45,859 nt of DNA from Solirubrobacter ginsenosidimutans. Its GTDB lineage: Bacteria > Actinomycetota > Thermoleophilia > Solirubrobacterales > Solirubrobacteraceae. The stretch covers positions 1 to 45,859 of the forward strand of contig NZ_JAPDOD010000063.1 of NCBI RefSeq assembly GCF_027587205.1, read 5' to 3'. Under the pieces are notes generated by a model. The model did no database searches and had not been told where the DNA came from. It worked only from the letters and a program-made list of their open reading frames with translations. Made by a program: the position numbers and the translations under genes. This document shows positions 1-45,859 of the stretch, one piece after another (within the stretch, counting starts at the first letter, position 1; every line of letters starts with the position of its first letter).

Positions 1-1
1 G

Positions 2-1147
2 AGCGCCGCGGCGGCCGTCGCGGGCGCGCGCCCCGCGGGCTCGCGCCGCGCCCGCGCCGCCGGGGCGGATGCTCCGCCCGTCGACGCCGAACTCGTCACC
101 CGCGAGTGGGACGGCCGTCAGGCCCGCGTCGTGGCGCGCCTGAACACGCCCGCCACGCTCGGCACCGTGCTCCCCGAGCGCGCGCTCGAGCCCAGCCCAC
201 GCGCCCGCGCCGCCGCCGGCACCACCGCACTCCCCGCCAAGCCCGCCTACGTTCCCCCGCGACCCGCCCGCGCCCGCCCCGCCCCGCAGCGGCTCAGCTA
301 CACCCAGCTGACCGACTACGGCAGGTGCGGCTATCGCTTCTACCTCAACCGGGTCCTCGGGCTACCCGACGTCACGCCGCCGCCGCCCGAGGTCGAGCCG
401 GAGGTCGTCACCGCCGGCATCGACCCCAGGACACGCGGCTCGATCGTCCACAAGGCCCTTGAGGACCTCGACTTCGACGCGCCCAAGGCCCCGGACGACG
501 ACGTCATCAGGGCCCTCGCCGACGACGAGGGCGTCACGCTGACCGAAAGCGAGCTGACCGACATCAAGGCGTTCGTCCAGGCCTTCGCCGACTCCCCGCT
601 CTGCGAGCGCCTCACCCACGCCGGCAACGTCACCCGCGAGGCCTGGTTCGCCTTCGCGCTCGAGCCCGACGGCTCCGGCCCGCTCGTGCGCGGATTCATC
701 GACGTGCACGCCAGAGAGGTCGACGGCACCCACCTGGTCATCGACTACAAGACCGACCACGTGCCGCCGGACACCACGGCCGCCGACTACATCGCCCGCA
801 ACTACGAGACGCAGCGCCTCGTCTACGCGCTCGCCGCGCTACGAGCCGGCGCCCCCGCGGTCGAGGTGGCCTACTGCCTGCTCGAGACCCCCGACGAGCC
901 GGTCACCACGCTCTACACCGCCCAGGACGCGCCTGACCTGGCGGACGCGCTCGCAACCCTCGCCCACGGCGTCCTCACCCACCACTACGAGGTCACGCAG
1001 ACCCCGCACCGCGAGCTGTGCGGCTCCTGCCCCGGCCGCCACGCGCTCTGCAGCCACCCGCAGAGCGTCACGCTCAGGCCTCCGCCGGCTCCTTGGCCGG
1101 GAGCACCGGCCCGTCATACGTCTCCGACAGGTGCGGGGACCGCCTGA
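2..1147 (+). CDS. C-terminal part of a RecB-like helicase-nuclease (5' end outside window)
   Basis: The frame is open from base 2, so the gene starts upstream of the window. About 380 residues are visible: a low-complexity Ala/Pro/Arg linker, then a RecB-type nuclease domain starting at LSYTQLTDYGRC and carrying GFIDVHARE and VIDYKTD, the acidic/lysine core of PD-(D/E)XK enzymes. One Cys at the start of the domain (YGRCGYRF) plus C-terminal CGSC-x6-C fit the four-cysteine Fe-S staple known in AddB-type nucleases. By family it would resect DNA ends with an SF1 helicase in recombinational repair; the helicase motifs are not in view. The last 74 bases overlap tail-to-tail with the convergent membrane-protein gene. 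Confidence 0.8.
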   Translation, partial: SAAAAVAGARPAGSRRARAAGADAPPVDAELVTREWDGRQARVVARLNTPATLGTVLPERALEPSPRARAAAGTTALPAKPAYVPPRPARARPAPQRLSYTQLTDYGRCGYRFYLNRVLGLPDVTPPPPEVEPEVVTAGIDPRTRGSIVHKALEDLDFDAPKAPDDDVIRALADDEGVTLTESELTDIKAFVQAFADSPLCERLTHAGNVTREAWFAFALEPDGSGPLVRGFIDVHAREVDGTHLVIDYKTDHVPPDTTAADYIARNYETQRLVYALAALRAGAPAVEVAYCLLETPDEPVTTLYTAQDAPDLADALATLAHGVLTHHYEVTQTPHRELCGSCPGRHALCSHPQSVTLRPPPAPWPGAPARHTSPTGAGTA

Positions 1148-2042
1148 GGTCGATCACGGCGTTCAGCTCCGCCCCGAAGAGCAGCGCGAGGTTCGTGACC
1201 CACAGCCACACGATCAGGATCACCGCACCCGCGAACGCCCCGTAGGTCGCCGAGTACGACGAGAAGTTCGACACGTAGACGAAGAAGAGCGCCGACGCCA
1301 GGATCCAGAGGACCACGCCCACAACCGCACCCGCCGAGATCCAGCGGAAATGCCGCACTTCGACGTTCGGCGCGGCGTAGTAGACGATCGCGTAGATCGT
1401 CATCGTCACGGCCAGCGCCGCGGGCCAGCGCACGTAGAGCCAGATCGTCGCCCCGGTGTCGCCGAGCCCGATCTTGCCGAGCACGTCCGCCGCCAACCCG
1501 CCGCCGAGGAAGATCAGCACCATGGTGATCAGCGCGAGCACCATCACGCACAAGGTCCAGGCGAGATCCGTCGCCTTGCGCCGGACGAAGCCGCGACCCT
1601 CTTCGACGCGGAAGATGACGTTCAGCGCGCGCCCCGCGGCGCCGAACGCGCCCGAGGCGCCGTTCAAAGAGATCACGAGGCCGATGATCAGGGCGACGAC
1701 GGCCTTGCCACGCTGGTCCTGCGCGGAGGACAAGGCGCCCTTGACCGCGTCGACCGTGTCCTGCGGCGCACCCGCGTCGCGCAGGTACGACGTCGCGTGG
1801 TCGATCAGCCCCTGCTGGCCGAAGGTGCCCAGCAGCGCGGCGCAGAACAGGAGCGCCGGGAACAACGACAACAGCGAGTAGTACGTCAGTGCAGCCGCGT
1901 TGTCGGTGATCTGGTCCTCCCGAAAACGCGAAAAAGCCCGCTTGAAATCAGCGAGCTCGAGAAACGGCCCGGCTTGGCGGCCGTCCGTGACGGCCGCCGC
2001 CTTACCGGAGAAGCGTGTCAGACGCCGCGCCTTCCACCCCAC
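1074..2042 (-). CDS. YihY/BrkB (UPF0761) family membrane protein
   Basis: A 322-residue integral membrane protein. The N-terminal region (residues ~30-65: ALTYYSLLSLFPALLF) is the hallmark of the YihY/BrkB family, followed by about five more hydrophobic segments, including LVISLNGASGAFGA and VILIVWLWVTNLALLFGAELNA, the conserved C-terminal family block. Members are often annotated 'ribonuclease BN' in error; the molecular function is not established. Its start overlaps the end of the upstream small membrane-protein gene by 25 bases, suggesting cotranslation. Its 3' end overlaps the convergent nuclease gene. Confidence 0.85.
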   Translation of the reverse strand: MGWKARRLTRFSGKAAAVTDGRQAGPFLELADFKRAFSRFREDQITDNAAALTYYSLLSLFPALLFCAALLGTFGQQGLIDHATSYLRDAGAPQDTVDAVKGALSSAQDQRGKAVVALIIGLVISLNGASGAFGAAGRALNVIFRVEEGRGFVRRKATDLAWTLCVMVLALITMVLIFLGGGLAADVLGKIGLGDTGATIWLYVRWPAALAVTMTIYAIVYYAAPNVEVRHFRWISAGAVVGVVLWILASALFFVYVSNFSSYSATYGAFAGAVILIVWLWVTNLALLFGAELNAVIDLRRSPHLSETYDGPVLPAKEPAEA

Positions 2043-2239
2043 CGGTTACCGAGGCCGTACCCGCCGCTGGGGATGCCGGCGAGCAGGACCAGGATCGCGG
2101 CGATGATGGCCACGATCGCCGGAAGGCCAAGGGCAACGCAGAGTGCATACACGAGTGCCGCAAGTAGAACAGCAATCAGAATTCCGATCACGTCCAGCCC
2201 CTTCTCTAGAACGACGAACCGTACTCCCATGCTTCCCAT
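2018..2239 (-). CDS. Small hydrophobic membrane protein
   Basis: 73 residues with two closely spaced hydrophobic segments (IGILIAVLLAALVYALCVAL and IVAIIAAILVLLAG) and a short Gly/Arg-rich tail (YGLGNRWGGRRG). No family recognised with certainty; it resembles the short two-segment membrane proteins common in actinobacteria. It overlaps the start of the YihY-type gene and the start of the divergent phosphatase gene: ATGs on the two strands share bases at 2229-2240. An in-frame second ATG at 2230 is an alternative start. Coding status rests on the good hydrophobic pattern and the operon-like position. Confidence 0.6.
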   Translation of the reverse strand: MGSMGVRFVVLEKGLDVIGILIAVLLAALVYALCVALGLPAIVAIIAAILVLLAGIPSGGYGLGNRWGGRRGV

Positions 2240-2996
2240 GACCCCGAGCGATCAATCCGACCTGTCAATCGCGGTTGCTGCGGCCAAGGCGGCGTTCGCC
2301 GCGGCCAGCGCCGCCCGCGACGGCCCGCTGCGCGCGCGGGCGAAGAGCGTCAGCGCCGACCTCGTCACCGACGCCGACGGCCGCGCCGAAGCGGCCGCGG
2401 TCGCCGTCCTGCAGACCCACCGTCCCGACGACGCCGTGATCGGCGAAGAGGGTTCCGACCACACCGGCGCGACGGCGCGACGCTGGTACGTCGACGGCAT
2501 CGACGGCACCGTCGCGTTCGCCTCGCGGATCGCCACCTGGTGCAGCGCCGTCGTCATCGAGGACGAGCAGGGTCCGAAGGCGACCGCGGTCTACGACGGC
2601 ACCGAACTCCACACCGCCTCGCGCGGCGAGGGCGCGTTCGTCAATGGCGAGCGCTCCAGCCTCCGCGCGGCACCCACCCTGCAACACGCCCACGTCGCAC
2701 TGTTCCTGCGCCAGGATCGACTGGTCAAACCTGGTGTCCGCGCGGTCGGCCACCGGCTGCTGGACCGCACCGGCCTGATCCGCCACGCCGGCCCCGGGTC
2801 GCTCGAGCTCGCCTGGGTCGCGGCCGGCCGGCTCGACGGCTGGATCCAGCCCGACACCGACCCCTGGGACTGGCTCCCGGGCGCACTGCTGGTCACCGAG
2901 GCGGGCGGAACCGCGGTCACGATCCAGCGCGAGACGCGCTGGCACGTGGCCGGCTCGACAGCTCTCGTTGACGAGCTGGTCGCGCTACTGACTTGA
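2238..2996 (+). CDS. Inositol monophosphatase family protein
   Basis: 252 residues. Motifs of the lithium-sensitive FIG/IMPase superfamily are present: DLVTDADGRAE near residue 38, the metal-ligand IGEEGS, WYVDGIDGTVAFA (family form WxxDPxDGT, with Gly instead of Pro here) and C-terminal DPWDWLPGALLVTEAGG. Expected reaction: Mg-dependent hydrolysis of a sugar or inositol monophosphate; the substrate cannot be told from the sequence. An in-frame ATG at 2229 is an alternative start. The long open frame upstream of 2229 is antisense to the YihY gene and was not used. It ends 12 bases inside the convergent ANTAR gene. Confidence 0.85.
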   Translation: MTPSDQSDLSIAVAAAKAAFAAASAARDGPLRARAKSVSADLVTDADGRAEAAAVAVLQTHRPDDAVIGEEGSDHTGATARRWYVDGIDGTVAFASRIATWCSAVVIEDEQGPKATAVYDGTELHTASRGEGAFVNGERSSLRAAPTLQHAHVALFLRQDRLVKPGVRAVGHRLLDRTGLIRHAGPGSLELAWVAAGRLDGWIQPDTDPWDWLPGALLVTEAGGTAVTIQRETRWHVAGSTALVDELVALLT

Positions 2997-3599
2997 GCGC
3001 GATGGGAGCAGGGCGTGCCCGTCGAGCACGCTCTGCGCCACGTCGACCACGCGTCGCCCACCGCCGCGCGCGTGGTCGCGCAGCAGCTCGAACGACGCCC
3101 GGTCATCGACCGAGTGACGCTCCATCAAGATTCCCTTGGCGCGCTCGATCACCGCCCGCCGCTCCAGGGCGGACTCGAGCTGATCGACCTTCTCCAGCAG
3201 CCGCCGCTCCTCGCGATGACGCGCCATCGCGACGTTGATGGCGCCCTGGACGTCGTCCGGAGCCCAGGAGTCCACGTAGCCCGCGATCCCCATCTCCGCG
3301 GCCTGGGCGACGGTTCGCTGGCTCTCGGCTTCGCGCACCGTGACCAGCACTGGTCCCGACGCGAACTCGACCGTCTCGGAGATCAGCGCCAGGCCGTGCG
3401 CGTCGTCGCCGTCGAAGATCACGAAGGCGAGGTCCGGGTCCTCGCGGGCGATCAGCTCGATCGCCTCGCTGACCGTGACCGCGAACGGGGTCACCTCGTG
3501 CCCGAGCGACTCGAGCACCTGCGCGAGTTCACGCAGCTCGTCCTCGTCGTCGTTGGCCAAGAGGATGCGGAGATTCGTCGTGCCAGGTGTGTTGGTCAT
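2985..3599 (-). CDS. ANTAR-domain response regulator
   Basis: 204 residues from the ATG at 3599, which is preceded by a strong AGAGGAGG ribosome site 8 bases upstream; the frame continues further up but without such a site. Residues 1-120 form a receiver domain (LLANDDEDEL acidic pocket; phospho-acceptor region VIFDGDD). The usual conserved lysine near the end is not apparent (AGYVDSWAPDD), so phosphorylation may be altered. A short coiled coil (HREERRLLEKVDQLESAL) leads to a C-terminal ANTAR domain (AKGILMERHSVDDRASFELL). ANTAR proteins bind tandem stem-loops in mRNA and prevent termination. It is divergent from a SigB-type sigma gene. Confidence 0.9.
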   Translation of the reverse strand: MTNTPGTTNLRILLANDDEDELRELAQVLESLGHEVTPFAVTVSEAIELIAREDPDLAFVIFDGDDAHGLALISETVEFASGPVLVTVREAESQRTVAQAAEMGIAGYVDSWAPDDVQGAINVAMARHREERRLLEKVDQLESALERRAVIERAKGILMERHSVDDRASFELLRDHARGGGRRVVDVAQSVLDGHALLPSRSSQ

Positions 3600-3710
3600 C
3601 TTCTGAACCTCCTCTACACTGAAACCGTCCCGGCCCAGCCCCCCGCCGGATGGAACCGCGCCCCAGACCACTGGCGCGAATCCTTCTGACGAACGCGAGA
3701 GCCGGACAAC

Positions 3711-4523
3711 TTGGAGCATCTGGAACACCCTGCGTCAGGCGCGAGCGCGCCGCGAGCATATCCTCCCGACTCAGATGGCCGCGACGCGCGGACACGAGCG
3801 GATCGCCACCTGCTGACGCGTGCCCACGCGGGGGATCAGCAGGCCCGCGAGCAGCTGGTCCAGCGCTTCCTGCCGCTCGCGCGCCAACTTGCGCGCCGCT
3901 ACCACCGCGGCGGCGAAGCGCTCGACGACCTGACCCAGGTGGCGTCGCTGGGCCTGCTGAAGGCGATCGATCGCTTCGACCCGACCCGCACGACCGCGTT
4001 CTCGAGCTTCGCCGTCCCGACGATCCTCGGCGAGCTCAAGCGCCACTTCCGCGACAAGGGCTGGTCGGTGCGCGTCCCGCGCGACCTCCAGGAGCTCACG
4101 GTGCGGCTGGAGCCGACGACCGAAGCCCTGTCGCGCGAGCTCGGGCGGATGCCGACGCTGGCGGAGCTCGCCAAGCGCCTCGACGTGACGACCGAGCAGG
4201 TCCTCGAGGCCCGCGAGGCGGCCGGCGCCTACCGCGCCGTCTCGCTCGATCGCCCTCGCGACGACGATGACGAAAGCGGTGACGGGATCGGCGCGTCGTT
4301 CGGCGTCGAGGACACGGGCTTCAGCGAGGCGGAGGACGCGGCCACCGTCGCGTACCTGATGCGGGTCCTGACCGAGCGCGAGCGCGAGGTGCTGCGGCTG
4401 CGGTTCTCGGAGGATCTGACGCAGGCGGAGATCGGTGAGCGGATCGGCGTCAGCCAGATGCATGTCTCGCGGATCATCCGCCAGGCGATCGGGCGACTCC
4501 GCGAAGAGGCCCAACAGGCGTAG
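3711..4523 (+). CDS. RNA polymerase sigma factor, SigB/SigF/SigG family (copy 1)
   Basis: 270 residues from a TTG start; no ATG/GTG is available in frame before the conserved region, so TTG 3711 is the best choice. Region 2 (LDDLTQVASLGLLKAIDRFDP, AFSSFAVPTILGELKRHFRD), region 3 (LGRMPTLAELAKRLDV) and region 4 (LTEREREVLRLRFSEDLTQAEIGERIGVSQMHVSRIIR) are all intact. The HFRDxxW/QEL pattern is typical of general-stress and sporulation sigma factors controlled by RsbW-like anti-sigma kinases. The immediate neighbour upstream is a divergent ANTAR regulator; the cupin gene begins 11 bases downstream. Confidence 0.92.
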   Translation: MEHLEHPASGASAPRAYPPDSDGRDARTRADRHLLTRAHAGDQQAREQLVQRFLPLARQLARRYHRGGEALDDLTQVASLGLLKAIDRFDPTRTTAFSSFAVPTILGELKRHFRDKGWSVRVPRDLQELTVRLEPTTEALSRELGRMPTLAELAKRLDVTTEQVLEAREAAGAYRAVSLDRPRDDDDESGDGIGASFGVEDTGFSEAEDAATVAYLMRVLTEREREVLRLRFSEDLTQAEIGERIGVSQMHVSRIIRQAIGRLREEAQQA

Positions 4524-4534
4524 TCTGCCGCTCC

Positions 4535-4861
4535 ATGGAGCACTGGGACCTGCGCACCCTCGAAGTCGAGCCGCACCAGCCGAAGATCCTGCACTCCGCG
4601 CGCGGTGAAGCGCGGTCGATCCTGATCAACCTCCCGGCCGGGGAGGAGCTCCAGGACCACCAGGTGCACGAGCGCGCCTACGTCGTGGTGATCGACGGGG
4701 AGGTCGAGCTCGGCGGGCAGACCGGCGCCGCCGGCAGCGCCGCCGTCTTCGATCCCAACGAGCGCCACGCGGCCAAGGCGATCTCGGACGCGCGGCTGCT
4801 CATCGTGCTCGCGCCATGGCCCGGGAACGGCCACCCGGGCGCGCGCGATGAAGTGAAGTGA
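4535..4861 (+). CDS. Cupin-domain protein
   Basis: 108 residues forming one small beta-barrel. LPAGEELQDHQVHERAYVVV and GEVELGG match cupin motif 1 (G-x5-H-x-H-x3,4-E; only some metal-ligand positions are retained, H-x3-HE) and VFDPNERHAAKA matches motif 2. Substrate unknown; such stand-alone cupins bind small molecules or act as simple isomerases/dioxygenases. The ATG follows a TAGTCT hexamer by 8 bases, and this hexamer overlaps the sigma gene stop codon, so it may have its own leaderless transcript besides read-through from the sigma gene. Confidence 0.75.
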   Translation: MEHWDLRTLEVEPHQPKILHSARGEARSILINLPAGEELQDHQVHERAYVVVIDGEVELGGQTGAAGSAAVFDPNERHAAKAISDARLLIVLAPWPGNGHPGARDEVK

Positions 4862-4870
4862 GGTGAAGAA

Positions 4871-5296
4871 CTAGGCGCTCGGGGCCGGGGTGCCCGGCGT
4901 GTGCAGGAGGTTCTTGACGCCGTCGATGCCGGTGACCTTGCGCGCGGCCTTGCCGAAGCGCTCGACCCACTGCTCGTCCGGCACCTCGCCGCGCAGGTAG
5001 GCGACGCCGGACTGGACGTCGACCGACACGCCGCCCTTGGGCGCCTCGTGGTCGCGGAAGATCTCGGAGCGCACGCGGTCGGCGAGCGTCATGTCGTCCA
5101 TCCACTCGTGGCGATGGGGCGTCACGGCGTGGGCGGCGCCCTTCATCGCGTTGGCGGAGTGGTGCGCCTGCGTGGAGGCGGCTGAGGCGACGGTGGAGGC
5201 CGCCGACGCGGCCTTGCGGCCGTTGCTGGGGGTGAGGAGCCGCGCGGCTGCGGCTCCGGCGGCCGCGCCAAGCGCAAAGGAGAAGACAGTTCGCAT
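4871..5296 (-). CDS. BON-domain protein with N-terminal membrane anchor
   Basis: 141 residues from ATG 5296; a TTG six codons upstream is an alternative. The N-terminus (FSFALGAAAGAAAARLL) is a hydrophobic, Ala/Gly-rich anchor or signal, followed by an Ala/Ser linker. Residues ~75-135 form a BON domain (LADRVRSEIFRD, VSVDVQSGVAYLRGEVPDEQW, GIDGVKNLL), a fold known to bind phospholipid or peptidoglycan-associated ligands in envelope stress proteins. It converges on the cupin gene, and the next upstream gene on this strand (ParB-like) ends 27 bases before this start. Confidence 0.8.
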   Translation of the reverse strand: MRTVFSFALGAAAGAAAARLLTPSNGRKAASAASTVASAASTQAHHSANAMKGAAHAVTPHRHEWMDDMTLADRVRSEIFRDHEAPKGGVSVDVQSGVAYLRGEVPDEQWVERFGKAARKVTGIDGVKNLLHTPGTPAPSA

Positions 5297-5323
5297 ACCG
5301 ACTCGGCTACCCAAGCGGGCGGG

Positions 5324-6208
5324 TCAGTAACGCGCACGCCGGCGTCGCCGCGGCAGGCGCCGGCGCTTCTTGTCGTTGCCGCGTCGCAGGCGATTGACGA
5401 TCTCGTCGGACCACTCGTGCGTGCGCAACAGCAGGTAGCGCTGGCCCGCGAGGCGCATGTACGCCTCGGCCTCGGTCTCCTCGGGCTCGGTCAGCCCGCC
5501 CTCGGAGAGCATGTCCGAGACGGGCGCGTACTCCTGCTCGAACCAGAGGTTGGCGACCTCGTAGCGGTCAGCGAAATGGCCGCGCTCCTGCATCATCCGG
5601 AAGCCCCACGCCTCGACCATCTCGGCCAGCCAGCCGAAATCCCAGGGATCGGAGAGGGAGATCCGCGCGCGTTGCTGCGGCGTCAGCGGCACCCGCTCGC
5701 GGAACAGCCGCTCGTGGTCCTTCAACGGAAGTTCGGAGACGCGCAGGTCGTGCGAGAGCTTGAGCTTGGTCGTGACCTCGGTCACGTAGGCGTCGATGTC
5801 GTCGCGGCCCTGGGACTTGGCCACCGAGACGCGGTGGTGCCCGTCGCGCACGAAGTAGAGGTCGCCGACCTTGAAGAGCGAGACGGGCGGCATCGCCTCG
5901 CCGCGACGCTGGGCGGCCGCGATCCGCTCCCAGCGCGACCGCAGCCGCTGCGTGGTGGGGCGGAAGCCGCGGTCGAAGTCGGCGGCCCGGTCGACCGTCC
6001 CGACGATGTCGTCGAGTTGGACGACCTGCAGGCCGCGATCGACCTGTCCGACCCGCCCCAGCGCGTCGACGACCTCCTCGAACGGGAGGATCATCGCCAC
6101 GTCGTCGGGCTCGCCGCGCAGGCGCCGGGCGACGTCGGACAGCAACCGCGCGCGCCGGGCGCGGCTGAAGTCGTGCTGAGCGTCTTGCGAGGGGGAGCCG
6201 GTGCTCAC
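5324..6208 (-). CDS. ParB/sulfiredoxin-fold nuclease-like protein
   Basis: 294 residues from GTG 6208. The core PPVSLFKVGDLYFVRDGHHR followed by VSVAKSQG is the ParB-N/Srx motif (GxxRxxA-like, here DGHHRVSVA) that binds nucleotide in ParB CTPases and in free-standing ParB-like proteins. There is no helix-turn-helix like that of true ParB, so a segregation role is unlikely. Helical flanks and a very basic tail (KKRRRLPRRRRRAR) suggest nucleic-acid or membrane-surface binding. The gene lies between a STAS operon and the BON gene on the same strand. The exact biochemical role is unknown. Confidence 0.75.
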   Translation of the reverse strand: MSTGSPSQDAQHDFSRARRARLLSDVARRLRGEPDDVAMILPFEEVVDALGRVGQVDRGLQVVQLDDIVGTVDRAADFDRGFRPTTQRLRSRWERIAAAQRRGEAMPPVSLFKVGDLYFVRDGHHRVSVAKSQGRDDIDAYVTEVTTKLKLSHDLRVSELPLKDHERLFRERVPLTPQQRARISLSDPWDFGWLAEMVEAWGFRMMQERGHFADRYEVANLWFEQEYAPVSDMLSEGGLTEPEETEAEAYMRLAGQRYLLLRTHEWSDEIVNRLRRGNDKKRRRLPRRRRRARY

Positions 6209-6224
6209 GGCTCCCGGAGGCTAG

Positions 6225-6596
6225 CTAAGCACCCACCGCATTGCCGTCGAATGCCTCGTCGAGCGTGGAGACGATCGTGAACACGCTGTCGAGCCCGGTG
6301 ATCCGGAACGTCTTGACGATCGCGTCGTTGGAGCAGACGATCACGAGCGACCCCTCCAGGCGCCGCAGCCGCCGGTGGGCGCCGATCAGCACCCCGAGCG
6401 ACGAGGAGTCGATGAACGACGTCTCCGTCAGGTCGACGATCACGTGGGTCCGGCCCGCATCGATCGGTGCGGAGACGCGCTGTTTGAACTCCGGGGCGGT
6501 GAAGAGATCGATCTCCCCGGTGACTGCGACGACGTGGGTCTCATCGTCCACGACCCGGTCCTCAATTGAAAAAGCCATGGCCATCGCGAGGGTCAT
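6225..6596 (-). CDS. STAS-domain anti-anti-sigma factor (RsbV/SpoIIAA-like, copy 1)
   Basis: 123 residues from ATG 6596 (ATGs at 6584 and 6578 are also possible). Typical single STAS domain: VTGEIDLFTAPEFKQRV, then VIVDLTETSFIDSSSLGVL with the phosphorylatable Ser in the DSS motif, and a C-terminal FTIVSTLDEA helix. When unphosphorylated such proteins bind RsbW-like kinases and free the sigma factor. It is the last gene of a three-gene set behind an RsbW-type kinase (7037-7492) and its degenerate relative (6633-7037), with a 36-base gap, and is followed by the ParB-like gene. Confidence 0.92.
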   Translation of the reverse strand: MTLAMAMAFSIEDRVVDDETHVVAVTGEIDLFTAPEFKQRVSAPIDAGRTHVIVDLTETSFIDSSSLGVLIGAHRRLRRLEGSLVIVCSNDAIVKTFRITGLDSVFTIVSTLDEAFDGNAVGA

Positions 6597-6632
6597 CCCC
6601 CGCAACGGCCAATTTGAATCCAGCCGAAACGT

Positions 6633-7037
6633 CTAGTTCGGCGCACCGGCGTATTCCAGCCGGACGTGGAGGAACTCGCGCTCACCTTCTGGTGCGACGC
6701 GTAGCTCGTCGGCGAGCTGCTCGATCACGTTGCCCACGCCCGGAACCGCGGCGTCGATCACGAGCGCGTCGCCACCGCCGGGGCGCAGCGGGCCCACGCG
6801 CAGCGACAGCGTGCGCGGACCCGGCTCGAACGCGACGTCGACGGTTCCGTGCAGCACGTGCGCGGGCGCGCGGGCGGCGATCAGGTCCGCGACCAGGACG
6901 GCGTCGTCCAGGCGGTCGAGCGGGAGATCGGCGCGCGCGGCGAGCATCCCCACGACACGGCGGAGGATCGGCCCCACGAGCGGGCCGGCGGCGATCGAGA
7001 CGGTCGTCGGCGCGTCGACGCCCTCAGGGTGCGCCAT
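6633..7037 (-). CDS. Degenerate RsbW-like (HATPase-fold) protein lacking ATP-binding motifs
   Basis: 134 residues from ATG 7037, overlapping the upstream kinase stop as TGATG (GTG 7040 also possible). The length, position and helix/strand pattern (ILRRVVGMLAARADL, LDRLDDAVLVADLIA, TLSLRVGPL, GNVIEQLADEL, FLHVRLEY) follow an RsbW/SpoIIAB fold. The N-box expected as EACTNVVxHAY in its neighbour is replaced by LIAARAPAHVLHG, and the DxGxGI and GLGLxL boxes are missing. I infer a non-catalytic relative, perhaps a dimer partner or decoy for the adjacent kinase or STAS protein. Family assignment is tentative. Confidence 0.65.
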   Translation of the reverse strand: MAHPEGVDAPTTVSIAAGPLVGPILRRVVGMLAARADLPLDRLDDAVLVADLIAARAPAHVLHGTVDVAFEPGPRTLSLRVGPLRPGGGDALVIDAAVPGVGNVIEQLADELRVAPEGEREFLHVRLEYAGAPN

Positions 7038-7492
7038 CACGCGACGTCCCCACGGCGCTGCCGGGAGAACGTCATGGCGACACGACTGCCCCCGCCCGGG
7101 ACGGACTGGAGGTCGACAGCATCGGCGATGGCCGCGATCAGCGGCAGGCCGAGACCGGGCCCGGTCGTGTCGGAGCTGGTCCCGATGCCCCTCCCGTGAT
7201 CGGACACGATCACGCTCACGTGTTCCTCCAACGGCTGGATCGAGATCTCGACCGGGCCGGCTTGATCAGCTGGATAGGCATGGCGTACGACATTTGTACA
7301 GGCCTCGGTCACCGCGAGGCGCAGGTCCTCGACGAGCTCGTCGTCGAGCCGCAGCGCCTCGGCGAACGCCCCCAGCACGTGACGGATCACGGACACGTTC
7401 TCCGGACGGGCCGGGAGCGTGAGCTTGACGTCTGTGGCTAGCCGCTGCACGTCGGCAACGGCTCGGAGCTGGGTTTGTGCGTAGCTGCCCAT
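7037..7492 (-). CDS. RsbW/SpoIIAB-like anti-sigma serine kinase (copy 1)
   Basis: 151 residues with an intact GHKL ATPase fold: helix VIRHVLGAFAEAL, N-box LRLAVTEACTNVVRHAY, G1 box VSDHGRGIG, G2 box GLGLPLIAAIADA and a final strand SRVAMTFS. By family it would bind a SigB-type sigma factor and phosphorylate a STAS protein on Ser. It starts 18 bases after a GTTA-N16-GGGTAC promoter-like site and has no Shine-Dalgarno sequence. It is translationally coupled to the degenerate relative downstream, then the STAS gene. Which sigma factor it controls cannot be told; two are encoded within 4 kb. Confidence 0.93.
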   Translation of the reverse strand: MGSYAQTQLRAVADVQRLATDVKLTLPARPENVSVIRHVLGAFAEALRLDDELVEDLRLAVTEACTNVVRHAYPADQAGPVEISIQPLEEHVSVIVSDHGRGIGTSSDTTGPGLGLPLIAAIADAVDLQSVPGGGSRVAMTFSRQRRGDVA

Positions 7493-7510
7493 TCGGTTTC
7501 AGGCGAGTTG

Positions 7511-7536
7511 GTACCCCTCGCGGAGTGCAGCCTAAC
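7511..7536 (-). promoter_or_regulatory. SigB/SigF-type promoter of the RsbW-STAS operon
   Basis: On the minus strand GTTA, 16 bases, then GGGTAC (GGGTAC is the complement of 7511-7516; GTTA of 7533-7536). This fits the actinobacterial general-stress consensus GTTT-N15-17-GGGTAY. It ends 18 bases before the kinase start. It suggests autoregulation of the partner-switching operon. Confidence 0.6.
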
Positions 7537-7610
7537 CGTCACGGGGGCCCGATTGGTGCCGTAAGAAGCATGACACGTCACCGCGGTCCCTCGTGCCATC
7601 GAGCGGCCAC

Positions 7611-7718
7611 TCAGATGGGCCGCGGATTCGGATCCGGCGGCAAGGGCATCGGGTCCGGGGTCGGAACCGGAGGCCGCGGATCGGGGCCTGGCATCGGTGG
7701 ACGGGGATCTGGGGTCAT
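7611..7718 (-). CDS. Possible proline-rich microprotein
   Basis: A 35-residue frame with a regular Pro pattern (PDPRPPMPGPDPRPPVPT, PDPMPLPPDPNPRPI), read from ATG 7718. The frame continues up to an ATG at 7832, but that extension would translate through a strong GC hairpin (7758-7786), so the short start is preferred. The opposite strand reads as Gly/Arg-rich and is also open. No ribosome site is evident. A similar Pro-rich small protein is coupled to the sigma gene at 21.6 kb, the main reason for listing this one. Confidence 0.3.
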   Translation of the reverse strand: MTPDPRPPMPGPDPRPPVPTPDPMPLPPDPNPRPI

Positions 7719-8062
7719 CAGGTGTTCGGCTACCCGCCCGCGGGCGGCCTTAACGCAAACGGGGCGCCCGGTCCAGGCGCCCCGTTCACTGAGGAGGAGG
7801 GTTTGACGCGCTAGCCGGAGAGTGGAGGGCATCCGTTCGGCGCGACATCACGTATATCTCCGCCAACTCTGCGTTCCAAACCAACACGAACTCAATATCC
7901 CCTGAAAGCGTCCAGAACGTCAGAGCGGAGACGTTTCGCGCGGCGAGAGCACCGCAACGTCGATGAAACCGTTCTGCGGGTTTGAACGCAGCGCGGGACG
8001 GTTACTGAGCCCCCGAGGCCGGCACGGGAGGCGTCCGGCTCAAACCACTACCGGACGCTGCT
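7719..8062. other. Intergenic region upstream of sigma factor copy 2
   Basis: Beyond the hairpin at 7758-7786 this 344-base stretch holds no convincing gene. Bases ~7845-7960 are noticeably less GC-rich than the surroundings (for example CACGTATATCTCC, AACACGAACTCAATATCCCC), as expected for a promoter/regulatory region of the sigma gene that follows. No clear GGGTAY element is visible before it. Confidence 0.4.
7758..7786. terminator. GC-rich hairpin, terminator-like
   Basis: AACGGGGCGCC, 7-base loop, GGCGCCCCGTT: an 11-base-pair perfect stem. No long T-run follows on either strand, though the minus side reads CCCCGTTTGCGTT. It resembles in sequence the hairpin behind the small gene at 37.3 kb (AACGGGACGTCGC arms). 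U-tract-less hairpins are common terminators in actinobacteria; direction unresolved. Confidence 0.5.
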
Positions 8063-8935
8063 ATGGATACTCTCGAAGCTACCTCGCCGGTCGCAGCCTC
8101 CGGACCCCCGTCCGGTCGAAGCGTCGCGGCTCGAGAGGAGAAGGCTGTCGCGATGACCTCCGTCCCTGCGGGACGCCCCGAGGACGGTCCAAGTCGGTCA
8201 GAAGAGGACCGTCGCCTGCTGATCCGCTATCACCGCCACGGTGACCAGGCGGCGCGGGAACAGCTGGTCCAGCGGCTCCTTCCGCTCGCGCGTCGCATGG
8301 CGCGCCGGTACCGGCGCTCGGACGAGCCGCTCGACGACCTCGTGCAGGTCGCGACACTCGGGCTGATCAAGGCCATCGACCGCTTCGATCCCGCGCGCGA
8401 GACCGCGTTCTCGTCATACGCGGTGCCGACGATGCTCGGCGAGCTCAAGCGCTATTTCCGCGACAACGGGTGGGCGGTGCACGTCCCGCGCGGGATGCAG
8501 GAGCGCGTGATGCAGGTCGACAACGCGATGAAGGACCTCTCCCGCCGGCTCGGGCGCTCGCCGTCCGCCGCCGAGGTGAGCGCGCACACGGGCCTCACGA
8601 CCGAGCAGGTGCTCGAGGCGATGGAGGCGGCGTCGGCCTACGACGCCGTGTCGCTTGAGTCCTACCGCTTCGGCGACGAGGGTGACGGTGAGACCTACGC
8701 CGAGTCGATCGGCGTCGAGGACGAGCGCTTCGAACTCGTCGAGTACGGGGCCACGATCGCGCCGACGCTGCAGGCGCTCCCGCCGCGCGACCGCATCGTC
8801 CTGCACCTCCGCTTCGTGGAGGACATGACGCAGGCGGAGATCGCCGAGCGGGTGGGTGTCTCGCAGATGCACGTCTCCCGCTTGATCCGGCGGGCGCTCG
8901 AGCGGCTGCGAACGGTCGCCGAGCACTCCGGCTAG
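8063..8935 (+). CDS. RNA polymerase sigma factor, SigB/SigF/SigG family (copy 2)
   Basis: 290 residues from ATG 8063; an internal ATG at 8153, preceded by GAGAGGAG 12 bases upstream, may be the true start because the conserved part begins at SEEDRRLLIRYHRHGDQAA. Regions 2 (LDDLVQVATLGLIKAIDRFDP, AFSSYAVPTMLGELKRYFRD), 3 (LGRSPSAAEVSAHTGL) and 4 (LPPRDRIVLHLRFVEDMTQAEIAERVGVSQMHVSRLIR) are intact. Close paralogue of the copy at 3711. Its stop is 5 bases from the end of a convergent anti-sigma kinase gene, a probable regulatory partner. Confidence 0.92.
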   Translation: MDTLEATSPVAASGPPSGRSVAAREEKAVAMTSVPAGRPEDGPSRSEEDRRLLIRYHRHGDQAAREQLVQRLLPLARRMARRYRRSDEPLDDLVQVATLGLIKAIDRFDPARETAFSSYAVPTMLGELKRYFRDNGWAVHVPRGMQERVMQVDNAMKDLSRRLGRSPSAAEVSAHTGLTTEQVLEAMEAASAYDAVSLESYRFGDEGDGETYAESIGVEDERFELVEYGATIAPTLQALPPRDRIVLHLRFVEDMTQAEIAERVGVSQMHVSRLIRRALERLRTVAEHSG

Positions 8936-8940
8936 CCGGC

Positions 8941-9324
8941 TTATCTCGCCCGGCGGCGGGGGCCGATCTCGAACCACACGTGGGTCGAGCCCTCGCGCAC
9001 GCCCCACTTCGTCGCGACCTGGTCGACGAGGTGCAGCCCCCAGCCGCCCTCGACGGTCGGCTCGGGCGTCATCTCGATCTTCGCGCGCTCGCCGTCGCCC
9101 TGGTCGATCACCTCGCCGCTGACGATGCCCTCGGTGCTGACCGACAGCGCCAGCGTGATCGGCCGCTTGGGGCCGAACTTCACCGAGTTGGTCACCAGCT
9201 CGGAGACGACCAGCTGCACGTCCTCCAGCACCTCGGGCGAGAGGATCTGATCGAACACCTCAAGCGCCGCGCGGGCCTGCGCGGGCGCGTCATCGGCGGG
9301 TGGGAACTGGAAGCTGAACTGCAT
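8941..9324 (-). CDS. RsbW-like ATP-binding anti-sigma regulator (copy 2)
   Basis: 127 residues, compact GHKL ATPase: N-box LVVSELVTNSVKFG, G1 box VIDQGDGER, G2 box EGGWGLHLVDQVA and closing strand STHVWFEIG. The GGWGLxLVDxxA form is typical of the short actinobacterial ATP-binding proteins often encoded beside SpoIIE phosphatases, and one (9471-11363) lies directly upstream on the same strand, 146 bases away. By family it binds ATP and a sigma or STAS partner; kinase activity is not proven for this subgroup. A perfect 17-base palindrome lies just before its start. Confidence 0.9.
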   Translation of the reverse strand: MQFSFQFPPADDAPAQARAALEVFDQILSPEVLEDVQLVVSELVTNSVKFGPKRPITLALSVSTEGIVSGEVIDQGDGERAKIEMTPEPTVEGGWGLHLVDQVATKWGVREGSTHVWFEIGPRRRAR

Positions 9325-9331
9325 CGGAGAT

Positions 9332-9348
9332 CACGCCCGACGGGCGTG
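9332..9348. promoter_or_regulatory. Perfect 8+1+8 palindrome before the anti-sigma gene
   Basis: CACGCCCG-A-CGGGCGTG, 7 bases upstream of the ATG at 9324 on the minus strand. It could be a repressor operator or an mRNA hairpin that hides the start region. No other copy was noticed in the window. Confidence 0.4.
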
Positions 9349-9470
9349 GTTGACCTATCGGTTATCCCGAGGAGCAGCCGCCCACCCGCGATGATACGCC
9401 TGCGAAGGGATTGCCGCAGCAGACAGGCGCCGTGGCCGACGGCGGAGGTCAGGACGACAACGACGACGGA

Positions 9471-11363
9471 CTAGAGCAGCTTCAGGGCGAGGATCGCGAG
9501 ATCGTCGCGCGGGCTGGCGCGATCTCCGAGCGCGGTCGCCACGAGGCTCGTGACCAGGCTCTCCGGTCCGTCGACGGGCGCGGCGCGCACCGCGGCTTCG
9601 AGCTCGGGGAAGCCCCACGTCGCCCGCGGAGCGCCCGCCTCCGTGAGCCCGTCGGTATAGAGCACCAGCGTGTCGCCCGGCCGCAGCTCGGTCTCGCGGT
9701 CGTGCAGTTCCGGGTCGGCGACGAGGCCGAGCAGCGTCCCGTAGCTGCCCACGGCCTCGACGGTGCCGTCCGCGCGGCGCAGCACCGGCCGCGGGTGGCC
9801 GCCGCAGGCCACGGTCAGCCGCGGCGGCGACGTTCCCAGCTCGACCAGCGCGCAGGCGATCGTGCAGTAGCGCCCGCCGGCCGCGGCCTGGTCGAGCATC
9901 GCCTCGCCCACCCAGCGCAGGATCTCCGCCGGTGAGCGCCGGCGCGCGGCCGCGGTGCGCAGCGTGTACCGGGCCAGCGCGGTCACCGCCGCCGCCTCGG
10001 CGCCCTTGCCCGAGACGTCGCCGATGACGAGGTACCACTGGCCTTCGCCGGTGGTGAAGACGTCGTAGAAGTCGCCGCCGACCTCGAGACCCAGGCCGGC
10101 GGGATGGAACGCCGCCGCCAGCTGCCCGCCCGGCACGCTCGGCAGGTGGGGCGGGAGCAGCGAGGTCTGCAACGCCCGCGCGATCTGCGAGGCCGCGCGA
10201 TAGAGCCGCGCGTTCTCCACCGCCGCACCCGCGCGCAGACCGAAGTCCTCGGCGACGAGCACGTCCGCGGAGTCATAGACCCGGTCGGCGACCGACAGCG
10301 TGACCGTCCCGATCACGCGCCCCGCGGTCATCGGCACGATCATCCGCGCCGGTTCCAGCCACGCCGCGCCGGTCCGCATGACCTCCTCGGACTCGGGCGT
10401 CGCGCCGCCCTCGTCATCGTCGACCAGGTCGACGACGACGCGGTCGGCCAGGAACGGCACCGCGAGCTCGGTCACCGCCGCGAGCGTGCGCTCGTAGTCC
10501 AGCGAGGAGCCGCTCAGACGCCGCGACGCCTCGGCGAGGAAGCGCTGCGCCTCCTCGGAGCGCTTGAGCTCGGTGATGTCCTCGATGACGCTGATCGCCA
10601 GCCGCACGCCACCGTCGGGGTCATGGACCGCGGTCGCCTTGATCCGTGCCCAGCGGACCTCGCCCGTGGCGAGCTCGCGCGAGCGGATCGTGACCGGTTC
10701 GGGCTTGAGCCCCGCCAGCGCGAGCCGGCCGGGGAGGCGGGCGAGGTCCAGCGGTCGCCCGAGCTCGTCCGTCGCGTCGAAGCGCCGCAGGTAGGAGGCG
10801 GCGTCGAACGTGTCCAGCGCGTGGCCGCGCGGGATGCCGTAGTAGCGCGTCGCCGCCTCGTTGGCGTAGATCAGCTTGTGGGCGGGCGACTGCACGGTGA
10901 TCGCGTCGGCGACGTTGTCGAGCATCACCCGCAACTCGTCGGCGAGCAGCGAGGACCGGCGCCGCGCACCCTCCAGGGCGGTTACGTCCTCGAACGTCAC
11001 CACGCCGATCCGGCGTCCGTCGGCGGACGCGATGATCGAGCCCGAGACGACCACGGTCCGCAGCCCGTCGGGCGTCTCCCAGTCGACCGGGACATGCTCG
11101 ACGCGCTCGCCCCGGGCCACGCGGACGGCCGGCATCTCGTCGGCCGCGAGCGGGCGTCCGGAGGCGTCGAAGAGCCCGTACGCGCGTGAATATCCCTCTG
11201 CGGGCACCCCCAGCCTGAGCGTCCCGCCGGCGAGGCGGTGGGCCGCGGCGTTGGCGTAGAGGATCCGGGCCGTGCCGGGCTCGACGAGGATCGTCGGCAC
11301 CGGGAGGACGTCGAGGATCGGCTCGACGTCGAATGCTGCGGAGAGGGCAGGCTCCGAACTCAC
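9471..11363 (-). CDS. PAS-PAS-GAF-SpoIIE protein phosphatase (RsbU/RsbP-like)
   Basis: 630 residues from GTG 11363. PAS 1 at ~12-125 (VLPVPTILVEPGTARILYAN ... VTFEDVTALEGARR), PAS 2 at ~140-265 (MLDNVADAITVQSPAHKLIY ... SVIEDITELKRSEEA), a short GAF-like part at ~275-390, and a PP2C-type SpoIIE domain at ~395-630 with metal-binding VGGDFYDVF, IGDVSGKGAEAA, LYTDGLTEA and SPRDDLAIL. Expected role: a sensor phosphatase that dephosphorylates STAS anti-anti-sigma factors. No membrane segment, so cytoplasmic sensing. A TAGGCT hexamer lies 10 bases before the start. Confidence 0.93.
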   Translation of the reverse strand: MSSEPALSAAFDVEPILDVLPVPTILVEPGTARILYANAAAHRLAGGTLRLGVPAEGYSRAYGLFDASGRPLAADEMPAVRVARGERVEHVPVDWETPDGLRTVVVSGSIIASADGRRIGVVTFEDVTALEGARRRSSLLADELRVMLDNVADAITVQSPAHKLIYANEAATRYYGIPRGHALDTFDAASYLRRFDATDELGRPLDLARLPGRLALAGLKPEPVTIRSRELATGEVRWARIKATAVHDPDGGVRLAISVIEDITELKRSEEAQRFLAEASRRLSGSSLDYERTLAAVTELAVPFLADRVVVDLVDDDEGGATPESEEVMRTGAAWLEPARMIVPMTAGRVIGTVTLSVADRVYDSADVLVAEDFGLRAGAAVENARLYRAASQIARALQTSLLPPHLPSVPGGQLAAAFHPAGLGLEVGGDFYDVFTTGEGQWYLVIGDVSGKGAEAAAVTALARYTLRTAAARRRSPAEILRWVGEAMLDQAAAGGRYCTIACALVELGTSPPRLTVACGGHPRPVLRRADGTVEAVGSYGTLLGLVADPELHDRETELRPGDTLVLYTDGLTEAGAPRATWGFPELEAAVRAAPVDGPESLVTSLVATALGDRASPRDDLAILALKLL

Positions 11364-11373
11364 CGGTTAATGG

Positions 11374-11379
11374 AGCCTA
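11374..11379 (-). promoter_or_regulatory. -10 hexamer TAGGCT of the SpoIIE phosphatase gene
   Basis: TAGGCT (TANNNT type) ends 10 bases upstream of GTG 11363 with no Shine-Dalgarno sequence between; candidate near-leaderless start. Confidence 0.45.
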
Positions 11380-11408
11380 CGCCTCACCGCACCGCACCGG
11401 GAGGCGGA

Positions 11409-12317
11409 TCAGGCGGCGTTCGGGTCGCCGTCGGGCTCGGTGCGACGCCGATCGAGCAGCTCGCGCAGCTGTCCCGGCTCCAACGCCTCGCGCAACCGCT
11501 CGATCGCCGTCACGACCTCAGGCTCGGACTGTTCGCGCTCGAACCTCCGCGCTGGGCGCATCAGGTCCTGCGGGCGCGCGGACTGCCCCGCTGGACCTGG
11601 CCTGCGCGCCAATGATTCGGCGTCAGGCGGGTCACCGCGCAACAACCACGAGCCGTCGGGCCGGCGGGTCAGCTCTTCTCGTTCGGCGAGCTCGGACAAC
11701 GCCGTCGAGACGGTCGGGCGACGCGCGCCGACCAACTGGCCCAGAATGCGATGGGTGAGCGCGAGCGGGACGATGACGCCATCGCCGGAGACCCTGCCCC
11801 AGCGCTCGGCGAGGTGCCAGAACAACGCCTTCAAGCGCCGGTCCACGCGCGTGAGCTGGGAGATCGCCTGCGTCGTCGCCAGCCGCAGCGAGCGTTCGCT
11901 CAGCCGATCGAAGAGCGACGCCGTGATCTCGGGATACCGGGTCATCTCGGCCGCGAAGCGGCGATCGAGCACTGCCACGGTCAGCGGCGAGAGCACGGTC
12001 CAGACCGCGTCGACGGGCAGCAGCCCGGTCCGGCTGGCGGGCTGCCACGGGCGAACGAGATCGCCCGGGCCGAGCAGTTCGGCGCTCACGTGGTCCGCAA
12101 CGACGAGCTCACGTGAGAGGATGCCGTCGATGATCAAAAGCCCCACGTGGTCAGCGGTCGCTCCCGCGAGGCGGGATACGTCCCACGGACCCACGGGCAG
12201 CTTGTGGGTTCTTACGACGAGCTCGCGCTCGGCTTGGTCGCGCCTGGAATCGTTGAGCAGAAGCCCCAGATCGGGGTCTACGTCCAACAGGCGAACCATG
12301 TCAGGCGTCCGGGACAT
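11409..12317 (-). CDS. Crp/Fnr-family-like transcription regulator (paralogue 1)
   Basis: 302 residues from ATG 12317 (GGAG lies about 10 bases upstream; a GTG at 12338 is further out). N-terminal cyclic-nucleotide-binding-like barrel (VGLLIIDGILSRELVVADHV, ELLGPGDLVRPW), a long helix with TQAISQLTRVDRRLKALFWHLAERWG, and a winged helix (VPLALTHRILGQLVGARRPTVSTALSELAEREEL). The barrel lacks the phosphate-binding cassette arginine pattern of true cAMP binders, so the ligand is unknown. It is the closest in-window relative of the regulator at 24425 and the degenerate copy at 23530. Confidence 0.85.
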   Translation of the reverse strand: MSRTPDMVRLLDVDPDLGLLLNDSRRDQAERELVVRTHKLPVGPWDVSRLAGATADHVGLLIIDGILSRELVVADHVSAELLGPGDLVRPWQPASRTGLLPVDAVWTVLSPLTVAVLDRRFAAEMTRYPEITASLFDRLSERSLRLATTQAISQLTRVDRRLKALFWHLAERWGRVSGDGVIVPLALTHRILGQLVGARRPTVSTALSELAEREELTRRPDGSWLLRGDPPDAESLARRPGPAGQSARPQDLMRPARRFEREQSEPEVVTAIERLREALEPGQLRELLDRRRTEPDGDPNAA

Positions 12318-12337
12318 TGGGATCACAGCTCCTCTCA

Positions 12338-12363
12338 CGACCTTGGGCTACCCGTGAAGGTCG
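12338..12363. promoter_or_regulatory. Inverted repeat upstream of the Crp-like gene, candidate operator
   Basis: CGACCTT, 12 bases, AAGGTCG: 7-base perfect arms about 20 bases upstream of ATG 12317, in the gap shared with the divergent sigma gene. The size is like a Crp-family operator, but the arms differ from TGTGA; autoregulation is an inference. Confidence 0.4.
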
Positions 12364-12459
12364 GATTCCAGACGTGGTCGGAAACAACGGGAAGCGGAGG
12401 GCACTCCAATTTCTGGCTGGTTTATTCAGGCCCTAGAGCGGTGAGTCAAGAAGGCAGCC

Positions 12460-13518
12460 ATGGCACAGGAGCGTGACGCGTACACCGGGCCGTTTGCGGC
12501 CCTCATCGACCGAGGGGAGGAACGCGGCTGCGTCGACCTGAAGGAGGTTGACGAGCTCGTTCAGGCCCTGGAGCTCGAGGACGAGGAACTCAGCGCCCTC
12601 TATGAGCAGTTGCATGCCCGCCATATCGAGCTTCGCGACGACTGCACGCGCGAGAACGCCGTGGAGTCGCCGATCGACGATGCCGCATTCGCCACCGTTA
12701 CGACAGACACGCTGCAGCTGTTCCTCAACGAGATCGGCCGCCACCGGCTGCTGACCCCTGCGGAGGAGATCGACCTCGCCAAGCGCATCGAACGCGGTGA
12801 TCTGCGGGCCAAGGACCGCATGATCAACGCGAACCTGCGCCTGGTCGTCTCGATCGCGAAGAAGTACCAGGGCTCCGAGCTGACGCTCCTGGATCTGATC
12901 CAGGAAGGCATCCTCGGGCTGATCCGCGCGGTCGAGAAGTTCGACTGGCGCCGCGGCTACCGCTTCTCCACCTACGCGACCTGGTGGATTCGCCAGGCCG
13001 TCGAGCGCGGGATGGACGCCAAGGCCCGCACGATCAAGCTGCCGATCAACCTCGTGCGCACGCAACGCAAGGTCGCGCGCGCGGAGAACGCGCTGTCGCT
13101 CAAGCTCGACCGCGCGCCCACCGACGAGGAGATCGCCAAAGAGGCCGAGATCACCGTCGAGGACCTGACCGCGTTGCGCGACGCCGCGCGCACCGTCACC
13201 TCACTCGACCGTCCGCTCGGCGAGGGCGAGGACGCCGCGTTCGGCGACCTCCTGCCGTCCGACGGGCCGGCGCCCGAGGACGTCGTCCACGTGTCCCTGC
13301 GTGAGGAGACGCTCAAGCGGGCGCTCCAGGAATTGCCTGACCGCGAGCGGACCGTGGTGGCGCTGCGCTACGGCATCGACGGCGGCGAGCCGACCCCACT
13401 GCGCGAGATCGGCCGGCAGCTCGGCATCACGCCTGAGCGGGTGCGGCAGATCGAGTCCAAGGCGCTGGGTCGTCTTGGGCGGATGCGCGAGTTGGCCGCG
13501 TTGCGGCAGGCGGCGTAG
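12460..13518 (+). CDS. RNA polymerase sigma-70 factor, RpoD-like group 2
   Basis: 352 residues. A short N-terminal helical region is followed by region 1.2 ([20 protein letters not shown]), region 2 ([38 protein letters not shown]), region 3 ([20 protein letters not shown]) and region 4 ([35 protein letters not shown]). RpoD-type architecture, but region 1.1 is short and region 2.4/3.0 reads [14 protein letters not shown] instead of the housekeeping TRAIADQARTIRIP, so this is more likely a second (group 2) sigma factor than the vegetative one. Its stop codon abuts the inverted-repeat element. Confidence 0.9.
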
Positions 13519-13831
13519 GGACGAACAGCATGCATTGAGGGAGGGGGAGTGGCGCACCCTCCGTTGCTCCCTGCCGTCGTCCGCCGCTCGGCGCCCGGTC
13601 GCCGCGGTCGACCGTGCGCGGTTACCGGCCTGAACGTGTGCTCGATCCGGTTCGCGCTCGCGACGCGAGCGTCGAGTTTCTCGCGCTCTGCTCACGAAAG
13701 TCGACGCTCGCTCACCATCCCACGCGCCACGTTGCCATGGGCGGGGTGATCGGCCACTGGGCGGACGGCGGCAGCCAGACCCGGAGGGCGCACCGAAACC
13801 GCCCCCTCTCTCAATGCTTCCTGTTCGTCCC
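13518..13831. repeat. Intergenic element with terminal inverted repeats, copy 1
   Basis: The ends (13518-13550 and 13799-13831) are inverted repeats matching at 28 of 33 positions, beginning GGGACGAACAG and including GCATTGAG and GAGGGGG. It fills the gap between the convergent sigma-70 gene, whose TAG it touches, and the RsbW gene. Blocks at 13544-13555, 13594-13620 and 13741-13754 recur in the same order in the element at 42327-42774. No open frame of note. It may be a MITE-like element or a structured 3' region. Confidence 0.65.
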
Positions 13832-13838
13832 TCGCGGA

Positions 13839-14330
13839 CTAGGGCGAGGGTGCGTCCGCGTCCGGGTCCCAGCGCCCATCGGCGCCGACGTTCCCCGTGA
13901 CCGGATTCGCCCGCGCCGGGTCACCGGTGCGCGCGTAAGAGAAGGTCATCCGCACCTCGGTGCCCTGCCCCGCCGAGCCCTTGAGCTCGAACGCGTCAGA
14001 CAGCGCGGCGATCAGCGGCAGGCCGAGCCCGAGCGCCGGCGGTTCGGCGCGCGCCGGGCGCGGCTGGATGCCCGCGCCGTGGTCGCGGACCACGATCGTC
14101 AGGCCCGTCTCGTCGGCCAGCATCTCGACCTCGAGCATGCCCGCGTCCTCGTCGTAAGCATGCACCACAACGTTCGTGCACGCCTCGGTGACGGCCATCT
14201 TCATGTCGGCCAGGACGGAGGCGTCGAAGTCCAGGGCGTCGGCCATGCCCGCGAGGGCCTGGCGCACGACGCCGACACCTTCCGGACGCGCCGGCATGGT
14301 CAGCAGGACCTCCGGCGCGGGGACGGTCAT
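13839..14330 (-). CDS. RsbW/SpoIIAB-like anti-sigma serine kinase (copy 3)
   Basis: 163 residues. GHKL ATPase boxes are complete: N-box MKMAVTEACTNVVVHAYDED, G1 box VVRDHGAGIQPR, G2 box LGLGLPLIAALSDAFEL, final strand EVRMTFSYA. The N-terminal MPARPEGVGVVRQALAGMADAL closely parallels the kinase at 7037. A 25-residue Pro/Asp-rich tail (DGRWDPDADAP) is extra to the fold. It overlaps the STAS gene stop by ATGA, so the pair is cotranslated, kinase second. By family it switches between a sigma factor and the STAS protein. Confidence 0.93.
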   Translation of the reverse strand: MTVPAPEVLLTMPARPEGVGVVRQALAGMADALDFDASVLADMKMAVTEACTNVVVHAYDEDAGMLEVEMLADETGLTIVVRDHGAGIQPRPARAEPPALGLGLPLIAALSDAFELKGSAGQGTEVRMTFSYARTGDPARANPVTGNVGADGRWDPDADAPSP

Positions 14331-14701
14331 TCGCCGGCGCCGTTGGTGGAGCGGGCGGCCTGGATGGCCTCCTCGCGACCCTGCAGCACCGGCAGGACCG
14401 GTACCAGACCGGTGATGTCGAGGATCCGCTGGACCCCCGGCTCCACGCTGTCGCCGACGCAGACCACGTAACCCTGGCCGGCTTCGATCGCGCGTCGCCG
14501 CGCATCGAGCAGCGCGCCGAGCACGGAGGAGTCGACGAAGGTGGCGGCCGTGAGATCGACGACGATGCCGCCGCCCCGGCCAAGGGCCTCATCGAGACGC
14601 TCGCGCAGGGTCGGCGCGGTGTAGATGTCGTGCTCTCCCTCGACGACAACGACGACAACATCTTCGACGCTCTCGTCCAGCACGATGGGATTGGCATCCA
14701 T
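14327..14701 (-). CDS. STAS-domain anti-anti-sigma factor (RsbV-like, copy 2)
   Basis: 124 residues from ATG 14701; a GTG at 14722 opens the same frame but overlaps the promoter-like GGGTAT, so the downstream ATG is chosen. STAS fold: VVVVVVEGEHDIYTAPTLRE, IVVDLTAATFVDSSVLGAL (phospho-Ser in DSS), GYVVCVGDS, and ILDITGLVPVLPVL. It is the first gene of a two-gene operon with the RsbW-type kinase. The antagonist role on that kinase follows from the family and the coupling. Confidence 0.92.
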   Translation of the reverse strand: MDANPIVLDESVEDVVVVVVEGEHDIYTAPTLRERLDEALGRGGGIVVDLTAATFVDSSVLGALLDARRRAIEAGQGYVVCVGDSVEPGVQRILDITGLVPVLPVLQGREEAIQAARSTNGAGE

Positions 14702-14714
14702 ACGGCCGTGCACG

Positions 14715-14739
14715 ATACCCACCTTCCGAGTCGACTAAC
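14715..14739 (-). promoter_or_regulatory. SigB/SigF-type promoter of the STAS-RsbW operon
   Basis: Minus strand GTTA, 15 bases, GGGTAT (complements of 14736-14739 and 14715-14720), 13 bases before ATG 14701. It matches the site before the other RsbW operon at 7511. On the plus strand a separate GGGTAT (14750-14755) lies 10 bases before ligD but without a good -35 element. Confidence 0.6.
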
Positions 14740-14765
14740 GTCACTCACCGGGTATTGGTGAACGG

Positions 14766-16193
14766 ATGGCCGACGGCCTCGACGCCTATAGGGCCAAACG
14801 CGACTTCGATGAGACCCCCGAACCGGCGGGAGAGCGGGCCCCGCGCGAGGGCGAGCTGCGCTTCGTCGTACAGGAGCACTCCGCCCGCGCGATGCACTGG
14901 GACCTGCGCCTCGAGCACGAGGGAACGCTGGCCAGCTGGGCGGTTCCGAAGGGCATCCCGACCGACCCGAAGCGCAACAACCTGGCGGTGAGGACCGAGG
15001 ATCACCCGCTCGAGTACCTCGACTTCCACGGCGAGATCCCCGCCGGCCACTACGGCGCGGGCACGATGAAGATCTTCGATCGCGGCACGTTCGAGGTCGA
15101 GAAATGGCGCGACGCCGAGGTCATGGTCGTCTTCCACGGCGAACGCGTGCGCGGCAAGTACGTGCTGTTCAAGACCGGCGGCAAGAACTGGATGATCCAC
15201 CGGATGGACCCGCCGGAGGACCCGGACTCCGAGCCGATGCCGCAGCGGGTCGCGCCGATGCTGGCCCGCATCGGCAAGCTGCCCGTGGGCGAGAACTGGG
15301 CGTACGAGATCAAGTGGGACGGCGTGCGCGCGATCGGCTATGCGGAGGGCGGCCGGCTCAAGCTCGAGAGCCGCAACGCCAACAACATCACGGCGCGCTA
15401 CCCGGAACTGCGCCCCCTCGGCCGCGCTCTCGGGACCCACGAGGCGATCCTCGACGGCGAGGTGGTCGCCCTGGACGCCGATGGCCGCCCGAGCTTCCAG
15501 CGCCTGCAGCGGCGCATGCACCTCACCTCGGAGGGGATGGTCCGGCGCCTGAGCCAGTCCGAGCCCGTCGTCTACATGATCTTCGACCTGCTCTGGCTCG
15601 ACGGCCACTCGCTGATGGAGCTGACCTACGACGAGCGGCGCAAGCACCTCGCCGAGCTCGAGCTGACCGGGCCGACCTGGCAGGCGCCGGCGCATCACGT
15701 CGGCAACGGCGCCGCGCTGCTCGAAGCCTCCAAGGCGCAGGGCCTGGAGGGCCTCGTCGCCAAGCGCCGCGACTCCACGTACCTCCCCGGCCGCCGCTCC
15801 CAGGGCTGGGTGAAGGTCAAGAACGTCCGCAACACCGACGTGGTCGTCGCCGGGTGGGTGGGCGGCGACGGGGGCCGCCTGGGCAAGATCGGCGCGCTCG
15901 TGATCGGCTTCACCACCGACGACGGCGAGCTGCGCTACGCGGGCAAGGTCGGCACGGGCTTCAACGAGGCCGAGCTCAAGCGGCTGCAGGGCATCGTGGA
16001 CCCGCTCGCGCGCGAGACGAGCCCGTTCACCGGCACCCAGCCCGAGAAGGCCACCCACTTCATCGAGCCCACGCTCGTCGCCAGCGTCGACTACGGCGAC
16101 ATGACCGACGCCGGAACCCTGCGTCACCCTGTCTACAAGGGCCTGCGCGACGACATCGACCCCGCCGAGGTCGTCGCACCCGAAGAGCCCTAG
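14766..16193 (+). CDS. ligD: LigD-type ATP-dependent DNA ligase with 3'-phosphoesterase domain
   Basis: 475 residues. Residues ~30-145 form the 3'-phosphoesterase module (FVVQEHSARAMHWDLRLEH, LDFHGEIPAGHYGAGT), which trims 3' ends. The ligase core follows: motif I YEIKWDGVR with Lys183 as the AMP acceptor, LDGEVVALD, YMIFDLLWLDG, EGLVAKRRDS, and motif V WVKVK, then an OB domain. The primase-polymerase domain found in mycobacterial LigD is absent and encoded separately at 28186. With Ku (16673) it performs non-homologous end joining. The stop overlaps the convergent lipoprotein gene. Confidence 0.94.
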   Translation: MADGLDAYRAKRDFDETPEPAGERAPREGELRFVVQEHSARAMHWDLRLEHEGTLASWAVPKGIPTDPKRNNLAVRTEDHPLEYLDFHGEIPAGHYGAGTMKIFDRGTFEVEKWRDAEVMVVFHGERVRGKYVLFKTGGKNWMIHRMDPPEDPDSEPMPQRVAPMLARIGKLPVGENWAYEIKWDGVRAIGYAEGGRLKLESRNANNITARYPELRPLGRALGTHEAILDGEVVALDADGRPSFQRLQRRMHLTSEGMVRRLSQSEPVVYMIFDLLWLDGHSLMELTYDERRKHLAELELTGPTWQAPAHHVGNGAALLEASKAQGLEGLVAKRRDSTYLPGRRSQGWVKVKNVRNTDVVVAGWVGGDGGRLGKIGALVIGFTTDDGELRYAGKVGTGFNEAELKRLQGIVDPLARETSPFTGTQPEKATHFIEPTLVASVDYGDMTDAGTLRHPVYKGLRDDIDPAEVVAPEEP

Positions 16194-16600
16194 CCCACGG
16201 CGGTACCGACCGCCTCGGCTTTCTCGCTGATCGCTTTGAAGTGCTGTTCCAATTGCGCGATGGCCTCCGCGAACGCCTCCTTGTCGCCACTTCTCGCCGC
16301 CGAGCTCGTGTCGCGTGCCGCGTCCGCGCCGGCTTCGATCTCCTTGATGAACGCGTCGTACTCGTCCTGCGCCTCGTCGGGCGCATCGAGCTCGCGCAAC
16401 CGAGCAACGGTGTCGTCCATCGCCTGCGCATACCGATCCATCTGCCCGGGGTCGGCGTTGTCGGCGTTCTTCGCGGCCTGGTCCATGGGCTGCTGCGCCT
16501 TCTTGACCCCGTCGTTGAACTCGTCCGTATCGGAACCGCCGCAGCCCGCTGCGACGAGGGCTACGGCGACGACGACGATGAAGGCAGAAATCCGGTTCAT
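16190..16600 (-). CDS. Small lipoprotein
   Basis: 136 residues from ATG 16600, with AAAGGA just upstream. MNRISAFIVVVAVALVAAGCGG is a lipoprotein signal peptide ending in a lipobox (AAGC) and the acylated Cys is followed by GGSD. The mature part is acidic, Ala-rich and helical (FNDGVKKAQQPMDQAAKNAD, DAFIKEIEAGADAARDTS), probably a helical bundle at the outer face of the membrane. No family recognised. It is divergent from ku and convergent with ligD, so it interrupts the repair pair. Confidence 0.8.
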   Translation of the reverse strand: MNRISAFIVVVAVALVAAGCGGSDTDEFNDGVKKAQQPMDQAAKNADNADPGQMDRYAQAMDDTVARLRELDAPDEAQDEYDAFIKEIEAGADAARDTSSAARSGDKEAFAEAIAQLEQHFKAISEKAEAVGTAVG

Positions 16601-16672
16601 ATTTCCTTTCGAGTCCCCGCTACCGCAAGCCTTCATGCGCCACCCGTCCTCTCGACCCGTCAGAATGGACCG

Positions 16673-17524
16673 ATGGCGCGATCAATGTGGAGTGGAGCGA
16701 TCTCCTTCGGACTCGTCAACGTCCCCATCAAGCTCTACTCCGCGGTGTCCAAGAAGACGGTGCGGTTCCACCAGCTCAACGGGGAGACCGGGAGCCGGAT
16801 CGCCCAGAAGCGGGTGGACTCGATCACCGGCGAGGAAGTCCCGTACGAGAACCTCGTCAAGGGCTATGAGCTGACCAAGGACCACTACGTCCTGATCAGC
16901 CCGGACGAGCTGGAGACGCTCGAGCCGGAGAAGTCGCGCACGATCGACATCGAGGACTTCGTGGACCTCGCCGACATCGATCCGGTCTACTACGACCACC
17001 CGTACTACCTCGTCCCCGACAAGGGCGCCGCGAAGGCCTACGGGCTGCTGCTGAACGCCATGCGCGAGTCGGGCCGCGTCGCGATCGCCCGCGTGATCCT
17101 GCGCTCCAAGGAGCAGCTCGTCGCGATCCGGCCGGACCGTGACGGCTCCGTCCTGATGATGGAGACGATGATCTTCTCCGACGAGGTCGTGCCCAAGGAC
17201 GACCTCGACGGCCTCCCCGCCGCCGATGAGCTGAAGGTCTCCGACCGCGAGGTCGCGATGGCGCAGCAGCTGATCGAGTCGCTCAGCGGCGAGTTCGAGC
17301 CCGAGAAGTACAAGGACCAGTACCGCGAGCAGGTGCTCGAGCTGATCGAGCGCAAGGCCGCGGGCGAGGAGATCACCGCCGCGCCCGAGGCGCCCGCCCC
17401 GGCCAAGGTGCCCGACCTCATGGCCGCGCTCGAGGCGAGCCTCGCCGCGGTCCGCACCGATGACGACGACAAGCCCAAGCGCAAGAGCGCCAAGTCGTCT
17501 TCGGAGCGCGAGAAGGTCTCCTAG
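16673..17524 (+). CDS. ku: Ku protein (NHEJ end-binding)
   Basis: 283 residues. Starts MARSMWSGAISFGLVNVPIK, the signature of bacterial Ku; the core contains FHQLNGETGSRIAQKRVDS, GYELTKDHYVLI and the beta-barrel/bridge region up to SLSGEFEPEKYKDQY. The C-terminus is an Ala/Pro linker and a Lys-rich tail (DDDKPKRKSAKSSSEREK), which in other species extends DNA binding. As a homodimer it threads onto DNA ends and recruits LigD, encoded just upstream. The start at 16673 gives the conserved N-terminus; a long frame extending upstream is antisense or alternative-frame noise. Confidence 0.95.
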   Translation: MARSMWSGAISFGLVNVPIKLYSAVSKKTVRFHQLNGETGSRIAQKRVDSITGEEVPYENLVKGYELTKDHYVLISPDELETLEPEKSRTIDIEDFVDLADIDPVYYDHPYYLVPDKGAAKAYGLLLNAMRESGRVAIARVILRSKEQLVAIRPDRDGSVLMMETMIFSDEVVPKDDLDGLPAADELKVSDREVAMAQQLIESLSGEFEPEKYKDQYREQVLELIERKAAGEEITAAPEAPAPAKVPDLMAALEASLAAVRTDDDDKPKRKSAKSSSEREKVS

Positions 17525-17569
17525 CCGAGACCGAGCAGAAATCGAGAAGCGCGGTCGTGCGGCCGCAGC

Positions 17570-17575
17570 TAGGTT
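17570..17575 (+). promoter_or_regulatory. -10 hexamer TAGGTT of the UvrA-paralogue gene
   Basis: TAGGTT ends 6 bases before ATG 17582, with no Shine-Dalgarno sequence in that gap; candidate leaderless promoter. Confidence 0.5.
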
Positions 17576-17581
17576 GAAGGT

Positions 17582-19959
<2,378 letters not shown>

Positions 19960-19963
<4 letters not shown>

Positions 19964-20286
19964 CTCAGGGAGTCCACGAACTCCAGTCGCTCGGTCATGC
20001 GCGTCAGCTCGAAGACGCGCTGAACGAGCGACGGCCCGCGCACGAGCACCAGCCGGCGCTCGTTGGACTCGAGCATCCGCTCCGCGGCCATGACCGAGCG
20101 CAGGCCGCTCGAGTCCAGGAAGTCGAGCGAGCGCAGGTCCAGCGCGACGATGTCGACGCCCGGCTCCTCGGCCAGCCGCGTCAGCTCCGGCTCCAGCGCG
20201 GAGGTCGCGAGCAGGTCCAGCTCCCCGCGCAGCTGCACGACCGCGGACGCGCCACGGACGACTGTCTCGAATGAGAACCTCGTCAC
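19960..20286 (-). CDS. STAS-domain anti-anti-sigma factor (copy 3)
   Basis: 108 residues from GTG 20286. STAS fold with VVQLRGELDLLATSALEPEL and VALDLRSLDFLDSSGLRSV (phospho-acceptor Ser in DSS) and C-terminal RVFELTRMTERLEFV. It is an orphan, with no RsbW gene next to it; partners may be one of the three kinases in the window. Similar in its C-terminus to the STAS gene at 22960. A TAGGCT hexamer 7 bases before the GTG indicates a leaderless transcript. Confidence 0.9.
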
Positions 20287-20293
20287 GCGCGCA

Positions 20294-20299
20294 AGCCTA
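20294..20299 (-). promoter_or_regulatory. -10 hexamer TAGGCT of STAS copy 3
   Basis: GGTTTAGGCT reads towards GTG 20286 with a 7-base gap, the spacing expected when transcription starts at the G of the start codon. Confidence 0.55.
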
Positions 20300-20328
20300 A
20301 ACCGCGCGGGCCCAGGGGAGGGTGGAGC

Positions 20329-21375
20329 ATGCGACTGCGACGCGCCGACTGCTCAGGGCCCGGAATCACCCGCCGGCGGGCGGGCAGCGCGTTCGCGTAC
20401 TTCGACGATCAGGGCGAGCGGGTCGAGGAGCGCGACGTCGTCGAGCGCATCCGCGAGCTGGGCATCCCACCCGCCTGGAAGGACGTCTGGATCTGCCCGT
20501 ACCCGAACGGGCACCTCCAGGCGACGGGGATCGACGCCGCAGGCCGCAAGCAGTACCGCTACCACGAGGCCTGGCGCGCCCGGCGCGACGCAGAGAAGTT
20601 CGAGGACATGACCCGCTTCGCGAAGGCGCTGCCGCGTCTGCGTGAGCAGGTCGAGGCCGATCTCGCCGCGACGGACGCCCTCACCCGCGACCGCGTCCTG
20701 GCCTGCGCGGTGCGGCTGCTGGATCGCGGCTTCTTCCGCATCGGCACCGAGGAGTACACGCTGTCCTTCGGGCTGGCCACGATCCGCAAGGAACACGTGA
20801 AGATCGAGGACGGCCAGATGGTCTTCGACTACCCGGCCAAGAGCGGCCAGCGGCGCATCCAGGGCGTCGTGGACCCGCTCGCGCTGGACATCGTGGGCTC
20901 GCTCAAGCGCCGTCGCGGCGGCGGGCCGGAACTGCTCGCCTACAAGACGGGCCGCGGCTGGTCGGACCTGCGCTCGGACGACATCAACGACTACCTGAAG
21001 GAGAAGACCGGCGACGACTTCTCCGCCAAGGACTTCCGGACCTGGAGCGCGACGGTGATCGCGGCGCTGGCACTCGCGGTCTCCGGCCCCGCCCACAGCA
21101 CGCCGACCTCCCGCAAGCGCGCCATCACCCGCGCGATCAAGGAGACCGCGTACTACCTGGGCAACACGCCCGCGGTCTGCCGCGCGTCCTACATCGACCC
21201 GCGCGTGTTCGACGCCTACGAGGGCGGCCTGGTCCTGGACGCGAACGTGCTCGCGGACGCGCTCGACGCCGAGCCGGGTTCGCTCCCCACCCACCACCCA
21301 CGCATCGAGCGGGCGGTGCTGGACCTCATCGAGGGCCTCGAGGACTCGCCCCGAGTCGAATCAATCGCCGCCTAA
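20329..21375 (+). CDS. DNA topoisomerase IB (poxvirus/eukaryote type)
   Basis: 348 residues. N-terminal domain with GSAFAYFDDQGERV and LGIPPAWKDVWICPYPNGHL, then the tyrosine-recombinase-like catalytic domain: LLDRGFFRIGTEEYT, KDFRTWSATVIAALAL, and the active-site Tyr at about residue 288 in CRASYIDPRVF. The Arg and Lys of the catalytic pentad are plausible in RIGTEEY and around the beta-hairpin IRKEHVKIE. It relaxes positive and negative supercoils without ATP via a 3'-phosphotyrosine. GGGAGGGTGGAG precedes the ATG. Its stop lies in the palindromic element that separates it from the next operon. Confidence 0.93.
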   Translation: MRLRRADCSGPGITRRRAGSAFAYFDDQGERVEERDVVERIRELGIPPAWKDVWICPYPNGHLQATGIDAAGRKQYRYHEAWRARRDAEKFEDMTRFAKALPRLREQVEADLAATDALTRDRVLACAVRLLDRGFFRIGTEEYTLSFGLATIRKEHVKIEDGQMVFDYPAKSGQRRIQGVVDPLALDIVGSLKRRRGGGPELLAYKTGRGWSDLRSDDINDYLKEKTGDDFSAKDFRTWSATVIAALALAVSGPAHSTPTSRKRAITRAIKETAYYLGNTPAVCRASYIDPRVFDAYEGGLVLDANVLADALDAEPGSLPTHHPRIERAVLDLIEGLEDSPRVESIAA

Positions 21376-21502
21376 ACCCCACCTAAAGGGTCTGGCCCCT
21401 TATCTCGCCTTTAGGCGGCGACCCGCGGCGAGAACCGGCCTGCGTGGCCGAAAGCGACCTAAAGGGAACCTAAGGGGTCTGGCCCCTTAGGTGGGGTTTA
21501 GG
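21371..21502. repeat. Palindromic REP-like element A between convergent genes
   Basis: Outer arms CCTAAACCCCACCTAA (21371-21386) and TTAGGTGGGGTTTAGG (21487-21502) are a perfect 16-base inverted repeat and contain the stop codons of both convergent genes. Inside are AAGGG-TCTGG-CCCCTT, CGCCT-TT-AGGCG and, at 21472-21488, AAGGGG-TCTGG-CCCCTT. Likely a bidirectional terminator; related in design to the element at 32416. Confidence 0.65.
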
Positions 21503-21674
21503 TTTCGTCGGGCTCGGGCGTGGGCGGGTCGTCGGGGACCGTGGGCGTCTCGCGGTCGGGCGTCGGGTCGGCGGGCACGACCGGCTCCTGCGGCACGGCC
21601 GGCGTGACCGGCTCCGGCGGAGCGATGGGCGTCGCCGGCTCAGTCGGTTGGGGAACCTCGAGAACAGCGCTCAT
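21498..21674 (-). CDS. Proline-rich acidic microprotein coupled to sigma factor
   Basis: 58 residues from ATG 21674, which overlaps the sigma-factor stop as ATGA, a clear translational coupling. After MSAVLEVPQ the chain is a Pro/Glu/Asp/Thr repeat (PAVPQEPVVPADPTPD, VPDDPPTPEPDET), disordered, with no Cys, no aromatic residue and a strongly acidic C-terminus. No family recognised. Coupling suggests it acts with or on the sigma factor. The stop codon lies in an arm of element A. A possibly similar frame is at 7611. Confidence 0.6.
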   Translation of the reverse strand: MSAVLEVPQPTEPATPIAPPEPVTPAVPQEPVVPADPTPDRETPTVPDDPPTPEPDET

Positions 21675-22483
21675 TCGGCCACTTCCTTTCCCGATCCGTA
21701 GGCGTAGAGCTTCTCCAGCGACGAGCGGATGATGCGCGAGATGTGCATCTGCGAGCAGCCGACGACCTCGGCGATCTCGGACTGCAGCAGGTCTTCGGCG
21801 AAGCGCAGGCGCAGGATCTCGCGGGCGCGGTCGTCGAGGATCCCGGTCAGGCGCTCGAGCGTCACACCCGCCTCGACGCGCTCGAACTCCTCGTCGTCGG
21901 CACCGATCAGATCGCCCGCCGACGCGGAGTCGTTCTCCTCGTCGTGCACCGGCGCGTCGAGCGAGCGGATCGAGCGCCCCTCGGTCGCCTGCAGCGCCTC
22001 GACGATCTCCTCCGGCTGCCGTTCGAGCCGAGCGGCCAGGTCGGCGACCGTCGGCTGGCGCCCGAGCTCGCCCCACAGCGCCTCGCGCGCCTCCTCCAGC
22101 GCCAGGCACAGCTCCTGCAGATCGCGCGCGGGACGCACGTCCCAGGTCGAGTCGCGGAAGTAGCGGCGCAGCTCGCCGAGGATCGTCGGCACCGCGTAGG
22201 ACGAGAACGCCAGCCCGCGCTCCGGGTCCCAGCGGTCGACGGCCTTGACCAGACCGACGGAGGCGACCTGGATCAGGTCGTCCAGCGGCTCGCTCGCGCG
22301 CCGGTAGCGCAGCGCGAGCGACCGGGCGAGCGGCATGTAGCGCTCGATCAGCTCCTCACGTGCGTGGTCGTCTCCGGTCTGGACCTTGCGCATCAGGCGC
22401 TGGTCCTCACGCTGCCGGCGGGCGCGGTCGATCGGGTTCGCCGTCGCGGCTCGAGGCCGCTCGGCCGTCGCAGGATGAGCCAT
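21671..22483 (-). CDS. RNA polymerase sigma factor, SigB/SigF/SigG family (copy 3)
   Basis: 270 residues. Regions 2 (LDDLIQVASVGLVKAVDRWDP, AFSSYAVPTILGELRRYFRD), 3 (LGRQPTVADLAARLERQPEE) and 4 (LDDRAREILRLRFAEDLLQSEIAEVVGCSQMHISRIIR) are intact. It is more divergent from the copies at 3711 and 8063 than these are from each other (for example WDVRPARDLQEL in place of WxVxVPR). GGGTAC lies 11 bases before ATG 22483, suggesting control by itself or a sister SigB-type factor. The Pro-rich microprotein is coupled downstream. Confidence 0.92.
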   Translation of the reverse strand: MAHPATAERPRAATANPIDRARRQREDQRLMRKVQTGDDHAREELIERYMPLARSLALRYRRASEPLDDLIQVASVGLVKAVDRWDPERGLAFSSYAVPTILGELRRYFRDSTWDVRPARDLQELCLALEEAREALWGELGRQPTVADLAARLERQPEEIVEALQATEGRSIRSLDAPVHDEENDSASAGDLIGADDEEFERVEAGVTLERLTGILDDRAREILRLRFAEDLLQSEIAEVVGCSQMHISRIIRSSLEKLYAYGSGKEVAE

Positions 22484-22494
22484 CAGGAATTTCC

Positions 22495-22519
22495 GTACCC
22501 CCGCGCGCGGAAATCAGCC
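22495..22519 (-). promoter_or_regulatory. Possible SigB-type promoter of sigma copy 3
   Basis: Minus strand GGCT, 15 bases, GGGTAC (complement of 22495-22500). The -10 element is exact for GGGTAY; the -35 element fits only the loose GNNT form. The gap to the ATG is 11 bases without a ribosome site. Confidence 0.4.
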
Positions 22520-22558
22520 GTCGCGCGAGAGATCCCGTCCGTTTGCTAACAGAGCGCC

Positions 22559-22948
22559 TCAGCGTTCGGGTTCGGGTTCGAGTACGAAGATCTCGAACGC
22601 GCGGAACGGATCGAACACGATCTGGCTGTGGTAACCGATGACCTTGCGGCCCGTCAACTCCTCCACGGCGCCGGTCGCGGTCGGGCCGACGACTTCCTGA
22701 AAGGTCAGCCGGTAGCGCCGGACGAGGTCCTCCTTGCCGGCGGCCAGGAGCGTTTCCTCGTTGCGGGTCATCCCGCCCTCGAGCACCACGAAGATGTAGT
22801 CGTCCTCGAGGTAGGCCTTGGCCGCTTCAGGGCCGCGGCCGTAGTAGCGCTTCTTGAGCCCGACCATCGCGTTCGCCAGCGCGGCGCGCACAGAACCCGG
22901 AGGAGTGCCACCGGCGGCGTCGATGAGCTCGCGTGCAGGTCCGGTCAT
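22559..22948 (-). CDS. DUF2294 domain protein
   Basis: 129 residues. The pattern LKKRYYGRGPEAAKAYLEDDYIFVVL, LEGGMTRNEETLLAAG, VEELTGRKVIGYHSQI and a final FEIFVLEPE matches DUF2294 (YbcI-like) as I know it. Function not established. It lies between STAS copy 4 and the sigma gene on the same strand, 11 bases after the STAS stop, so it is probably cotranscribed with that gene; a link to stress signalling is an inference. Confidence 0.75.
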   Translation of the reverse strand: MTGPARELIDAAGGTPPGSVRAALANAMVGLKKRYYGRGPEAAKAYLEDDYIFVVLEGGMTRNEETLLAAGKEDLVRRYRLTFQEVVGPTATGAVEELTGRKVIGYHSQIVFDPFRAFEIFVLEPEPER

Positions 22949-22959
22949 AAGACCGGGTC

Positions 22960-23295
22960 CTACCCGTCGACGAATTTGAAATGCGTGATCAGCCGCGTGA
23001 GCTCGAAGAGCCGCTGAATCCGGTCGCTGCCCGCGACGAGCTTGAGCGCGTACCCGTCGCGCTCGGCGCCGAGCGACCAGCGGGTGAGCAGCGTCAGCCC
23101 GGTCGAGTCCATGAAGTCGAGCTCGCGGAGATCGACCACCAGCAGCTCGTGGCCGGCTGCGCGGGCGTCCTTGAGGGCGTCCTCGAGCGTCGGCACGGTG
23201 CTCATGTCGAGCTCGCCGACCGGCCGAATGCGGATCGAGCCGTCGACGTCGGTGACGTCGCAGCGGAAGGGTGTGGGTGGGATGCGATCAGACAT
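22960..23295 (-). CDS. STAS-domain anti-anti-sigma factor (copy 4)
   Basis: 111 residues from ATG 23295. The longer frame to 23493 adds low-complexity sequence and is not used. STAS features: IRIRPVGELDMSTVPTLEDAL and LVVDLRELDFMDSTGLTLL, with Ser-Thr (DST) at the phosphorylation site, then LFELTRLITHFKFV. Orphan, followed 11 bases later by the DUF2294 gene. C-terminal LFELTR resembles STAS copy 3, suggesting the two are closer to each other than to the operon copies. Confidence 0.9.
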   Translation of the reverse strand: MSDRIPPTPFRCDVTDVDGSIRIRPVGELDMSTVPTLEDALKDARAAGHELLVVDLRELDFMDSTGLTLLTRWSLGAERDGYALKLVAGSDRIQRLFELTRLITHFKFVDG

Positions 23296-23529
23296 GGCGG
23301 AGCCCCGTCGATGTGCAAACGGCAACAGAGCCCGCGCGCTGCCCCCGGTGGGAGCCCGATCGTCCTCCTGAGGTTCCGCCCGCCTGCAGCCCCCCGGCGG
23401 GAAGCGCAAGCTTGCGGCGCCGCACTCTAACTGGTCTGAAAGACGGCGCACTGGGCGTCCGAATAGGGACGGCGCCCGGCCGGTTCGTCTCACCGTCCGA
23501 CGAATGACCCGCCGGGCCGGCGGCGCGAC
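23296..23529. other. Intergenic region upstream of STAS copy 4
   Basis: 234 bases without a convincing gene. It contains a perfect 12-base palindrome CGCAAGCTTGCG (23405-23416) and a TTAGAGT -10-like sequence on the minus strand near 23425-23431; neither is assigned with confidence. Confidence 0.3.
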
Positions 23530-24339
23530 TCATTCCGCGCCGTCGCCGCGCCTACGCGAGCGCAGCGTGGCGCGATGACTGAGCTCCAGGTGCAGCTGCT
23601 CGCCGACGGCGAAGGTGTCCATGCGCCCCGCCCGCGCGACGGCCAGCGCGCCCGCGGCCCGCATCAGCAGGTGCTCTCGCCGATCGTCGCCGTCGCCGTC
23701 GCCGTCCGCTCGCGCACGGGTCCCGAGCACCCACACCGGCTGCTCGTGGTCGAGCGCGGCGCGCTGCTGCAACTCTGCCAGCGCCAGCGAGAGCTCCAGC
23801 TCGCCCACGCCGAGGATCAGCCCGAGGGCGCGGATGTCCAGCGCCTGCGGGAGCGCGACGCCGGCCGCGGTCATCGCGCCGTAGCGCAGCGCGACGCGCC
23901 ACACCAGCTCGAACAGCCGTTCTGGCACCGTTCCGCCGGCAGCCGGGACGGCGGTCCCGCAGTTCGACCGCAGACGGAGACGAGCGCTCGCCGCCGGCCA
24001 TGGGTGCAGCGCGACGGCGTACGCATCGCCGATGATCGCCAGCCGCATGGGCGTGCACGCCGTCCACTCCCCCGCGTCCCACGGCTCGACGGCGTCGCCC
24101 GGACCGAAGACCTGCGCCGCGTCCGTCAGGACGCCCTCCAGAACCATCAGGGCGACGGTGCCTTCGCCGAGCTGCGCTCGCGCCGGCGGCGTCCACGCAC
24201 CAACACGTAAGGTCAGCACGGGCAGGATCGCGTGATGGCCGATCGTCGCGATCTCGCGCATCGTCAGGAGCGACCCCAGGGAAGGATCGGCCTCGATGAG
24301 GGTCGCGGCACGCTCGGCCAACTCGGGTACGGCAGTCAC
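23530..24339 (-). CDS. Degenerate Crp-like regulator paralogue without recognition helix
   Basis: 269 residues from GTG 24339. The layout follows the Crp-like proteins at 11409 and 24425: IEADPSLGSLL, VALMVLEGVLTDAAQVFGPGDAVEPWD in the barrel, LFELVWRVALRYGAMTAAGVALPQ before the wing. Where the others have ELVGARRPTVSTALxELA, this one reads LILGVGELELSLALAELQ, losing the Arg and Ser contacts of the recognition helix. It therefore probably does not bind DNA as they do and may be a ligand sensor or dimer partner. Divergent from the intact paralogue, with an 85-base shared region. Confidence 0.65.
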   Translation of the reverse strand: MTAVPELAERAATLIEADPSLGSLLTMREIATIGHHAILPVLTLRVGAWTPPARAQLGEGTVALMVLEGVLTDAAQVFGPGDAVEPWDAGEWTACTPMRLAIIGDAYAVALHPWPAASARLRLRSNCGTAVPAAGGTVPERLFELVWRVALRYGAMTAAGVALPQALDIRALGLILGVGELELSLALAELQQRAALDHEQPVWVLGTRARADGDGDGDDRREHLLMRAAGALAVARAGRMDTFAVGEQLHLELSHRATLRSRRRGDGAE

Positions 24340-24345
24340 CGCCCG

Positions 24346-24351
24346 AGCCTA
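24346..24351 (-). promoter_or_regulatory. -10 hexamer TAGGCT of the degenerate Crp-like gene
   Basis: ATTTAGGCT reads towards GTG 24339 with a 6-base gap, leaderless arrangement, almost the same sequence as before STAS copy 3. Confidence 0.5.
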
Positions 24352-24385
24352 AATCCGGCGGGTGAGCCGCGCCTGGAGCGAGTCA

Positions 24386-24412
24386 GGGGTCCGACTACCG
24401 ACGCGGGGGTAC
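24386..24412 (+). promoter_or_regulatory. Possible SigB-type promoter of Crp-like paralogue 2
   Basis: GGGGT (24386-24390), 16 bases, GGGTAC (24407-24412), 12 bases before ATG 24425. Fits GNNT-N14-16-GGGTAY. Confidence 0.45.
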
Positions 24413-24424
24413 GATGACGGTGAG

Positions 24425-25447
24425 ATGTCGCCCACGAGCGCCAGCGCTCCGCGTGCGGCCGGCGCCGGACGGCCGTTGCTCGAGCTCGATCCGGAGTTGG
24501 GTCAGCTGCTGACGGCCGAGCGCCGGGAAGCCGCGGAGCACGAGCTCCGCGTCCGCGTCTCGACCTTCCCGGTCGGCGAATGGGACGGCGGCCGGCTGAC
24601 CGACGCCGATCCGATGCACCTCGGCCTGCTGCTCGTCGACGGCGTCCTGGCGCGCGAGGTCGTGCTCGGCGACACCGTCAGCACCGAGCTGCTCGGGCCC
24701 GGGGACGTCCTGCGCCCGTGGCACATCGAAGGGCCGCCTGAGCTGCTGAACGTCGCCATCCGCTGGAACGCGCTCTCGAGCGTCCGGCTCGCCCTGATCG
24801 ACCGCCGGACGGCCGCGCTGCTCGGCCGTTACCCGGAGATCGGTGCCGTCGTGATCGATCGGCTGTCCGGCCGTGCGCACCGGCTCGCGGTCACGCAGGC
24901 CATCTCCCAGCTCAACCGCGTCGACCGGCGCCTGCTCGCGCTCTTCTGGCACCTCGCCGAACGCTGGGGCCGCGTCGCGCGCGACGGCATCGCCGTGCCG
25001 CTGGTGCTCTCGCACCGGCTGATCGGCGAGCTCGTGGGCGCGCGCCGGCCGACGGTGTCGACCGCGCTCGCCGAGCTCGCCCGCGACGGCCAGCTCGAGC
25101 GCCGCGACGACGGGACATGGCTGCTGACCGGGCAGCCGCTCGCGATGCCCGACGCCAACGTCACCGAGCTGATCCGCCAGCGCCGGCGCCTCGTGCCCAA
25201 CGCCGTCGAGCCGGACGTCCCGGAGGCGGTCGGCGCCCCGGCGCGCGGCGAGCCGTCCGAGCGCCTGGCGGTCCTGCGCTCCTCGTTGGAGGCGGCGCGG
25301 GCGGCCTCACAGCAACACCGGCGCGATCTCGATGTGCTCCAGGCCGAGACCGCGGCACTGCGTGAGCGGACCGTCGAATTGCGTTCGCGCCGTCAGCACT
25401 ACGTGGGCGAGCTGCGCGCCGCGGCCGACCAGCGCCGCGAGGCCTAG
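24425..25447 (+). CDS. Crp/Fnr-family-like transcription regulator (paralogue 2) with coiled-coil tail
   Basis: 340 residues from ATG 24425. Barrel domain (LDPELGQLLTAERREAAEHE, LGLLLVDGVLAREVVLGDTV, ELLGPGDVLRPW), dimer helix TQAISQLNRVDRRLLALFWHLAERWG and winged helix (VPLVLSHRLIGELVGARRPTVSTALAELARDGQL). Very close to the protein at 11409. It carries an extra C-terminal coiled coil of ~70 residues (LAVLRSSLEAARAASQQHRR, AETAALRERTVELRSRRQHY) that could drive oligomers or partner contact. Divergent from the degenerate paralogue; its end overlaps the cheR gene by 4 bases. Confidence 0.85.
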   Translation: MSPTSASAPRAAGAGRPLLELDPELGQLLTAERREAAEHELRVRVSTFPVGEWDGGRLTDADPMHLGLLLVDGVLAREVVLGDTVSTELLGPGDVLRPWHIEGPPELLNVAIRWNALSSVRLALIDRRTAALLGRYPEIGAVVIDRLSGRAHRLAVTQAISQLNRVDRRLLALFWHLAERWGRVARDGIAVPLVLSHRLIGELVGARRPTVSTALAELARDGQLERRDDGTWLLTGQPLAMPDANVTELIRQRRRLVPNAVEPDVPEAVGAPARGEPSERLAVLRSSLEAARAASQQHRRDLDVLQAETAALRERTVELRSRRQHYVGELRAAADQRREA

Positions 25448-27318
25448 TCCGACCCCGCTGGGTCCTGGCGGTCCTCCATCAGCACGATCGCGCCGCGCAC
25501 CCGCGTGCCGTCACCCGGCACCGGGCCGATCAGCGGCAGGACGGTCGCCGCGCAGAGGATCGGGCGCCCGCGCCGGTTGACGGCCTCGAGCTGGCTGGTC
25601 TCGCGCTCGCTGGCGCCGCTGAGCACCGAGCGCAGCGCCGGTGCGAGCTGCTCGGAGGGCAGGCCGATGTCGAGGCTGAGGAAGTGGTGGTCGACCGCCT
25701 CGTCCTGACGCAGCCCCCACAGGTCCTCCGCCCGCCGGTTCCAGATCTGCACGCGCTGCTGCGCGTCGAGCACGGCGACCCCGAAGCCGAGCGAGGTGAG
25801 GATCGTCTCCAGGAAGTCGTTGACCTGGTTGAGCTCGCCCGTGCGCTCGCGCAACTCGTCGTTCATCGTCTCGAGCTCTTCGTTGGTCGACTGCAGCTCC
25901 TCGTTCATCGTCTCGAGCTCTTCGTTGGTCGACTGCAGCTCCTCGTTGGTGGTCTGCAGCTCCTCGTTGGCCGACTGCAGCTCCTCATTGGTCGTCTCGA
26001 GCTCGTCGATCGTCGACTGCAGCTCCTCGTAGGCGAGCTCCAGGTCGCGCCGGTTGCTCTCGAGCTCGGTCTGCAGCGCGGTGTAGCGAGAGACGTCCTC
26101 GAACGCGACGCTCGCGCCGATCGCGACGTTGTCCGCGCTCAGCAGCGGCGCGACGGTGACGTCGAGACGCCGCGGCTCGCCGCGGTCGGGCGCGTAGGCG
26201 ACCTCGCCCACCGGCACGCGGCGGCGCTCGCGCATCGCCTGCTCGATCGGCGCCCGCAGATCGACCGGGTCGCGCTCCAGCGGGAGCTCGGCGAGCGGCT
26301 GGAACAGGTCGTCGCGGGAGATCTGAAACAGCGCGCGGGCGGCGAGGTTGGCGAACGTCAGCCGGCCGGTGCGCGAGACGATGACGTGGGCGTGCGGGCC
26401 GAGCTCGAGCGCGGCGTCGCGGCTGAGGCGGTCGTCTTCGACGGTGCCGTGGCGCTCGCCGCCCTCGCCGTTGCCGAACGCGCCGACGCGGCTCGCCACC
26501 GTGGGCTTGGACTGCTTGATGAAGACGCGCGTCTTGAGATCGTCCGCGCCGAACAGATCGCGATGCGAGACCAGCATCTCGGACTTCCCGAGCATCAGGA
26601 CGCCGCCGTCGCGCAGCGCGAAGTGGAAGTGCCGGATGATCCTCGCCTGGGTCTCGGCGTTGAAGTACATCAGCGTGTTGCGGCAGATGAGCAGGTCCAG
26701 CCGCGAGATCGGCGCGTCGGAGACGAGGTTGTTGCGGCCGAAGATCACCGTCCGGCGGAGGTCCTTGCGGAACGCGAGGCGCTGGTCGGCGCGCTCGAAG
26801 TAGCGCTCGCGCAGCGCGGGCGGGACCGATTCGGTCTCCTTGGCGTTGTAGACGCCCAGGCGCGCCTGGTTGAGGGCGTCCTCGTCGATGTCGGTCGCGT
26901 AGATCTTCACCCGCTCGCGGAGCCCGTCGAGGCCGAGCAGCTCGGCGAACACCATCGCCGTCGTGTAGGCCTCCTGCCCGCCGGCGCAGCCGGCGCTCCA
27001 GACCCGGATGGTCTCCTCCGGCTCCTTCGCGGCGAGCAGCTCGGGGAGGACCGCGTCCCGCAGGTGATCCCAGGCGGTGGCGTCGCGGAAGAACTCCGTG
27101 ACGTTGATCAACAGCATCTCGAAGAGCTGCTCGTACTCGTCGGGGTGGACCTCGAGGAAGTCCAGGTAGTCGCCGAAGGACTCGCAGCCGACCGTCTCCA
27201 TCCGGCGATGGAACCGGCGCTGGAGGCTGGGGCGCTTGTAGCCCGTGAAGTCGATCCCGCGGCTGCGCTTGAGGAACTCCAGCAGCGCCTCGAAGGCGGC
27301 GTCGTCGGACTCCGTCAT
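25444..27318 (-). CDS. cheR: CheR-type methyltransferase with PAS-coiled coil-PAS
   Basis: 624 residues. Residues ~8-65 match CheR-N (LEFLKRSRGIDFTGYKRPSL) and ~70-270 the SAM-dependent CheR domain (NVTEFFRDATAWDHL, IRVWSAGCAGGQEAYTTAMV, IYATDIDEDALNQARLGVY, DLLICRNTLMYFN). After a linker comes a PAS domain (~310-415), a heptad-like coiled coil built of repeated NEELQSTNEELETM units (~420-500) and a last PAS domain (VNDFLETILTSLGFGVAVLD). It overlaps the cheB stop by ATGA. Hybrid CheB/CheR-PAS systems are usually not flagellar; none of the other chemotaxis genes is here. Confidence 0.93.
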   Translation of the reverse strand: MTESDDAAFEALLEFLKRSRGIDFTGYKRPSLQRRFHRRMETVGCESFGDYLDFLEVHPDEYEQLFEMLLINVTEFFRDATAWDHLRDAVLPELLAAKEPEETIRVWSAGCAGGQEAYTTAMVFAELLGLDGLRERVKIYATDIDEDALNQARLGVYNAKETESVPPALRERYFERADQRLAFRKDLRRTVIFGRNNLVSDAPISRLDLLICRNTLMYFNAETQARIIRHFHFALRDGGVLMLGKSEMLVSHRDLFGADDLKTRVFIKQSKPTVASRVGAFGNGEGGERHGTVEDDRLSRDAALELGPHAHVIVSRTGRLTFANLAARALFQISRDDLFQPLAELPLERDPVDLRAPIEQAMRERRRVPVGEVAYAPDRGEPRRLDVTVAPLLSADNVAIGASVAFEDVSRYTALQTELESNRRDLELAYEELQSTIDELETTNEELQSANEELQTTNEELQSTNEELETMNEELQSTNEELETMNDELRERTGELNQVNDFLETILTSLGFGVAVLDAQQRVQIWNRRAEDLWGLRQDEAVDHHFLSLDIGLPSEQLAPALRSVLSGASERETSQLEAVNRRGRPILCAATVLPLIGPVPGDGTRVRGAIVLMEDRQDPAGSD

Positions 27319-28127
27319 CCGGTCACCTCCGACTCACGCTGCAGGATGCGCCGGATGACCGCGGAGCGCTCGTCGGCGAGGTCGGCGCCCTGGACGAACC
27401 GGCGCTGCGTGCGGGGCTGACCGTCCGAGCGCGTCGCGATCCGCCGCAACCGCTCGCCGCGTTCCTCGAGCACCTCCAGCGCGGTCCACAGCGCCGCCTC
27501 GACCGCGCTGCTCTGCGCATCGATCGTCAAAGCGTCGCCTTGAACCCCGGTGCCCGGAAGCCCCACCAGCCGGCTCAGGACGGCGCCCATCGCGCCGACG
27601 GGAAGCACGTCGTGCGCGGAGGACACCGCGAGCGCGCTCGCCGGCATCCCGGGCACCAGCGCCTCCTCGGGGTCCTGCACGATCACGTGGCCGCCGGACT
27701 GCGCGACGGCGAGCGCTCCGGCGGCGCCGTCGTCCAGCGCGCCGGACAGCACGACCGCAACCGCGGAGGCGCCCCAGGCCCGCGCGAGCGAGCGGAACAT
27801 CGGGTCCGCCGCGGGCCGCACGCCGTTCTCCTTCGGGCCGGAGCTCAGCTCGACCCGGTCCGCGTGGACGAGCAGGTGCCGGTCGGCGGGGGCGACATAG
27901 ACCACGCCGGACCGGATCGTCGCGTCGTGCTCGGCGACGACGACGTCGAGCTGGCAGACCCGGTTCAGGATGGGGGCGAGGAGGCTGCGCCCGGTCGACG
28001 GGATGTGCAGCACGACGCACAGCGCCGCGTCCAGGTCCGCGGGGAGCTGGCGCACGAGCTGCTGCAGGGTTTCCACCCCGCCCGCGGACGCGGCGACGCC
28101 GATGACGCGGTTGGGCCGCTGGAGCAC
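27315..28127 (-). CDS. cheB: CheB-type methylesterase, no receiver domain
   Basis: 270 residues from GTG 28127. Catalytic Ser14 in GVAASAGGVE, His41 in VVLHIP and Asp in VVLSGALDDGAAG form the CheB triad; GVVYVAPADRHLLV and MPASALAV are further family motifs. The N-terminal receiver domain of classical CheB is missing, so activity is not controlled by direct phosphorylation. A C-terminal ~70-residue helical extension (ALWTALEVLEERGERLRRIA) follows. Cotranslated with cheR. TAGATT 7 bases before GTG marks a leaderless promoter. Confidence 0.92.
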   Translation of the reverse strand: MLQRPNRVIGVAASAGGVETLQQLVRQLPADLDAALCVVLHIPSTGRSLLAPILNRVCQLDVVVAEHDATIRSGVVYVAPADRHLLVHADRVELSSGPKENGVRPAADPMFRSLARAWGASAVAVVLSGALDDGAAGALAVAQSGGHVIVQDPEEALVPGMPASALAVSSAHDVLPVGAMGAVLSRLVGLPGTGVQGDALTIDAQSSAVEAALWTALEVLEERGERLRRIATRSDGQPRTQRRFVQGADLADERSAVIRRILQRESEVTG

Positions 28128-28134
28128 TCACCAG

Positions 28135-28140
28135 AATCTA
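28135..28140 (-). promoter_or_regulatory. -10 hexamer TAGATT of the cheB-cheR operon
   Basis: TAGATT, 7 bases, GTG at 28127. Leaderless arrangement. Confidence 0.55.
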
Positions 28141-28172
28141 CGCGCCCTGAGGTGGGATGCAAAAGGGACCGC

Positions 28173-28178
28173 TACGGT
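28173..28178 (+). promoter_or_regulatory. -10 hexamer TACGGT of the LigD-polymerase gene
   Basis: TACGGT, 7 bases, GTG at 28186. Together with the cheB hexamer it forms a compact 58-base divergent promoter region. Confidence 0.5.
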
Positions 28179-28185
28179 CAGACGC

Positions 28186-29088
28186 GTGCCGCCCGCCAAG
28201 CGCCTCGAAGTCGCGATCGGCGACATCACGTTGTCGCTGTCGAACCTGGAGAAGGTCCTCTACCCGCGCGTTGGGTTCACCAAGGGCCAGGTGATCGACT
28301 ACTACACGCGCATCGCGCCGGTCCTGCTGGCGCACCTGCGCGACCGTCCGCTCACGATGAAGCGCTATCCCAACGGCGTGGAGGACAAGTTCTTCTATGA
28401 GAAACGCTGCCCGTCGCACGCGCCGGCGTGGGTGCAGACCGCGTCCGTCTGGTCCGGGCGCAACGAGGGCAACCTCGACTACTGCCTCTGCCAGGACCTG
28501 CCGACGCTGGTGTGGCTGGCCAACCTCGCCGACCTCGAGTTGCACACGCCGATGGCGCGCGCGCCGGAGATGACCAGCCCGACGATGATCGCGTTCGACC
28601 TCGACCCGGGGCCGCCGGCCAACGTCGTGCAGTGCGCGCGGGTGGCGCTCGAGCTGCGGCGGGCGTTCGAGTTCTGGAGCCTCGAGGCGTTCCCGAAGAC
28701 CTCGGGCTCGAAGGGGATGCAGGTGTATCTGCCGCTGAACACGCCGTCGACGTACGAGGCGACGCGCGAGTTCTCCAAGGGCCTGGCGCATCTGCTGGCG
28801 CGGCGCGACCCGGAGAACATCCTGATCGACATGAACAAGAGCCGGCGGGCGGGGAAGATCTTCGTGGACTGGAGCCAGAACGACCGGCACAAGACGACGG
28901 TCAACGCCTACTCGCTGCGGGCGATGGATGCGCCGACGGTGTCGACGCCGCTGACGTGGGACGAGGTGTCCGACATCGCGGACGGGGACGCGATGGCGTT
29001 TACTTCCGATCAGGTGCTTGAGCGCGTGTCCTCGATGGGCGACCTGTTCGCGCCGGTTCAGACTTTGGAACAGGAGCTGCCGAGCTGA
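28186..29088 (+). CDS. Stand-alone LigD primase-polymerase domain
   Basis: 300 residues from GTG 28186. Family motifs: LSNLEKVLYPRVGFTKGQVI, PLTMKRYPNGVEDKFFYEKR, the metal-binding IAFDLDPGPP, KTSGSKGMQVYLPL and the third acidic residue in ILIDMNKSRRAGKIFVDWSQ. It is an archaeo-eukaryotic-primase-fold enzyme that fills gaps with (ribo)nucleotides during Ku-dependent end joining. The ligase and phosphoesterase domains are in a different gene 12 kb away. The NDH-2 gene starts within its stop (TGATG). Confidence 0.92.
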   Translation: MPPAKRLEVAIGDITLSLSNLEKVLYPRVGFTKGQVIDYYTRIAPVLLAHLRDRPLTMKRYPNGVEDKFFYEKRCPSHAPAWVQTASVWSGRNEGNLDYCLCQDLPTLVWLANLADLELHTPMARAPEMTSPTMIAFDLDPGPPANVVQCARVALELRRAFEFWSLEAFPKTSGSKGMQVYLPLNTPSTYEATREFSKGLAHLLARRDPENILIDMNKSRRAGKIFVDWSQNDRHKTTVNAYSLRAMDAPTVSTPLTWDEVSDIADGDAMAFTSDQVLERVSSMGDLFAPVQTLEQELPS

Positions 29089-30416
29089 TGCACCGGATCG
29101 TCGTGGTAGGTGGTGGGTTCGCCGGGGTGCGGACCGTGCGGCGCCTGGCCGAGGTGCCGGGCACGGAGATCACGCTGGTCGATCGCACGAACCACTTCCT
29201 CTTTCAGCCGATGCTCTACCAGGTGGCGACGGGGGTGCTGTCAGGCGGGCAGATCTCGCCGGCGCTGCGCAGCATCTTCCGGCGCCAGCGCAACGTGCGC
29301 GTGCTGCTGAGCGAAGTCGACGGCTTCGACCTCGAGCGTCGCGTGGTGAAGGCGTTCGGCGAGCACGAGTACGAGCTGCCCTACGACACGCTGGTCGTGG
29401 CCGCGGGCGCGACGCACTCCTACTTCGGGCGCGACGACTGGGCCGTGCTCGCGCCCGGGATGAAGACCGTCGACGACGCGCACCGGCTGCGCTCGATGAT
29501 CCTCGGCGCGTTCGAGCTCGCCGAGGCGGCCGAGACCGAGGCCGAGCGCCAGGCGTGGATGACCTTCGCGATCGTCGGCGCCGGGCCGACGGGGGTCGAG
29601 CTGGCCGGCCAGGTGGCCGAGCTGGGGCAGCGGATCCTCGCCTCGGAGTACCGGTCCGTCGACACGTCGCAGGCCCGGATCGTGCTCCTGGACTCCAACG
29701 CGCGCGTGTTGAAGACCTTCCCCGAGCGGCTCTCCGCGCGGGCCAAGGCGGATCTCGAGTTCCTCGGGATCGACGTGCGGCTGGGCGTGCGGGCGGTGGG
29801 GATCGATCCCGAGGGGCTGGACGTCAAGATCGCCGGCGAGCCGGCGCGGATCACGGCCAAGACGGTGATCTGGGCGGCGGGCGTGAAGGCCTCGCCGCTG
29901 GGCGCGGCACTCGGCGTCGAGGTCGACGGCGCGGGGCGCGTGGTAGTCGAGCCCGACCTGACCGTCCCAGGGCATCCCGAGGTGTTCGCGCTCGGCGACA
30001 TGGCGGCCGTGCCCGGCGTGCCGGGCGTGGCCCAGGGGGCGATCCAGGGCGGCGAGCACGTCGCGCGCGTCATCGCGGCGCGGCTGACGGGCGCGCCGTG
30101 GCCGGGGCCGTTCCGCTACAAGGACAAGGGCTCGATGGCGACGATCGGGCGCCGGCGCGCGGTCGTGGACATGGGGCGCCGCCAGCTCACCGGCGGGGCC
30201 GCGTACTTCGCCTGGGGCGTGATCCACCTCGCCTACCTGACGCGCTGGGAGGACCGGATCGAGGCCGTCTGGCGCTGGGCGTTCACGGGGATCGGCGGGT
30301 CGCGCCGTGAGCGGATGATCTCGATCGTCTCGCTGGTGCCGGAGACGACCGCGCGGTCGGTGATCCTCGAGCTCAGGCGGCGACGGGCCGAGCGCCTGGA
30401 CCAGGCTCGCCCGTGA
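29088..30416 (+). CDS. ndh: Type II NADH dehydrogenase (NDH-2-like flavoprotein)
   Basis: 442 residues. FAD-binding GxGxxG at the N-terminus (VVVGGGFAGV), conserved NHFLFQPMLYQVATG, NAD-binding IVGAGPTGVELAG near residue 165, second flavin motif VFALGDMA near 300, and C-terminal YFAWGVIHLAYLTRWEDRI, which anchors NDH-2 at the membrane. It oxidises NADH and reduces a quinone without pumping protons. It overlaps the upstream LigD polymerase by one base, an odd partnership. The gene is a possible user of the quinone implied by the genes at 37.6-39.4 kb (inference). It overlaps the convergent HxlR gene by 44 bases. Confidence 0.9.
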   Translation: MHRIVVVGGGFAGVRTVRRLAEVPGTEITLVDRTNHFLFQPMLYQVATGVLSGGQISPALRSIFRRQRNVRVLLSEVDGFDLERRVVKAFGEHEYELPYDTLVVAAGATHSYFGRDDWAVLAPGMKTVDDAHRLRSMILGAFELAEAAETEAERQAWMTFAIVGAGPTGVELAGQVAELGQRILASEYRSVDTSQARIVLLDSNARVLKTFPERLSARAKADLEFLGIDVRLGVRAVGIDPEGLDVKIAGEPARITAKTVIWAAGVKASPLGAALGVEVDGAGRVVVEPDLTVPGHPEVFALGDMAAVPGVPGVAQGAIQGGEHVARVIAARLTGAPWPGPFRYKDKGSMATIGRRRAVVDMGRRQLTGGAAYFAWGVIHLAYLTRWEDRIEAVWRWAFTGIGGSRRERMISIVSLVPETTARSVILELRRRRAERLDQARP

Positions 30417-30834
30417 CGTCGCGCGCCGTCAGGCGCTGCCCACACGTCGCGCAGGTGCGATGCGCGTCGACCGCTCCGCCGCAGCCCTTGTGGCGCAGGA
30501 CGACCGGCGGGCCGTCCGGCGCGTAGTACTGGTCGCCGAACTGCAGCAGCGAGACGATCACCGGCCAGAGGTCGATGCCCTTCTCGGTGAAGCGGTATTC
30601 GAAGCGCTCGGGGCGTTCCTGGTAGCGCACCTTGGTCAGGACGCCTTCGTCCACGAGCCAGGTGAGGCGGGCGGTGAGGACGTTGCGGGCGATGTTCAGG
30701 CGGGTCGCGATCTCGTCGAAGCGGCGGTTGCCGAGGAATACCTCGCGGACGATCAGCATCGTCCAGCGTTCGCCGATCAGCTCGAGCGACTTCGCGATCG
30801 AGCAGTTCTGCCCTGCGTAGGTGCGGCCCAGCAT
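30373..30834 (-). CDS. HxlR-family regulator with C-terminal zinc ribbon
   Basis: 153 residues from ATG 30834. The winged-helix HxlR pattern is clear: CSIAKSLELIGERWTMLIVR, FLGNRRFDEIATRLNIARNV, LTARLTWLVDEGVLTKVRYQ and YRFTEKGIDLWPV. The N-terminal Cys (GQNCSIA) is the family's redox- or electrophile-sensing position. A C-terminal tail with HKGCGGA and CATCGQ may bind zinc. It is divergent from an MFS exporter; the shared 50-base gap contains an inverted repeat over the exporter's -10 hexamer, suggesting repression of the exporter. Confidence 0.88.
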   Translation of the reverse strand: MLGRTYAGQNCSIAKSLELIGERWTMLIVREVFLGNRRFDEIATRLNIARNVLTARLTWLVDEGVLTKVRYQERPERFEYRFTEKGIDLWPVIVSLLQFGDQYYAPDGPPVVLRHKGCGGAVDAHRTCATCGQRLTARDVTGEPGPGARPVAA

Positions 30835-30857
30835 CGTGTAAGAGAGCGTAGCGTGAT

Positions 30858-30884
30858 GCAACGGTGGCGTGTACAGTGCGTTGC
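30858..30884. promoter_or_regulatory. Candidate HxlR operator over the exporter promoter
   Basis: GCAACG (30858-30863), 15 bases, CGTTGC (30879-30884). The -10 hexamer TACAGT (30872-30877) of the MFS gene, 7 bases before GTG 30885, lies inside. Binding here would block transcription. Confidence 0.5.
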
Positions 30885-32321
30885 GTGAAGCAACTCGATC
30901 GCCGCTGGAAGGTCCTGCTCGTCACCGCGGTCGCCGTGTTCATGGCGTTCCTCGACGTGACCATCGTCAACGTCGCGTTCCCGTCGATCGAGAAGGCGTT
31001 CCCGGAGACGTCTGTGGCCGGGTTGTCATGGGTGCTGAACGCGTACAACATCGTCTTCGCGGCGCTGCTGGTGCCGGCGGGGCGTCTGGCGGACCTCCTC
31101 GGGCGCCGGCGGATGTTCTTCGTGGGGATGGGGCTGTTCCTCTTTGCGTCGGCGTTGTGCGGTCTGGCGCCCTCGGCCGAGTTCCTGATCGGGGCGCGGG
31201 TGATCCAGGCGGCGGGCGCGGCGCTGCTCGTCCCGACCTCGCTGGGGCTGCTGCTGCCCGAGTTCCCGCCCGAGCGGCGGGCGACGGCGACGGCCCTGTG
31301 GGGCGCGGTGGGCGGCGTCGCGGCGGCGACCGGGCCGTCTCTGGGCGGGCTGCTGATCGAGGGGGCGAACTGGCGGCTGGTGTTCTTCGTGAACCTCGTG
31401 CTGGGGGCGTTGGCGCTGGTGCCCGCGCGGCGGCTGCTGCGCGAGACGCGCGACCCGGATCGCGGGGCCGTGCCGGACGCCCTCGGGATCGTTCTGCTGG
31501 CCGGCGGCGTCGGGCTGCTGTCGCTGGCGATCGTCGAGGCGCCGGACTGGGGCTGGGGGAGCGCGCGGACGATCGGTGCGTTCGCGGGTGCCGCGGTGGC
31601 CCTGGCCCTGTTCGGCTGGCGCTCGGCGACGCACGCCCACCCGGTGCTGGAGCTTTCGCTCTTCCGCGTGCGCTCGTTCGCGGCGGCGTGCGCGGGCGTG
31701 GGGGTGTTCGCGCTCGGCTTCTACGCCGTGCTGCTGGCGAACATCCTCTTCCTCACCTCCGTGTGGGGCTACTCCATTTTGCGGGCGGGCTTCGCGGTCA
31801 CGCCGGGCCCGTTGATGGCCGCGGCCTCCAGCGCGCTCGCAGGGCGGATGATCGACCGCTACGGCCAGCGGGTCTCGGCCGTCCCCGGCGGCCTCTTGTT
31901 CGCCCTCGGCTGCCTCCTCTTCGCCACCGGCCTCGGCGGCGAACCGGCCTACCTGACGGAGTTCCTCCCGTCGACGATCCTGACCGGGATCGGCGTGGGA
32001 CTGTCGTTCGCGGGCTGGAGCTCGGCGGCCGTCGCCGGCCTCGCACCCGCCCGCTTCGCCACCGGCTCGGCGATCTCCGCCTGCTGCCGCCAGCTCGGCG
32101 CCGTCCTCGGCATCTCCGTCCTGATCGCGATCATCGGCGCCGCTCCGTCCTTGGCCGACTTCCACCGCGCCTACGCGCTGATGGCGGTCACGGGTTTGAC
32201 CGCCGCGACGATCGGGCTGACCCTGCGCCGCGTCAGCGCTACCGTCCCGTCATGGACCTCGAAGAGCACACCCTCGACGACACCATCGCCCGAACCTGCG
32301 CCGTCTGCGGCGCGTCCCTGA
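30885..32321 (+). CDS. MFS drug exporter, DHA2 (EmrB/QacA) family, 14 TM
   Basis: 478 residues from GTG 30885, chosen over the upstream GTG 30864 because of the -10 spacing and the family-like start KQLDRRWKVLLVTAVAVFMA. TM1 FLDVTIVNVAFPSI carries the D1 motif of 14-TM exporters; motif A is GRLADLLGRRRMF and motif C is in LWGAVGGVAAATGPSLGGLL. About 14 hydrophobic segments are counted. Expected: proton-driven efflux of hydrophobic compounds. The C-terminal 20 residues are Ser/Thr/Pro-rich and overlap the small zinc-finger gene in another frame. Confidence 0.9.
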   Translation: MKQLDRRWKVLLVTAVAVFMAFLDVTIVNVAFPSIEKAFPETSVAGLSWVLNAYNIVFAALLVPAGRLADLLGRRRMFFVGMGLFLFASALCGLAPSAEFLIGARVIQAAGAALLVPTSLGLLLPEFPPERRATATALWGAVGGVAAATGPSLGGLLIEGANWRLVFFVNLVLGALALVPARRLLRETRDPDRGAVPDALGIVLLAGGVGLLSLAIVEAPDWGWGSARTIGAFAGAAVALALFGWRSATHAHPVLELSLFRVRSFAAACAGVGVFALGFYAVLLANILFLTSVWGYSILRAGFAVTPGPLMAAASSALAGRMIDRYGQRVSAVPGGLLFALGCLLFATGLGGEPAYLTEFLPSTILTGIGVGLSFAGWSSAAVAGLAPARFATGSAISACCRQLGAVLGISVLIAIIGAAPSLADFHRAYALMAVTGLTAATIGLTLRRVSATVPSWTSKSTPSTTPSPEPAPSAARP

Positions 32322-32419
32322 CGACCCAGGAGATCAAGGACGCCCGCGAAGAGGGCGGCCCCTTCCTCTGCACCGTCCACGCGATGGAAGAAGTCCCCGA
32401 AGACCCGTCCGACCTTTAA
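32252..32419 (+). CDS. Small zinc-ribbon-like protein
   Basis: 55 residues overlapping the last 70 bases of the exporter in a different frame. CAVCGASL and CTVH (C-x2-C ... C-x2-H) suggest one zinc site between acidic ends (MDLEEHTLDD, EEVPEDPSDL). TACCGT ends 6 bases before ATG 32252, the same leaderless spacing seen elsewhere. The stop is inside an arm of palindromic element B. Function unknown. The base composition of this stretch and the cysteine pattern favour this frame as coding, but the exporter frame is open there too. Confidence 0.6.
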   Translation: MDLEEHTLDDTIARTCAVCGASLTTQEIKDAREEGGPFLCTVHAMEEVPEDPSDL

Positions 32420-32469
32420 CCTAAAGGGACAGTCCCTTTATCTAAAGGGGACAGTCCCCTTTAGGTTAA
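32416..32469. repeat. Palindromic REP-like element B between convergent genes
   Basis: Outer arms TTAACCTAAAGGG (32416-32428) and CCCTTTAGGTTAA (32457-32469) are perfect 13-base inverted repeats. Two inner perfect palindromes are AAAGGGAC-A-GTCCCTTT (32423-32439) and AAAGGGGAC-A-GTCCCCTTT (32444-32462). The TAA stops of the genes on both sides are in the arms. Likely bidirectional terminator. Confidence 0.7.
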
Positions 32470-33384
32470 GACGAGGCGGTTGGCGAGGCGGCGGAGGGCC
32501 GCTTTGAGGGCGTCTGGGTGGGTGACGGTGAAGTCGCAGCCGGCGGCGGCGAGGAGGCCGGCGGCCCAGTCGAGGGAGTCGGCGCGGAGGCGCAGGATGG
32601 TGTGGTCGCCGTGGGGCTCGAGTTCGGCGAGGGTGGGTGGGAAGCGGCGGGAGGCGGTGGCGAGATCGGTGTGCAGGACGACCTCGATCTCGTGGGTCCA
32701 GGGGACGCGGGCGAGGGAGCGGCTGACGGACGCGACCGCGTCGAAGCCCGGCGGCGGCGGTTGCGCCTTGCCGGCGATCTCGACGCGCGCGAAGCGATCG
32801 GCGCGCAGGGAGCGGAGGTCGCCGCGGAGGTGGTCGAAGGCCGCGACGTACCAGCGGCCGCTGTGGGCGACGAGGCCGTACGGGCTGAGGTCGCGCGCGG
32901 TCTCGACGCCCGCCGAGTCGGTGTAGCGCGCCTGGACACGGCGGGCGCGGCGGATCGCCTCGGCGATCGTGAGCAGCGTCTCGCCGTCGGGCGGCGCGTT
33001 CTCCACCTCGCCCGTGAAGCCGAGGGTGTGCTCGAGCGATTCGACGCTCAGCCGCACGCGGTCCGGGAGCGTGCGCCGCACCTTCGCCAGCGCCGCGTCG
33101 GTCTGCAGGCCGAGCCGGCGGGCCGCGAGGAGCCCGAGCGCGACGGCGGCGGCCTCGCTGGTGGTGAACATCAACGGTGGGACGCGGTAGCCGGGCTTGA
33201 TGCGGTAGCTCCCGCCGCGGCCGCGCTCCCCCTCGACCGGGATGCCGAGGTCGCGCAGCGCGACGATGTCCCGGCGCACGGTGCGCACATCGACGCCGAG
33301 CGCGCGCGCCAGCTCCGGTCCGGTGGCGGACGGGCGGTCCTGGAGGGCCTCGAGCAACTGCAGGACGCGGTCCGTCTTCGCCAT
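32461..33384 (-). CDS. WYL-domain (YafY-type) transcription regulator
   Basis: 307 residues from ATG 33384. An N-terminal DeoR-like helix-turn-helix (TDRVLQLLEALQDRPSATGP, LGVDVRTVRRDIVALRDLGI, GSYRIKPGYRVPPLMFT) is followed by a WYL domain (LSPYGLVAHSGRWYVAAFD, LRADRFARVEIAG) and a C-terminal WCX part. WYL domains sense ligands, often nucleic acids or nucleotides. It is divergent from a two-gene operon of unknown function and a GGACAG-AAA-CTGCCC dyad lies in the 43-base gap, probably its operator. Confidence 0.9.
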   Translation of the reverse strand: MAKTDRVLQLLEALQDRPSATGPELARALGVDVRTVRRDIVALRDLGIPVEGERGRGGSYRIKPGYRVPPLMFTTSEAAAVALGLLAARRLGLQTDAALAKVRRTLPDRVRLSVESLEHTLGFTGEVENAPPDGETLLTIAEAIRRARRVQARYTDSAGVETARDLSPYGLVAHSGRWYVAAFDHLRGDLRSLRADRFARVEIAGKAQPPPPGFDAVASVSRSLARVPWTHEIEVVLHTDLATASRRFPPTLAELEPHGDHTILRLRADSLDWAAGLLAAAGCDFTVTHPDALKAALRRLANRLVLT

Positions 33385-33388
33385 TAGA

Positions 33389-33403
33389 GGACAGAAACTG
33401 CCC
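33389..33403. promoter_or_regulatory. Candidate WYL-regulator operator
   Basis: GGACAG-AAA-CTGCCC, 11 of 12 arm positions symmetric. It sits 5 bases upstream of the regulator ATG and 12 bases before the TAAGGT hexamer (33415-33420) of the divergent gene, so could control both. Confidence 0.5.
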
Positions 33404-33427
33404 TGTTTTGCCCGTAAGGTCAACCCC

Positions 33428-33829
33428 ATGGCCCATGAACCCCGACAGATCAGCTTCCTCGGCCGCGAGGGGCAGACCAAGCACTACGGCATCGCCACCC
33501 GCGGCCCGCTCCCGGACCCGGCGCTCGCCGAGGCGCTCCGCGGGCTCGCCGAGCCCGGCGTCCCCGGCTTCACGATCGCCCACGATGCGGCGTCCGCCGG
33601 CCTGGGCCTCGTCTACTGGTGGGCGAACGACAACGAGATCCACGCGCGCTTCTACGCCTCGCCGCTCGACGATCCCGGCAACCTGGAGCCGTACACCGGC
33701 GAGGGCATGAGTTGCGTGTGGGAGCTCGAGGTCATCGACTTCGAGCGTCGCGCCTGGCTCCAGGACGTGCTGATCGGCGACGACCTCGACGCCTACCTGG
33801 CGCGGGCGCTCGAGCCGGTGGCCGTCTGA
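33428..33829 (+). CDS. Uncharacterised protein, operon with DUF1579-like gene
   Basis: 133 residues; family not recognised. The chain is acidic with a clear alpha/beta pattern: GQTKHYGIATRGPLPDPALA, LGLVYWWANDNEIHARFYAS, VWELEVIDFERRAWLQDVLI. No signal peptide, no membrane segment, no Cys cluster. The ATG follows TAAGGT by 7 bases, so translation is probably leaderless. The next gene begins inside its stop (TGATG), and a WYL regulator is divergent, so the three form a regulated unit. Confidence 0.7.
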   Translation: MAHEPRQISFLGREGQTKHYGIATRGPLPDPALAEALRGLAEPGVPGFTIAHDAASAGLGLVYWWANDNEIHARFYASPLDDPGNLEPYTGEGMSCVWELEVIDFERRAWLQDVLIGDDLDAYLARALEPVAV

Positions 33830-34299
33830 TGCCCGGCAAGGACGACTTCGACTTCCTCCCCGGCCGCTGGGACGTCCGCAATCGCCGCCTGGTCGACATG
33901 CTCGACCCGGCCTGCGACGAGTGGGAGGAGTTCGCGGCGACCTCGGACGCCGAGCAGATGCTCGGCGGCTACGGCAACCTCGATCACTTCGTCACCGGCG
34001 ACTACGAGGGCTTCTCGCTGCGCCTGTACTCGCCCGAGGAGGACCTGTGGCGCATCTGGTGGTCCTCCACCCGCCGCCCGGGCCGCCTCGACCCGCCGGT
34101 CGAGGGCCGCTTCAGCGCCGACGGGACGACCGCGCGGTTCGAGACCGATGACGTCCTCGACGGCGTGCCGCTGAAGATGCGCTTCGACTGGTCGGAGATC
34201 ACCGAAGCGTCGGCCCGCTGGGACCAGGCCTTCTCGTTCGACGACGGGAAGACCTGGAAGCCCAACTGGACGATGTGGCTAAGCCGGAGCGCCGACTAG
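33829..34299 (+). CDS. DUF1579-like protein
   Basis: 156 residues. FDFLPGRWDVRNRRLVDMLD, WEEFAATSDAEQMLGGYGNL, LRLYSPEEDLWRIWWSS, GRFSADGTTARFETDDVLDG and WDQAFSFDDGKTWKPNW follow the lipocalin-like DUF1579 pattern as I recall it; the exact family name is uncertain. Probably a small beta-barrel binding a hydrophobic ligand. Cotranslated with the gene before it. The last 21 bases overlap the convergent transketolase gene. Confidence 0.65.
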   Translation: MPGKDDFDFLPGRWDVRNRRLVDMLDPACDEWEEFAATSDAEQMLGGYGNLDHFVTGDYEGFSLRLYSPEEDLWRIWWSSTRRPGRLDPPVEGRFSADGTTARFETDDVLDGVPLKMRFDWSEITEASARWDQAFSFDDGKTWKPNWTMWLSRSAD

Positions 34300-36117
34300 G
34301 CGCTGCGCGGCGTCGGCGATCGCGTCGGCGTCGATCTTCGCGCCGTGCAGGAGCTCCTCGGGCGTGCCGGAGCCGGGGATCTCACGCACGGCGAGCTTGA
34401 CGACGTGCGCGGCGTGCTCGTCGCTCTCGGCCAGTGCGGCGAGCACGGCGTCGCCGAGGCCGCCCTCCGGCGCGTGGTCCTCGACGGTCACGATGCTGCC
34501 GCACTCGCGCGCCGCCGCGGCGACCGCCGCCGCGTCGATCGGCTTGATCGAGTACGCGTCGAGCACCCGCGCGTGGACGCCGTCCTCGGCCAACCGCTCA
34601 GCGGCCTTGACCGCCTCGTCCAACGTGATGCCGCAGGCGATGATCGCGACGTCGGAGCCCTCATGCGCGATCCGCGACCCGCCGATGCGCACGTCCTCGT
34701 CCGGCGCGGTGCGGACCGGGGTCTTGCCGCGCAGGGTGCGGATGAACGAGATGCCGTCGTAGTCGGCGACCGCGGCCACCAGTTGCGCGGTCTGGTTGGC
34801 GTCGCTCGGGTGCAGCACGACGGAGCCGTGGATCGCGCGCAGCGAGGCCATGTCCTCCAGCGCCATCTGCGACGGGCCGTCCTCGCCGATCGAGACACCC
34901 GCGTGCGAGCCGCTCAAAATCAGCTTCGCCTGCGAGATCGCGCCCATGCGGATGAAGTCGTAGGCGCGTGACAGGAACGCGGCGAAGGTGGAGACGAACG
35001 GCGTGTAGCCGCGCACCTGCATGCCCGTCGCCGCCGCCACGAGCTGCTGCTCGGCGATGAACATCTCGAAGTAGCGGTCCGGGTGCGCGTTCCGGAAGTC
35101 CTCGGAGTGCGTGGAGTTCGAGACCTCGCCGTCCAAAGCGACAACGTCGCCGCGGATGTCGGCCAGCGCCGCGATCGACTCGCCGTAGGCCTTGCGGGTC
35201 GCCACCTCGTCGCCGAGCGCGTACGAGGGCATCGACCCGCCGGGAACCTCGAACACGTTGGGCGCGGCGGTCGACGGCCGCGCGACGTCCACAGACAGGT
35301 CCCGCGAGCCGCCGAGCTCCGCGATCGCCGCCTCGGGATCGTCCAGCGGCTTGCCGTGCTTGCCGGGCTGGTCCTCGACCGCGGCAACGCCCTTGCCCTT
35401 CTTGGTCTTCGCGATGATCGCGACCGGCTGGCCGACCGTGTTCTCGGCCTCCGTGTAGGCCGCCTCGATCGCCTCGACGTCGTGCCCGTCGATCGCGATC
35501 GCCTTCCAGCCGAAGGCCTCGATCCGGCGGACGTAGCCGTCGAGGTCCCACCCGAGCATCGTCTCGCGCGTCTGGCCGAGCCGGTTGACGTCGATGATCG
35601 CGGTGATGTTGTCGAGCTTCTCCCAGCCGGCGTGCTGGAAGGCCTCCCACATCGAGCCCTCGGCCATCTCGGAGTCCCCGCACAGCACCCACACGCGGTA
35701 GGGCAGCTTGTCGAGCGAGCGGCCCGCCATCGCCACACCCACGCCGATCGGCAGGCCCTGGCCGAGCGAGCCGGTGGCGACGTCGGTCGGCGGGATCAGC
35801 GGCGTCGGGTGACCCTGCAGGCGCGAGCCGAGCTTGCGGAACGTCAGCAGCTCCGCGTCGTCGATCGCCCCCACGGCCTTCAGCACCGCGTAATACAGCG
35901 GTGAGGCGTGGCCCTTGGAGAAGATCAGGTGATCGTTCCCCGGAGCTTTGGGGTCGGAGTAGTCCAGCCGCAGGTGACCGTCGAGGAGCACGGCCATTAG
36001 ATCGGCGGCGGACATCGAGGAGGTGGGGTGGCCCGAGTTGGCGGCGGCCGACGAGCGGACGGAGTCCACCCGCAGCTGCTGCCCCAGCTCGCGCCGGAAG
36101 TCGGCGTCGTGTGCCAT
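34279..36117 (-). CDS. tkt: Transketolase
   Basis: 612 residues in one chain. N-terminal thiamine diphosphate domain: ANSGHPTSSMSAADLMAVLL, IFSKGHASPLYYAVL, GSLGQGLPIGVGVAMAG, the metal/ThDP motif GDSEMAEGSMWEAF followed by IIDVNRLGQ; then the pyrimidine domain (MFIAEQQLVAAATGMQ, ILSGSHAGVSIGEDGPSQMA) and C-terminal domain (VEDHAPEGGLGDAV). It moves two-carbon units between sugar phosphates in the pentose phosphate pathway. Encoded 3 bases after transaldolase, so one operon. Confidence 0.95.
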   Translation of the reverse strand: MAHDADFRRELGQQLRVDSVRSSAAANSGHPTSSMSAADLMAVLLDGHLRLDYSDPKAPGNDHLIFSKGHASPLYYAVLKAVGAIDDAELLTFRKLGSRLQGHPTPLIPPTDVATGSLGQGLPIGVGVAMAGRSLDKLPYRVWVLCGDSEMAEGSMWEAFQHAGWEKLDNITAIIDVNRLGQTRETMLGWDLDGYVRRIEAFGWKAIAIDGHDVEAIEAAYTEAENTVGQPVAIIAKTKKGKGVAAVEDQPGKHGKPLDDPEAAIAELGGSRDLSVDVARPSTAAPNVFEVPGGSMPSYALGDEVATRKAYGESIAALADIRGDVVALDGEVSNSTHSEDFRNAHPDRYFEMFIAEQQLVAAATGMQVRGYTPFVSTFAAFLSRAYDFIRMGAISQAKLILSGSHAGVSIGEDGPSQMALEDMASLRAIHGSVVLHPSDANQTAQLVAAVADYDGISFIRTLRGKTPVRTAPDEDVRIGGSRIAHEGSDVAIIACGITLDEAVKAAERLAEDGVHARVLDAYSIKPIDAAAVAAAARECGSIVTVEDHAPEGGLGDAVLAALAESDEHAAHVVKLAVREIPGSGTPEELLHGAKIDADAIADAAQRLVGAPA

Positions 36118-36120
36118 GAC

Positions 36121-37221
36121 CTACGCCGCCACGAGCTTCAACTTGGACTCCAGCCCTTCGATCAGGTCGGCGAAGGACTTGGCGAACTTCTCCACGCCCT
36201 CCTTCTCGAGCACCTGCACGACGTCGTCGTACTTGACGCCGGCGGCCTCGAACGCGTCGAGGATGCGGCTCGCCTCCGCAGCGTCCTCCTGCAGCGTGTC
36301 GCCGCGGATCTCGCCGTGGTCGGCAACGGCCTCGACCAGCTCGCGCGGCATCGTGTTGACCGTGTCGGGCCCGACGAGCTCCTCGACGTAGACGGTGTCC
36401 TTGTACGCCTTGTTCTTGACGCCGGTGGACGCCCACAGGCAGCGCTGCTTGGTCGCGCCCTTGGCCTCCAGCGCCTTCCACTCCGGAGACGAGAAGACCT
36501 CTTCGTAGGTCTGGTAGGCGAGCTTGGCGTTCGCGATGGCCAGTTTGCCCAGGAGCTCGTCGTGGCCGCCGATCTCCTCCAGGCGCCGGTCGGCCTCCGT
36601 GTCCACCCGCGAGACGAAGAACGAGGCGACCGAGGCGAGCTTGCCGCTCGGGTCGCCGCCGCCGTCGACGAAGCGCTGGACGCCGCGGATATAGGCCTCG
36701 GCAACCTTGCGGTGGCGCTCGAGCGAGAAGATCAGCGTCACGTTGACCGGGATGCCGGCGGCGATCGTGTCCTCGATCGCCTGCAGGCCCTCGAGCGTCG
36801 CCGGGATCTTGATGAAGAGGTTCGGGCGGTCGACCAGCTTGTGCAGCCGGATGGCCTCGGACTTGGTCTTCTCGGTGTCGTGCGCGAGGTTCGGGTCGAC
36901 CTCGAGCGAGACCCAGCCGTCCTTGCCCTGGCCCTCGTCCCAGACGGGGCGCAGGATGTCGCAGGCGTCACGGATGTCGTCCTTGGCGAGCTGCCAGAAG
37001 ATCTCCTTGGGATCGTCGAGCTCGGCGCTCAGCTCCCGGATCTGGTCGTCGTAGGCGTCGCCCTCGGCGATCGCCCCCTGGAAGATCGTCGGATTGGACG
37101 TCACTCCCACGATGCCCTGCTCGACCAGGCCCTTGAGGTCACCGTCCTTGACGAAGCGCCGGGACAGGAAGTCGATCCACACGCTCTGGTCGTGGTCGGC
37201 GAGATCCTTGAGGGGGGTCAT
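36121..37221 (-). CDS. tal: Transaldolase
   Basis: 366 residues, the longer actinobacterial type. SVWIDFLSRRFVKDGDL, GVTSNPTIFQGAIAEG, VSLEVDPNLAHDTEKT, the Schiff-base lysine in LFIKIPATLEGLQA, NVTLIFSLERHRKVAEAYI and LWASTGVKN are all family motifs. It transfers dihydroxyacetone units between sugar phosphates. AAAGGA lies 7 bases before ATG 37221, a normal ribosome site, in contrast with the leaderless genes around. First gene of the tal-tkt operon. Confidence 0.95.
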   Translation of the reverse strand: MTPLKDLADHDQSVWIDFLSRRFVKDGDLKGLVEQGIVGVTSNPTIFQGAIAEGDAYDDQIRELSAELDDPKEIFWQLAKDDIRDACDILRPVWDEGQGKDGWVSLEVDPNLAHDTEKTKSEAIRLHKLVDRPNLFIKIPATLEGLQAIEDTIAAGIPVNVTLIFSLERHRKVAEAYIRGVQRFVDGGGDPSGKLASVASFFVSRVDTEADRRLEEIGGHDELLGKLAIANAKLAYQTYEEVFSSPEWKALEAKGATKQRCLWASTGVKNKAYKDTVYVEELVGPDTVNTMPRELVEAVADHGEIRGDTLQEDAAEASRILDAFEAAGVKYDDVVQVLEKEGVEKFAKSFADLIEGLESKLKLVAA

Positions 37222-37296
37222 ATGGGTCCTTTCGCAGGGAGAGTCCTACACACACATTGACACTCCCCATGAGCGGACCCGAGCTAACGGGTGGTG

Positions 37297-37328
37297 AACG
37301 GGACGTCGCGGCGCGGCGACGTCCCGTT
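37297..37328. terminator. Strong hairpin, terminator-like
   Basis: AACGGGACGTCGC, 6-base loop, GCGACGTCCCGTT: 13-base-pair perfect stem starting 2 bases beyond the stop of the small minus-strand gene. No T-run. Same AACGGG/CCCGTT ends as the hairpin at 7758. Confidence 0.65.
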
Positions 37329-37330
37329 GC

Positions 37331-37528
37331 TTAACGTGGCCGGGCCGAGATCTCGCGGAGCCAGGCCGCTACGGCCTGCTCGTCTCGCCGCGCCTCCCGT
37401 CGCCGTGCGGCGCGCGCCTGGGAGGCGGTGATGGTGTTCGTCTCCGTGGGCCTCGAGAACCGCTTGGTCGAGGCCGCCGAAGGAGCGGGCGTGCGGACTT
37501 GCTGATCCCTCGAAGAGGCAATCGACAT
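37331..37528 (-). CDS. Small basic protein
   Basis: 65 residues from ATG 37528. The N-terminal half is Ser/Thr-rich and polar (TPAPSAASTKRFSRPTETNT), the C-terminal half a charged helix (SQARAARRREARRDEQAVAAW). No family recognised. Support: a TAGGTT hexamer 8 bases before the ATG, a stop directly followed by a strong hairpin, and no competing gene. It could bind nucleic acid, but this is only from composition. Confidence 0.5.
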   Translation of the reverse strand: MSIASSRDQQVRTPAPSAASTKRFSRPTETNTITASQARAARRREARRDEQAVAAWLREISARPR

Positions 37529-37536
37529 TGCTGACA

Positions 37537-37542
37537 AACCTA
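37537..37542 (-). promoter_or_regulatory. -10 hexamer TAGGTT of the small basic-protein gene
   Basis: TAGGTT, 8 bases, ATG 37528; identical hexamer to the one before the UvrA paralogue. Confidence 0.45.
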
Positions 37543-37619
37543 CCTCGCGTGTGCAAGGTTGTCCACGCCGTAAGGGCCAACCGTCAGGCGATGTTCTCGA
37601 CCTGACGTCCAACTACGGG

Positions 37620-38522
37620 TCAGTTCGCTAGGCAGGCGATCGGCACCAAGAGGTACTCCAGGAAGAACAGCGCCCACACGCGCATGTAGAAGCGTGTGAA
37701 GGCCTCCCGATCGCGTGGCTCCGCCGATCTGGACCAGTACCACAGCAGTGCCGCGGCGGCAACATGGCCGACGATCAGGACCACCGGCTGCGCGTAATCG
37801 GCGAGCAGGAACGGGGCCACGAAGATCATCCCGCCGTAGGCGATCGCGAGCGCCGCCATACCGATCGCGAACACCCGCCCGCCGCCGAGGCGAACCGTGA
37901 AGGTGCGGATCGAGTACCGCCGATCCCCCTCGAGGTCCGGCACGTCCTTGAGCACCGCGATCGCGAAGCTGAACGGGAGCACGAACAGGCACAGCGCCCA
38001 CACCGGCGGTGAGATGTCTCCCGCGAAGTGCCAGTACACGCCGAGGTTGACGACGATGCTCCGCACCCCCGTGATGCACAGCGAGGCGGCGACCGGGAAC
38101 CGCTTGAAGCGAAACGGCGGCAGCGAGTAGAGCGCGCCGACCGCGAGGCCGGCGGCGACCGCGACGGTCTCCGCCACGCCCTGCGTCACGGCCATGGCGA
38201 GCGGGATCGCGGTGCAGGCGATGACGATCGCCCGCGCCGCGCCCATCGACAGGTCCCCGGCCGCGATCGGTAGGAACGGCTTGTTGACGCGATCGATCTC
38301 GACGTCGGTCAGCTGATTGACGCCGGTGATCGCGATGTTGACGGTGAGGCCGGCCACGAGCGTGGCGAGCAGGTCCGCCGCGCCGGGCGCGTCGCTCTCG
38401 GCGACCGCGATCAGGTAGAGGCCGACGACGGAGAGCGCGGTGCCGATGAGCGTGTGCGGCCGGCCGAAGCGCCACAGGAGCACGGCGGGATTGGTGCGCG
38501 AGCCGGCGGCGGCGATGGTCAT
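37620..38522 (-). CDS. UbiA prenyltransferase, homogentisate prenyl/phytyltransferase-like (VTE2 type)
   Basis: 300 residues with about eight or nine membrane segments. The first Asp-rich motif lies in VNQLTDVEIDRVNKPFLPIA and the second in AVLKDVPDLEGDRRYSI. These read very like plant and cyanobacterial homogentisate prenyltransferases, including NKPxLPIAAG(D/E)LS, rather than UbiA, MenA or chlorophyll synthase. Expected reaction: transfer of a prenyl chain to homogentisate with loss of CO2, giving a methyl-prenyl-benzoquinol. Phytyl versus solanesyl preference cannot be told. The upstream gene on the strand encodes the matching methyltransferase (88-base gap). Confidence 0.82.
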   Translation of the reverse strand: MTIAAAGSRTNPAVLLWRFGRPHTLIGTALSVVGLYLIAVAESDAPGAADLLATLVAGLTVNIAITGVNQLTDVEIDRVNKPFLPIAAGDLSMGAARAIVIACTAIPLAMAVTQGVAETVAVAAGLAVGALYSLPPFRFKRFPVAASLCITGVRSIVVNLGVYWHFAGDISPPVWALCLFVLPFSFAIAVLKDVPDLEGDRRYSIRTFTVRLGGGRVFAIGMAALAIAYGGMIFVAPFLLADYAQPVVLIVGHVAAAALLWYWSRSAEPRDREAFTRFYMRVWALFFLEYLLVPIACLAN

Positions 38523-38610
38523 GCGCGGCCTCGCGCGGCGGGGACGGGCGGCGCGGCGTGGCGCGGACGCGCGGCGTCGTCGCGTCGCCTCGCGCCGATC
38601 GCCGCGGGGT

Positions 38611-39411
38611 TCACCCCGCGCGCCTCGCCGCGAGGCGGTCGCGGACGGTCAACACGGCCGCGATCGGGATGAAGAGCGCGCCCGCGGCCGATCCGGCCAC
38701 GAACCGGAACGCGAACCGCGCGCGGCTCGGCGGCGGCTCAGGCGGTGCCGGCGGCGGGGCGGGCGACGGGCCCGGCGCGGGCTTGACGCCGCTGATCGCC
38801 AGCGCGTAGGGGGCGCGCTGGTCGCGGTACCAATCGGGCGCGAGCTCGACCACGCGAACGTCGGTGAACCCCGCGGCCTCCATCCAGCGCGTGTACTCCT
38901 CGACCGCGGGGAAGAGCATCCAGGTCTCGGCGAGCGCCCGCGCGACGCGGTTTGCCGGGCGGACCGGGCCGATGACCAGGGCGGTGGCACCGCTCCTCAC
39001 CACGCGGTAGGCCTCGGCGATGCCGCGCTGCGGGTCCGGCCAGTACTCGATCGAGCCGGCGGAGACGTAGCGGTCGAACGTGTCGTCGGCGAACGGGAGG
39101 TTCTCCGCATCGCCCAGGACCCGCGGGCAGTCGGCCAGCGCGGGCTTGGTCCGCGAGCGGGCGAGCTGGTGCGGCGACTGGTCGAGCATCGTCACGCTCG
39201 ATGCCTCCACGCGCGCCACGATCCCCTCGGTCGTGAAGCCGGTGCCCGCGCCCGCGTCGAGCACGTTCATCCCGCGCTCCAAGCGCGCCTGCTCGAGCGC
39301 CAGCGCGCGCATCGCGGGCGTCCAGAACAGCGGGTTGACCCACCGGTCATATCCGAGCGAGAGGAAGCGGTAGAACCAGTACGCCTCGCGCTTGTGCTGG
39401 ATCAGACGCAT
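38611..39411 (-). CDS. MPBQ/MSBQ methyltransferase, plant VTE3 type
   Basis: 266 residues. LIQHKREAYWFYRFLS at the start, SAM motif I VLDAGAGTGFTTEGI, DQSPHQLARS, GDAENLPFADDTFDRYVSAG, SIEYWPDPQRGIAEAYRV, ETWMLFP and ISGVKP are, as far as I remember, nearly diagnostic for plant VTE3 (2-methyl-6-phytyl/solanesyl-1,4-benzoquinol methyltransferase). Like VTE3 it ends with a Pro-rich linker and one C-terminal membrane segment (FVAGSAAGALFIPIAAVLTV). Expected: C-methylation of the product of the prenyltransferase encoded next, toward plastoquinol or gamma-tocopherol-like compounds. TATCGT lies 9 bases before the ATG. Confidence 0.88.
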   Translation of the reverse strand: MRLIQHKREAYWFYRFLSLGYDRWVNPLFWTPAMRALALEQARLERGMNVLDAGAGTGFTTEGIVARVEASSVTMLDQSPHQLARSRTKPALADCPRVLGDAENLPFADDTFDRYVSAGSIEYWPDPQRGIAEAYRVVRSGATALVIGPVRPANRVARALAETWMLFPAVEEYTRWMEAAGFTDVRVVELAPDWYRDQRAPYALAISGVKPAPGPSPAPPPAPPEPPPSRARFAFRFVAGSAAGALFIPIAAVLTVRDRLAARRAG

Positions 39412-39420
39412 AGCTCGGGC

Positions 39421-39426
39421 ACGATA
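39421..39426 (-). promoter_or_regulatory. -10 hexamer TATCGT of the VTE3-like gene
   Basis: TATCGT, 9 bases, ATG 39411. It lies inside a 20-base divergent gap shared with the next gene. Confidence 0.4.
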
Positions 39427-39431
39427 CGGGG

Positions 39432-39968
39432 GTGAGCGAGGCGTTGGACCACTGGGTGCCGGACTACAGCGTCCGCACGTATCACCGGCGTGAGGCGACC
39501 GTCGATCAGGCCGCGCTGTGGCGCGCCGCGACGACGATCCGCCTCGCCGACACCCGCCGGCTCGGAAAGCTGGTGAGCTGGCGGATTCCCGATGTGCATC
39601 CGTCGCAGACCTACCACGAGCTGTTTCGTGCCTATCCCTTCACGGTATTGGAGGAGACAGACGACCTGTTGGTCTCCGGACTGTGCGGGAAGATCTGGAC
39701 GCTCGCCCGTGATTACCCGAGGCTTGCCGACGCGGACGCGTTCGCGGACTGGGATGAGCGTGGGACCGTGCGTGTCGCCTTCGCCCACTGGGCCCGTGAG
39801 CGGGAGGACGGCACCTCGGAACTGTGCTCAGAAGCCCGCGTCCATGCCGTCGACACGACCGCCCGGCTGCGGCTGAAGGCGATCTGGGCGCTGCTCGGCC
39901 CGTTCGAGCGCCTGGTCGGCGCGGAACCCCTCGAATTGGCGGTCTCCCGGGCTACGGGGGCAACCTAG
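39432..39968 (+). CDS. Uncharacterised protein, possibly SRPBCC/START-like fold
   Basis: 178 residues from GTG 39432. VPDYSVRTYHRREATVDQAA, ADTRRLGKLVSWRIPD, FTVLEETDDLLVSGLCGKIW, RVAFAHWAREREDGTSELCS and the end ARLRLKAIWALLGPFERLVG resemble small actinobacterial helix-grip proteins whose last helix carries the ARxRxxxYW-PF pattern. I cannot name the family with certainty. No signal or membrane segment. Divergent from the VTE3-like gene, followed 12 bases later by the large phosphatase gene. Confidence 0.65.
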   Translation: MSEALDHWVPDYSVRTYHRREATVDQAALWRAATTIRLADTRRLGKLVSWRIPDVHPSQTYHELFRAYPFTVLEETDDLLVSGLCGKIWTLARDYPRLADADAFADWDERGTVRVAFAHWAREREDGTSELCSEARVHAVDTTARLRLKAIWALLGPFERLVGAEPLELAVSRATGAT

Positions 39969-39971
39969 AAT
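39966..39971 (+). promoter_or_regulatory. -10 hexamer TAGAAT of the large SpoIIE gene
   Basis: TAGAAT overlaps the stop codon of the upstream gene and ends 9 bases before ATG 39981. Confidence 0.4.
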
Positions 39972-39980
39972 GCGCGCGGA

Positions 39981-42329
39981 ATGGAGTCGGACTCGGTGCG
40001 CGCGGGGCTGGATGACCCGCAACGGATCGAGGCGGCGCGGCGCCTGCTCGCCGAAAGACGGGGGGAGGCGCTCGACCGCCTGGCCGCGCTGAGCGCGCGG
40101 TTGCTCGGTGCTGCGCACGCCCAGATCGCGCTGATCACCGAGGTGCCGGTGATCCTCACTTCCGCCGCTCCCGGCCAGGACAGCCTCGTGGAGCTGACCG
40201 CCCACACGTTCCAGCACGGCGCGCCGCTGATGCTCGCCGACGTCCGCCGCCCGGGCGTCTCGGCGTACCTCGGGGTCCCGATCGACATCGCGGGCGCCCG
40301 CGTGGGCGTGCTCAGCGTGTACGACAGCGAGCCGCGCCAGTGGACGCGCCATGACACCGAGACGCTGCGCGAGCTCGCCGGGACGGTCGCCGCCGAGCTC
40401 GAACGCGGCGCGCTCGCCGCCGAGCTCGCGTCCAGCACCGTCCGGCTCGACCTCGGCTTCGCCGCGGCGAACATCGGCAGCTTCGACTGGAACCTCGTCA
40501 CCAACGCCCTGCACTGGGACGACCGCCTGATGGAGCTCTTCGGCTACGCGAACGAGCCCTACGTCCCGCACATCGACTCGTTCACGGTCCGGCTGCACCC
40601 GGACGATCTCGCGAAGACCCAGGCGGCGATCGAGCGCGCGATCGAGTCGCTCGGCGACTACGAGGCCGACTATCGCGTCGTCCACCCCGACGGCGCGGTG
40701 CGCTGGGTGGCGGCGCGCGGGCGGGTGCTCGCCGGCGAGGACGGGCGGCCCGCGCGAATGCTCGGCGCGGCCTACGACACGACCGACGTCCACAGCGCCT
40801 CCGAACGCCTCGGGCGGGTGCTGGAGACGATGAGCACCGCGTTCTTCACGATCGACCGGGAGTGGCGCTTCACTTACGTCAACGCCGCAGCGGAGCGGAT
40901 CCTCGGCCGCCGCGACCTCGTCGGCGACGTCATCTGGGACGTCTACGACGACCTCGACGGCACCGAGAGCGACTACAACTATCGCGCCGCGATGGCGAGC
41001 GGTGAGCCGACGAGCTTCGAGCAGTTCTACGCGCCCTTGGACGCCCACTTCGACGTGCGCGTGACGCCCAACGACGACGGCATCAGCGTCTACTTCCACG
41101 ACATCACCTCGCGGGTGCGGGCGGAGCAGGAGCGCGAGGCGGCGCTGGAGCAGACGGGCGCCGCGACCGGGCGCCTGCAGATCCTCAGCGCCGCGAGCGC
41201 ACGGCTCGCGGGAACGCTCGAGGTCGACGAGCTGCTACGCATCCTCGGCGACGTCGTCCTGAACGGGTTCGGCGAGGGGCTCGTGGTGGCGCTGGAGGCG
41301 GGCTCGACACTGCGGGTGGGGTACGCCGCCCATGAGGATGCCGCGCTGCAGGAGCGCCTGCGCGCGTTGCGCGGCGAGCCGCTGGACGTCGAGCGCTTCG
41401 GCGTGCGCACAGCCGTCTTGGGCTCGCTGATCCCGGCGCTCACGGACGATCCGGCGGCCTCACATGCGGCCGTGGCGCTGCCGTTGATCTCGCGCGGGCG
41501 GACGCTGGGCGCGGCGGTCGTGATCGGCGCGGTCGAGAGCGCGCTCGACCGGCGGGTGCTGGTCGAGCTGGCCGCGCGGGCGGGCGTGGCGCTGGACAAC
41601 GCGGTGCTCTTTGGGTCCGAGCGGCGGCTGGCGCTGACGCTGCAGCGCTCACTGCTGCCGACCGCGCTCCCGGAGCTGCCGGGGATCGGACTGGCCGCGC
41701 GCTACCTGCCGGGCGTGGGCGGGCAGGACGTCGGCGGAGACTTCTACCTCGGCCATCCTCTGGAGGACGGCCGCCTGCTGCTCGTGATCGGCGACGTCAT
41801 GGGCCACGGCCCGCAGGCCGCCGCGCGCATGGGGCAGCTGCGCGCGGTCCTCGCCGCCTACGCGTACGACGGCGACCCGCCGGACCGCGTGCTCGCCCAC
41901 GTGAGCGTGCGGGCGACGGCGCTGCTCGACCTGCCGATGGCGACCGCGCTCGCCGGCATCTACGACCCGGTGCAGCGGCGGTTCACCTTTGCTTTGGCCG
42001 GCCACCTGCCGCCGCTGGTCGCGCCGCTCGACGGGCTCCCGGCGTTCGTCGGCGCGTCGCCCGGACCGCCGCTGGGGGCGGGGGTGACCGCGTACGAACG
42101 GCATGCGATCGCCGTGCCCGCGGGTGCGACCCTCGTGCTCTACACCGACGGCCTGATCGAGGACCGGACGCGGTCCATCGACGTCGGCCTCGCGCAGTTG
42201 CGCGGCGCTCTGGAGGGGGTGCGGCTTCCGCCCGACGAGGCCTGTGACCACGTGCTGGAGGCGATGGGGCGGGCGGACGGGGGCGAGGACGACATCGCGC
42301 TGCTCGTCATGCGGCACGGGCTGGGTTGA
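39981..42329 (+). CDS. GAF-PAS-PAS-GAF-SpoIIE protein phosphatase
   Basis: 782 residues. GAF 1 at ~25-145 (LLGAAHAQIALITEVPVILT, YLGVPIDIAGARVGVLSVYD), PAS 1 at ~155-270 (GSFDWNLVTNALHWDDRLME), PAS 2 at ~280-385 (AFFTIDREWRFTYVNAAAER), GAF 2 at ~400-545, and a SpoIIE PP2C domain at ~555-780 with GGQDVGGDFYLGH, IGDVMGHGPQAAA, LYTDGLIEDR and GEDDIALLV. The Asp usually after GGDFY is Leu here, though the first Asp is kept. By family it dephosphorylates STAS proteins in response to signals sensed by the N-terminal domains. Its stop abuts inverted-repeat element copy 2. Confidence 0.93.
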   Translation: MESDSVRAGLDDPQRIEAARRLLAERRGEALDRLAALSARLLGAAHAQIALITEVPVILTSAAPGQDSLVELTAHTFQHGAPLMLADVRRPGVSAYLGVPIDIAGARVGVLSVYDSEPRQWTRHDTETLRELAGTVAAELERGALAAELASSTVRLDLGFAAANIGSFDWNLVTNALHWDDRLMELFGYANEPYVPHIDSFTVRLHPDDLAKTQAAIERAIESLGDYEADYRVVHPDGAVRWVAARGRVLAGEDGRPARMLGAAYDTTDVHSASERLGRVLETMSTAFFTIDREWRFTYVNAAAERILGRRDLVGDVIWDVYDDLDGTESDYNYRAAMASGEPTSFEQFYAPLDAHFDVRVTPNDDGISVYFHDITSRVRAEQEREAALEQTGAATGRLQILSAASARLAGTLEVDELLRILGDVVLNGFGEGLVVALEAGSTLRVGYAAHEDAALQERLRALRGEPLDVERFGVRTAVLGSLIPALTDDPAASHAAVALPLISRGRTLGAAVVIGAVESALDRRVLVELAARAGVALDNAVLFGSERRLALTLQRSLLPTALPELPGIGLAARYLPGVGGQDVGGDFYLGHPLEDGRLLLVIGDVMGHGPQAAARMGQLRAVLAAYAYDGDPPDRVLAHVSVRATALLDLPMATALAGIYDPVQRRFTFALAGHLPPLVAPLDGLPAFVGASPGPPLGAGVTAYERHAIAVPAGATLVLYTDGLIEDRTRSIDVGLAQLRGALEGVRLPPDEACDHVLEAMGRADGGEDDIALLVMRHGLG

Positions 42330-42774
42330 CGAACGTCAACTGCGCCGGGTGGGGGAGGGGGGAGTGGCGCGCCCTTCGTTGCTGCCTGCCGTGAGTCCGC
42401 CGCGCGGCTCGGCTCTGTTGCCTCGGGTCGCCCCTCGCTCGCCGCGTCCCGGTCGCCTTGGTCGACTGTGCGCGTTTGGCGGTCCGGCCGCGGGTTTCGA
42501 TCAGGTTCGCACTGTTCGAGCTGGCGCGTTGGTGGGGGTGATGTACAAATGAGTCCTCACAGGACCCGTTTGTACATCACCCCCTCGCAACCCGCTCCCG
42601 CGGGGTGATCGGCGTGCGTGAGAACGCACTTTCTGTCTCCGTGGCCCGTATCCGGCCGTGGAGACCTACACGGCGCCACGAGGTGAGGAGGCCGGCCACC
42701 CGACCGCCCACGTGAGCCAGGAACGCGAGACGCCCCGAGACCGCCCCCTCCCTCACCGGAGTTGCCGTTCGTCA
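42327..42774. repeat. Intergenic element with terminal inverted repeats, copy 2
   Basis: Ends TGACGAACGTCAACTGC (42327-42343) and its inverted partner (42758-42774) match at 15 of 17 positions. Blocks shared with copy 1 in the same order: GGGGAGTGGCGC (42359-42370), a 27-base block at 42448-42474 (24 identical), GCGGGGTGATCGGC (42600-42613) and ACCGCCCCCTC before the right end. It starts on the stop codon of the SpoIIE gene and fills the convergent gap up to the cyclase gene. It carries an extra long hairpin at 42534. Confidence 0.65.
42534..42584. repeat. 51-base near-perfect hairpin inside element copy 2
   Basis: Arms GGGGGTGATGTACAAA and TTTGTACATCACCCCC are perfect over 16 bases and continue inward through one wobble and one mismatch to GTCCT-CAC-AGGAC. 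It is absent from copy 1. It could be a terminator for the convergent genes or the remains of an insertion. Confidence 0.75.
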
Positions 42775-42812
42775 TCCCCGCAACGCCACGCACACCCAAG
42801 GCAATGACCGCC

Positions 42813-43565
42813 CTACCCCGGTGGCGTCGACCCGTCCTCTAGCCCCGCCAAACCCTCCGATGCGAGCCACAAGCGCCGCCCCCGCCAAACCCGCACCTTG
42901 AGCTGCCCGACGAGGTGATGATTCGACCGCACCTCGAGCCGCCGTTCCGCCGGCAACGGCACCGGGAGCCGCAGCCCCTCACCCGCCGAGCCCTCGATCT
43001 CCACCCGCCAGCGCGCGGACTTCGCGCGGATGTGCCACTCGCCCCCACCCGCCCGCGCCACGGTGCGCGCGAACGGCGGCGCCAGGGAGATGAGGCCGTC
43101 CGGCGTCCACGCGACGACCGCGGTCGGCGCAACCCCGTGGATCCGCCCGCCCGCGAACGCCACGCCCGGGCCCTGGCCCCACCACCAGTGGTCGGCGAAG
43201 GCGGCGCCCCAGTTCTTCTCCGCATAGACGTCCACGCCGTCCAACGAGCGCGAACCGTACGAGCCCGACACGCGGGCACCGAGCAGATGCGGCGCCCAGT
43301 ACTGGCCGAGCCAGGGGACCATCTGCACCGGGCCGAGCGGCCCGAAGGCGCCCGACCACCCGCGCGGCGCCGAGAACCGCGCCTCCAGTCGCCGCCCCAG
43401 ATCCACCCGCAGAGACGTCTCGTCGGCCTGAAACCACGGTCCGGCGTCCACGCGCAGCCGATCGCGGCCGATCGATGCGACGTTGACGATCTCGGTGCGC
43501 TCGAACCCGTCAGGCTCGGACGCGAGCGTGACCATCGCCCACGTCCCGTGCGCGTCGCGGCACAC
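42813..43565 (-). CDS. Tocopherol cyclase (VTE1) family protein
   Basis: 250 residues if started at GTG 43565. FGPLGPVQMVPWLGQYWAPH, VDVYAEKNWGAAFADHWWWG and, near the C-terminus, GQLKVRVWRGRRLWLASEGL correspond to the plant VTE1 blocks with SEKNWGxGFP-W and GELKLQIW. A homologous N-terminal block (PFEGYYWRFAG, compare FEGWYFRV in VTE1) lies in the same frame upstream to about 43685, but the only start codons there would be CTG (43685, 43664), so the true start is unresolved. Expected family reaction: closing the chromanol ring of a prenyl quinol. It follows glycan-related genes on this strand. Confidence 0.75.
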   Translation of the reverse strand: MCRDAHGTWAMVTLASEPDGFERTEIVNVASIGRDRLRVDAGPWFQADETSLRVDLGRRLEARFSAPRGWSGAFGPLGPVQMVPWLGQYWAPHLLGARVSGSYGSRSLDGVDVYAEKNWGAAFADHWWWGQGPGVAFAGGRIHGVAPTAVVAWTPDGLISLAPPFARTVARAGGGEWHIRAKSARWRVEIEGSAGEGLRLPVPLPAERRLEVRSNHHLVGQLKVRVWRGRRLWLASEGLAGLEDGSTPPG

Positions 43566-43692
43566 GCCCGCGATCGCGCAGACGCTCCAGTCCGCCCCCG
43601 CGAAACGCCAGTAATAGCCCTCGAAGGGGACGCCGTGCGCGCGCCGCGGATCCGCGAAGGGCAGGTCGGCGCCGGTGCGCCTCAGCGAGAGA

Positions 43693-44928
43693 TCAGGACG
43701 TGCGCGACGGATTCACGCCCACGGTAGGGGAGAACCCGGCGGGGAGGTCGAGCAGCAGCGTCGACCAGCCGAAGCCATGCTCGCCGTGGCCGGCGCCGGT
43801 GCGCGGGTGGTAGTACTCGCGGAACCCGCTGCGCTCGGCGGCGTCGGCGACGCCGCGGGCGATCCGGTCCGCCTCGTCGTCGGCGCCCAGCGAGCGCAGC
43901 CCGCCGATCAGCAGCCACGCGGTGTTCACCCACGCCGCCCCGCGCCACGTGCGATACGCGTTGAAGCCCGGGCGGAAGGACGGCTCTTCCATCGACACGC
44001 TCGGCACACCGAACCGCGCGCCGTAGCGACGCGGGTTGAGCAGGTGCTCGTTCGCCACCCGCTCGCGGATGTCGCGCGGGATCCCGGGCAGTGCGAGCGG
44101 TGCGAGCGAGGACCAGGTGGAGAGCTCGACCCGCGTCTCCCCACGCCCCGCGAGATCGAAGAACAGCCCGCGCCGCTCGTCCCAGCAGCGCTCGACCAGC
44201 GCCGCCTCGGTGCGCGCCGCGTGCTCGGCCCACTCCGCGCCGCCGGACATGCGGTGCAGCGCCCGCAGCGACAACGCGTGCGCGACGTTGATCAACACGT
44301 CCTCGACGTGCTCGTCGGTGGTGCGGGCGAGCGTCGCGGCGCTCCAGCGCGCCCGCCGGCAACGCTGGACGAGCCGCGCGTAGCCCGGCTTCCAATGCGC
44401 CATCGAGCCGTAGACGGCGTCGTACTTCGGGGAGTCGTCGAGCCCGGATTCGTCCGGCAGGAGGATCGTCAGCAGGCCGTCGCCGTCCGGGTCGCGCTCG
44501 CGGATCAGCCAGCGCGCGTAGGCGGCCAGCGGCTCGAGCCCTTCTTCGCGGAACGCGTCGTCGCCCTCCGCGACCCGCTCCCACGCGACCGCCAGCAGCG
44601 GCGTCTGGATCGACGCCGTCCCGGTGTCGCCGCGGAAGCTCTCGGTGGCGTACAACGGCGCGCGCCGCCAGCGCGGAGACGCCTGCCAGAACGCGGTGTG
44701 CGGCATGAAGCCATCCGGCCGGCCGGCGCGAACGAGCGTCCGCAGCTCCTCCTTCGCCCGCTCGCGATCGATGTGGGTCCAGGCGATCGCGTGGAAGCAC
44801 GAGTCCCAGAACCACTGGTGCTTGTAGCGGCGCGGCGAGGGGCAGGTGAAGGCGAACGGGGTGCCGTCGCGGCGGGTGCCCTCGCGCCAGTTGGCGCGCA
44901 GGACAGCCTCCGCCGCGTCGTCTAGCAC
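43693..44928 (-). CDS. (alpha/alpha)6-barrel glycoside hydrolase (GH63/MGH1-like)
   Basis: 411 residues from GTG 44928, which overlaps the end of the deacetylase-like gene by 7 bases. The long frame further upstream is antisense noise. Motifs: PSPRRYKHQWFWDSCFHAIA near the N-terminus, GFMPHTAFW, TASIQTPLLA, YDAVYGSMAHWKPGY, STWSSLAPLALPGIP, FRPGFNAYRTWRGAAWVNTA and REYYHPRTGAGHGEHGFGW, typical of GH63 and mannosylglycerate-hydrolase-like enzymes. The acidic catalytic residues are probably in WDSCFH and REYYHP. Substrate unknown; no signal peptide, so cytoplasmic. Confidence 0.8.
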   Translation of the reverse strand: MLDDAAEAVLRANWREGTRRDGTPFAFTCPSPRRYKHQWFWDSCFHAIAWTHIDRERAKEELRTLVRAGRPDGFMPHTAFWQASPRWRRAPLYATESFRGDTGTASIQTPLLAVAWERVAEGDDAFREEGLEPLAAYARWLIRERDPDGDGLLTILLPDESGLDDSPKYDAVYGSMAHWKPGYARLVQRCRRARWSAATLARTTDEHVEDVLINVAHALSLRALHRMSGGAEWAEHAARTEAALVERCWDERRGLFFDLAGRGETRVELSTWSSLAPLALPGIPRDIRERVANEHLLNPRRYGARFGVPSVSMEEPSFRPGFNAYRTWRGAAWVNTAWLLIGGLRSLGADDEADRIARGVADAAERSGFREYYHPRTGAGHGEHGFGWSTLLLDLPAGFSPTVGVNPSRTS

Positions 44929-45668
44929 AGGTCGTCGTACGTGACCGCGACCCGGTCCTTCGCCCGCCGCAGCACCCGCTCGACGGCGAGCACGTGCCGG
45001 GGATGGTCGAAGTCGGCGGGATGGAGATCCAGCCGCAGGACCTTCCCGGAGAGCGCCGCACCCGCGCGGACGATCACCGGCGACGTGGCCCGCTTGAGCG
45101 GCGTGGTCGTGCCGAGGCACAGCGCGGGCCCGGTCGCGCGGGCATTCCCGCGCAGCGCCAGGAGCGTCGCCCACCAGTCGAAGCGGGTGGCCAGGTGCTC
45201 GCGCAGCGCGGACGTGTACGCGAACCCGGGAGCGACGAACCCGCGTGGCTGCAGCCCGGCGCTGGTCATGACGTTGTGGCCGGCGTCGACGGACGCGATC
45301 GTCGCCTCGGCGTCGAGCCCGGGGTACTCCGCCGCGACGCCGCCCTGCCAGCCACGCAGCGGGCGCTGGAGACGCGAAGGCGGGCGGGTCCGGCGGTGCT
45401 GGAGCCCGTGCTGGGCGACCGCGTCGCCCGCGTCGACGCGATCGAGCAGCCAGTTCGCGAGCTGGGGCGAGCGGGCCGGGAACGGATGCAGCTGCGGCGC
45501 GGGGATCACCAGCAGCGTGACCCGCTCCACGCCGAGGTCCTCGAGCCAGTCGCGGATCAGCGCGCAGCGCTCGAAGCTGGCGGGTTCGACGTCGTGGATC
45601 GAGACGGCGAGTGCGCCGTGCTGGTGGGTGACTTCGTTGGTGCGAGGGCGCTGGTGAAGGGCCGTCAC
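44922..45668 (-). CDS. DUF2334 / polysaccharide-deacetylase-like protein
   Basis: 248 residues from GTG 45668. LAVSIHDVEPASFERCALIR is the first metal motif, DAVAQHGLQHR the His-x3-His-type motif, PRGFVAPGFAY and VLRLDLHPADFDHPRH further conserved parts of the NodB-like/DUF2334 fold. Expected: metal-dependent deacetylation of an N- or O-acetyl sugar. The start overlaps the stop of the preceding partial gene (GTGA) and the end overlaps the glycosidase start, so a tightly coupled operon. Confidence 0.8.
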   Translation of the reverse strand: MTALHQRPRTNEVTHQHGALAVSIHDVEPASFERCALIRDWLEDLGVERVTLLVIPAPQLHPFPARSPQLANWLLDRVDAGDAVAQHGLQHRRTRPPSRLQRPLRGWQGGVAAEYPGLDAEATIASVDAGHNVMTSAGLQPRGFVAPGFAYTSALREHLATRFDWWATLLALRGNARATGPALCLGTTTPLKRATSPVIVRAGAALSGKVLRLDLHPADFDHPRHVLAVERVLRRAKDRVAVTYDDLC

Positions 45669-45859
45669 CGCGATTGCTCCAACCGGCGGGCGGCGCGCAT
45701 CGCGCGCTCGAGCGCCGAGAGGCGCGATGGGATGGCGCCGCCCGGGAGTGCGCGCGAAGTGCGCGCGAGCGCGCGGGGGCGCACCGAGCGGCGGCGCGGA
45801 GCGGGGACGCCGGGGCGAGCCGCGCCGTCACGCGGCGCCGGTGCGCCGGGGCGAGTCGC
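45665..45859 (-). CDS. C-terminal tail of a gene running off the window
   Basis: An open frame of 64 residues ending at TGA 45665-45667, immediately before the deacetylase-like gene. The sequence is Ala/Pro/Arg-rich and repetitive (TRPGAPAPRDGAARPGVPAP) and ends in a helix (LSALERAMRAARRLEQS). No domain visible. The coupling to the next gene suggests that it is real; in such operons a glycosyltransferase would be expected, but nothing in the visible part shows it. Confidence 0.45.
   Translation of the reverse strand, partial: ATRPGAPAPRDGAARPGVPAPRRRSVRPRALARTSRALPGGAIPSRLSALERAMRAARRLEQSR

Follow-up and report, generated by a model that had tools for sequence, protein, structure and literature searches.

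The window analysed here, i.e. the whole stretch of 45,859 bases (71% GC) from a Solirubrobacter genome, would encode those steps of a vitamin-E-type (tocochromanol) pathway that build the head group, ending in a membrane antioxidant of the gamma type, a reading to which a probability of roughly 0.6 is given. Three protein families, namely a UbiA-family homogentisate prenyltransferase (HPT/VTE2-like), a VTE3-type methyltransferase and a divergent tocopherol-cyclase homologue (VTE1-like), their association as genes and the occurrence of 4-hydroxyphenylpyruvate dioxygenase (HPPD) in relatives can be read directly at the sequence level. Homogentisate would be supplied by an HPPD encoded elsewhere in the genome; the UbiA enzyme would decarboxylate and prenylate it to a 2-methyl-6-prenyl-benzoquinol, the VTE3 enzyme would methylate the ring to the 2,3-dimethyl form, and the VTE1-like protein would protonate the prenyl chain at its first double bond, a ring hydroxyl then closing the chromanol. 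In the absence of VTE4, the pathway would stop at a gamma-type compound, i.e. gamma-tocotrienol, gamma-tocopherol or a longer-tailed homologue, which would serve as membrane antioxidant in a soil actinobacterium that is exposed to sun and drought and respires with menaquinone. It is probable that the HPT/VTE3 pair makes a dimethyl-prenyl-benzoquinol, and somewhat probable that the product of the pair ends as a chromanol; the substrates, the prenyl tail, the cyclisation in vivo and the antioxidant role are those that we infer.

The gene at 37620..38522 on the minus strand codes for a protein of 300 aa matching the UbiA family (PF01040, 131 bits) and assigned by its sequence to the homogentisate prenyltransferases (HPT/VTE2-like), since it scores 333.1 bits against the equivalog model NF009525 (homogentisate phytyltransferase, NCBIfam; cut-off 226) and the next best among the 19 matching NCBIfam models reaches 81 bits. 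Two aspartate-rich motifs of this kind mark HPT. In the motif table, NQLTDVEIDRVNKPFLPIAAG and DVPDLEGDRRYSIRT are both present in the window protein, the aspartate-rich motifs of which, NQLTDVEIDRVNKPFLPIAAG and DVPDLEGD, are as in the cyanobacterial protein L072; the UbiA paralogues L091 and L092 (presumed ChlG), which come from the same two cyanobacterial genomes, read NDFYDREIDAINEP. Identity amounts to 44-45% with the cyanobacterial L071/L072 and up to 97% with relatives in sequence databases. The HPT tree was poorly rooted, with misaligned outgroup rows and a branch of 7.66 for L090, and served for the motif table and the identities. The homogentisate-prenyltransferase motifs claimed in the first-pass annotation are thus borne out by both model and motifs. 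It had also considered what a MenA, UbiA or chlorophyll synthase affiliation would imply; the protein fits the HPT model and not those models, and a MenA, UbiA or ChlG identity is ruled out by the lead of the former (333 vs 81 bits).

On the same strand and separated by 88 bases, the gene at 38611..39411 (266 aa) encodes what is, by family and judging from its sequence, a VTE3-type MPBQ/MSBQ methyltransferase with a C-terminal membrane anchor, as indicated by identity to VTE3, JGI names and tree; both open reading frames of the adjacent minus-strand pair initially described are confirmed. The alignment with Arabidopsis VTE3 (P0242) covers the full length, anchor included (51% identity, 270 columns, 242 bits), and the three signature blocks quoted earlier (one being DQSPHQLA) are found in the methyltransferase, aligning with the Arabidopsis protein. 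The C-terminal hydrophobic stretch, with a best 19-residue Kyte-Doolittle mean of 2.05 at residue 238, aligns with the plant C-terminus, so that the plant VTE3 signature and the anchor proposed at first sight are both upheld. Among the matches listed, many of 120 relatives bear the JGI name MPBQ/MSBQ methyltransferase, and identity to relatives in sequence databases rises to 95%. As for an ordinary UbiE/SAM enzyme, the identity that would have told against VTE3, the score is far below the UbiE/MenG cut-off (53.5 bits vs 158.35, TIGR01934) and the plant VTE3 alignment is full-length. The methyl-plastoquinone system of Nitrospira (MpqE and partners; PMC12324825) resembles the present case by a plastoquinone-type ring in a non-phototroph and by a ring methyltransferase, but the window enzyme scores 31.9 bits vs a cut-off of 335 for MpqE (NF052510). 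With scores so far under the cut-offs, both UbiE/MenG and MpqE identities are ruled out.

To gather relatives of the methyltransferase, each species was represented by one genome and scanned for six short peptide patterns taken from the window protein, a design reaching close relatives only. This yielded 48 VTE3 loci, many of them from MAGs: 14 in Thermoleophilia, 24 in Bacteroidota, 1 in Calditrichota, 5 in Troglogloeales, 2 in genomes labelled cyanobacteria and 2 in Archaeoglobaceae. The range of VTE3-type enzymes, given in the first-pass annotation as plants and some archaea, must therefore be widened to Actinomycetota, Bacteroidota, Calditrichota, Troglogloeales and two genomes labelled cyanobacteria. 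In a midpoint-rooted tree of 37 rows, all VTE3-type with no UbiE rows, the Thermoleophilia form one group (90/92) beside the two genomes labelled cyanobacteria (95/83), with plants joining outside at 81/25; Bacteroidota and Calditrichota make up another branch (91/92), and Troglogloeales and Archaeoglobaceae stand further out. A transfer of VTE3 from plant to actinobacterium is unsupported, the Thermoleophilia being grouped apart and the plant link being weak. The designation plant-type can accordingly be retained for the similarity of VTE3 but not for a gift from plants. Plant VTE3 is often called archaeal.

A third gene, overlooked when the HPT and VTE3 pair was rightly recognised, lies 3.4 kb from that pair with two plus-strand genes between (42813..43685, minus strand, 290 aa if a CTG start is used). 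Its start is uncertain, as the frame is open to 43712 and the first ATG/GTG/TTG occurs at 43565, within the conserved part. By PF14249, motif, profile match and predicted fold, the protein is a divergent tocopherol-cyclase homologue: PF14249 matches at 37.6 bits (cut-off 26.6), the best stretch covering just 21 residues, and the YxEKNWG motif is present with its W-rich neighbour (YAEKNWG...WWWGQ; YAEKNWGAAFADHWWWGQ). The predicted structure adopts an AttH/kievitone-hydratase-like fold (pLDDT 84.5). NCBIfam gave no match to this protein, and the cyclase profile, run against PDB sequences, retrieved nothing at E 0.1. In profile comparison with two cyanobacterial VTE1s, the homologues linked to the pair match at 98.6% and the unlinked relatives at 98.8%. 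Linked and unlinked Solirubrobacteraceae proteins intermix in the tree and the cyanobacterial ones stay apart, with no grouping of the former with the cyanobacterial cyclases; therefore, the protein is filed as VTE1-like and not as VTE1.

Regarding gene association, the 14 Thermoleophilia loci represent at most 13 strains, L002 and L003 being two assemblies of one strain, and L013 looks like the same contig as L139. HPT is near VTE3 in 12 of these loci, L004 and L011 ending too soon to show it, and a cyclase homologue is near VTE3 in 11 (not in L010, L011 and L013); the order cyclase-VTE3-HPT, directly adjacent, is encountered in L007, L009 and L022. HPT was found in 15 of the 146 Solirubrobacteraceae genomes compared, being over the cut-off in 14 and split across two contigs in the remaining one. 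VTE3, scored on the best 17 first-look candidates per genome at E 1e-40, is present in 14 of these 15 genomes vs none of the 131 without HPT; in G274, the sole HPT genome lacking it, HPT is 22 bases from the contig end. PF14249 (E 0.001) is found in 14/15 genomes with HPT vs 35/131 without, 30 of the latter over the cut-off (Fisher p 6e-7, kinship ignored). The association of cyclase and HPT is strong in Solirubrobacteraceae, yet members of the cyclase family also occur outside the pathway. Given such relatives in HPT-less genomes, their equal match to the cyanobacterial cyclases and the mixed tree, the family must have some role outside the pathway, and cyclisation is thus a step that we infer.

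The same 35 genomes, with their VTE1-like proteins mixed with linked ones in the tree, would suit a pair making an uncyclised plastoquinone-like quinone, as an extra electron carrier or a quinol antioxidant beside menaquinone, with the VTE1-like protein acting on a different substrate. So would G007 (locus L010, a MAG), in which HPT and VTE3 are found with no PF14249 match, as well as the non-phototrophic Nitrospira, the quinones of which are plastoquinone derivatives (PMC12324825). This explanation is nonetheless rather unlikely, considering that 11 of the 14 loci have a cyclase homologue close to the pair, that MK-7(H4) is the predominant menaquinone reported for Solirubrobacter (PMC10722151) and that menA is over the cut-off in 9/10 relatives. 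The dimethyl prenyl benzoquinol predicted at the outset survives the sequence tests together with the gene assignments; as a final product, a cyclised tocochromanol antioxidant is likelier than a respiratory plastoquinone, because the pair is accompanied by the cyclase homologue and reports on the genus give MK-7(H4). This menaquinone is reported as predominant for Solirubrobacter deserti CPCC 204708, a strain from desert soil the genome of which carries the cluster (L002/L003). The main text of PMC10722151 mentions neither tocopherol nor vitamin E (0 occurrences), and tocochromanols would not be expected to be reported by a menaquinone analysis of this kind.

For the surrounding pathway, 22 genomes were searched, with HPT over the cut-off in 18, PF14249 in 17 and HPPD in 15. 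Ten of them are Thermoleophilia, in which HPT is over the cut-off in 10, PF14249 in 9, HPPD in 10 and MenA in 9; for 14 named control genomes, the corresponding counts are 0 for PF14249, 0 for HPT, 1 for HPPD, 6 for MenA and 6 for the geranylgeranyl reductase model. HPPD alone is common, serving tyrosine breakdown. The first-pass annotation had suggested searching for 4-hydroxyphenylpyruvate dioxygenase and geranylgeranyl reductase: the former is present in 10/10 Thermoleophilia relatives, but the latter is over the TIGR02032 cut-off in 0/10, with weaker matches only. At E 1e-15, no VTE4-type methyltransferase was detected in 11 of 12 Thermoleophilia genomes, the match in the twelfth being weak (32% identity). 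The missing VTE4 and the lack of a reductase over the cut-off distinguish the Thermoleophilia from the plant pathway.

Around the pair, the gene order from a WYL regulator through to the DUF2334 and MGH1-like hydrolase genes is shared by Solirubrobacter soli and further Solirubrobacter strains, placing the host among Solirubrobacter-like actinobacteria, and the pair is kept in Solirubrobacter loci L001-L006 at 73-89% identity; together with the close relatives in databases, this conservation indicates that the genes are not chance open reading frames. A patchy distribution, with HPT in only 6 of 249 sampled Thermoleophilia genomes, might evoke relics or contaminants making nothing, which is very improbable with intact reading frames, conserved motifs and synteny across the cultured Solirubrobacter soli, deserti and phytolaccae. 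Divergent from the VTE3 gene, their starts being 20 bases apart, a conserved neighbour on the plus strand (39432..39968) has a homologue near the cluster in 10/14 Thermoleophilia loci and stands without family assignment, with no Pfam or NCBIfam match. Its AlphaFold model (pLDDT 89.2), with weak PDB matches (best E 2e-4, TM 0.32), suggests a possible helix-grip fold (Bet v 1/START-like), and the protein may carry the lipid product.

HPT also occurs in other settings, being found in 12 of 396 sampled Actinomycetota genomes (two already known), hence over the cut-off in ten further actinobacteria (G440, G489, G509, G576, G586, G596, G641, G649, G681 and G710). Within about 5 kb (less at contig ends) of the 11 HPT regions in these 10 actinobacteria, no VTE3, cyclase, VTE4 or reductase homologue was found, and HPT alone is therefore not taken as evidence of the pathway. 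HPT-like proteins may thus differ in role, and the enzymes of the window could instead act on another phenolic acceptor or build a specialised meroterpenoid, the lipocalin-like protein being its hydratase or cyclase; kievitone hydratase and fungal pericyclases, the substrates of which are specialised metabolites, indeed share the predicted fold. This is improbable in view of an HPT over an equivalog cut-off, a VTE3 that is 51% identical to the plant enzyme, HPPD in relatives and the absence of any natural-product-cluster look among the 30 other window open reading frames scanned.

Among Bacteroidota (L015-L021, L023, L024, L026-L032, L034-L040 and L044), a second methyltransferase adjoins VTE3 in 23/24 loci, the remaining one (L020) being cut by a contig end; of the 24 stretches covered, 15 contain HPT and 11 a geranylgeranyl reductase. 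A VTE4-like methyltransferase is also beside VTE3 in the Calditrichota locus L025, with 50% identity to Slr0089 (gamma-tocopherol methyltransferase), 54% to the genes of two cyanobacterial genomes and 46-53% to the Bacteroidota ones; the VTE4 name for the second methyltransferase in both phyla relies on these identities and not on a curated model. PF14249 and HPT are both over the cut-off in all five Bacteroidota genomes tested, and HPPD is present in four; cultured strains such as Neolewinella persica and Flavilitoribacter nigricans are represented. The genes for alpha-tocopherol are apparently more complete in these loci of non-phototrophs. No MenA turned up in the five genomes, a result with which a redox role of their prenylquinol is compatible. 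VTE4 acts on chromanols (PMC11989935), and the Bacteroidota version therefore argues for tocopherol over plastoquinone, an argument that by analogy would extend to the actinobacterial version. On sampling 395 Bacteroidota genomes, HPT was found in 2 (one already known), and in the new one (G896) the roughly 5 kb around HPT (less at a contig end) contain none of the partner homologues (VTE3, cyclase, VTE4 or reductase). The stretches around VTE3 from Troglogloeales (L033, L041, L043, L045 and L048) and Archaeoglobaceae (L046 and L047) contain no HPT homologue, and a search of two genomes from each group gave no HPT over the cut-off; there, the VTE3 substrate may come from another route.

Compared with the plant tocochromanol pathway (VTE2, VTE3, VTE1 and VTE4, with HPPD), the HPT, VTE3 and VTE1 homologues, the HPPD of relatives and the membrane anchor of VTE3 are shared, but the host is non-photosynthetic, the genes are clustered and the cyclase is very divergent. 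The cyanobacterial tocopherol pathway is likewise similar in HPT and cyclase homologue, though the cyanobacterial cyclases match PF14249 at >530 bits vs 38 in the window. Cyanobacteria are said to use an MPBQ methyltransferase unrelated to VTE3, unlike the window; still, two genomes labelled cyanobacteria carry the plant type (L042, a Gomphosphaeria aponina MAG, and L008, the QS_4_48_99 MAG). Cyclase-like proteins with the YxEKNWG motif were reported in heterotrophic, non-photosynthetic bacteria in 2016 (PMC4963081), as proteins of unknown function and, in the passages concerned, with no mention of partner HPT or VTE3. Among the matches listed from open-licence literature, most subscription journals lying outside, no report describes HPT, VTE3 and VTE1 together in a non-phototroph, and reviews regard vitamin E as a product of photosynthetic organisms alone (PMC9515888, PMC5745509).

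The chances appear even that vitamin E is made de novo beyond phototrophs, of the gamma type in desert and soil Solirubrobacter and of the alpha type in cultured Lewinella-group Bacteroidota; the latter would use a VTE3-VTE4 gene pair, in many cases accompanied by HPT or geranylgeranyl reductase, and a VTE1-like gene located apart. If true, the plant pathway would go back to an older stock of bacterial genes. The photosynthesis-only rule for vitamin E would fall if culturable heterotrophs have the full set of genes; the origin of plant VTE3 would then be reopened, new enzymes would become available for vitamin E production, and the way in which Solirubrobacter withstands UV and desiccation would perhaps be explained in part.

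As regards the unlinked VTE1-like proteins, 12 were read (e.g. L145-L156), with YxEKNWG kept in 10 and EKNWS in two; their substrate is possibly menaquinol. No pathway gene is shared beside them in the 12 regions (L147 without ORF calls, L154 with one); two neighbouring families recur in 4 loci each and, from their sequences, read like NadC and, by the longest members, a Clp ATPase. Elsewhere in the window, positions 2985-29088 form a stress-type gene island with four sigma factors, a SpoIIE phosphatase, STAS, topoisomerase IB, CheR/CheB and a split LigD, the ligase of which is at 14766-16193 and the polymerase at 27970-29088.
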